From positions 1 through 39,326 of the forward strand of contig JAJEIQ010000013.1 in the NCBI GenBank assembly GCA_022827905.1: a stretch of DNA of 39,326 nt, read 5' to 3'. The stretch is from Pseudomonadales bacterium (GTDB lineage: Bacteria; Pseudomonadota; Gammaproteobacteria; Pseudomonadales; Azotimanducaceae). The translations under genes were made by a program, and so were the position numbers. Under the pieces are notes generated by a model. The model was not told the DNA's origin, made no database searches, and saw only the letters and a list, made by a program, of their open reading frames with translations. Every line of letters starts with the position of its first letter. Position 1 is the first letter of the stretch. This document shows positions 1 through 39,326 of this stretch, piece by piece.

Positions 1-3000
1 GGAGCGCACCCGGTTGCCGAACGCGTCGTAGCTGTGCGTGGTGGTGACCTTGAGCCGCTCATGGTCCGGCTCGACCACTTCCTTGCAAAGCAGCCCCGCA
101 TGGGCGGCCTTGGAGGCCGTGCATCCCGCCTGGCCGTGGTAGGTGAAGGCGCTCGTGCGGACCGCCTTCAGCGCTTGGCTGTCCGTCTCGCTCGACTTGC
201 GCCGCAAGTGGGTCACGGTGGCCTTGGACAGCCGGCCCAGCCGCTTGTCGGCGTCGGAGCTGCCGTACTCGTTGACGGTCTTGGTGGTGAACGTCCGCCC
301 GCCGCCCTCGGTCACGGCCGTGACCGTGGTGGCGTTGCCGTGGGCGTCGCGCTCCGTCGTCGTGGTGACGGTGGTCAGGAGTATGGGCTTGCCGTCCTGC
401 CCGTCCGTGTTGAGGTCGTAGGATCGTTCCACGGCCTTGGCCGCGTGGGGCTTGAGGGCGCCCAGCGCCGCCGTGCCGGAGGCCTTGGCCGTCGCCTCCC
501 AGGCGGGCTGGTGGCCGGTCAGCCTCCACGTGGTCGCGGACTCGCTGAGCAGGCGGCCTGAGGATGTCCGCACCGTGGTGGATACGGGCATCCCGGTGAA
601 CGGGAAGTCGTGGCGGTAGCGGGTGGTGGTCTGCACGCCGGTCTGGGCGTCGCGGGTCTTGAGCTGGCCGAAGCCGAGCGGCCCCCGGCCCATGGCCTGC
701 ACCTTGGCGTCCGCGTAGAAGTGCTCCACCTTGCTGGCGGCGTCCGCTGCCACCCCGCCGGGGGCGGACCCGGCCGCCGGGGCGGTGCCGGACACCTCGG
801 TCACCACCGGCATCGGCGCCCGGAACTCCAGGACGGGGCCGGCCTTGCCGAGGGTCTGCGCCCCGGCCGGCAGGGTCCAGCCGGCGTTGATCTCGGCGTA
901 GAAGGCGTTCTTGCGCTTCTCGAGCAGGGCCTTGGCGTTGGCGAGGACCTGCGCTTGGGGCAGGTCGTTGCCGTGCTCGTCAACGGTCTCGAGTTCGCGG
1001 TCGATGGGGTTGCCGTAGGGCACGCAGCCGGAGCCGCCCGGGAAGCTGTGGCAGAACTGGGCGGGCGCTGCCGGGACGGTGCGCTGGATGTCGAGGCGTT
1101 CGTAGTGCGTAGTGCGGGCGAGGCTCTCGTGGGTGATCCGCGTGACCGCGCCCAGGCCGTTGACGATGGCGGACGCCTGCCTTGGGAAGCGGCCCGCGTT
1201 GCTGGACGGGAACGTCTCCAGCTTGCCCTTGTCCTTGAGGTCGGAGAGCCGCAGGTAGTCGAGGGCGCCGTCGCCGTCGGCGTCCGCGAACAGGTGCGCG
1301 TGCTTGCGGCCCGCGTTGCGGACCGCGACGGCCTGGTGGGCCAGTGCCGAGCCGAGCGTTCCGGCGTTGGGGTCGAAGTGCAGGACGCGGATGGCCTCCC
1401 GCTTGCGGTCGTGCCAGAGGAGGTCCGGGTGGCCGTCGCCGTTGTGGTCCGCGGGCGGCAGGATGCGCGTGTCCTTGGCGGTGAGCGCGAGGCTGCTGTA
1501 GTGGGAGGCGAAGCCGGCCCCGGTGTTGACCTCCAGGTAGGGGTACAGGTCGCCGCCGATGCGGGACTCGCGAACCAGGTCGGTCAGGCCGTCGCCGTTG
1601 AAGTCGGCGGCGTGCAGCCGGTCGCCGCGGAAGTCCGCGTACAGCGTCCAGCCGTTGGGGCCTTGGACGTACGGTCCGCTGACGGTCCGCGAGGGCGCCA
1701 GCCGCGGCCCCGACTGTTGGCCCTCGAAGTAGGTGCTGGCGATGAAGTCCGCCAGGCCGTCGCCGTTGAAGTCGTATCCGCCGACCTGCACGGAGGTGTT
1801 CACGGAGGCGGCCAATGCCCCGAACGTGCCGCCGGGCACCGTGTGCAGCGTCGCCTCCTCCCCGAAAGCGTACGCTTGGTTGGGCGGAATCGGGTCGGCC
1901 TCCTTGTTCGGGTCGCGCCGCTCCAGGTGCCGCGCCCGGATCGTCGCGCCGCGGCCGTAGACGGCGTCCACGAGGCCGTCGCCGTTGAGGTCGGTGAACT
2001 CGGCGAGGCGGTCGGTGACCGGGGTGGGGACCGTCGCGGCGTCCAGCCGCCAGCCGCCGCCCACGGTGGGCACCGCCAGGTGGATGCGCCACACCGGGTC
2101 GCGGGCCCGCCACAGGGCCACGTCCGTGCGCCCGTCGCCGTTGTAGTCGATGGGCCGCGCCAGCACGTTGGCCCCGGAGCGGCCCACGTTCTCCTTGTGC
2201 TCGATGGAGGACGCGCCGTTGCTGAACGCGGCGGGCTTGAGCATCGAGCCGTCGGAGAGCGCGTACTTCAGGTGGTGGTCGGTGTCGTTGGCGCCGTCCG
2301 CGTCCCACTCCACCCACACCAGGTCCATCATGCCGTCGCCGTTGACGTCCGCCGGGTGGTGGGCGAGCACGCCCCGGTCCCTGCGGGGGGTCAGGTTGGC
2401 CGAGCCGCTCGCCGTGCGTTTGAACCCGGCCGCGTTGGCGGGCCAGGTGAAGGTGGTGGCCGGCTTGCAGGCCGCCGCGGCGCCGTCGCCCGCGCACTCG
2501 GTGACCGAGGCCAGGCGCGAGGTCCGGTTGCCGCCCATGCCGCCGTAGGCCAGCCGCAGCTCGCGCACCGTCTGCAGCTTGCCGCCGTGGTGGTTGAGGG
2601 TCTGGACCTTGGCCAGGCGCTTGCGGCTGGCGAATTCGTGCCCGGCCACGTAGCCGGACTGGTCGTCCGCCCGGTCGGCGTAGATGAGCTTGATGGCGGC
2701 GTGGTGCTCGCCGATCTTTCGCTTCGCCCCGTAGGCGTAGCGCACCTCATCGAGCCGGTGGCTGTCCGCGCCGCCGGCGTAGAGGTGCCAGACGGGATTG
2801 CCGACGCTGTCCTCGAAGCGCTTAAGCGCCCAAGTGAGCGTCTGGCCCCTGCCGTTGGTCCGCCTGGCGTCCTTGAAGGCGCCGCCGGGCACGTTGCCGT
2901 AGTGGGCGGTCGAGCCGTCCTTGCGGCGCACCTCGAAGCGGTCCGGGTGGCCCGCCGTGCCGCCGACGGCCTTGACCGTGGCGAACGAGTCGATCTCCGT

Positions 3001-6000
3001 GCGGTAGGTGGAGCCGGGCGAGCCGTAGGCGCCGCCCTCCAGCACCAGCCGCTGGCCGTCGAGGCAGAACCTGTCGTCGGCGTTCCACCGGATGGGCTTG
3101 GCGGCGGCGTCCTGGTGGCGGGTGGCCCGGCAGCGGGTGATGGCGGAGCCGCCCTCCAGGGACCAGCCGAGGCCGGCGATGCCGTTGCCCGCCTGGGAGT
3201 TGTAGGCCAGCGCCAGCTCCGGGGCCACCCCGGCGGTGCCGGGGGTGGCGTAAATGGGGATGCGGTAGCTGGCGGCGCCGGACTCGGTGACGCGGAAGGC
3301 GCCGGGGACCGTGCCGGTTTGGTCGATGGCCTTGCGCTCGGCGGCGGTCACCAGCGAGGGCTGGGCGCTGTAGGGGGAGGGGGGCGTCTCCACGGGTGAC
3401 GCGGGGACGGCGGCCACGGTGACGGTGAGCGGGTCGGTCCAGGCCGAGCAGTTGGCCGCCGGTGCGCAGGCCCTGGCCCGGTAGGCGTGGTCGCCGGCGG
3501 GTTGGCCAGTGAACGCCTTCGACGTGGCGGTGACCGCGGCCTCGGTGGTCTGTTGGCCGAACGCCTCCTCCAGCCTGTAGGTGACGCTGGCGCTGCCCCA
3601 GGCCACGGCGTCCCAGGAGACGGTGTAGCCGCCCGCCGCCGTGGGCGCCGTGGCGCTCAGGCCGGAAGGCGCGGGCGGGGGGATGGGCACGGTGGCCGTC
3701 GCGGGGCCGGCCCAGGGGCCGCAGAGGTCCGCCGCCGTGCAGGCGCGCACTTGGTGTTCGTGGTCGCCGTCGGCCTTGGCGGTGAAGGACTTCTCGGTGG
3801 CGGCGCCCTTGTAGGCGTCCTCCCAGGCGCCGCTGCCCGGGCGCTCCTGCAGCTCGTAGCGGATTTGGGTGCCCGAAACGGAGTCCCAGTCCACCTTGTA
3901 GGCATTGGGGCCGGTGGGCAGGATCGCCAAGCCGGTTGGCGCGCTGGGCGTGGGGCAGTCTGGCGCGGTCACCGTGGCCGTGGCGCTCCAAGCGCCGCAG
4001 TTGTCGGTGCCCGCGCAGGCGCTGACCTGGAATGCGTATTGGCTGCCCGCCGTCAGGGGCAGCGTCGCTTGGGTGCCGGAGCTGTTGGCGGGCTGCCATT
4101 CCCCTGCGCCCTCGCGCTGCTGCAGTTTGTACTCGGTGGCGCCGGCGACCGCGTTCCAGGACGCGGTGGCCTCGCTGCCGTTGGCCGAGCAGCTTGCGGT
4201 GACGGTGAGGGTCGGCGCGGCGGGCGGCGCGGTTGGCGCGGCGCAGTCGGGCGCGGTCAGCGTCGCCGTGGCGCTCCAGTCGCCGCAGTTGGTGGGCGCG
4301 GCGCAGGCCTTGGCCTGGAACGAGTACGCATCGCCCGCCGTCAGGGACAGGGCCGCCTCGTTGTTCGTGCCGCTGTAGGCCGATGCCCAGGGGTCGGTGC
4401 CGGTGCGCTGCCGCAGCGCGTAGCTGGCCGCGCCGGACACCGCCGTCCAGGAGACCCTGGCCTTGCCGCCGTCGCAGGCCGGGGCGTTGGAGACCGTCGG
4501 CGCCGCCGGCGGCACCCGCACGGCCGCCTCGTCGCTCCAGGACCCGCAGTTGCCGTCGCCGTCGCAGGCCTTGACCTGGTAGCCATAGGTCGCGGCGCCC
4601 CGGTTGGAGAAGTCCTTGGACCGGTTGGCGAAGCCGGTCACGTCCGACCAGTCGCCGCCGTTGGTCCGTTCCTGAAGCCCGTAGCTCGCGGCGTTCAGGG
4701 ACGCCGTCCAGGACACCCGGTAGGTGCCGCCGGGGGCGGGGTTCGGCGCAATGCTTAAGGTCGGCGGCGCCAGCGATCGGGCCACCGTCACGGTCAGGGT
4801 CGCGGCGGGCTGCGACGGAACCAGCGGCGAGCAGGCCAGGCCGACCGGCCAACCCACGTTGATGCAGGTCTGCACCCGGTAGCGGTAGGCGCCGTCCGCC
4901 TTGCCGGAGAACGTCCGGCTGGTTGCGGTGAACGGGCCGGAGGTGGACCAAGTGGAGCCGCCGTCCGTGCTTTCCTGCAGGCGGTAGCCGTCGGCGGCCA
5001 CCAGTGACGGCGTCCAATGGACCGTGTAGCTGCCGTTGGATGAGGGGTTGGGGTCGGCCCAGACCGCGCCGGTGACCGCCACCTCAAGCTCGGGGGACCA
5101 GCTCCCGCAGTCATCGGCGTCGCCGCCGTCGCAGGCGCGCACCCGGTAGCGGTGCTTGACGAGGATGGTGATGGCCCGGCCGGCGACGTCCGCTTCGGTG
5201 GCCGCGTCGTTGTGGATGCGGGACCAAACGCCGGTTGGCTTGCGTTCCTGAAGCTCGTAGCGCGATGCGCCGGCGACGGCGGACCAGGACAGCTGGTGGC
5301 TGCCATCCAAGGAGGGGTTGGGATCAGCGGCAAGCGAAGCCGGGGCGGGGAGGGCGTCCTTCGGGGTGGTTCCCTCGGCGGCGGGCGACCAGTCGCCTTT
5401 GCCCGCGCCGTTCCCGGCCCGCACCGCCACCGCATAGGTGGTTTTTGCAGTGAGGCCGGTGATCCCGGCGCTGCGGCCGGTTCCCGTGTGCGCATGGGCC
5501 GTCCAGTCCGTGGCGCCTTTCTTCCGGTGGCGCAGGTCGTAGCCGGTGATGGCCGAACCGTTGTCGTCCGGCGCCGTCCAGGTCACGCTCAGCTTCGTGC
5601 TTTCCGATGCGGTCACCGTGGGCTTGGCCGGGGCGTCGGGAACGTCCACCACGTCCACGGTGGCGGTGTCGTTGCCGCTGCCGCCCAAGCCGGTGCAGGT
5701 CACCGTGACGCTGAACTCGCCCACGGCGGTGGGCGTGAAGGACTTGGTGCCGGATGTCTTCGTCGAGCCGATGCTGGGCGATCCGGAGCAGGCCGTGGCG
5801 TTCTCCGACGTCCAGGTCAGGGTGGCGCTGTCGCCCTTCTCGATTTCACTGTGGTCAAAGGAGGCGGAGACCGTTGGTTCGGGCGCGGGCACGCCCTTGA
5901 CGAAGACCGTGGCCAGCGTGTCCCCCGCGTAGGTGCCGCCGTTCTTGAGCTCCAGGGTCCGTCCTGCCTTGTTGATCCAGGGCGCCACCTTCGAGCCGCT

Positions 6001-7074
6001 GGCGCTGCAGGCGAACTTCCCCTCGGATGACTTGAGGTACACGCAGGGCTTGGTGGCGTTCGTCGTTGACCAGGTCACCGTCGTCGAGCAGCGGGTCTTG
6101 CCGTGGGGGATGGCGCATGGCGACGGCGAGGCCGAGATGGTGCCGGTGGGCGCGGGCTTCGGCACGGTCACCGTCACGCTGTTGCTCACCGGCGCGCAGG
6201 TGATGGAGCCGAGCAGGTTGAAGCAGACCTGCAGGCTGTAGGCGTAGCTGCCCGGCTTTTGGTTGGTGAAGCGCTTGCTGGTGCCGGAGATCGTGAAGGA
6301 TGCGGTCGCCTCGCCGTTGTTGAAGCTCTCCAGCAGCTTGTAGCCGCTGCTCAGGGCGCTGGCGGTCCAGCTTATGGTGTAGTTGCCGCCCGGCGCCGTG
6401 GTCCGGTTGGCTGAGAGGGTCGATAGCGCAATGGTGACCCGCACGTTGCCGGTTGCGGACCAGCCGCTGCAGTTCGTCTGCCCCGCGCAGGCCCGCACCC
6501 GGTACGAGTAGGCGCCGGTGCCCTTGCCGGAGAAGGCCTTGGAGTTGGCCGTGCCGGAGTAGGCGTCGCTCCAGGCGCCGGACCCGGCCTTTTCCTCAAG
6601 CTCGAAGCGGGTGGCCTTGGCGGGCTTGGTCCAGGAGACGCTGTAGGCGCCCGTCGTGGAGCTGGCCGGGACGGTCAGCGTCGGGGCGGCGGGAGCGGGA
6701 TCGGCCGTGCCGCTCGACACGGTCACCGTCAGCGCGTCGAAGCCGGAGGGCAGGTTGCAGATGGTCGTGCCGACGGGGAAGCCGATGTGCTGGCAGTAGG
6801 TCAGCGTGTAGGCGTGGGTGCCGGCCGCCTTGCCGGAGAACGCCTTGGAGCGGGCCGTGCCCTGGTAGGCGACCTTGCCGCCCTCAAGCAGTTGGTACTG
6901 CGTGGCGCCGGTGACCGCGCTCCATGAGACGGTGTAGGCGCCGTTGGTGGAGGGGTTGGGGGAGGCGGAGATTGCCGCGTGGGTGGCGGAGCCCGCGATC
7001 AGGCCGACCGCCAGCGCCAAGAGCCGCCAAGTCCGGATCCAATTGTGGGTGGGGGATTGCTTCAAGAGGTTCAT
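1..7074 (-). CDS. Giant secreted FN3 / SpvB / VCBS / YD-repeat protein (3' end outside window)
   Basis: The frame is open from ATG at 7074-7072 to the window edge, 2,358 codons without a stop. GGAAG seven bases before the ATG is a fair RBS. Residues 1-33 form a signal peptide ending ATHA. Residues about 34-1230 are about thirteen beta-sandwich modules: eleven FN3-like (PNPS..G.YTVSW, Y.LQE, SK.FSGK, Y.YRV.AC) and two Ig-like (modules 4 and 5). Many carry a Cys pair near the module end, consistent with disulfides outside the cytoplasm. At about residue 1250 an SpvB-type N-terminal domain begins (SYRIPIYATPGTAGVAPELA, then YNSQAGNGIAGLGWSL). Seven calcium-loop-like repeats follow at about 1575-1935 (DVNGDGMMD, DYNGDGRTD, DLNGDGLVD, DFNGDGLAD, DFNGDGLTD, DHNGDGHPD, DADGDGALD). 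The last visible residues include YDAFGNRV, a YD/RHS repeat. Known relatives are SpvB/TcdB-like shells and RHS polymorphic toxins or adhesins. The cargo or C-terminal domain lies outside, so toxin versus surface protein cannot be decided. Confidence 0.88.
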   Translation of the reverse strand, partial: MNLLKQSPTHNWIRTWRLLALAVGLIAGSATHAAISASPNPSTNGAYTVSWSAVTGATQYQLLEGGKVAYQGTARSKAFSGKAAGTHAYTLTYCQHIGFPVGTTICNLPSGFDALTVTVSSGTADPAPAAPTLTVPASSTTGAYSVSWTKPAKATRFELEEKAGSGAWSDAYSGTANSKAFSGKGTGAYSYRVRACAGQTNCSGWSATGNVRVTIALSTLSANRTTAPGGNYTISWTASALSSGYKLLESFNNGEATASFTISGTSKRFTNQKPGSYAYSLQVCFNLLGSITCAPVSNSVTVTVPKPAPTGTISASPSPCAIPHGKTRCSTTVTWSTTNATKPCVYLKSSEGKFACSASGSKVAPWINKAGRTLELKNGGTYAGDTLATVFVKGVPAPEPTVSASFDHSEIEKGDSATLTWTSENATACSGSPSIGSTKTSGTKSFTPTAVGEFSVTVTCTGLGGSGNDTATVDVVDVPDAPAKPTVTASESTKLSVTWTAPDDNGSAITGYDLRHRKKGATDWTAHAHTGTGRSAGITGLTAKTTYAVAVRAGNGAGKGDWSPAAEGTTPKDALPAPASLAADPNPSLDGSHQLSWSAVAGASRYELQERKPTGVWSRIHNDAATEADVAGRAITILVKHRYRVRACDGGDADDCGSWSPELEVAVTGAVWADPNPSSNGSYTVHWTPSLVAADGYRLQESTDGGSTWSTSGPFTATSRTFSGKADGAYRYRVQTCINVGWPVGLACSPLVPSQPAATLTVTVARSLAPPTLSIAPNPAPGGTYRVSWTASLNAASYGLQERTNGGDWSDVTGFANRSKDFSNRGAATYGYQVKACDGDGNCGSWSDEAAVRVPPAAPTVSNAPACDGGKARVSWTAVSGAASYALRQRTGTDPWASAYSGTNNEAALSLTAGDAYSFQAKACAAPTNCGDWSATATLTAPDCAAPTAPPAAPTLTVTASCSANGSEATASWNAVAGATEYKLQQREGAGEWQPANSSGTQATLPLTAGSQYAFQVSACAGTDNCGAWSATATVTAPDCPTPSAPTGLAILPTGPNAYKVDWDSVSGTQIRYELQERPGSGAWEDAYKGAATEKSFTAKADGDHEHQVRACTAADLCGPWAGPATATVPIPPPAPSGLSATAPTAAGGYTVSWDAVAWGSASVTYRLEEAFGQQTTEAAVTATSKAFTGQPAGDHAYRARACAPAANCSAWTDPLTVTVAAVPASPVETPPSPYSAQPSLVTAAERKAIDQTGTVPGAFRVTESGAASYRIPIYATPGTAGVAPELALAYNSQAGNGIAGLGWSLEGGSAITRCRATRHQDAAAKPIRWNADDRFCLDGQRLVLEGGAYGSPGSTYRTEIDSFATVKAVGGTAGHPDRFEVRRKDGSTAHYGNVPGGAFKDARRTNGRGQTLTWALKRFEDSVGNPVWHLYAGGADSHRLDEVRYAYGAKRKIGEHHAAIKLIYADRADDQSGYVAGHEFASRKRLAKVQTLNHHGGKLQTVRELRLAYGGMGGNRTSRLASVTECAGDGAAAACKPATTFTWPANAAGFKRTASGSANLTPRRDRGVLAHHPADVNGDGMMDLVWVEWDADGANDTDHHLKYALSDGSMLKPAAFSNGASSIEHKENVGRSGANVLARPIDYNGDGRTDVALWRARDPVWRIHLAVPTVGGGWRLDAATVPTPVTDRLAEFTDLNGDGLVDAVYGRGATIRARHLERRDPNKEADPIPPNQAYAFGEEATLHTVPGGTFGALAASVNTSVQVGGYDFNGDGLADFIASTYFEGQQSGPRLAPSRTVSGPYVQGPNGWTLYADFRGDRLHAADFNGDGLTDLVRESRIGGDLYPYLEVNTGAGFASHYSSLALTAKDTRILPPADHNGDGHPDLLWHDRKREAIRVLHFDPNAGTLGSALAHQAVAVRNAGRKHAHLFADADGDGALDYLRLSDLKDKGKLETFPSSNAGRFPRQASAIVNGLGAVTRITHESLARTTHYERLDIQRTVPAAPAQFCHSFPGGSGCVPYGNPIDRELETVDEHGNDLPQAQVLANAKALLEKRKNAFYAEINAGWTLPAGAQTLGKAGPVLEFRAPMPVVTEVSGTAPAAGSAPGGVAADAASKVEHFYADAKVQAMGRGPLGFGQLKTRDAQTGVQTTTRYRHDFPFTGMPVSTTVRTSSGRLLSESATTWRLTGHQPAWEATAKASGTAALGALKPHAAKAVERSYDLNTDGQDGKPILLTTVTTTTERDAHGNATTVTAVTEGGGRTFTTKTVNEYGSSDADKRLGRLSKATVTHLRRKSSETDSQALKAVRTSAFTYHGQAGCTASKAAHAGLLCKEVVEPDHERLKVTTTHSYDAFGNRVRS

Positions 7075-7173
7075 GCGTTTGCTTCCAACGGGTTTGTGCG
7101 GGCCGCTTGGGCTCTCCGTGGGGAATCCCGGAGCGGCGTTTGGCAGCCATTGTTGGAGTCGGCGCGGGGCGGA

Positions 7174-7208
7174 GCCATCGAAAACCCCCCATGAGTTTTG
7201 ACGGGATT
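7174..7208 (-). repeat. Leader element, left-facing copy
   Basis: On the minus strand this copy ends with the 16-mer GGGGGTTTTCGATGGC, 99 bases before the giant gene's ATG. It is identical over those 16 bases to the right-facing copy at 7366-7400 and matches 13 of the preceding 19 bases. GAAAA and TCCC upstream can pair with GGGG and TTTTC, with a bulge, so a hairpin is possible. Confidence 0.7.
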
Positions 7209-7301
7209 TTTTTCGGTCGGAGTGGGGGTGGGCGGTTCCGGCTGTTCTGGCGCTTGGTGCAAAAGCCGCTGTTGTGCGCAATCCGCCGGGTTTGCGCAGC
7301 C

Positions 7302-7328
7302 ATCCCAACCCCCGGTCCGGGTTGGGAT
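7302..7328. repeat. Perfect palindrome in the divergent region
   Basis: ATCCCAACCC (7302-7311) and GGGTTGGGAT (7319-7328) are exact inverse complements separated by seven bases. There is no T-run after either arm, so an operator or structural element is more likely than an intrinsic terminator. Confidence 0.6.
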
Positions 7329-7365
7329 TCCCCTAATGCACAGTCCCGTGGCTTGCGCAAGGGAA

Positions 7366-7400
7366 AACCCCGACACAACTTGCAGGGGGTTTTCGATGGC
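7366..7400 (+). repeat. Leader element, right-facing copy
   Basis: This copy ends in GGGGGTTTTCGATGGC, 32 bases before the ATG of the small lipoprotein. GAAAACCCC (7363-7371) pairs perfectly with GGGGTTTTC (7386-7394) around a 14-base loop, giving a 9-bp stem. The same element precedes the paralogous giant gene on the other strand. It could be a 5' leader hairpin or a protein-binding site. Confidence 0.7.
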
Positions 7401-7432
7401 GCTGGCGGCTGGGTTGCCGACAATCGCCACCC

Positions 7433-7873
7433 ATGAACGGAATCCTCCACACAAAGGCAAAGGGCCGGTCCGCAACGGCGCGCCGGTGGCGGCGGGTGGT
7501 TTGGGCCAGCCTGATGCCACTCGGCCTGCTTGGATGCGTGACGCCGACCATGCCGACCATGCCGGCCAGCATCACCGCATTGGCCGCGCAGCCGAACCCA
7601 TCCACCGACGGCGCCTACACATTGCGCTGGCCCCATGTGGTCGGCGCCACCCGGTACCGGCTGTTTGAGAACGACGAACTGGCCTTTGAAGGCTTCCGCC
7701 TCTCCCATGCCGTCGCCGGCAAGCCGGACGGCTCCTACACCTACTCGCTCACCTACTGCGTTGAGGCTTTTGGCATCGAGGTATGCCAATTGCGTCCGGT
7801 GCGGGCGGAGGTGACCGTGGTTGTCGCCACGCGGCAATCAAAGGACACGCCGCCCAACGAAGCCGCGCCTTGA
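7433..7873 (+). CDS. Small lipoprotein with one FN3-like module, paralog of the giant's first module
   Basis: The protein has 146 residues. An Arg-rich N-terminus precedes a hydrophobic stretch and the lipobox LGLLGC with Cys35, so it is probably a lipoprotein of the outer membrane or periplasm. After a short linker comes a single module (PNPSTDGAYTLRW, GATRYRLFENDE, GSYTYSLTYC, then a second Cys). This matches module 1 of the divergent giant protein (PNPSTNGAYTVSW, GATQYQLLEGG, HAYTLTYC) including the Cys pair, so the two genes are clearly related. No good RBS is visible before ATG 7433. The shared leader element suggests co-regulation. It may anchor, protect against or cap the giant protein, but that is inference; no function is assigned. 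Confidence 0.75.
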   Translation: MNGILHTKAKGRSATARRWRRVVWASLMPLGLLGCVTPTMPTMPASITALAAQPNPSTDGAYTLRWPHVVGATRYRLFENDELAFEGFRLSHAVAGKPDGSYTYSLTYCVEAFGIEVCQLRPVRAEVTVVVATRQSKDTPPNEAAP

Positions 7874-7963
7874 GCGGCCCCTCGCCTGCCGGCGGGGCGG
7901 AACCGGTGATCTGCGGGCAGGGACGCCTTTGCTAGCGTGCCTCTCAACGTGCCTCAACAAACA

Positions 7964-7979
7964 CTGTATGATCGTACAG
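7964..7979. promoter_or_regulatory. LexA (SOS) box candidate
   Basis: CTGTATGATCGTACAG fits the gammaproteobacterial LexA consensus CTGT-N8-ACAG exactly. A -10-like TATGAT (7967-7972) lies inside it, so a bound repressor would block the promoter. It sits 31 bases before the start of the mini-ORF at 8011 and is the only promoter-like signal seen for the downstream pair. Confidence 0.6.
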
Positions 7980-8010
7980 GTTCGCATTGAACGGCCAGGG
8001 AGGGGCCACC

Positions 8011-8076
8011 ATGCAGCAACCACCGACCAGCTCTCTCGATTGGACCCGCAAGTTCGCCGCCGAGGTGGCGCCTTGA
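8011..8076 (+). CDS. 21-codon mini-ORF translationally coupled to the DUF2857-like gene
   Basis: ATG 8011 follows one of the strongest RBS sequences in the window (AGGGAGGGG at 7997-8005). The 21-residue product (MQQPPTSSLDWTRKFAAEVA then P) ends at TGA 8074-8076, which overlaps the TTG start of the next gene as TTGA. It could be a leader peptide that couples translation, or the remnant 3' or 5' part of a larger gene. No family is recognisable at this length. Confidence 0.5.
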   Translation: MQQPPTSSLDWTRKFAAEVAP

Positions 8077-8660
8077 GCCGAAACCAACTGGCGGAACTGA
8101 CCGTTGCTGTGCTGCGCTATGCCGTGGGGTGCATCGCCCACGGCGACGAAGCCGCCCTGCTGGAGCTGGGGCTCGAATCGGAGCAGCTTCGCGAAATTGC
8201 CGCCTTGACGCTTGAGGACATTGAAAACCTGGACGCGGTGCGGGTGTCCTGCGTGGAAGTGCGGATCCAACCGGAGGGGTTCCAGATCTTGATGAGCCGT
8301 TTGGCCAGGGCGCGGCGGAACAAGGGGCTGGAGCTGGCGCTCATCCAAGCCGATGCGCCGGAGCTGATGATGCGGACGCTCTTCGGCATGAAGCAGCGCG
8401 ACTACAGCCGCACGAGACGCCTGCTTGGCGTTGAAACGGGCGTGGGGAGGCCGCCTTCGCTCGATGAGGAAACCGAGCTTGCGCTGTGGCGCGCCGTGGC
8501 CGATTCCCTAAGCGGCAACCCCCGTCGGCCGCTGGAGCCGGACCTTTACCTGCAAACGCATCGGGAGCTTGGCGTTCCGATGCGCGCACTGTGGGGTTGC
8601 ACCCAGCGCTGGGCGCAGGAACGGAATGCCGAAGCCAAACCGGGCCACGGGCATAGCTGA
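8073..8660 (+). CDS. DUF2857-like protein of integrative-element type
   Basis: The protein has 195 residues if it starts at TTG 8073, which follows GAGG at 8062 and overlaps the mini-ORF stop. The frame also has an ATG at 7968, but that lies inside the LexA-like box. Features resembling DUF2857 proteins as I remember them are an N-terminal helical half (NQLAELTVAVLRYA, LGLESEQLREIAALT), a mid part with LARARRNKGLELALIQ and MMRTLFGMKQRDYSRTRRLL, then GRPPSLDEETELALWR. DUF2857 genes occur in the replication/partition and regulatory modules of integrative and conjugative elements (SPI-7/PAGI type). No other such genes are nearby, so this looks like an isolated survivor or a domesticated regulator. 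The exact role is unknown. Confidence 0.6.
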   Translation: MSRNQLAELTVAVLRYAVGCIAHGDEAALLELGLESEQLREIAALTLEDIENLDAVRVSCVEVRIQPEGFQILMSRLARARRNKGLELALIQADAPELMMRTLFGMKQRDYSRTRRLLGVETGVGRPPSLDEETELALWRAVADSLSGNPRRPLEPDLYLQTHRELGVPMRALWGCTQRWAQERNAEAKPGHGHS

Positions 8661-8782
8661 GGGTTGAGAATCGGCTCCCGACGCGGCACTCGCGACGCTT
8701 CGCCTCAAGGCAACAACCGTTCAATCCTCGAAATCCTCCAACGCCGACCCTTAACAGGGGAACGAGGAAAGAACTGCGCGGA

Positions 8783-8800
8783 GTTTGGCGCCAGCCAAAC
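8783..8800 (+). terminator. Hairpin, possible terminator after the DUF2857-like gene
   Basis: GTTTGGC and GCCAAAC form a 7-bp stem with the four-base loop GCCA. Only a weak TTC follows, so termination is plausible but not certain. Confidence 0.35.
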
Positions 8801-8806
8801 TTCAAT

Positions 8807-8822
8807 GCGGCCGTCAGGCCGC
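8807..8822. repeat. Hairpin GCGGCC-gtca-GGCCGC
   Basis: A 6-bp GC stem with a four-base loop lies just after the 8783-8800 hairpin. There is no T-run. It may be part of a transcription-end structure. Confidence 0.35.
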
Positions 8823-8836
8823 GCCGTTGCGTCCCA

Positions 8837-8853
8837 TGTTCCAAGCTGGAACA
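8837..8853. promoter_or_regulatory. Palindromic operator-like site before the LLM oxidoreductase
   Basis: TGTTCCAAGCTGGAACA has 7-bp arms around a three-base spacer and lies 50 bases upstream of the oxidoreductase start. The size and symmetry suit a dimeric repressor site. No regulator gene is adjacent. Confidence 0.35.
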
Positions 8854-8902
8854 ATTCCCCGCGGCGGCGATGGCTGCACGACTAACTGAACGGGAGACTG
8901 AA

Positions 8903-9910
8903 GTGAAAGTAGATGGTGGAATCGGTTGGGACTTGGACAAGGTGGGCGAGCAGGCCCGGGCGCTCGAGGAAATGGGCTATTCGGGGCTGATGACCGCGGA
9001 AACCGCCCACGATCCGTTTTTCCCCCTAGTGGTTGCCGCACAGCATACAGAGCGCGTGGAACTGATGACCTCAATCGCCGTCGCCTTTGGCCGTTCACCG
9101 ATGACCTTGGCCAATATCGGCCACGATCTGAACGCCGCCTCCAAGGGGCGTTTCGTGCTGGGCATCGGCTCGCAGATCCGCGCGCACATCACCAAGCGCT
9201 TCAGCATGCCGTGGTCGAATCCGGCGGCGCGCATGCGGGAGTTCATCCTGGCCATGCGGGCCATTTGGGCAAACTGGCACGAAGGCGAGCCATTGCAATT
9301 TGCGGGGCGGTTTTACCAGCACACCCTGATGACGCCCTTTTTCACCCCCACCAACAATGAATACGGTCCGCCGAAAGTTTTTTTGGCCGCAGTTGGTCCG
9401 CGGATGACGGAGGTGGCCGGCGAGGTCGCCGATGGCGTGATCATCCATGCCTTCACCACCGAACGCTACCTTCGGGAAACCACCTTGCCAGCCTTGGAGC
9501 GGGGTTTTGCGAAGGCGGGCAAGCAGCGCAGCGACTTTGAGATCAGCTATCCGGTGTTTGTCGTGACCGGCCAAAACGAGGAGGAGCTTGACCGGGCCCG
9601 GACGGCCACCCGCCAGCAGATCGCTTTCTACGGTTCCACGCCAGCCTACAAGCCGGTGCTCGACAGCATCGGCGTCGGCGATTTGCAGCCGGAGCTGAAC
9701 CGCATGTCCAAGCAGGGGCGCTGGGTGGAAATGGGCTCACTCATCAACGATCAGATGCTGGACGCCTTCGCAGTGAGCGGCGAGCCCGCCGCCATTCCAG
9801 CGCAGATCAAGGCCCGCTATGGCGATTTGGTTGATCGGACCGCGGCAGCCTACGGTGGAATCCCGGCCGAAGAGCAGCGGCGGCTGGTCGCCGAATTGAC
9901 GGCGGCCTGA
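8903..9910 (+). CDS. LLM-class (F420-type) oxidoreductase, TIGR03617-like
   Basis: A 335-residue luciferase-like TIM-barrel protein. I start it at GTG 8903 (KVDGGIGWDLDKV) because GGGAG stands six bases before; an upstream ATG at 8870 adds eleven unconserved residues. Features of the family are GYSGLMTAETAHDPFFPL, FGRSPMTLANIGHDLNAAS, GRFVLGIGSQIRAHI, RFSMPWSNPAARMREF, TLMTPFF and GPRMTEVAGEVADG. This matches the TIGR03617 group of F420-dependent LLM oxidoreductases as I remember it. Whether the host makes F420 is not visible, and an FMN-using member is possible. It appears to be a single-gene unit. The substrate is unknown. Confidence 0.85.
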   Translation: MKVDGGIGWDLDKVGEQARALEEMGYSGLMTAETAHDPFFPLVVAAQHTERVELMTSIAVAFGRSPMTLANIGHDLNAASKGRFVLGIGSQIRAHITKRFSMPWSNPAARMREFILAMRAIWANWHEGEPLQFAGRFYQHTLMTPFFTPTNNEYGPPKVFLAAVGPRMTEVAGEVADGVIIHAFTTERYLRETTLPALERGFAKAGKQRSDFEISYPVFVVTGQNEEELDRARTATRQQIAFYGSTPAYKPVLDSIGVGDLQPELNRMSKQGRWVEMGSLINDQMLDAFAVSGEPAAIPAQIKARYGDLVDRTAAAYGGIPAEEQRRLVAELTAA

Positions 9911-9967
9911 GGGGTTGGCAGGGGAGCCGTTCGGGCACCCCGGTTCGCTGGGGCACGGGCTTCGGGC

Positions 9968-9995
9968 TTCACTTTTTTGGTTTTTTATGTAGAAT
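9968..9995 (+). promoter_or_regulatory. Promoter candidate for the lytic transglycosylase gene
   Basis: TTCACT (9968-9973) and TAGAAT (9990-9995) are separated by 16 bases in a T-rich stretch that stands out from the GC-rich surroundings. The expected start of transcription is about 20 bases before the coding region. Confidence 0.55.
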
Positions 9996-10020
9996 CCGGC
10001 TCCTTTTCGACGGGAATCGA

Positions 10021-10662
10021 GTGTTCATGTCCATTAATCCGGGGCGTCGCCGCCGCGTTCTTTCTCGCTCCACCAGGCGCCTAGGCGCCGGTGTTGGCCG
10101 GAGCCTGCGTTGGTTGGCCGCCTTGGTGGGCGGTTTCGCCTTGACGGGCGCGCTCGCTGCCCTTGATTTGGGGATGGGGCACTACAAAACCGTTCCCGTC
10201 ACCAAGCCCGCGCACTTCAGTCAAACTTGGGAGCAGCGCAGCACTGCCTTCGGCTGGCGGGTGTATGAGGCCTTCGGCGTTCGCTTGGACCGCGCTCACG
10301 AGTTCGCCGGTTGGATACTTGAGGCCGCCGACCGTCAACGGCTGGCACCGGAGTTGATCGCCAGCCTTGTGTTTACGGAAAGTTCCTTCCGCAAGCAGGT
10401 CCGCTCCCCGGCGGGCGCCATCGGACCGGCGCAGATCAAGCCCCGCTATTGGGCGGATTTCTGCGGTGTGCGCGACCTGCGCGATCCCGAGCAGAACATC
10501 TATTGTGGTGCCCAGGTGCTCGCCCACCTTGAGGGGCGCTGTGGCGGCCTGGAGTGCGCCTTGGCCAGCTACAACGTTGGCTTCAACGCATGGCAGCGCC
10601 AAGCTGGACTGCGCTACGTTTCCCGAATCGAGCGCCACCGCTCCAAGTTCGACCGAATCTAA
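10021..10662 (+). CDS. Lytic transglycosylase (SLT family)
   Basis: The protein has 213 residues from GTG 10021, or 211 from ATG 10027; neither has a clear RBS. A basic N-terminus and one hydrophobic segment (WLAALVGGFALTGALAALDL) suggest a signal anchor. The SLT domain follows: catalytic Glu at about residue 120 in VFTESSFRKQ, then SPAGAIGPAQIKPRYW, YCGAQVLAHL and ALASYNVGFNAWQ. Such enzymes cleave the MurNAc-GlcNAc bond of peptidoglycan with 1,6-anhydro formation in the periplasm. The gene is preceded by its own promoter candidate and converges on glnS with seven bases between the stops. It is shorter than Slt70 and closer in size to MltE-type or standalone SLT proteins. Confidence 0.88.
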   Translation: MFMSINPGRRRRVLSRSTRRLGAGVGRSLRWLAALVGGFALTGALAALDLGMGHYKTVPVTKPAHFSQTWEQRSTAFGWRVYEAFGVRLDRAHEFAGWILEAADRQRLAPELIASLVFTESSFRKQVRSPAGAIGPAQIKPRYWADFCGVRDLRDPEQNIYCGAQVLAHLEGRCGGLECALASYNVGFNAWQRQAGLRYVSRIERHRSKFDRI

Positions 10663-10680
10663 GGCGCGTTCAGCCGCCTT
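10661..10680. terminator. Inverted repeat at the transglycosylase/glnS junction
   Basis: AAGGCG (10661-10666) and CGCCTT (10675-10680) can form a 6-bp stem around an eight-base loop. The transglycosylase TAA runs into the left arm and the glnS stop (10670-10672) lies in the loop. It could act on both strands. Confidence 0.4.
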
Positions 10681-12322
10681 TGGCAGGCGTCGGGGGGCGC
10701 CAAGAGTCCCTCAGGGAGGCGGTCCGGTTGAAAGTGCGGGGCACAACGGGGTCCCGGTGGAAGTAGCCGACGCGCTCGAATTGAAAGTGGGGTTGCTGAC
10801 TCGTCGCCGCGGCGGGCTCGAGGAATCCGGAGGCCGTCACCAGGGAAGCTGGATTGAGGTCATCCATCAACGAGTCCCCCTTCGGATTGCGCACCCTGAA
10901 CAGGCGGTCGTAGAGCCGCATTTGCACCGGCTCGGCCGCATGGGCGGCCACCCAGTGGATCACGCCGGCTGGCTTCACCCCGCTGGTGTCGCTGCCGCTC
11001 CTGGAATCCGGCAGGTAGGTGCACAGCAATTCCGCAATTTCGCCATCGTCGCCAGTGACCACCTCGTCGCAACGGATGATGTAGGCATAGCGCAGGCGCA
11101 CGTGGCCTCCCGGCGAGAGCCGCTTCCATTTCGGCGGGGGTGAATGTGCAAAGTCGTCGCGGTCAATGTAGAGCTCAGGGCCGAAGGGCAGGGGGCGAGC
11201 ACCCAATTCAGGTTGGCGCTGATGCCAAGGTGCCTCCAACGTCTCCTCGGATTTAGGGTAGTTGGTCAGCCGCACCTTCAGTGGCTTGACCACCCCGAGG
11301 GCTCGGGGCGCCGAGTTCTCAAGATCGCTGCGAACGCAGAACTCCAGCAGTTCAATCTCCAGTTGATTGTCCTGCTTGGTGACGCCGGCGCGCCGGCAGA
11401 AATCGCGGATGGCGTTGGGCGTGACGCCGCGGCGGCGCAGGCCGGCCAAGGTGGGTAGCCGCGGGTCGTCCCAGCCCTCGACCACGCCTTCAGCCACCAG
11501 CCGCTGCAGGAGCCGCTTGCTCATCACGGTGTGTTCCAGTCCCAACCGGGAAAACTCGATTTGCCGCGGTCGGGCGTTCAGGCTCAAGTTGTCCAACACC
11601 CAGTCGTAGAGGGGGCGGTGGTCCTCGAACTCCAGGGTGCATAGGGAATGGGTGATGTTCTCCAAGGCGTCGCAGATGCAATGCGTGAAGTCGTAAGTAG
11701 GGTAGATCACCCAAGCCTCGCCGACGTTATGGTGGGCGGCGTGGCGAATGCGGTACAGCACCGGGTCGCGCATGTTCAGGTTGGGCGAGGCCATGTCGAT
11801 CCGGGCGCGCAGCACGTGGGCGCCGTCGGGGAACTCGCCCGCCCGCATTCGGGCGAACAGGTCAAGGCTCTCATCAATGGGGCGATTGCGGTACGGGCTG
11901 ACGGTGCCGGGCTCGGTCAGCGTGCCGCGAGTGGCGCGAATCTCGGATTGGGAGAGGCTGCAGACGAATGCCTTGCCCTTGCGAATCAACTCCAGGGCGC
12001 TGTTGTAGAGCACCTCGAAGTAGTCTGAGGCGAAGGTCACCCGGCCGGCGACGTCGAATCCCAGCCAAGCCACGTCCCGTTCAATCGCCTCGACGTACTC
12101 CTTGCTCTCCGCCAAGGGATTGGTGTCGTCGAAACGCAGATAGGCGTGGCCGCCGTACTCTTCGGCGATGCCGAAATTCACGCAGATGCTCTTGGCGTGG
12201 CCGATGTGCAGATAGCCGTTCGGCTCCGGCGGAAATCGGGTAATGACATCCTTGGAGCCGTCGGGCTTGGCAATATCCCGGTCGATCTGCTGTCGAATGA
12301 AGTCGGTCGGGGGCTCAACCAT
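10670..12322 (-). CDS. glnS: Glutaminyl-tRNA synthetase
   Basis: The protein has 550 residues, the usual length for bacterial GlnRS. It charges tRNA-Gln directly with glutamine in the cytoplasm. Class I signatures are RFPPEPNGYLHIGHAKS with HIGH at residues 39-42 and VMSKR (the KMSKS equivalent) at about residue 266. The catalytic core also shows YLRFDDTNP and YPTYDFTHCICD. The C-terminal part is the beta-barrel anticodon-binding region (ELYIDRDDFA, VRLRYAYIIRCDEV, GVIHWV, ERVGYFHRD). The presence of GlnRS supports a gammaproteobacterial-type translation system. It converges with the transglycosylase gene and its start region faces the transglutaminase-like gene; TAGAAT/TATTCT at about 12354 could serve as a shared -10. 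Confidence 0.97.
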   Translation of the reverse strand: MVEPPTDFIRQQIDRDIAKPDGSKDVITRFPPEPNGYLHIGHAKSICVNFGIAEEYGGHAYLRFDDTNPLAESKEYVEAIERDVAWLGFDVAGRVTFASDYFEVLYNSALELIRKGKAFVCSLSQSEIRATRGTLTEPGTVSPYRNRPIDESLDLFARMRAGEFPDGAHVLRARIDMASPNLNMRDPVLYRIRHAAHHNVGEAWVIYPTYDFTHCICDALENITHSLCTLEFEDHRPLYDWVLDNLSLNARPRQIEFSRLGLEHTVMSKRLLQRLVAEGVVEGWDDPRLPTLAGLRRRGVTPNAIRDFCRRAGVTKQDNQLEIELLEFCVRSDLENSAPRALGVVKPLKVRLTNYPKSEETLEAPWHQRQPELGARPLPFGPELYIDRDDFAHSPPPKWKRLSPGGHVRLRYAYIIRCDEVVTGDDGEIAELLCTYLPDSRSGSDTSGVKPAGVIHWVAAHAAEPVQMRLYDRLFRVRNPKGDSLMDDLNPASLVTASGFLEPAAATSQQPHFQFERVGYFHRDPVVPRTFNRTASLRDSWRPPTPAKGG

Positions 12323-12392
12323 GGTGGATTGGCCGCTTTCTGCTGCAAGACGGTTATTCTAGCCGCTTCAGCTACAACACTAGGAGCTTTCC

Positions 12393-13811
12393 TTGCTGAT
12401 GCGTCTCTTCGCCGGCGTCTTGGCGCTGGCGCTGATCCTCGCCTTGGTGGAGTGGCTTGCCAACGCCCGACCCGCTGAGGCGAAGCGGGCCGACGCCCTT
12501 TCCGGCGCCTATTGGTACCAGCTCAGCATGGGTTCCACCCCGATTGGCTACCTTGCAACGGAGGCTGGGCGCGATTCGCGCGGTGCGTGGCGGTTTCAGT
12601 CGTTCATGCTCTTTTCCCTTGATGGTGGGGTGCCGGTGAGCATCAGTGAGTCCTTGACCTTCGATCCGCTGCCGCCCCATCGACTGGCCCGCGCCGAACA
12701 CTGGAGTGACGGGGCCGAGTCGCCTTCCGAGGGCGTCGTTTTGGAATGGTCAGCCGATGGCGGGCGGGCCAAGTTCAGGCGCGGCGATGCGGTCCGGGAG
12801 CGTTCGATCGATTGGGCTTTTTCGTTGGGCGACTACTTGGCACTTGAGTCTTGGCTGGCCACTGAACAGCCGCAAAGCGGAGCCCGTTTCCGGGTCAAAA
12901 GCCTGGACTTCAACGAAGCCAAGCTGGTCCACAAGCCTTTCAAAGTCCTGGAGAGGAATGAAATCGGCTATCGCTTCGCAAGCCCCGCGCCGTTGCGCGC
13001 GACGGAGATTCAACTCGACAGCCGCTATGTGCCAGTGGCGTTTTCCATGTCGGGCCTGTTCTCCTTGACCCGCGCAACGCAGGCCGAGGCCCTCAGGGTG
13101 CGCCCGCCGCTGCACTTGACCAACCATCGGGTTGCCTTGGATCGGCGCCTGCCCAACCACGGCGAGATTGAGCGGTTGGTGCTGATCGCCGAGGATGCGC
13201 AAGGGCTCGACGCCATCTGGCCGGAGGCGCGCCAGGGCCTTGGCGGTTGGCGCCTGGAACTTGAGGCCAATCCCGTCGCGGCGGCCGACCCGGCAGTATT
13301 CCTTGGGGAAACGGCATTCCTCGGCGAAACGTTGAAATTCCCCGTCCATCACGAACAGGTCACACGTCTCGCCAGCCGGGGAGTGGGTGCAGCGGAGACC
13401 GATGAGGATCGGCTAGCCGCCTTGGTGGCCTTCGTCCACGCCTATGTTGACTATCGGCCTGATGCGCCGCCAACCAGCGTCCTTGAGACCATCAACCGCA
13501 GAACCGGCGACTGCACGGAGTACGCGGACCTGTTCACCACCTTGGCCCGTGCTTTGGGCTGGCCCGCTCGAACGGTGGTCGGCTTGGCGTATTTGGATGG
13601 GAAGCAGCCGGCCTTGGCCTTCCATGCTTGGAATGAGGTGGCCGTAAGCGGTGCCTGGCAGGCGGTTGATCCCACCTGGAACCAGCTTCGCGCCGATGCC
13701 AGCCATATCCCGCTGCGAGGCGATGCGACCGCTTTGTTGCGCCTGATGCAAGGCGGGGACGGGCTTCGATTCCGAGTGGCTGAGGTGCGCTACGCCAGCC
13801 CTAAGAATTGA
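12393..13811 (+). CDS. Exported transglutaminase-like (cysteine peptidase fold) protein
   Basis: The protein has 472 residues from TTG 12393, which lies six bases after AGGAG (12382-12386). ATG 12399 is the alternative but is 12 bases from the RBS. An N-terminal hydrophobic segment (LFAGVLALALILALVEWLA) is a signal peptide or anchor. Residues about 35-300 form a beta-rich region without a recognised domain. The C-terminal transglutaminase core carries the triad Cys374 (TGDCTEYADL), His411 (AFHAWNEV) and Asp426 (VDPTWNQL). Family members act as cross-linking enzymes, proteases or amidases; the substrate cannot be read from sequence. It stands alone between glnS (divergent) and a small membrane protein. 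Confidence 0.85.
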   Translation: MLMRLFAGVLALALILALVEWLANARPAEAKRADALSGAYWYQLSMGSTPIGYLATEAGRDSRGAWRFQSFMLFSLDGGVPVSISESLTFDPLPPHRLARAEHWSDGAESPSEGVVLEWSADGGRAKFRRGDAVRERSIDWAFSLGDYLALESWLATEQPQSGARFRVKSLDFNEAKLVHKPFKVLERNEIGYRFASPAPLRATEIQLDSRYVPVAFSMSGLFSLTRATQAEALRVRPPLHLTNHRVALDRRLPNHGEIERLVLIAEDAQGLDAIWPEARQGLGGWRLELEANPVAAADPAVFLGETAFLGETLKFPVHHEQVTRLASRGVGAAETDEDRLAALVAFVHAYVDYRPDAPPTSVLETINRRTGDCTEYADLFTTLARALGWPARTVVGLAYLDGKQPALAFHAWNEVAVSGAWQAVDPTWNQLRADASHIPLRGDATALLRLMQGGDGLRFRVAEVRYASPKN

Positions 13812-13977
13812 GGGAAACTCCACTAAAAGCCCATTAAACTCCCACTATTCATGCGCAGTCGAATGGTAGCCGCGTGTTAGGTTGGCCTTGAGGAGTGCGT
13901 TCGGACAGCGGTGACCGCCAAAAAGCAAAAGGGCCGTTGTAGTTTGCATCTTGGCGATTCCGCTAGGTCTATGGCGC

Positions 13978-13997
13978 ACAGGTGATCAGTAACCTGT
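13978..13997 (+). repeat. Hairpin directly before the RBS of the small membrane protein gene
   Basis: ACAGGT (13978-13983) and ACCTGT (13992-13997) form a 6-bp stem with an eight-base loop that ends just before the GAGGGGG RBS. It could influence ribosome access. It may also be chance. Confidence 0.35.
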
Positions 13998-14015
13998 TTT
14001 GAGGGGGACTACCTG

Positions 14016-14342
14016 ATGGAATTGCGAATAATCTTCGGACTGGGCGTCATTGCGGCCATTATTGAAGGACTCATGCCCGGCATGGTTCCGCAGGGCCTGC
14101 TGCCGTTGGCGCTCGTTGTTCTCGGCCTTGTGTATGGCGCCCGGTCGATTGACGCGGAAAACCCCACCGTCGTTCTGGTGGTGGCGGCTTCAGTCGGCAT
14201 GGCGGCCGGTGCGGATGTGCTCAACCACATCCATGTCATCGGCGCTTATCTGGACGACATCGTCGATCAGTACGTGCTGCTGCTCTATGGTGCGGTCATT
14301 GCGGTGATGGCGACGAGGGCCTACAACCGCATCAAGGGATGA
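14016..14342 (+). CDS. Small integral membrane protein of unknown function
   Basis: The protein has 108 residues with a strong RBS (GAGGGGG) before ATG 14016. It shows about four hydrophobic stretches: IIFGLGVIAAIIEGL, GLLPLALVVLGLVYGA, PTVVLVVAASVGMAAGA and YVLLLYGAVIAVMATRA. Between the last two lies the polar stretch HIHVIGAYLDDIVDQ. I recognise no family. Good codon use and the strong RBS make it a real gene. It stands alone with hairpins on both sides. Confidence 0.75.
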   Translation: MELRIIFGLGVIAAIIEGLMPGMVPQGLLPLALVVLGLVYGARSIDAENPTVVLVVAASVGMAAGADVLNHIHVIGAYLDDIVDQYVLLLYGAVIAVMATRAYNRIKG

Positions 14343-14389
14343 CGCGACTGGTGCGAGTGGGCCGCTAGAGAGCCCTCAGCTCGGGGAGC

Positions 14390-14409
14390 GCGAGGGGCTT
14401 GCCCCTCGC
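14390..14409 (+). terminator. Hairpin after the small membrane protein gene
   Basis: GCGAGGGGC and GCCCCTCGC form a 9-bp perfect stem around TT, followed by ACAAAAG. The stem is strong enough to terminate transcription, but there is no T-run on the plus strand. Confidence 0.45.
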
Positions 14410-14433
14410 ACAAAAGAGCTACTCGCATACCCT

Positions 14434-14459
14434 GCGCGCACCGGCTTTCCGGTGCGCGC
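14434..14459. terminator. Very strong GC hairpin
   Basis: GCGCGCACCGG and CCGGTGCGCGC form an 11-bp perfect stem with the CTTT loop. It stands 24 bases after the first hairpin. Together they could isolate the thiolase-like gene from upstream transcription; a REP-like element is an alternative. Confidence 0.5.
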
Positions 14460-14520
14460 GGGGTTGCCAGTGCCTTGAGTTATCATTGGCGCCCGTTTTT
14501 TCTTGTAGTTGGGGATGCCG

Positions 14521-15993
14521 ATGGAAACGCCGGTGCTTGTGGGAGTCGCTCAGGTCAGCCAGCGAACCCAAGGGCTCAATGAAGGCAAGGAGCCCATTGA
14601 ACTGATGATCGACGCGAGCCGGGCGGCAGCCGAGGATGCGGGCTGCCCGCGCTTGGCAACGGAAGCCGGCTCGATTCGGGTCATTCGAGGCTATTGGCCC
14701 TACCAAAATCCAGCGCAGGCTGTCGGTGAAGCCTTCGGCAATGCCGGCGCCGAGACGGCCATGACGCCCTACGGCGGCAACTTCGTGCAAACCGTGGTCA
14801 ACCGCTCGGTTCTCGACATCCAATCCGGCGTCCATGAGGTCATCCTCATTACGGGGGCGGAGTGTGGCCACACTCGGGCCAAGCTGCGCCGGATGGGTGC
14901 CAAGCCAGTATGGCGCGACATCGACGGCACGCCGGATCTGCACATCGGCACAGAGGTGGCGATGGGGCATCCAGCGGAGGCGGCTCTCGGCATCGATCGG
15001 CCCATCCGCATGTACCCCATCATGGAGACCGCCCGCCGCCACCATCTCGGCGAAGCGGTCGACGCCCACTTGGCGCGCATCTCAGAGCTCTGGGCGAGCT
15101 TCTCGGCGGTGGCCGCGGAGAATCCCCATGCCTGGCTGCGGGAGGCGAAGACCGCTGATGAGATTCGCATCCCCTCGGCGGCCAACCGCCCGGTTTCGTT
15201 CCCGTACCCCAAGTTCATGAATTCGAACAGCAACGTGGACCAAGGTGCCGCGCTGCTCCTGTGTTCGCAGCGCAAGGCGAAAGCCCTTGGCATTCCCCGT
15301 GAGAAGTGGGTCTATCCTTGGGCCGGGACTGATGCCCACGACCACTACCTCGTCTCCAACCGGGACAACCTGCACAGTTCCCCTGCCATCCGGCTTGCGG
15401 CCCGCCGCGCTCTCGAATGGGCTGACTGGCAGCCCTCGGAACTCGATCACGTGGACCTCTACAGCTGCTTTCCCATCGCGGTTCAGGTGGCGGCGGCTGA
15501 AATTGGCTTGAATGGCTCCGATGGCTCGAATGGAAAGCTGCCCCTGACAGTCACCGGGGGTCTGACTTTTGCCGGCGGCCCGCTGAACAACTATGTGATG
15601 CACGCCATCGCCCGCATGGCGGAAGTGCTGCGCGGCTCCCCGGGCGAGAAGGGCTTGGTGTCCGCCAACGGCGGCTACCTAACCAAGCACGCCATTGGCC
15701 TGTACAGCACGGAGCCGCCGCCGCGGCCGTTCCGGCACGAGGAGCCTCAAGCCGAGGTGGATGCCTTGCCGGCCCGCGAGCTCGTCACCGACCACAAGGG
15801 CGGGGCCACCGTTGAGGGATACTCGGTCATGTACGGTGCCGAAGGCCCCGAGGTGGCCCACATCGCGGGACGCCTCGACGGGGGCGAGCGGACGTGGGCC
15901 AACTGCCGGGACGTGGACACCTTGAGCGCCATGATCGAACAGGAGTTCTGCGGCCGCTCCATGACTTTGGATGCCGGCGAAGCCCGCTTCTGA
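14521..15993 (+). CDS. Acetyl-CoA acetyltransferase-like (thiolase superfamily) protein
   Basis: The protein has 490 residues from ATG 14521, with GGGG six bases before. The N-terminal thiolase half has TPVLVGVAQVSQR and GVHEVILITGAEC. Where classic thiolases carry the nucleophilic Cys, this protein has YGGNFVQTVVNRSVLDIQSG with no Cys. The C-terminal half shows DHVDLYSCFPIAVQVAA, GGLTFAGGPLNNYVMHAI and VSANGGYLTKHAIGLYST, followed by about 80 extra residues. This pattern fits the SCP-x-like 'acetyl-CoA acetyltransferase' group, whose reaction is not well established. Its last 23 bases overlap the RDD gene, so the two are probably co-transcribed. A role in acyl-CoA metabolism is likely; true thiolase activity is doubtful. 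Confidence 0.8.
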   Translation: METPVLVGVAQVSQRTQGLNEGKEPIELMIDASRAAAEDAGCPRLATEAGSIRVIRGYWPYQNPAQAVGEAFGNAGAETAMTPYGGNFVQTVVNRSVLDIQSGVHEVILITGAECGHTRAKLRRMGAKPVWRDIDGTPDLHIGTEVAMGHPAEAALGIDRPIRMYPIMETARRHHLGEAVDAHLARISELWASFSAVAAENPHAWLREAKTADEIRIPSAANRPVSFPYPKFMNSNSNVDQGAALLLCSQRKAKALGIPREKWVYPWAGTDAHDHYLVSNRDNLHSSPAIRLAARRALEWADWQPSELDHVDLYSCFPIAVQVAAAEIGLNGSDGSNGKLPLTVTGGLTFAGGPLNNYVMHAIARMAEVLRGSPGEKGLVSANGGYLTKHAIGLYSTEPPPRPFRHEEPQAEVDALPARELVTDHKGGATVEGYSVMYGAEGPEVAHIAGRLDGGERTWANCRDVDTLSAMIEQEFCGRSMTLDAGEARF

Positions 15994-16399
15994 GCCGCGC
16001 GGCGCGGGGCTCCCGCGCCGTCTGGCAGCGATGTTCTATGACGCCTTGCTGATCGTGGCGATCTGGATGATCACGCTGCTGTTGATGGTGGTCGCCAACG
16101 GCGGCGAACCGGTGCTTGGCGCACCCGTGCAATCCCTGCTGTTCCTTGAGGCGTTCACCTTTTTCGCCTACTTCTGGACCCGAGCAGGTCAAACGGCGGG
16201 CATGCGTGCGTGGCGGCTGCGCCTTGAGTCCAACGACGGCAGGCGCGTCAGCCTGCATCAAGCGACATTGCGCTTTGCGGTGGCGTTGGTCGCATTTGGA
16301 GCCTTTGGCATTGGCTACTTCTGGGCATTGATTGATCGCCAAGGCCGAACTTGGCCGGACATCGCCAGCAATTGCCGGGTGGTGCAATACGCCGATTAG
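15971..16399 (+). CDS. RDD-family membrane protein
   Basis: The protein has 142 residues, starting inside the 3' end of the thiolase-like gene. It has three hydrophobic segments (ALLIVAIWMITLLLMVVA, SLLFLEAFTFFAYFW, FAVALVAFGAFGIGYFWAL). Typical RDD features are PRRLAAMFYDALLIV near the start, WTRAGQTAGMRAWRLRL in the middle and DRQGRTWPDIASNCRVV at the end. RDD proteins are small inner-membrane proteins with varied or unknown transport-related roles. It converges with lptG. Confidence 0.85.
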   Translation: MPAKPASEPRGAGLPRRLAAMFYDALLIVAIWMITLLLMVVANGGEPVLGAPVQSLLFLEAFTFFAYFWTRAGQTAGMRAWRLRLESNDGRRVSLHQATLRFAVALVAFGAFGIGYFWALIDRQGRTWPDIASNCRVVQYAD

Positions 16400-16433
16400 G
16401 GCCTGCTTGCCCAGATAGCGTTAACAGGCCCTA
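16397..16433. terminator. Inverted repeat spanning the stop codons of the RDD gene and lptG
   Basis: TAGGGCCTG (16397-16405) and CAGGCCCTA (16425-16433) are exact inverse complements with a 19-base loop. The TAG stop of the RDD gene is the first three bases of the left arm, and the TAG stop of lptG is the end of the right arm on the other strand. The symmetry suits a bidirectional terminator, although no T-run is present. Confidence 0.5.
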
Positions 16434-17537
16434 GCTGACGCGGCGCAGTCCCAGGATGCCGAGTGCCCAGCACAGGGCGATGGGGATGCCCACCGCCAAG
16501 GACGGCGCCAGTTCGTAGACGACGGCCATCGGCGCGAACAGATCCTGCAGGTACTTGAACGATAAGCCGATCACGATCCCGGCGCTGATCCGCACCCCGA
16601 TGCCGACGTCCCGCAAAGGGCCGAGCACGCAGGCCAAGGCCAGCAGGACCAAGCCGAACAGGGAGGCTGGCTGCAGGCACTTGCTCCAGAAGGCGATGAG
16701 TTGGGAAGTGGCGTCCAGGCCCTCGCGCTGCAAGTAGCCTATCTGGCGGCGCAAGTCGAGCAGAGACAGTTTGCGGGCATCGACCAAGAGCCGCTCGCTG
16801 ATCAGGTCGGGGTCGATCTGGCCGCGCCAGGCCAGTTCCGAGAACGGCCGGGCCACAAGCTGGTCGTCGCTGAGGTGGGTTTCCACGCCGTCGCGCAGAA
16901 GCCAGTCCACGCCTGCATCAGCCGCGCCCAAGTACTCGGCGCGGGCGGCTTCCCTAGTCAGTGACAGGCGCCCCCGGTCGTTGAGCCAGTATTGGCGCAC
17001 GCCCAGCAAGTCCCCGTTGCCGTCTAGGGCTTCGACATGCATGTAGAGCGAGCCTTCGCGGTACCAGTAGCCCCCCTTGAACTCGATGCCCACGCTGCCC
17101 CGCAGGCCTGCGCTATCCCGCAGGATGCGCGCCTTGTGCGCTTCCGCCAAGGTTTCGGTGGCCGGCGCGATCCATTCGCCGACCGCCACGCCGAGCGTCC
17201 AGGCCAACGCGACTGCCCAGGCCGCGGCACCCGTCAAGCGGCGCACCGACAGGCCAGCAGCCCGCAGCGCCACCAACTCCGATTGGCTGGCTAGCTTGCC
17301 CAACCCGATTAAGCTGCCCAGAAACAGAACATAGGGCAGCAGTTCCCAAGCCCGCCGGGGCAGGGTGAGGAAAACGTACCAAGCCGCGTCGGGCAGTCCG
17401 TAGGCGCTTTGCCCTTCACCGAGTTCCTCGATGAGGGCGAAGACCGCGATCAAGGCGGTGAACGCCAACAAGACCACCCCGGCAGCGCTTAGCACGGCGC
17501 GGCACAGATAGCGGTCAATCCGGGAGAAGGGTCTCAT
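16431..17537 (-). CDS. lptG: LPS export ABC transporter permease LptG
   Basis: The protein has 368 residues from ATG 17537-17535, which overlaps the lptF stop as ATGA. It is an inner-membrane permease that, with LptF and the LptB ATPase, drives lipopolysaccharide from the inner membrane onto the Lpt bridge. Features are IDRYLCRAVLSAAGVVLLAF at the N-terminus, three hydrophobic segments before and three after a periplasmic beta-jellyroll region (residues about 130-280), LASQSELVALRAAGLSVRRL (the coupling helix region facing LptB) and GIVIGLSFKYLQDLFAPM. Longer readings of this frame upstream run into lptF and are not the start. Confidence 0.94.
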   Translation of the reverse strand: MRPFSRIDRYLCRAVLSAAGVVLLAFTALIAVFALIEELGEGQSAYGLPDAAWYVFLTLPRRAWELLPYVLFLGSLIGLGKLASQSELVALRAAGLSVRRLTGAAAWAVALAWTLGVAVGEWIAPATETLAEAHKARILRDSAGLRGSVGIEFKGGYWYREGSLYMHVEALDGNGDLLGVRQYWLNDRGRLSLTREAARAEYLGAADAGVDWLLRDGVETHLSDDQLVARPFSELAWRGQIDPDLISERLLVDARKLSLLDLRRQIGYLQREGLDATSQLIAFWSKCLQPASLFGLVLLALACVLGPLRDVGIGVRISAGIVIGLSFKYLQDLFAPMAVVYELAPSLAVGIPIALCWALGILGLRRVS

Positions 17538-18613
17538 TGGCGGGCTGGCTTGGCGCTCCGGACCAAGGCCGCGGCGGCAATGGCGGCGAACAGGGCATGG
17601 GCGGGCCATAGCCCGACGATGACGGGCAGGTGACCGGACAGCACCGCGTTCTGGTTGGCCAGCAGGGCCAGATAGTAGGTCACTAGGGCCGCCATGCCGG
17701 GCAGCACCCTGCCGAATCGGCCTTGGCGGGGTTTGACCGGTGCCACGCCCACGGCCATTAGAACGCTGATGAGCGTGAATGCGGGCAGGGCGATGCGCCA
17801 GTGCAGTTCCGCTGCCGCCGCTGGGTCGGATCGATTCCACAACGTGCCGGAGGACAGGGCTTCGGGCTTCACTCGCCTCGAAGCTGCCGCATCGGTGTCG
17901 ATTTTTTGGCTCAGCGCGGAGAATTCGATCTCTTGGCGTCGATGGGCTGTGCCTTCGCTCGGCGGGTGGCTGTGCCGAGCGCCGTCCCTGAGGACGAGGA
18001 ACTGGCTGCCCGTGCGCTCATCAACATATCGCGAGGCTTGGTCGGCCCAGACCGTGACCAGCGGATTGCGTTCGCCGTACTCGAAGATGAACACGCCGCT
18101 GAGTGTTTGACCGTCGTCGCTGACCGATTCGGCGTACAGTGTCCGCTGGCCGCGGCCGAAGGCGTTGAAGGTGCCGGCGCTCAAGCGGTCGAAACTCGCT
18201 TCGGCGCGCTGTTTAGTGAGAAAACGGTCCAAGGCGGCGTTGCGGTCGGGCGTCACCCAAAGTGAAAGGGCGCCGATTCCCGCAGCCAACAGCGTTGCGG
18301 ACGGAAGGATCCAGGCCAGAAGTCGCCAGCTGCCTGCGCCGCTGCTGCGCAGGACCGCCATCTCCTGCTCCGCGTGCAGCCTGCCGACGGTCAGCAGCAC
18401 GGCAATGTAGAAGGCAAACGGGGCGATGAGTTGCACAAAGCCAGGCAGGCGCAGCGCCATGATGGTCATCAAGTCGCCGGCGGCGAACTTGCCGGCGGCA
18501 GCGTCCTGCAGGTAGCCGATGAAGCGCCCGCCGACCGCCACGGCAAACAACACCAGCAGGGTGGCCACGAAAACCGCGAGCAATTCGCGGTTGATGTGTC
18601 TGGCAGCGACCAT
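17534..18613 (-). CDS. lptF: LPS export ABC transporter permease LptF
   Basis: The protein has 359 residues from ATG 18613-18611; a TTG ten codons upstream is possible but less likely. It is the partner of LptG. It shows the N-terminal helix (INRELLAVFVATLLVLFAVAVG), LHAEQEMAVLRSSGAGSWRL as the LptB-coupling segment, a periplasmic domain (residues about 130-260) and three C-terminal helices starting LHWRIALPAFTLISVLMAVG. The stop overlaps the lptG start by four bases, so translation is coupled. It diverges from the Anbu gene across 54 bases. Confidence 0.94.
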   Translation of the reverse strand: MVAARHINRELLAVFVATLLVLFAVAVGGRFIGYLQDAAAGKFAAGDLMTIMALRLPGFVQLIAPFAFYIAVLLTVGRLHAEQEMAVLRSSGAGSWRLLAWILPSATLLAAGIGALSLWVTPDRNAALDRFLTKQRAEASFDRLSAGTFNAFGRGQRTLYAESVSDDGQTLSGVFIFEYGERNPLVTVWADQASRYVDERTGSQFLVLRDGARHSHPPSEGTAHRRQEIEFSALSQKIDTDAAASRRVKPEALSSGTLWNRSDPAAAAELHWRIALPAFTLISVLMAVGVAPVKPRQGRFGRVLPGMAALVTYYLALLANQNAVLSGHLPVIVGLWPAHALFAAIAAAALVRSAKPARQ

Positions 18614-18632
18614 GGGGTTGATTATGGCCGAG

Positions 18633-18661
18633 TTGACTCCCAAGCGGCGAGCGCGTATATC
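18633..18661 (+). promoter_or_regulatory. Near-consensus promoter for the Anbu gene, implying a leaderless mRNA
   Basis: TTGACT (18633-18638) and TATATC (18656-18661) are 17 bases apart. Transcription would start at about 18667-18669, which coincides with the ATG at 18668, and no RBS is present. This predicts a leaderless message. Confidence 0.6.
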
Positions 18662-18667
18662 AACGCC

Positions 18668-19435
18668 ATGACTTATTGCGTGGCCGTCGCCGTCGACACG
18701 GGCCTAGTATTCGCATCGGATTCGCGCACCCACGCCGGTGTGGACCAGATCAGCACGTACAGCAAGATGCATCGGTTCCATCTGGGCCGAGACCGTTTTT
18801 TCGTGGTTCTGAGCGCTGGCAACTTGGCCACCACCCAAGGGGTTCTCACCCAAATCGAGCGAGACATCGACGGATCGGCGCGCCACGGCCTAAAGCAGGT
18901 CGAAGGCCTTGGCCGCGCGGCGGAGTACATCGGCGCCCTGTCGGTTGCCCAGCAGAACAAGCACCAACAAACCCGTCAGGACAAGGATTTCGTGCCGGAG
19001 GCCTCCTTCATACTCGGCGGCCAAATCGGTGAGGATGCGCCCGGCATCGTCCACATCTACCCAGAAGGCAACTTCGTCCGCGCCAGTGCGGCAACGCCCT
19101 TTCTGCAGATCGGCGAAATCAAGTACGGACGGCCCATTCTGGACCGCATCATTGAGCGGACCACCCCGTTGGACGCCGCGCTGATGTGCGCCCTGGTCTC
19201 CATGGATTCGACGATGCGCAGCAACGCCACGGTCGGCCCGCCGATCGAGTACCTCATCCAGCCCGCCGGCGTTTTCGGCCCCGGGCTCTACAATTGCCTG
19301 GCCGAGGACGATGACTACCTTGTTGAGTTGAGGCGGTCGTGGGCGAGGAACGTGCGTGTGGCCTTTGACGCCCTGCCGGAGGCGCCGGGCATTGGTGAAG
19401 CGAGGGCCACCGTCACTCGTCTGGGCGCGTCCTAG
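18668..19435 (+). CDS. anbu: Anbu, proteasome-like T1-family peptidase
   Basis: The protein has 255 residues starting MTYCVAVAVDTGLVFASDSR, the hallmark N-terminus of Anbu. Thr2 would become the catalytic N-terminal nucleophile after Met removal. THAGVDQISTYSKMHRF follows, with the likely active-site Lys in SKM. Other family pieces are FFVVLSAGNLATTQ, SFILGGQIG, IYPEGNFVRAS, FLQIGEIKYGRPILDR and the DSTMRSNATVGPPIE stretch. Anbu is a relative of HslV and 20S beta subunits and forms open-ring assemblies; its substrates are poorly known. Anbu genes are known to cluster with ATP-grasp, alpha-E and transglutaminase genes, none of which are adjacent here. It sits between lptF and holC, where pepA usually lies. 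The product is probably cytoplasmic. Confidence 0.9.
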   Translation: MTYCVAVAVDTGLVFASDSRTHAGVDQISTYSKMHRFHLGRDRFFVVLSAGNLATTQGVLTQIERDIDGSARHGLKQVEGLGRAAEYIGALSVAQQNKHQQTRQDKDFVPEASFILGGQIGEDAPGIVHIYPEGNFVRASAATPFLQIGEIKYGRPILDRIIERTTPLDAALMCALVSMDSTMRSNATVGPPIEYLIQPAGVFGPGLYNCLAEDDDYLVELRRSWARNVRVAFDALPEAPGIGEARATVTRLGAS

Positions 19436-19458
19436 CCATTCAACTGGCGGCCATAAGC

Positions 19459-19911
19459 GTGACGCGCCTTGATTTCTATATTCTGCAGGATGTGGAGCGC
19501 CAAGCCATGCTGCGCTTCGCCTGCCGGTTGGCCGCCAAGGCCGCGGGCGCTGGCAAGCCGATCTACGTCCATGCGCAAAGTGGCGCTGAAGCCGAGGAGT
19601 TTGACGAGCTGCTCTGGTGCTACCCGCCGAACCGGATGATTCCCCATGGCATGATTGGCCAGTCGGCTGCCGATGGTGCGCCGGTGGTGGTCGGCAGCGC
19701 GCCGGAACTGGCGGAGGATGAGGATTGGGTCGCCCAGGGACTGCTGATCAACCTGTCCAATGACGCCCCTGCCTTTATCGACCGCTTCGAGCGGGCGGCG
19801 GAGATCATCGTTGGCGAGAACCGGCAGTCCGGGCGCGCCCGCTACCGTCTCTACCGCGACCGCGGCTACGCCCTGCACACCCACGAGTTGGACGACTGGG
19901 AGGGGACGTGA
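19459..19911 (+). CDS. holC: DNA polymerase III chi subunit
   Basis: The protein has 150 residues from GTG 19459. Chi bridges the clamp loader (through psi) and SSB at the replication fork. Signatures are DFYILQDVERQAMLRFACRL, AGKPIYVHAQSGAEAEEFDELLW, RMIPHGMIGQ, APVVVGSAPEL and ALLINLSNDAPAF-type sequence (here GLLINLSNDAPAFIDRF). The C-terminus carries an acidic tail (HELDDWEGT). It follows the Anbu gene by 23 bases and precedes valS by 46, matching the common holC-valS order. Confidence 0.92.
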   Translation: MTRLDFYILQDVERQAMLRFACRLAAKAAGAGKPIYVHAQSGAEAEEFDELLWCYPPNRMIPHGMIGQSAADGAPVVVGSAPELAEDEDWVAQGLLINLSNDAPAFIDRFERAAEIIVGENRQSGRARYRLYRDRGYALHTHELDDWEGT

Positions 19912-19957
19912 ACCTCCAGCTTGCTTCGCAAAGGCACGCCGCTGACGGAGGTTTTGA

Positions 19958-22726
19958 GTGAAGGCGAGCTTTGACCCCCACGCCATTGAGACGGCCATCT
20001 ATCAAGGGTGGGAGGCGGCGGGCCATTTCGCGCCGAAGGCCTCGGGAGAGGGCTATTGCATTGTCATTCCGCCGCCCAACGTGACCGGCAGCCTGCACAT
20101 GGGGCACGCATTCCAGCACACCCTGATGGATGCGCTGATTCGCTATCAGCGGATGCGGGGCCGCGCCGCTCTTTGGCAGATGGGCACCGACCATGCGGGC
20201 ATCTCCACCCAGATGCTGGTGGAGCGGCAACTGAACGCCGAAGGCAAGACCCGCCACGAACTCGGCCGCGACCGGTTCATCGAGCGGGTGTGGCAGTGGA
20301 AGGGAGAGTCCGGCGGCAACATCTCCCAGCAATTGCGGCGCATGGGCTCCTCCCTCGATTGGTCGCGGGAACGGTTCACGCTGGACGCCGGCTTCTCCCG
20401 GGCCGTCGTCGAGGTCTTTGTCCGGCTCCATGAGGAGGGCCTGATCTACCGCGGCCAACGGCTGGTGAACTGGGATCCGGTGCTGGGCACGGCCATCTCC
20501 GACCTCGAAGTGATCAACGTGGAGGAGCAGGGCAGCCTGTGGCACTTCCGCTATCCGCTGTGCGGCGGCGCGCGGACCGCCGACGGCAAGGACCATTTGG
20601 TGGTGGCGACCACCCGTCCGGAGACGATGCTTGGCGACACCGCGGTGGCGGTGCATCCGGAGGATGAGCGTTTCCGTGCCCTGATCGGCCAACGGGCGCG
20701 CCTGCCCTTGGTAGATCGGGAGTTGCCGATCATCGCCGATGAATACGTGGACCCGGCCTTTGGCTCCGGCTGCGTCAAGATCACCCCGGCCCACGACTTC
20801 AACGACTACGAAGTGGGTTTGCGGCATGACTTGGCGATGGTCAACGTGCTGACCGCGGAGGCGGCCATCAACGACAACGCCCCCGCTGCCTATCGGGGCT
20901 TGGACCGCTTCGCCGCGCGTGAGCGCATCGTCGCCGATCTGGATGCCTTGGGCCTGTTGGAGCGAGTGCAGGCGCACAGCCTCATGGCACCCCGCGGTGA
21001 CCGCTCGGAGGCCATCATCGAGCCCCGGCTGACCGATCAGTGGTTCGTGCGCATTGCACCGCTGGCGGAATCCGCCATCAAGGCGGTGGAGGAGGGCCGG
21101 GTCGAGTTCGTCCCCAAGCAGTATGAGAACACCTACTTCGCTTGGATGCGCGACATCAAGGATTGGTGCATCAGCCGCCAGCAGTGGTGGGGCCACCGCA
21201 TCCCAGCTTGGTACGGCCCGGATGGCGCCATCCATGTGGGCCGGGACGAAGCCGACGCCCGCCAACGCGCCGGCTTGCCGTCGGACGTGCCGCTCAGGCA
21301 GGAGGAGGATGTACTGGAAACCTGGTTCTCCTCGGCGCTGTGGAGTTTCGCCACCTTGGGCTGGCCGGAACGGACCGATGACTTCAAGCGCTTCCACCCG
21401 ACCGATGTGTTGGTGACCGGCCACGACATCATCTTCTTCTGGGTGGCCCGTATGATCATGATGGCCCTTAAGTTCACCGGCGAGGTGCCTTTCCGGCAGG
21501 TTTACATTCACGGCTTGGTGCGCGATGCGGAAGGCCAGAAGATGTCCAAGACCAAGGGCAACGGATTGGATCCCCTGGACCTCATCGATGGCATCGGCCT
21601 GGAGGATCTGGTGGCCAAGCGCACCGGCAACCTTACCCAGCCGCACTTGGCGCCGAACATCGAGAAAGCCACGCGGCGGGACTATCCCAACGGCATCCCG
21701 TCCTATGGCACCGATGCCCTGCGCTTCACCTTCTGCGCCCTGGCATCCACCGGCCGCGACGTGCGCTTCGACCTCGGCCGCACCGAGGGTTACCGCAACT
21801 TCTGCAACAAGCTCTGGAACGCGGCGCGGTTCGTGTTGATGAACACCCAAGGCCAGAATCTGTCGGCAGCCGGTGAACCTGGCTTGCCCGATCGGTGGAT
21901 ACGCGCCCGTGCCCGGCAGATGGTCGCCGCCGCCACCGAGGCGCTGGATACCTACCGATTCGATCTCTACGCGGGGGCGATCCATGAGTTCGCCTGGCGG
22001 GAATACTGCGACTGGTATCTGGAACTGGCCAAGCCGCTGCTCTGGGACGAGGGCGCGGACCCGGTGCGTCAGGCGGCCGTCCGCCACACTTTGCTGGAAG
22101 TGCTGGAGCTGCTGCTGCGCGCCGCCCATCCGGTGATGCCGTTCATCACCGAGGCGATTTGGCGTGAAGTGGCCCCGTTGCTGGACATCGATGGCGATAC
22201 CATCATGCTGCGCCCCTTCCCGGAGGTCGATGACCTGTCCGCTGACGCGGAGGCCGAGGCCGCCATCGGCTGGCTCAAGGGGGTGGTTGTGGCCTTGCGC
22301 AACATCCGCGGCGAGGCTGGCATCAAGCCCAGCCAAAACGTACGGGTGCTGCTTGCGGGCGGCGATGTTCGGGACCGCGAGCTGGCGGCGCTGTCCGGCC
22401 CGCTGGTGCAGCGCTTGGCCAAGGTCGAAGCCATCGAATGGCTGGCCGAAGGCGATGCCGTGCCGGCTAACGCGTTAGGCCTGGTGGGCGATCTGCGCAT
22501 CATGGTGCCCTTGGTCGGCCTGATCGACCTTGATGCCGAGCGTGCCCGGCTGCAAAAGGCCATCGATCGCAAGCGAACGGAGCTTACGCGCCTGCAAACC
22601 AAGCTCGCCAACGAGAAATTCGTCGCCAACGCGCCGCCGCAAGTGGTCGAGAAGGAACGCACCAAGGCCACCGACGCCGAAGCTCGGCTTCAGGCCTTGG
22701 AGGCCCAGTCCGCCTCGCTCGGCTGA
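19958..22726 (+). CDS. valS: Valyl-tRNA synthetase
   Basis: The protein has 922 residues from GTG 19958, with GGAGG six bases before. It charges tRNA-Val in the cytoplasm. Class I motifs are [15 protein letters not shown] (HMGH at 47-50) and [14 protein letters not shown] (KMSK at about 528). The CP1 editing domain is present ([39 protein letters not shown]). The anticodon-binding domain has [13 protein letters not shown] and [20 protein letters not shown]. The C-terminal coiled coil runs from about residue 850 ([20 protein letters not shown]). All parts are intact and the length is normal. Confidence 0.97.
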
Positions 22727-22746
22727 TCCGCTGTTCAGCGCAGCCG
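22720..22746. terminator. Nested inverted repeat at the valS/proS junction
   Basis: CGGCTG (22720-22725) pairs with CAGCCG (22741-22746), and inside it CGCTG (22729-22733) pairs with CAGCG (22736-22740). The valS TGA starts in the outer arm and the proS stop lies in the inner arm. Symmetry suits termination in both directions; no T-run is seen. Confidence 0.5.
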
Positions 22747-24429
22747 GGCCGTTGCTTCGGCCGGGGCGAGCTGTTCCGGGTCTGCACCATGTCCGGCACG
22801 AACTTCGACACGGCCCTGTTTCAAGCCCCGTTCGCCGATGACGATGCGCTTCGGCAGGCCGAGCAGGTCGGCGTCGGCGAACTTCACGCCGGGCCGTTCG
22901 GGCCGGTCGTCGAGCAGGGTCTCGATGCCGGCGGCCGAAAGTTCGGCCAGCAACCCATCCGCGGCCTCGCGCACCGACTCGGATTTGCCGTAGTTCAGCG
23001 CCAAGAGGTGAGCGTCGAAAGGTGCTAGGGCCTCCGGCCAGCGGAGGCCTGCGGCATCATGGTGTTGTTCAATGACGGCAGCCACCAGCCGGGTGACGCC
23101 CATGCCGTAACAACCCATGATCGGCACGCTGGCCTTGCCTTCCCGGTCGAGGAAGCTAGCCCCCATGGCTTGGCTGTAGGTGTCGCCCAGTTGAAAGATG
23201 TGGCCCACTTCGATGCCCTTGAGGAACTTGAGTTCACCTTGGCCGTTCGGTGCCGGATCGCCGACGGCGACGTTGCGCAGGTCGCGCACCTGGGTGTCAT
23301 CCAGCGGCAGGTCGCGGTTCCAATTAACGCCGACCAAGTGGTGCCCGTCGCGGTTGGCGCCGCAGATGAAGTCGGCCACAGCAGCCGCCTCCAGATCGAC
23401 GAAGACCGGAGCTTCCACCCCCACTGGGCCGATGGAGCCGGGGCCAGCGCCGGTGGCGGCGCGAATCTCCGCCTCCGAAGCGAATTCCAGCGGTTGCTTG
23501 GCGCCGGGAAGCTTCTGCGCCTTGATGGCGTTCAACTCGTGGTCGCCACGCAGGATGACGAGGATCGGGCTGTCCTCGCCGCGTATGGCCAGCGTCTTCA
23601 CGCACCGGCGCACGGGTGCCTCGAGAAACTGCGCCACCTCGGCAATGGTGGTCATGTCCGGGGTGGCCACTTCGCCCATGGATTCGCCAGGTGCGGGACG
23701 GGGTGGCGGGGGTGCCGCCACGGCGCGTTCCAGATTAGCGGCGTAGCCGCCCTCGGAGGCGTAGGCGATGGTGTCCTCCCCGGAGTCCGCCAGCACGTGG
23801 AACTCATGGGAATTGGCGCCGCCTATGTTGCCGGTGTCGGCTTCGACGGCGCGGAAATCCAACTGCATGCGGCGCAGGATGCGGCTGTAGCAGTCGTGCA
23901 TTTCGCGGTAGGTGGCGTCGAATGAGGCTTGGTCGGCAGCGAAGGAATAGGCGTCCTTCATGGTGAACTCCCGCGCCCGCATGACCCCGAAGCGAGGGCG
24001 GACCTCGTCCCGGAACTTGGTCTGAATCTGGTAGAAGTTGCAGGGCAGTTGCCGATAGCTGTGCACCTCGCGGCGAAACAGATCGGTGATGATCTCCTCG
24101 TGGGTGGGACCTAGGCAGAAGTCGCGCTCATGGCGGTCGGCGAGACGCGCCAGCTCCGGCCCCATTTTTTCCCAGCGCCCGCTTTCCTGCCAAAGTTCGG
24201 CCGGCTGCACCACGGGCATTAGGACCTCTTGGGCGCCGCTTCGATCCATCTCCTCCCGAATGATGGCCTCGATGCGGCGGATGACGCGCAATCCCAAGGG
24301 CAGCCACGTGTAGAGCCCCGCAGCCACCTGACGAACCAGTCCGGCCCGCAACATGAGTTGGTGGCTGGCGACCTCGGCGCCGGCGGGCGCCTCCTTGAGG
24401 GTCGGAATGAGCAGCTGGCTTTGCCGCAT
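22735..24429 (-). CDS. proS: Prolyl-tRNA synthetase (bacterial type with editing insertion)
   Basis: The protein has 564 residues, normal for the long bacterial form. Class II motifs: motif 1 region GLYTWLPLGLRVIRRIEAII, motif 2 FYQIQTKFRDEVRPRFGVMR, and motif 3 SVPIMGCYGMGVTRLVAAVI. Between motifs 2 and 3, residues about 225-400 form the INS editing domain that removes Ala-tRNA-Pro (TTIAEVAQFLEAPVRRCVKT, LVILRGDHELNAIKAQKL-type sequence). The C-terminal anticodon-binding domain follows (HLLALNYGKSESVREAADGL). It converges with valS and diverges from the dsbC-like gene. Confidence 0.97.
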   Translation of the reverse strand: MRQSQLLIPTLKEAPAGAEVASHQLMLRAGLVRQVAAGLYTWLPLGLRVIRRIEAIIREEMDRSGAQEVLMPVVQPAELWQESGRWEKMGPELARLADRHERDFCLGPTHEEIITDLFRREVHSYRQLPCNFYQIQTKFRDEVRPRFGVMRAREFTMKDAYSFAADQASFDATYREMHDCYSRILRRMQLDFRAVEADTGNIGGANSHEFHVLADSGEDTIAYASEGGYAANLERAVAAPPPPRPAPGESMGEVATPDMTTIAEVAQFLEAPVRRCVKTLAIRGEDSPILVILRGDHELNAIKAQKLPGAKQPLEFASEAEIRAATGAGPGSIGPVGVEAPVFVDLEAAAVADFICGANRDGHHLVGVNWNRDLPLDDTQVRDLRNVAVGDPAPNGQGELKFLKGIEVGHIFQLGDTYSQAMGASFLDREGKASVPIMGCYGMGVTRLVAAVIEQHHDAAGLRWPEALAPFDAHLLALNYGKSESVREAADGLLAELSAAGIETLLDDRPERPGVKFADADLLGLPKRIVIGERGLKQGRVEVRAGHGADPEQLAPAEATARLR

Positions 24430-24529
24430 GTGGCTGTCCGGTGGGTGAGGGGGCAGGGTGGTTGGGATGGGCGATCAATTTTGGTGGAACTGCAGCGCCA
24501 TTGTCCAGCCGCAAGGAGGGCAAAACAGG

Positions 24530-24535
24530 TATCAT
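24530..24535 (+). promoter_or_regulatory. -10-like element six bases before the dsbC start
   Basis: TATCAT is separated from the ATG at 24542 by exactly six bases, the same distance as in the Anbu and acyl-CoA dehydrogenase genes. No -35 at normal spacing is seen; TTGTCC is 23 bases upstream. A GGAGGG at 24515-24520 is too far from the ATG to serve it. Confidence 0.35.
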
Positions 24536-24541
24536 CTGCTG

Positions 24542-25255
24542 ATGCTTCGTTTAGCTTGGATCTTGACGGGACTTGGCTGGGCCGTGACGGCCAGTGCCGA
24601 GTTGGGCGAGAAATTGGTCGCGAGCTTGGAGGCGCTCAATCCCGAGTTGGAGGTGGCGTCGGTTTCCGAGAGCGGCATTGATGGCGTTCTCTTGGTGGAG
24701 CTGGCAGGCGGCGGATTGCTGTACGGCACTTCGGATGGACGCCACGTGATCGAGGGCAGCCTGTACCGGCTCGGCGATGGGGGCATTGTCAACCTGACCG
24801 AGCAGCGTCGCGCCGTCAAGCGGCGGGAGCTGCTTGCCGAAGTCGATGCAGAGGACATGGTTATCTTTTCTCCGGATGAGCCGCCCAAGGCATCGGTGGC
24901 GATCTTCACGGACGTGGACTGCGGCTACTGCCGCAAGCTGCACATGGAAATGGAGGAGATCAACGCCCTTGGCATCGAGGTTCGCTACTTGGCTTTTCCG
25001 CGCGCCGGCCCTGGTTCGCGTTCCTATGAGAAGATTGTTTCCGCTTGGTGCGCCAAGGATGCGCTGCAGGCCATCACCGAACTCAAGATGGGCGGGAGCA
25101 TTCCCGACCGCTCCTGCGCCAATCCTGTTATGGAGCAGTATGAACTCGGGCAAGCCATGGGTGTGACCGGCACCCCGGCGATCATCACCGAACAGGGCAC
25201 GTTGCTGCCCGGCTATGTTCCGGCAGCCGAGCTGGCGGCGGCCCTCGGCCTGTGA
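24542..25255 (+). CDS. dsbC: DsbC-type periplasmic thiol:disulfide interchange protein
   Basis: The protein has 237 residues with a signal peptide (MLRLAWILTGLGWAVTASA, cleaved before ELGEKL). The N-terminal dimerisation domain (about 20-85) has LLYGTSDGRHVIEGSLYRLG. The thioredoxin-fold domain carries CGYC at residues 127-130 (DVDCGYCRKLH), YLAFPRAG and the cis-Pro loop GVTGTPAII, plus a second Cys pair (AWCAKD and DRSCANP). It isomerises wrong disulfides in the periplasm. The order dsbC-hom-recJ-prfB-lysS fits gammaproteobacteria such as Pseudomonas, where thrC usually also intervenes. Confidence 0.9.
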   Translation: MLRLAWILTGLGWAVTASAELGEKLVASLEALNPELEVASVSESGIDGVLLVELAGGGLLYGTSDGRHVIEGSLYRLGDGGIVNLTEQRRAVKRRELLAEVDAEDMVIFSPDEPPKASVAIFTDVDCGYCRKLHMEMEEINALGIEVRYLAFPRAGPGSRSYEKIVSAWCAKDALQAITELKMGGSIPDRSCANPVMEQYELGQAMGVTGTPAIITEQGTLLPGYVPAAELAAALGL

Positions 25256-25282
25256 GCGGCCTGCAGCGCCAGTCGATTGGAT

Positions 25283-26584
25283 GTGCCTGAGTTGAACCCG
25301 CTGCGCATTGGCGTCGCTGGCCTCGGCACCGTGGCCGGCGGCGTGGTCAAGCTGCTGCGCGACGAGGCCGAACGCCTAGCCCGTCAAGCCGGACGCCCGC
25401 TACGGCTCGTGCGCCTCGCGAGCCGCACGCCCAAGCCCAACATCGATCTCAATGGCGCTGCCTTCAGCACCGATCTTGGCTCCCTGCACCAAGCGGACGT
25501 CGATGTGGTCGTCGAACTGATCGGCGGTGAGGAGCAGGCGCTTGCGCTGGTGGACAGGGCTTTGCAGCGCGGCCAGCACGTGGTCACCGCCAACAAGGCC
25601 ATCATTGCCTGTCACGGCAACGAACTGTTGGCCGAGGCGCGGCGCCATGGCGTTGGCCTGGGCTTCGAGGCAGCGGTCGCCGGCGGGATTCCGGTGCTTG
25701 GCGCGCTTCGGTCCGGGCTAACCGCCAATCGCGTAGAAACCTTGGCCGGCATTATCAACGGCACCTCCAACTACATCCTGACCGCGATGGCGGAGCAGGG
25801 CGCCTCCTTCGCCGAGGCGCTGGCCAAGGCGCAGGAACTGGGCTTTGCCGAAGCCGACCCCACCTTTGATGTGGAGGGCATTGACGCCGCCCACAAGCTG
25901 ACCATCCTGGCGGCGCTGGCTTTTGACACGGACTTTCAATTTGCCGGGGTGTACACGGAAGGCATCTCGCACATCACGGCGGAGGACTTGGAGTACGCCA
26001 AGGAACTGGGCTACCGCATTAAGCACCTGGCCGTCGCCCGCCGGACGGAGGCGGGATGCGAGACCCGCGTGCATCCCACCCTCGTGGCGCGGAACAGCCT
26101 GTTGGCGGGCGTTGACGGCGTGATGAACGCGGTTTGGATCGAAGGCGATGCAACCGGCCCCACCCTCTACTACGGCGCTGGCGCAGGTGCCCTCCCAACC
26201 GCCTCGGCGGTGGTGGCGGACCTGGTTTCCATCGCCCGCGGCGACGAATTCAACTGGCGGGTTGGCGGTGAGCCGCAGGTCGCGCTGCCCATTGAGCAGA
26301 CCCATTCGGCCTTCTACCTGAAAATACCGAGCCTTGATGCGCCTGGCGTCTTCGCGGAGGTGGCCACCATTCTCGGCCAGCACGGCATCAGCATCGAAGG
26401 CGCCATTCAGCGGGAGGCGGCAGTGCGTGGCGACCACGGCAGCGCATCCTGGGTGCCGATCGTCATTGTCACGGCGCCGGTTGCCGAAGCTGCCATGAAT
26501 TCAGCCTTGGACCTGGTTCAAAAGGTGCCGCAGGTGGTCGGCCAAATCACCCGCATCCGGGTGGCGCATTTCGCCGATGAGTAA
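25283..26584 (+). CDS. hom: Homoserine dehydrogenase
   Basis: The protein has 433 residues from GTG 25283; TTG 25277 is an alternative and neither has a good RBS. It reduces aspartate semialdehyde to homoserine with NAD(P)H, on the way to threonine, isoleucine and methionine. The Rossmann motif is RIGVAGLGTVAGGVVKLL. The catalytic part has VVTANKAIIACHGNEL, FEAAVAGGIPVLGALRSGL, GIINGTSNYILTAM, EADPTFDVEGIDAAHKLTIL and GAGAGALPTASAVVADLV. The C-terminal ACT domain (about 345-433, FYLKIPSLDAPGVFAEVATI) is the usual feedback site. No thrC follows; recJ starts eight bases after the stop. Confidence 0.95.
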   Translation: MPELNPLRIGVAGLGTVAGGVVKLLRDEAERLARQAGRPLRLVRLASRTPKPNIDLNGAAFSTDLGSLHQADVDVVVELIGGEEQALALVDRALQRGQHVVTANKAIIACHGNELLAEARRHGVGLGFEAAVAGGIPVLGALRSGLTANRVETLAGIINGTSNYILTAMAEQGASFAEALAKAQELGFAEADPTFDVEGIDAAHKLTILAALAFDTDFQFAGVYTEGISHITAEDLEYAKELGYRIKHLAVARRTEAGCETRVHPTLVARNSLLAGVDGVMNAVWIEGDATGPTLYYGAGAGALPTASAVVADLVSIARGDEFNWRVGGEPQVALPIEQTHSAFYLKIPSLDAPGVFAEVATILGQHGISIEGAIQREAAVRGDHGSASWVPIVIVTAPVAEAAMNSALDLVQKVPQVVGQITRIRVAHFADE

Positions 26585-26592
26585 CCGATAGG

Positions 26593-28314
26593 GTGCCCGA
26601 TTCCGCTCCACTGAAGCCGATCGTTCAACGCCGCGGCCCGGTCCCTGAACTGCCGGGCGTGCCGCCCTTTTTGCGCCGCATATACGGCCATCGGGGTATC
26701 GGGGCGCCAGCCGACTTGGACTTGGCGCTCAGCGGCTTGGAACCGCCGTCCGCTCTGCGTGGCATCGACCAAGCCGCCGGGCGCATTGCTGAGGCCGTGC
26801 GCGAAGGGCAGCGCATTCTGCTGGTCGGCGATTTCGACGCCGATGGCGCCACCTCAGTGGCCTTGGGGGTATCGCTGTTGCGCGCCTTGGGCGCATCCGC
26901 AGTGGATTTCGTGGTGCCGAACCGGTTCGAGTTCGGCTATGGCCTGTCGCCGGAGCTCGTCGATCTGGCCTTGCAGCGGTCGCCGGAGCTGATCGTCACC
27001 GTGGATAACGGCGTGTCCAGCATTGCGGGGGTGGAACGGGCCAACGCCCACGGCGTCGATGTGGTCGTCACCGATCATCATCTGCCGGGGCCCCGCCTGC
27101 CGCCCGCCTACGCCATCGTCAATCCAAACGTGCCGGGCTGCGCCTTTCCGAGCAAAGCCATTGCCGGTGTCGGCGTCATCTACTATGTGCTTAGCCAGAC
27201 CCGCGCCCTGCTGCGCACCAGCGGGTGGTTTGACGAGCGCACGAGGCCTGAGCCCGCGCTTGCCGACTGGCTTGACCTGGTGGCGCTGGGCACGGTCGCC
27301 GACGTGGTTCCCTTGGATCAAAACAACCGGCGGCTGGTGCATCAAGGCATCCGACGCATGCGCAGCGGCCGCTGTCGGCCGGGCATCGCCGCCTTGGCGG
27401 AAGTGGGTCGCCGTGACTTGGCCCGTCTTAAGGCATCGGATCTCGGTTTTGCCATTGGGCCACGCCTCAACGCTGCTGGACGCCTTGATGACATGACCAT
27501 CGGCATCCAGTGCCTGCTGGCTGCCAGCATGGATGAGGCACGGCCCCTAGCCGCTCAACTGGACGAACTGAACCGGGAACGGCGCGGCATCGAGCAGTCG
27601 ATGCTGGCCGACGCGGAGCTGCTCGTCGCCGAGGCGGAAGGCGGAATCGAAGGCAAATTCGGCATCGTGATGTTCCACCCGGCTTGGCACCAAGGCGTGG
27701 TCGGCTTGGTCGCGGGCCGTTTGCGGGAACGCTACCATCGCCCCGCCATCGCCTTTGCGGAAGCCGGCGGCGAGGGCGGGGAACTCAAGGGCTCCGCCCG
27801 TTCGCTCCCGGAACTGCACATCCGCGATGCGCTTGCGGCCATCGCGGCTCGCGATCCGGCGCTCTTGATTCGCTTTGGAGGCCACGCGATGGCAGCAGGC
27901 ATGACCCTTGATCGGCGCTGCCTTCCCCGTTTCGCCAAGGCCTTCGATGAGGAAGTTCGCCAGCGCCTGCCCGTCGAGGCGCTGAAAGGGCGTCTTGAGA
28001 CCGACGGGGAACTCGATGCGGACGAATTGACCTTGGACAATGCACTGCGGCTGGCGGAAGGCGGCCCTTGGGGCCAGGCCTTCCCCGAACCGCTGTTCCA
28101 CGGAGACTTCGAATTGGTGAGCCAACGAGTGGTTGGCAAAGAGCATCTCAAGTTGGTGCTGAAGCGGCAGGATCGCCTGATCGGCGCCATCGCCTTCCGG
28201 CAGAAGCCGATCGAGGATTGCAACCGGGTGCGCCTCGCCTACGCCCTGGAGGTGAATGACTACCGCGATCTGGCGCTTGAGTTGCGGGTGGCGCAGATCG
28301 AGGCGTTATACTGA
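26593..28314 (+). CDS. recJ: Single-stranded-DNA-specific 5'-3' exonuclease RecJ
   Basis: The protein has 573 residues from GTG 26593. It degrades single-stranded DNA 5' to 3' in recombinational and mismatch repair. DHH-family motifs are VGDFDADGATSVALG, ELIVTVDNGVSSIAG, VVVTDHHLPGP and GPRLNAAGRLDDM. The DHHA1 domain has GQLKGSARSLPELHIRDAL-type sequence (here ELKGSARSLPELHIRDALAA) and RFGGHAMAAGMTL, and the C-terminal OB fold ends near LAYALEVNDYRDLALELRVA. Full length. A TATACT at 28307-28312 inside the 3' end may help transcribe prfB. Confidence 0.95.
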   Translation: MPDSAPLKPIVQRRGPVPELPGVPPFLRRIYGHRGIGAPADLDLALSGLEPPSALRGIDQAAGRIAEAVREGQRILLVGDFDADGATSVALGVSLLRALGASAVDFVVPNRFEFGYGLSPELVDLALQRSPELIVTVDNGVSSIAGVERANAHGVDVVVTDHHLPGPRLPPAYAIVNPNVPGCAFPSKAIAGVGVIYYVLSQTRALLRTSGWFDERTRPEPALADWLDLVALGTVADVVPLDQNNRRLVHQGIRRMRSGRCRPGIAALAEVGRRDLARLKASDLGFAIGPRLNAAGRLDDMTIGIQCLLAASMDEARPLAAQLDELNRERRGIEQSMLADAELLVAEAEGGIEGKFGIVMFHPAWHQGVVGLVAGRLRERYHRPAIAFAEAGGEGGELKGSARSLPELHIRDALAAIAARDPALLIRFGGHAMAAGMTLDRRCLPRFAKAFDEEVRQRLPVEALKGRLETDGELDADELTLDNALRLAEGGPWGQAFPEPLFHGDFELVSQRVVGKEHLKLVLKRQDRLIGAIAFRQKPIEDCNRVRLAYALEVNDYRDLALELRVAQIEALY

Positions 28315-28339
28315 TTCCTTTTTTCCCGGCGCTTGAACC

Positions 28340-29438
28340 ATGGCGGAAATCACCTCAATTCGAGAGCGAATCAAGCACTTAAGCGGCCGTTCGGCGGCGC
28401 TTCGGGGGTATCTTTGACTTCGACCATCGGCGCGAACGGCTTGAGGAGGTCGAACGGGAGCTGGCCGATGCCGCCGTTTGGACGGATCGCGGAAAGGCGG
28501 AGGGCCTTGCTAAGGAACGTGCGGAGCTTACGGAGATCGTCACCGTCTTAAGCGACCTGCAAGGCGGCTTGGACGAATTTGGTGAGCTCGCCGAACTGGC
28601 CGCGGCCGAGGATGACGGTGCCGCGCTCGCCGAAGTGGATGAGGCGCTCGATGGTTTGGAAGCCCGCCTCGGGCGGCTTGAGTTCCAGCGCATGTTCCAA
28701 GGCGAGATGGACGCCCACAACGCCTTTGTCGAAGTGCAGTCCGGTTCCGGCGGCACCGAAGCCCAAGACTGGACGGAAATGTTGCTGCGCATGTACTTGC
28801 GCTGGGGCGAGAAGCAGGGATTCAAGATGCAGATCGTGGAACTTTCCCCCGGTGAGGTGGCGGGCATCAAAAGCGCCACGGTGCAGGTCAGCGGCGAGTA
28901 CGCCTTCGGCTGGCTGCGCACCGAAACCGGCGTCCACCGGCTGGTGCGCAAGTCGCCCTTCGATTCCGGCAACCGTCGGCACACCTCGTTCGCGTCGGTG
29001 TTCGTCTCGCCGGAGATTGACGACGACATCGAAATCGACATCAATCCGGCGGAGGTGCGGGTGGACACCTACCGGGCCAGCGGCGCCGGCGGCCAGCACG
29101 TCAACCGGACCGACTCCGCAGTGCGCCTCACCCACCTGCCCACCAACACCGTGGTTCAATGCCAGAGCGAGCGCTCCCAGCACCAGAACAAGGACCGGGC
29201 GTACAAGCAACTGCGGGCCAAGCTTTACGAACTGCGGATGCTGGAGCGCCAAGCGGCGCAGCAAGCCATTGAGGATGCCAAGGCCGACATCGGCTGGGGC
29301 AGCCAAATTCGCTCCTATGTGCTCGACCAGTCCCGGGTCAAGGACCTACGCACCGCCATTGAGCGCAGCGACCCCGGCACGGTGCTCGACGGCGACCTCA
29401 ATCCCTTCATGGAGGCGAGCCTGAAGGCGGGTTTGTGA
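28340..29438 (+). CDS. prfB: Peptide chain release factor 2, made by programmed +1 frameshift
   Basis: The gene starts at ATG 28340 and reads 25 codons to an in-frame TGA (28415-28417). The +1 shift at CTT moves into the frame ending at 29438, giving 365 residues, the same length as E. coli RF2. RF2 releases peptides at UGA and UAA. Signatures are the SPF stop-recognition motif ([17 protein letters not shown]) and the GGQ catalytic loop ([17 protein letters not shown], with Ala at the position where E. coli K-12 has Thr246). The coiled N-terminal domain is present. lysS follows with one base between, as in many gammaproteobacteria. RF2 level controls its own synthesis through the shift. Confidence 0.96.
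28403..28418 (+). promoter_or_regulatory. RF2 programmed frameshift site
   Basis: CGG GGG TAT CTT TGA C contains the canonical slip codon CTT, the weak stop TGA-C and the SD-like GGGGG (28404-28408) three bases upstream of the slip codon CTT. When RF2 is scarce the ribosome shifts from CTT to TTT and continues. Confidence 0.95.
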
Positions 29439-29439
29439 C

Positions 29440-30945
29440 GTGAGCGACGAAGGCAGCACACCGGAGCGGGATGCGCTAAAGGTGCGCCGCCAACGCCATG
29501 ATCAGTGGCGGGCGGCGGGCGGCGCTTTCGCCAACGATTTTCGTCCCGAGGCCGTCTCCGCGGCGCTGCAGGCGGAGTACGGGGATTGGGACAAAGCGCG
29601 GCTCGACGCCAATCCGGTGGCCACCGCCGTCGCCGGCCGGGTGATGCTGCGCCGGGTGATGGGCAAGGCCAGCTTCATCACCTTGGAGGACGGCGGTGGG
29701 CGCATCCAGTGCTACCTGACCCGGGATGGCCTCGGTGCCGAGGCCTACCAGGCCTTCCGGGATCTCTGGGACATCGGCGACATCGCGGGCGTGCGCGGGC
29801 GTTTGATGAAGACCAACCGCGGCGAACTGACCTTAGCGGCCGAGGAAGCCATGCTGCTGAACAAGAGCCTGCGGCCCTTGCCGGAGAAGTTCCACGGCTT
29901 GAGCGACACCGAGACCCGCTACCGTCAGCGCTACCTGGATCTCATCATGAACGAGCCCGTGCGCCGGACCTTCGCCATGCGCTCGCGGATCGTGCAGGAT
30001 TTGCGGGCGTTTTTCGTCGAGCGGGACTTTCTCGAAGTGGAGACGCCGATGATGCACATCATCCCCGGCGGCGCCAACGCGGAACCCTTCGTCACCCATC
30101 ACAATGCCTTGGACCTGCCGCTCTATCTGCGCGTGGCCCCGGAATTGTTCCTCAAGCGGCTCACCGTCGGCGGCTTCGAGCGGGTGTTCGAGATCAACCG
30201 CAATTTCCGCAATGAGGGCCTGTCCGCCCGGCATAACCCGGAATTCACCATGCTGGAGTTCTATTGGGCCTATCGGGACTACCGGGATCTCATGGAATTG
30301 ACGGAGGAACTGCTCGAAAGGGTCGCCGTCAATGCGACCGGCAGCGCCGAGGTTGTCTTCCAGGGGCAGCGCCTGGACTTTGGCAAGCGCTTCGAGCGGC
30401 TGACCTTGGCCGAGTCCATCGTCCGCCAGGGTGTCTTGGGCGAGGCGGAGATCGATGACGAGGACCGCCTGCGAGGCCGCCTGCAAGAGCGCAATGTACC
30501 GGTCGAAGACCACTGGGGCCTGGGCAAGCTGCAAATGGAGCTGTTCGAGTCCGAAGTCGAGGGGCAATTGGCCGAACCCACCTTCATCACCGAGCACCCT
30601 GCGGAGGTTTCGCCCCTGTCGCGCCGCAATGACCGCAATCCCTTCGTCGCCGACCGCTTCGAACTGTTCATCTGCGGACGCGAAATCGCCAACGGCTTTA
30701 GCGAGCTCAACGACCCGGACGACCAAGCCGACCGCTTCCGCCGCCAGGCCGAGCGCAAGAACGCTGGCGACGCCGAGGCCATGCACTTTGATGCGGACTA
30801 CATCACCGCCTTGGAGTACGGCCTGCCGCCGGCCGCTGGGGAGGGCATCGGCGTGGACCGGCTGGTGATGCTGCTCACCGATTCGCCTTCCATTCGCGAT
30901 GTGCTGCTGTTTCCGCTGATGCGCCCGAGCGAGCGGAGTAGTTGA
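29440..30945 (+). CDS. lysS: Lysyl-tRNA synthetase (class II)
   Basis: The protein has 501 residues from GTG 29440, one base after the prfB stop. It charges tRNA-Lys. The N-terminal OB-fold anticodon domain has [20 protein letters not shown] and RIQCYLTRD. The class II core carries [73 protein letters not shown] (motif 2) and [20 protein letters not shown] (motif 3). Length is typical. It overlaps or abuts the start of ung. Confidence 0.97.
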
Positions 30946-30947
30946 CC

Positions 30948-31652
30948 TTGGGCGACCCTGCGGACCGGATTCGCCTTGAGGCCAGTTGGAAGGCGGCGCT
31001 CGCCGAGGAGTTCGAGAAGGGCTACATGCAGCGCTTGCGGGCGTTCCTGCAGGCCGAGCGCGAAGCGCGCAAGACCATCTATCCGCGCGGCAACAACATC
31101 TTCCATGCCCTGGACTTGACGCCGCTGCCCGATGCCAAGGTGGTGATCATCGGCCAGGATCCCTACCACGGCCCCGGCCAAGCCCACGGCCTGTGCTTTT
31201 CCGTGCGTCCCGGCGTGGCGTTGCCCCCCTCGCTGATCAACATCTTTCGGGAGATCAACGAGGATCTCGGCACGTCGGACAAGCAGCTCTACGATGATAA
31301 GGGCTGCCTCATTCCCTGGGCCAAGCAGGGGGTGCTGCTGCTGAACTCGGTGCTGACCGTTGAGCAGGGGCGGGCCGGTTCCCATCAGGGACGGGGCTGG
31401 GAGACCTTCACCGACCGCGTCGTCGAAGTGCTCAACGCCGAGCGGGAGGGGTTGGTGTTTCTGCTGTGGGGCGGATACGCGCAGAAGAAAGGCGCCATCG
31501 TCGATACATCCCGGCACTGCATTTTGGCCGCGCCCCATCCCTCGCCCCTGTCTGCCCATCGCGGATTCTTCGGCTGCAGGCACTTCTCTGGTGCCAACGC
31601 CTATCTCGAAGCCCAGGGCAAGACGGCCATTGACTGGTTCGATGTGACCTGA
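30948..31652 (+). CDS. ung: Uracil-DNA glycosylase
   Basis: The protein has 234 residues from TTG 30948, chosen because GGAG (30935-30938) is nine bases before; TTG 30942 is too close. It removes uracil from DNA as the first step of base excision repair. Family 1 motifs are [20 protein letters not shown] with the catalytic Asp, [23 protein letters not shown] and [20 protein letters not shown] with the catalytic His. Length is normal. Probably co-transcribed with lysS. Confidence 0.95.
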
Positions 31653-31658
31653 TGCGGA

Positions 31659-31664
31659 TAGAAT
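31659..31664 (+). promoter_or_regulatory. -10-like element six bases before the acyl-CoA dehydrogenase start
   Basis: TAGAAT lies exactly six bases upstream of ATG 31671, and there is no RBS between. TTGACT at 31630-31635 is 23 bases upstream, longer than the normal spacer, so the promoter call is weak. Confidence 0.35.
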
Positions 31665-31670
31665 TTGCCT

Positions 31671-32843
31671 ATGGAATTTGAACTGAGCGACGAGCAGCTC
31701 GCCTATCAGGACGCGGCCCGGCAGTTTGCCGCGGGCGAGTTCGCGCCCCTTGCGGCGCAGTGGGACGAGAACGAGGAGTTTCCCAAGGCGGTGCTGGCCA
31801 AGGCGGGGGAACTGGGGTTTTGCAGCCTCTACACGCCCGAGTCCGCCGGGGGGCTCGGCCTCTCAAGGCTTGACGCGAGCATCGTGTTCGAGGAGTTGGC
31901 GCAAGGTTGCACTTCCACCACGGCGTTTTTGACCATCCACAACATGGCGCTGTGGATGATTGCCACATTTGGCAGCGAAAGCGCCCGGGAGGCCTTCTGC
32001 CCAAAGCTCGCCAGCGGCGAGGCCTTGGTTTCCTACTGCCTGACCGAGCCGGGTGCCGGCAGTGACGCGGCGGCTCTTAAGAGCACCGCCCGGCAGGTCG
32101 ATGGCGGCTATCGGCTCAACGGCACCAAGGCGTTCATTTCCGGTGCCGGCGACACCGACGTGCTGGTGGTCATGGCCCGCTTGGTCAATGGCGATGGTGT
32201 GCAGGCCGGTGCCAAGGGCATCTGCGCCTTCGCCTTGGATGCTCGTTCCGAGGGCGTGGGATTCGGCCGCAAGGAGGCCAAGATGGGCTGGAACAGCCAG
32301 CCCACTCGGCAAATCAACCTCGAGGATGTCTTCGTGCCGGAAAGCCACCGTCTGGGTGCCGAGGGCGAAGGCTTCAAAATCGCCATGAGGGGCCTCGACG
32401 GCGGCCGCATCAACATCGCCACCTGCTCCGTCGGCACCGCTCAGGCCGCGATTGACCAGACCCGGACCTATCTTGGCGAGCGCAAGGCCTTTGGCCAGAC
32501 CATCGGCAGCTTCCAGGCACTCCAGTTCAAGCTGGCGGACATGGCCACCCACTTGGTCGCCTCCCGGCAGATGGTGCGCTTGGCGGCCTTCAAGCTCGAC
32601 CGCGGCCATGCGGACGCCACCACCTACTGCGCCATGGCCAAGCGGCTGGCCACGGATCTCTGTTTCGACATCTGCAACGATGCCCTGCAACTGCACGGCG
32701 GCTACGGCTACATCAAGGAGTTCCCCCTCGAGCGCCATGTGCGCGACACCCGGGTGCATCAGATTCTGGAGGGCACCAACGAGATCATGCGCATGATCAT
32801 CGGCCGCCGCCTATTGATAGAAGGTGCGAGCTCCGTACTCTAG
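31671..32843 (+). CDS. Acyl-CoA dehydrogenase, isobutyryl-CoA type (valine degradation)
   Basis: The protein has 390 residues from ATG 31671. It is an FAD enzyme that oxidises an acyl-CoA to the 2,3-enoyl-CoA and passes electrons to ETF. Motifs are YCLTEPGAGSDAAALKSTAR (FAD/substrate region), GTKAFISGAGDTDVLVVMAR, KMGWNSQPTRQINLEDVFVP, ATCSVGTAQAAIDQTRTYL, RKAFGQTIGSFQALQFKLAD and QLHGGYGYIKEFPLERHVRD. The end QILEGTNEIMRMIIGRRLL holds the probable catalytic Glu and resembles isobutyryl-CoA dehydrogenase (ACAD8-like). Neighbours supply the next three valine steps, which supports isobutyryl-CoA as substrate; short branched-chain substrates remain possible. Confidence 0.9.
   Translation: MEFELSDEQLAYQDAARQFAAGEFAPLAAQWDENEEFPKAVLAKAGELGFCSLYTPESAGGLGLSRLDASIVFEELAQGCTSTTAFLTIHNMALWMIATFGSESAREAFCPKLASGEALVSYCLTEPGAGSDAAALKSTARQVDGGYRLNGTKAFISGAGDTDVLVVMARLVNGDGVQAGAKGICAFALDARSEGVGFGRKEAKMGWNSQPTRQINLEDVFVPESHRLGAEGEGFKIAMRGLDGGRINIATCSVGTAQAAIDQTRTYLGERKAFGQTIGSFQALQFKLADMATHLVASRQMVRLAAFKLDRGHADATTYCAMAKRLATDLCFDICNDALQLHGGYGYIKEFPLERHVRDTRVHQILEGTNEIMRMIIGRRLLIEGASSVL
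32814..32841 (+). promoter_or_regulatory. Weak promoter candidate for the enoyl-CoA hydratase gene
   Basis: TTGATA (32814-32819) and TACTCT (32836-32841) are 16 bases apart at the end of the dehydrogenase gene. A T-rich stretch follows (32850-32871). The genes could equally be one transcript. Confidence 0.3.
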
Positions 32844-32907
32844 AAGCCTGTTTTTCCTATTATTTTCCTCTTAAGCGAATTCAAAACGAGACCAAGGAGC
32901 CTTTGAC

Positions 32908-33696
32908 GTGATTCACTCCCCATCCGACAAGCTGCTCGCTGAACAGCGGGGCCACACGCTGCTCATCACCGTCAACAACCCGCCGGCCAACACCTGGGAC
33001 GCCGACAACCTAGGCGCCCTTAAGTCGGCGGTCGAACAGGCCAACGACGATGCGGACGTTTACGCCATCGTCGTCACCGGTACCGGGGAGAAGTTCTTCT
33101 CTGCCGGGGCGGACCTCAACCTGTTCGCGGACGGCGACAAAGGGGTGGCCCGAGGCATGGCCGAGAACTTCGGCGGCGCCTTTGAAACTTTGGCCGCGTT
33201 CCGGGGCGTCAGCGTCGCCGCCATCAACGGTTATGCCATGGGCGGCGGGCTAGAGTTCGCCTTGGCCTGCGACATCCGCATTGGCGAGGCCCACGCCCAG
33301 ATGGCCTTGCCGGAGGCCAGCGTCGGCTTGCTGCCCTGCGGCGGTGGCACCCAGAACTTGGCTTGGACGGTGGGCGAGGGCTGGGCTAAGCGCATCATCC
33401 TCTGTGGCGAGCGGGTGGGTGCGGACTTGGCGCTCGACATCGGCTTGATCGAGGAAGTGGTGGAGAAGGGGGCGGCCCTGGACCGGGCCTTGGCCTTGGC
33501 GGAGCGTGTCGGCAAGCAGAGCCCACCGGCGGTGTCGGCCTGCAAGGGGCTGATCCAACAGGCCCGCTCGGGGCACATCGCCGGTGCCTATACGACGGAG
33601 CGGGACGCCTTTGTGGGCTTGTTCGACACCGTGGATCAAAAGGAGGGCGTCAACGCCTTCCTGGAGAAGCGCCAACCCCAGTGGATTAACGGCTGA
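32908..33696 (+). CDS. Enoyl-CoA hydratase
   Basis: The protein has 262 residues from GTG 32908 with AAGGAG nine bases before. It adds water to 2-enoyl-CoA; in this cluster methacrylyl-CoA to 3-hydroxyisobutyryl-CoA is the likely step. Crotonase features are FFSAGADLNLFADGDKG (oxyanion region), AAINGYAMGGGLEFALACDI with a catalytic-type Glu, and MALPEASVGLLPCGGGTQNL with the second Glu in LPEAS. Length is normal. It lies three bases before the hydrolase gene. Confidence 0.9.
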   Translation: MIHSPSDKLLAEQRGHTLLITVNNPPANTWDADNLGALKSAVEQANDDADVYAIVVTGTGEKFFSAGADLNLFADGDKGVARGMAENFGGAFETLAAFRGVSVAAINGYAMGGGLEFALACDIRIGEAHAQMALPEASVGLLPCGGGTQNLAWTVGEGWAKRIILCGERVGADLALDIGLIEEVVEKGAALDRALALAERVGKQSPPAVSACKGLIQQARSGHIAGAYTTERDAFVGLFDTVDQKEGVNAFLEKRQPQWING

Positions 33697-33699
33697 CCC

Positions 33700-34818
33700 G
33701 TGCGTACCCTCAATGACGAAAGCGCCAGCGTCGTGCTGCGTGAACACGAGGCCGGCGGCGGACGGGTCGTGGCCGAAGCCCATCTGAACGTTCAGAAGAC
33801 GCTCAATTCCCTCAGTGTCGAGATGACTCAAATCATCACCCCGGCGCTCAAGGCTTGGGGCGCGGATGAGCGGGTCGCTGCGATCGTTTTCACCGGCGCG
33901 GGCGATAGGGCCTTTTGCGCTGGCGGCGACATTCAAGCGCTCTATCACGCGATGGTGAGGAACCATGCGGCAGGCCGCATGGTGGACAGCTATCCATTTG
34001 ATTTCTTTGAAAACGAATACCGCATGGACTACCTGATCCATACCTGTCCGAAGCCCGTGGTGAGCGTCGGTCACGGTGTAGTAATGGGAGGCGGCTTGGG
34101 CATCTTCTCGGCCTCAGGGTTCCGGGTGGTGACGGAGACCTCGCGCATTGCCTATCCGGAAGTGACCATCGGCCTGTTCCCGGATGCTGGCGGCACCTCC
34201 ATGCTGCGCAGTATCGAACCGCACGTTGCCCTCTTCCTCGGCTGCACTGGAGCGCACTTTAACGGCGCGGACGCCTGCGCCATCGGCGTTGGCACCCACC
34301 GGGTGGCCACCGCTGAACGGGGTGCGGTGCTTGAATCGCTGCTGGCCTTGGACTATGCGGGCGATGCCAGCGATGGGGAGCGCATCGAAGGCGCTCTCTC
34401 AGCCTTGCCAACCCCGCCCATGCCGGAGGTCCAGGTCAGCGCCATCCCAGAGACGCTGCGCTTGGGCGAGGATTTTGGGGACGTCATCGGGCAAATCCGC
34501 GCCTTGGACGGTGGCGGCTGGCTCGGCAAGAGCGTCGCCGCGATGGAGCGGGGCTGCCCCACTACCGTCGGGGTGGTCATTGAACAACTGCGCCGTGCGC
34601 CGGGCATGAGCCTGGCGGACTGCTTCCGCATGGAGATGGTGATCGGCGCCCGTTGCGCCCTGAACGAGGACTTCGCGGAAGGCGTGCGGGCCCTGCTGAT
34701 CGACAAGGACAACGCCCCGAATTGGAAGTTCGGCGGCTTGGATGGTCTCGACCCGGCCCATGTGCTGGCGCACTTTGACCCGCCCTGGCCGGACAATCCC
34801 CTCGACGACTTGGACTAG
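33700..34818 (+). CDS. 3-hydroxyisobutyryl-CoA hydrolase
   Basis: The protein has 372 residues from GTG 33700, three bases after the enoyl-CoA hydratase stop. It is a crotonase-fold thioesterase releasing 3-hydroxyisobutyrate in valine breakdown. Features are RAFCAGGDIQALYHAM, FFENEYRMDYLIHTCPKPVV, GHGVVMGGGLGIFSASGFRV, AYPEVTIGLFPDAGGTSML and a C-terminal extension beyond the crotonase core (residues about 230-372; CFRMEMVIGARCALNEDFAE, GVRALLIDKDNAPNWKF), which separates HIBCH from simple hydratases. Confidence 0.92.
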   Translation: MRTLNDESASVVLREHEAGGGRVVAEAHLNVQKTLNSLSVEMTQIITPALKAWGADERVAAIVFTGAGDRAFCAGGDIQALYHAMVRNHAAGRMVDSYPFDFFENEYRMDYLIHTCPKPVVSVGHGVVMGGGLGIFSASGFRVVTETSRIAYPEVTIGLFPDAGGTSMLRSIEPHVALFLGCTGAHFNGADACAIGVGTHRVATAERGAVLESLLALDYAGDASDGERIEGALSALPTPPMPEVQVSAIPETLRLGEDFGDVIGQIRALDGGGWLGKSVAAMERGCPTTVGVVIEQLRRAPGMSLADCFRMEMVIGARCALNEDFAEGVRALLIDKDNAPNWKFGGLDGLDPAHVLAHFDPPWPDNPLDDLD

Positions 34819-34849
34819 CGAGTCGTAGCTCGCGACTAGGAGGAACCCC

Positions 34850-35746
34850 ATGAGCACAGTTGGATTCGTCGGCCTCGGCAACATGGGCGGCCCCATGGCC
34901 GCCAACTTGGCCGCCGCCGGCCACGAGGTGAAGGTCTTTGACTTGGTGCCGGAATTGATTGCCGGCGTGGAAGGTGGCACGGCCCAAGCGTCGGCCTTGG
35001 ATGCTGCAACGGACGTCGATGTCTTCATCAGCATGCTGCCCGCCGGAAAGCATGTGGCCGGGCTCTACCTAGACGAGGGCGTTCTAACCCGCCTGCCCCA
35101 AGGCGCGCTCGCCATCGACTGCAGCACCATCGACCCGGAAACGGCCCAACGAGTCGCGGCCGCCGCCGTTGACCAGGGCATCGCCATGCTCGACGCCCCG
35201 GTCTCGGGCGGCACCGCAGGCGCCCAAAACGGCACCCTCACCTTCATCGTCGGCGGCGAGGCGGATGCCCTGGAGCGGGGAAGGCCCCTGTTCGAGGTGA
35301 TGGGCGCCAACATCTTCCACGCGGGGGGCAACGGTGCAGGCCAGATCGCCAAGATCTGCAACAACATGCTGCTCGCCATCCAAATGGCTGGCACAGCCGA
35401 GGCCCTTTCCCTAGGCGTGGACAACGGCTTGGACCCCACAACACTCTCGGAAATCATGAAGCAGTCCTCCGGAGGCAACTGGGCGCTGAACGTCTACAAC
35501 CCCTTCCCCGGCGTCATGGACGGCGTCCCCGCCAGCCGCGGCTACCAAGGCGGCTTCCTGGTCGATCTAATGACCAAGGACCTGGCGCTGGCCATGACCA
35601 CCGCCGAACAATCCCGCAGCTCAGTGCCGATGGGCGGCCTCGCCAAGAACCTCTACCGGGTCCATGAGCAAACCCACAGCGCGGGACGGCTGGACTTCTC
35701 CAGCATCCAGTGGTTGTACCGGCCGGAGTTGGTGGGCGGGGAGTAG
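34850..35746 (+). CDS. mmsB: 3-hydroxyisobutyrate dehydrogenase
   Basis: The protein has 298 residues with AGGAGG six bases before ATG 34850. It oxidises 3-hydroxyisobutyrate to methylmalonate semialdehyde with NAD+. Motifs are GFVGLGNMGGPMAANLAAAG (Rossmann), DAPVSGGTAGAQNGTLTFIV (substrate loop), GNGAGQIAKICNNMLLAIQM with the catalytic Lys, and GFLVDLMTKDLALAM. It is the fourth gene of the valine cluster. mmsA, the next enzyme, is not in the window. Confidence 0.93.
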   Translation: MSTVGFVGLGNMGGPMAANLAAAGHEVKVFDLVPELIAGVEGGTAQASALDAATDVDVFISMLPAGKHVAGLYLDEGVLTRLPQGALAIDCSTIDPETAQRVAAAAVDQGIAMLDAPVSGGTAGAQNGTLTFIVGGEADALERGRPLFEVMGANIFHAGGNGAGQIAKICNNMLLAIQMAGTAEALSLGVDNGLDPTTLSEIMKQSSGGNWALNVYNPFPGVMDGVPASRGYQGGFLVDLMTKDLALAMTTAEQSRSSVPMGGLAKNLYRVHEQTHSAGRLDFSSIQWLYRPELVGGE

Positions 35747-35810
35747 TTTGCGTCGAGTGCGGATGGTTTGCAGGTAGCCCAGCTAACTGAGTTGGCGGTA
35801 GCTGCTCAGT

Positions 35811-36866
35811 ATGGATATTGAAGGAAAGACAATCTGGCAGCAGGCGGCCGGGGACGGGAAGCGCGACTATGTGCAAGTGTGTGTGAACCTTGGCGTCATC
35901 TTAAATGGCCCGGGGAATGACGGTTGTTGGCCAGGGTGCGTTGAGTCGCTGAGAGCAAGTGGATGGAGTAAGAAGAAAATCAATAATCTTCGTTTGTTTT
36001 GCGAAGAAATGGCACCAGGGGATATTGTCGTCCTCCGCTTGGGCACCAAATCCGTTTATGCGGTGGGCAAGATCGATGGAGACTACGATTGGCGTGAGGA
36101 GTTCGGCGACGTAGATGGCTGGGACCTTCAACATGTGCGTCGAGTGAAATGGCTTTGGCAGGGAGTTTCGAAGCCTAAGACGTTTGAGGCACATACTTTG
36201 AAGATGGGGGATACAACGCAACGGCTGACATCCCAGAGGGTGAAGGACTGGCTGGCAGGGTTAGAGCCGAACATTGGTGGCGAAGGCGCTCTCCCTGATC
36301 TTCCACAACCGGGTTATGAGACGGACCTCGATGAGATATCCGAATATCTTTTCGACGAGGGCGTCGCAAGCGATTCGATTTCGAGCCTGCGGAGTCAAGT
36401 CGACGAATTCGTTCGGATTGCGAAATGGTACGACCGCTACCAAACGCCACCATCCGAGCATGAGACGGTGAGCTATCTTGTCGTTCCGCTTCTTCGAGCA
36501 CTTGGGTGGACCCCTCAGAAGATGGCAATCGAGTGGCGTAAGATTGACGTTGCTCTGTTTTCCGAACTTCCGCGCGAGGAGCGCAGTCTGTCGGTCGTTG
36601 TGGAGGCCAAGAAGAAGGGGGCATCATGCTTATCGGCAGTTCAACAAGCTAGCGACTATGCGATGCTCAGCCAAAACTGCACGCGAGTCATCGTGACTGA
36701 TGGCTTGCGGTATGGAGTGTTTACACGGGATGCGAGAGGGGAGGATTTTCGACTTCATTCATATTTGAATCTAGCGAGACTTCGGGAGAAATACCCCATA
36801 TACGATTGCAAAGGATCCCGAGAAGCACTTTTGGCCATGGCGCCTGAATGGAGGTTTCAGGAGTAG
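35811..36866 (+). CDS. Putative modification-dependent restriction protein: EVE/PUA-like sensor plus PD-(D/E)XK nuclease
   Basis: The protein has 351 residues from ATG 35811, with no clear RBS. Residues about 10-150 resemble the EVE/PUA-like domain used to read modified bases (GDIVVLRLGTKSVYAVGKI, GDYDW, HVRRVKWLWQGV). Residues about 195-310 resemble the HsdR N-terminal-type nuclease: ETVSYLVVPLLRALGW with Glu at 218, IDVALF with Asp246, and VVVEAKKKG with Glu265 and Lys267, then AVQQASDYAML and VIVTDGLRYGVF. Together this suggests a Type IV-like restriction enzyme or related defence effector. No helicase or methyltransferase is adjacent. The base composition is visibly AT-richer than the upstream genes, a sign of transfer. 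Domain calls are from motif memory, not a search. Confidence 0.7.
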   Translation: MDIEGKTIWQQAAGDGKRDYVQVCVNLGVILNGPGNDGCWPGCVESLRASGWSKKKINNLRLFCEEMAPGDIVVLRLGTKSVYAVGKIDGDYDWREEFGDVDGWDLQHVRRVKWLWQGVSKPKTFEAHTLKMGDTTQRLTSQRVKDWLAGLEPNIGGEGALPDLPQPGYETDLDEISEYLFDEGVASDSISSLRSQVDEFVRIAKWYDRYQTPPSEHETVSYLVVPLLRALGWTPQKMAIEWRKIDVALFSELPREERSLSVVVEAKKKGASCLSAVQQASDYAMLSQNCTRVIVTDGLRYGVFTRDARGEDFRLHSYLNLARLREKYPIYDCKGSREALLAMAPEWRFQE

Positions 36867-36879
36867 GACAATTCCGGGG

Positions 36880-37008
36880 AGGCATCAACGCTCATGGCCA
36901 AATCAGTTGCTTAAGGCCCTTGCATTCCTCCGCAAACTTGAGCGTGCTGATCCTACCGGTGCGCTCTTCAGATCAGTCCATGGAAAACTGGGGATCATCA
37001 ATCCCTAG
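36880..37008 (+). pseudogene. Possible gene remnant between the two nuclease genes
   Basis: A short frame ending at TAG 37006-37008 reads WPNQLLKALAFLRKLERADP and then TGALFRSVHGKLGIINP. It looks like natural protein sequence rather than noise, but has no proper start or RBS. It might be the end of a decayed gene or a TTG-started peptide (36907). Family unknown. Confidence 0.25.
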
Positions 37009-37048
37009 GTCTAGACTTCCTTGATCGTCTACGCCGCTGGAGACTCAG

Positions 37049-38266
37049 ATGGATAGGGATAGCGCGAATCAGATTAGCGAACTTATTCGGCGCCACTCGG
37101 ATAAGTTGACGGGATTCCGTCTTGAAGAGAAGCTCGATACGCCACTCTCCGGCTTCCATAAGTGGGCTGATGAGCGGGAGTGCGTCGGCGCTTACCGGAT
37201 TGGGAACACCAGCGGATCCCCTACCGCACTCTACGTTCTACTCATCGAATGGAGTCCCCAAAAGAACCCCGAAAAGTTCTATCTGATCGTGTACCGCTCC
37301 GCCCGCAGCAAGGGGCCAGTGTACGAGATCAACGAAGTCAGGAATGGGCGTCTGAGGTGGAAGCATGTGCCCCGTAAGAGAGACGGAGAAGTGAAAAACC
37401 GCGAACGAAAAAGGAGATTTGACCTTTTGGCCTCGCGGGTGGGTCTGCTTAAGGAATCTCATGTGGAAATGGCCTTACCTCGGAACGTCGCCAATCTTGG
37501 GGATTTCCTCCAGTCCGTATTCGATTTGGCTCGGATTCGTGATCAAGCGCACGACCTTGATTCAGAAAACCGGATTGACACCTACCCAGACGCAGAAGCC
37601 GTATTCAAAGCCACCAACGCCGGCGGTGGCTATACGGCAAAACGCCAGATGACGGGATTCCAACTCCAGTACAACGATCGGCCCGCCGGGGGATGGGGAG
37701 AGAAAAGAGGCCACTGGTACATCCTGAATCCCTTTGCTTCTTCCGTGCATGACCGACATGAGGCGATCCTGAGTCAGTATGGATTCGAGCAACAGGAAAG
37801 GCATCGTTGGTGGAGGCTCCGCGGGGAGGCGGAGGCAACCAGTTTCTGTCGCGCCCTCGCCGAGTTGACGGGCGAGCAAATCCATATACCCCTTCCGGGG
37901 GAAGAGCAAATTGAAGGCTATGCGGAGGGCCTTGTCGAAACAGTTGTCGTCAACCGCTATGAGCGCGACACCCGAAACCGTCGTGCAGCAATCGAGAAGC
38001 ATGGAACCCGATGCTTCGGATGCGACTTAGAGATGCAGGAAAAATATGGAAAGGTCGCTGAGGGCTACATTCATATACACCACACTGAGCCACTGTCACA
38101 GGTAGGTGGCCCCCGAACCCCAAACTTGGACGAATTGATCCCGCTCTGTCCCAACTGCCACGCAGTGGTCCATCTCCAAACCCCTCCGCTGACTGTAGAT
38201 CAACTCCGAAAGCGCATTGGCTTGGTCGCTCGTAAAGCGCCTCGACCAATAGAGCCCAATAGGTAA
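37049..38266 (+). CDS. HNH endonuclease with uncharacterised N-terminal domains
   Basis: The protein has 405 residues from ATG 37049 with GGAG six bases before. The C-terminal HNH domain (about 305-380) has Cys322 and Cys325 (RCFGCDLEM), His342/344/345 (YIHIHHTEPLS), Asn359 (PNLDELIPL), Cys367, Cys370, His371 and His375 (CPNCHAVVHL). Four Cys suggest a zinc-ribbon HNH as in McrA-like and SRA-HNH restriction enzymes. The N-terminal 290 residues are unfamiliar: one segment (ALYVLLIEWSPQKNPEKFYL) looks like a beta-rich fold, and another (GHWYILNPFASSVHDRHEAI) could be a recognition domain. It lies 182 bases after the EVE-nuclease gene on the same strand and shares its AT-richer composition, so both may form one defence unit. 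Confidence 0.75.
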   Translation: MDRDSANQISELIRRHSDKLTGFRLEEKLDTPLSGFHKWADERECVGAYRIGNTSGSPTALYVLLIEWSPQKNPEKFYLIVYRSARSKGPVYEINEVRNGRLRWKHVPRKRDGEVKNRERKRRFDLLASRVGLLKESHVEMALPRNVANLGDFLQSVFDLARIRDQAHDLDSENRIDTYPDAEAVFKATNAGGGYTAKRQMTGFQLQYNDRPAGGWGEKRGHWYILNPFASSVHDRHEAILSQYGFEQQERHRWWRLRGEAEATSFCRALAELTGEQIHIPLPGEEQIEGYAEGLVETVVVNRYERDTRNRRAAIEKHGTRCFGCDLEMQEKYGKVAEGYIHIHHTEPLSQVGGPRTPNLDELIPLCPNCHAVVHLQTPPLTVDQLRKRIGLVARKAPRPIEPNR

Positions 38267-38408
38267 AGTAGGATACGCACCTTAGCGTCAATTCTGGCAG
38301 ATGCCTAACCCCGCCTCCTACACGCTTATCAGGTTTCCCCAGTGCTTGGAGTACGTACTTTTCCAGATCACGCAACGTGCCGAAAGTGACCGCGGTGGCT
38401 GTAGTTTT

Positions 38409-38427
38409 GAGCAATTGATGATTGCTC
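38409..38427. repeat. Inverted repeat between the HNH gene and the XRE gene
   Basis: GAGCAAT and ATTGCTC are 7-bp arms around TGATG. TTTT stands on its left on the plus strand, so it is not a standard terminator for either neighbour. It may be a terminator relic or an operator. Confidence 0.35.
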
Positions 38428-38455
38428 GATGATGCACATGCGCCATTTGGAGAAG

Positions 38456-38788
38456 TTACCCAACTGCCTTTCCGGCAACCCCGTGGTTTTCGTGCAGTAG
38501 GGCGGAAGGGCGCTCATGTCCAACCGTCATCCGCATGGACAGTCCGACTCCGGTACCCATGTTGACCAGCTTGTCGATGGTGAACTTGCTGATCTGGCCG
38601 TTGACCAGTTCGCTCACCCGTAACCGTGAGATGCCAAACCGTTTGGCAGCCTCCTTCTGCGTGATGCGTTCGCGAGCGATGTACGCCTCCAGCGCATCCA
38701 TGAGTTGGGAGCGCAGCTTCAAGTTGGCTGCCTCCCCGGGACCGTCTGCTATAGCGTCCCAAACACTCCGGTAGGCTTGTGTCTGCAT
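38456..38788 (-). CDS. XRE-family antitoxin-like regulator without a visible toxin
   Basis: The protein has 110 residues with AGAGGAG before ATG 38788-38786. The central helix-turn-helix is LEAYIARERITQKEAAKRFG followed by ISRLRVSELVNGQISKFTID, as in small HigA/COG5606-type antitoxins. These normally pair with a RelE/HigB-like toxin upstream. Here the upstream space holds only a probable broken vapC start, and downstream is the HNH gene in opposite direction. It is therefore an orphan antitoxin or a stand-alone regulator. Confidence 0.8.
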   Translation of the reverse strand: MQTQAYRSVWDAIADGPGEAANLKLRSQLMDALEAYIARERITQKEAAKRFGISRLRVSELVNGQISKFTIDKLVNMGTGVGLSMRMTVGHERPSALLHENHGVAGKAVG

Positions 38789-38846
38789 GGTTTGGCTTCT
38801 CCTCTGCGATTGCGCGTGAGGCGTTTGTATCGCGGCAAATCTTCAC
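38789..38846 (-). pseudogene. Probable truncated vapC start
   Basis: GTG 38846 overlaps the stop of the VapB-like gene as GTGA, the usual vapBC junction. The frame begins VKICRDTNASRAIAEEK, close to PIN-domain VapC starts of the form MKI..DTN...RA, with the first active-site Asp present. The PIN pattern then ends and the RBS and ATG of the XRE gene follow. It appears that vapC was cut off near codon 15 and the XRE gene joined there. Confidence 0.45.
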
Positions 38847-39094
38847 TCTTCGCCGGCCCAGCCGGAAGCAGCGGCTTCCCCGATCTCTTCTATCGTTAGG
38901 CGCTTCGTGTTGGACTGCTCCAGCATCCCAAAGATCGTCGATACTGGTTTGCCCGGCTTTGGTCGCAGTTCGATGCGGCGGTCGTTGAGCAGCTCGACGC
39001 TGAGCTTGTCACCAGGCCGCACCCCAAGGTGTCGGAGCACGTCTCTCTGAAGCACGACCTGGCCCTCGGCAGTAACGGTAAGAGCGATGGTCAT
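38843..39094 (-). CDS. VapB/AbrB-type antitoxin
   Basis: The protein has 83 residues. The SpoVT-AbrB swapped-hairpin domain is at the N-terminus (ALTVTAEGQVVLQRDVLRHL, GVRPGDKLSVELLNDRRIEL). The C-terminal tail (RLTIEEIGEAAASGWAGEE) is the typical VapC-binding end of such antitoxins. The matching toxin seems lost (only a short DTN-containing remnant follows). It would normally repress its own promoter, expected in 39095-39245. Confidence 0.82.
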   Translation of the reverse strand: MTIALTVTAEGQVVLQRDVLRHLGVRPGDKLSVELLNDRRIELRPKPGKPVSTIFGMLEQSNTKRLTIEEIGEAAASGWAGEE

Positions 39095-39260
39095 GACATG
39101 GAGCCTATGTGTGGAATAGCGACCACAGTAAGGCGGTGTGGCCTTGCTATCAAGGTCTGCGCGTCACTGTTGCGTGTGCGGGCTGCTAAACACAACGACA
39201 TAAATAATGCCGCATGATTGATGTTATGCTGTCGGTGACAAGCCCATGGGAGCCACCGCA

Positions 39261-39326
39261 GTGCGAAAACTTGAGATTGCCGACGCCGACGTGATGCGCA
39301 TCGCCATCCAACAGGAGATTCAACGC
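39261..39326 (+). CDS. 5' end of a probable helix-turn-helix/transposase gene (cut by window edge)
   Basis: The frame from GTG 39261 (or ATG 39246) stays open to the edge and reads RKLEIADADVMRIAIQQEIQ. GGGAG at 39248-39252 is eight bases before the GTG. The sequence recalls N-termini of IS630-type transposases or HTH proteins, but only 22 codons are visible, so the family is uncertain. Confidence 0.45.
   Translation, partial: MRKLEIADADVMRIAIQQEIQR

Follow-up and report, generated by a model that had tools for sequence, protein, structure and literature searches.

Parts of Bell et al. 2020 (PMC7641849) predict that fusions of an EVE domain to a nuclease, either EVE-PD(D/E)XK or EVE-HNH, are type IV enzymes. 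In VcaM4I, an EVE-HNH enzyme described in the relevant parts of PMC7897488, the EVE domain flips 5mC or 5hmC into a pocket (mainly P24, W82, and Y130), and activity, including that of variants, was assayed as restriction of T4gt. The window analysed here, one whole contig of 39,326 bases, carries a gene (ORF1) whose product shares the overall architecture and predicted role of the putative EVE-PD(D/E)XK type IV enzymes in the consulted parts of PMC7641849, followed by a gene (ORF2) for an HNH protein. ORF1 differs from VcaM4I (PDB 6yex) in that its nuclease is of the PD-(D/E)XK rather than the HNH type, and the two readers are 8% identical. The features discussed below are as follows.

35811..36866, + strand: ORF1, 351 aa, intact frame; EVE/YTH-like reader and HsdR-N-type PD-(D/E)XK nuclease, by fold
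35811..36290, + strand: ORF1 putative reader domain (aa 1-160), PUA superfamily fold, from a fold match
36381..36863, + strand: ORF1 putative nuclease domain (aa 191-351), with E218, D246, E265-x-K267, and Q279-xxx-Y283
36867..37048, no strand: gap between ORF1 and ORF2, 182 bp, GC 0.53
37049..38266, + strand: ORF2, 405 aa, intact frame; three-module HNH nuclease
37049..37564, + strand: ORF2 N-terminal domain (aa 1-172; alignments A3 and A4)
37565..37900, + strand: ORF2 middle module (about aa 175-280, ~105 aa)
37901..38263, + strand: ORF2 HNH domain, with a four-cysteine zinc ribbon (C322/C325/C367/C370) and H344-H345
38456-39094, - strand: two antitoxin-type genes (HTH_37, MazE) downstream of ORF2, from Pfam

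A sequence-only reading had placed both genes at these positions on the + strand and had described them as AT-richer than the core genes, and this is what was found: GC is 0.53 for ORF1 and 0.55 for ORF2 versus 0.64-0.66 in the four genes upstream, and GC3 is 0.57 and 0.60 versus 0.78-0.86. The composition of both genes is thus foreign. The antitoxin neighbours that it had reported are likewise supported by Pfam (HTH_37, E 5.4e-18; MazE, E 3.8e-6). A frame starting at 38846 seems, by eye, to open with the beginning of a PIN toxin and to continue into the HTH gene, and no Pfam match supports it. The candidate mobile-element gene is an ORF at 39261-39326 with only 22 codons before the contig ends at 39326, and it tentatively resembles an IS630-type transposase; the final 101 bases of the contig occur once in the assembly. 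A simple scan of the 182 bp gap found no promoter-like or terminator-like matches.

Both domains of ORF1 are assigned mainly by predicted fold. In structure searches with its AlphaFold model (pLDDT 91.0), residues 1-162 matched EVE/YTH structures, placing the reader in the PUA superfamily (EVE/YTH/SRA), and residues 211-351 matched the HsdR fragment 3h1t. Sequence profiles gave fainter signals: ORF1 fell below threshold against Pfam HSDR_N (E 0.0041; 17.4 bits, cut-off 25.1), 12 of 24 family rows matched that profile at E<=0.01, and a PDB profile search with ORF1 gave nothing convincing (best E 1.1, to unrelated proteins). The protein ends with its nuclease at residue 351 and has no Pfam helicase match, and so the SF2 helicase motor of a type I R subunit was not found behind the nuclease.

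An alignment of 24 rows, comprising the window ORF1 and 23 homologue rows at 47-60% identity, indicates an intact catalytic set. E218, D246, E265, K267, Q279, and Y283 are invariant in all 24 rows. Together with the structure matches, this bears out the earlier description of ORF1 as a modified-base-reader-like domain joined to an HsdR-type nuclease core with D246 as an active-site residue. In the reader, W9, Y92, W104, and W114 are unchanged in all rows that have a residue at the position, W116 is unchanged in 23 of 24 rows, and some of these aromatics may line a pocket. The reader changes little across phyla, and its near-constancy would therefore suggest one shared, constant target.

The profile libraries searched match ORF1 weakly or in part. 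The nearest single-gene candidates are those of PADLOC PDC-S02, to which the reader appears related: some PDC-S02 profile is matched at E<=0.01 by 23 of the 24 rows, with the match in the window ORF1 confined to aa 54-152 (31.3 bits at best) and no PDC-S02 profile covering its full length. The nucleases differ, however. A full-length PDC-S02 match, L004 (299 bits over 335 residues), has an Mrr_cat nuclease (E 1.1e-23), whereas that of ORF1 is HsdR-type; no ORF1-family row (0/24) matches Mrr_cat at E<=0.01, the Mrr-type nuclease being a criterion drawn from the L004 example rather than from a published definition. Section 9 of PMC7641849 names no nuclease sequence family for its fusions, whereas the ORF1 nuclease is of the HsdR-N type and belongs, with a very conserved reader, to a mobile single-gene family. 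In the literature searched, no single-gene family with an HsdR-type nuclease and a comparable spread came up. The EVE-PD(D/E)XK class of ORF1 has thus already been predicted, and the HsdR-type variant with this spread is new.

ORF1 homologues were compared at 27 other loci from seven phyla (L022-L045, L064 from Cupriavidus metallidurans, L065, and L079), among which L037, L038, L042, L044, and L065 are partial or distant members. No neighbouring gene family was found at more than three of the compared loci, and therefore ORF1 has no recurrent partner; the lack of an obligate adjacent gene such as a methyltransferase was judged by this recurrence rather than by a methyltransferase profile, and at 11 of the 27 loci one flank is shorter than 3 kb. 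ORF1 differs from the type I HsdR N-terminal nuclease (3h1t) in lacking both such a partner and a helicase match.

The genomic settings are varied. Seventeen neighbours were chosen by eye, 16 of these out of 157 listed, and scanned without a control; in a PADLOC scan of ten neighbours, two had no match and one, an AAA protein at L041, had a weak mad8 match. At L036 (Leeuwenhoekiella, 5858-10857), a CBASS cyclase and a TIR-STING effector lie upstream of the homologue and ThsB-like TIR and caspase genes downstream. The homologue there is on the same strand as the flanking defence genes, and a second ThsB-like TIR gene was seen by eye. Two AbiH genes follow the homologue at L032, a PADLOC PLD_Helicase (1786 bits) is near that at L031, and the L026 homologue (3385-4446) is within a phage tail sheath operon. 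It lies on the opposite strand to these contractile-phage tail genes, as might an accessory gene carried by the phage. Serine recombinases adjoin the homologues at L032 and L045, and other neighbours include a piece of an IS110 transposase (L002), a GIY-YIG protein with a sub-threshold match (L022), and a gene with no PADLOC match (L028). In two Bacillaceae, the homologue is followed by a conserved protein of ~280 aa (L031, 9116-9952; L032, 9077-9928); Pfam and PADLOC scans of the L031 copy gave no match. Many homologues adjoin genes that look ordinary by eye.

The tree of 23 ORF1 rows mixes phyla. An Alcanivorax and a Pelobacter row form a starred pair, as do an Acidobacteriota row and a Prolixibacteraceae (Bacteroidota) row, and several rows are MAG contigs, in which binning errors can mimic transfer. 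With all groups taken together, clustering still exceeds that of shuffled labels. ORF1 is a widespread single-gene family found in varied genomic places.

With moderate confidence, we favour the reading that ORF1 is a type IV, modification-dependent restriction enzyme that works alone as a single protein and independently of nucleotides, and that ORF2 is a McrA-like HNH nuclease that lies next to it, is independent of it, and has a two-module chimeric recognition part. The N-terminal EVE/YTH-like domain would flip a modified DNA base into an aromatic pocket, and the C-terminal HsdR-type PD-(D/E)XK domain would then cut the modified DNA without ATP. No methyltransferase would be needed, because host DNA would lack the mark. 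The gene would move alone by horizontal transfer into variable sites, defence islands and prophages among them. From the fold and the conserved residues, ORF1 is probably a nuclease that detects and cleaves phage DNA carrying chemical modifications, and the type IV-like character suggested for it earlier is well supported at this level; base flipping, dependence on modified DNA, cleavage, and phage defence are properties that we infer. If so, ORF1 represents a compact one-gene family of ~350 aa, with no nucleotide cofactor expected, that reads some DNA modification; it would extend phage-defence catalogues and could become a tool for mapping modified bases. A wider proposal is tentative, and we hold it with somewhat less than even confidence: ORF1 would found a trans-phylum, single-gene, ATP-free type IV family that combines a YTH-like reader with a type I HsdR nuclease and may read one phage DNA modification that matters everywhere, and ORF2 would be a recent sensor swap in which a small protein from the same genus was spliced in frame between a sensor domain and an HNH domain.

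The sequence-only reading had joined the two genes into a two-nuclease anti-phage system, as might be expected from genes that share a strand, lie 182 bp apart, and are both AT-rich. The comparison of loci argues against this. At the 27 other ORF1 loci, phmmer with ORF2 as query (E<=0.1) found no ORF2-like gene, and an HNH profile made from 12 rows (E<=10) found no HNH gene (0/27); the downstream sequence available reaches 1.5 kb or more at 21 of these loci, and 16 have 3 kb or more on each flank. Conversely, ORF1 was found at none of the 43 loci, many of them short, that were retrieved for the whole or parts of ORF2. Because ORF1 and ORF2 do not co-occur, the joint system fails the refutation test that its own proposer had named, namely rare co-occurrence; it is largely refuted and now appears very improbable. 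ORF1 and ORF2 are instead two independent restriction-like genes that have only an island in common.

Other alternatives concern ORF1 itself. YTH-like domains can read RNA, and therefore its substrate could be RNA: ORF1 might be an RNA-directed or suicide nuclease that reads modified RNA, or DNA under stress, and causes abortive infection or toxin-like arrest. The best Foldseek matches of the reader are indeed YTH domains, several of which have structures with m6A or RNA containing m6A, and antitoxin-type genes adjoin both the window pair and the L027 homologue (Phd/YefM), with a Gp49-type (toxin-type) gene at L043. We nevertheless regard this as unlikely, given that, among solved structures, the nuclease fold is related to DNA-acting restriction enzymes (HsdR, DrdV, and BpuSI) and that no neighbour family recurs at more than three loci. 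It is distinctly unlikely that the window copy is simply impaired, despite a leucine at position 27, where the 22 other rows with a residue have W (19), Y (2), or F (1). This position, placed after the first helix, may correspond to a cage tryptophan, and the pocket may therefore differ or be impaired. The neighbourhood also resembles a scarred island, with two antitoxin-type genes and no evident toxin next door, and the window ORF1 has an end branch of 0.73 versus a median of 0.29, although this branch carries no long-branch flag and is exceeded by at least two others. In contrast, the 351-codon frame is intact and keeps every catalytic residue, along with the remaining near-invariant reader positions that were checked.

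ORF2 differs in construction from ORF1, and bacteria often remodel nucleases of its kind. Its C-terminal part matches Pfam HNH (E 4.6e-6), and H344, H345, and C322/C325/C367/C370 are invariant in all 12 rows of the HNH alignment, in agreement with the zinc-ribbon HNH domain and the catalytic H345 proposed earlier and with a McrA-like HNH nuclease. The 290 N-terminal residues, previously treated as one uncharacterised block, are in fact two separate modules (~1-172 and ~175-280). The N-terminal domain has no convincing Pfam match and no PDB sequence match, and the model of aa 1-170 has a pLDDT of 76-94 in blocks of ten; the domain is common to two-domain NTD-HNH proteins at L012, L047, and L052 and stands alone in a Paenibacillus plasmid protein (L066). 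At L066 (1719-4519), an AbrB gene and an HNH gene lie nearby.

The middle module is missing from the two-domain NTD-HNH relatives and is found as a lone frame of ~100 aa in two further species from its genus (identities over ~100 aa).

L088, 7854-8171, - strand: lone homologue of the ORF2 middle module, 59% identity
L089, 6237-6533, + strand: lone homologue of the ORF2 middle module, 49% identity, interrupted by a stop

A small free-standing protein thus seems, from these alignments, to have become a domain of ORF2, which is assigned as a chimera of an N-terminal domain, a ~105-aa module, and a McrA-like HNH domain. Of the sensor domains of McrA-like enzymes (NEco, SRA, EVE, and wH were considered), those of EcoKMcrA (6ghc), TagI (6ghs), and ScoMcrA (5zmm) were matched by neither front module in the searches made. 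By sequence, ORF2 joins the McrA-like HNH group as a new member whose front modules are unusual. It would illustrate how HNH restriction enzymes acquire new recognition parts, in a case recent enough for tracing inside one genus. The lone middle-module frame adjoins a frame that resembles an alpha/beta hydrolase by eye.
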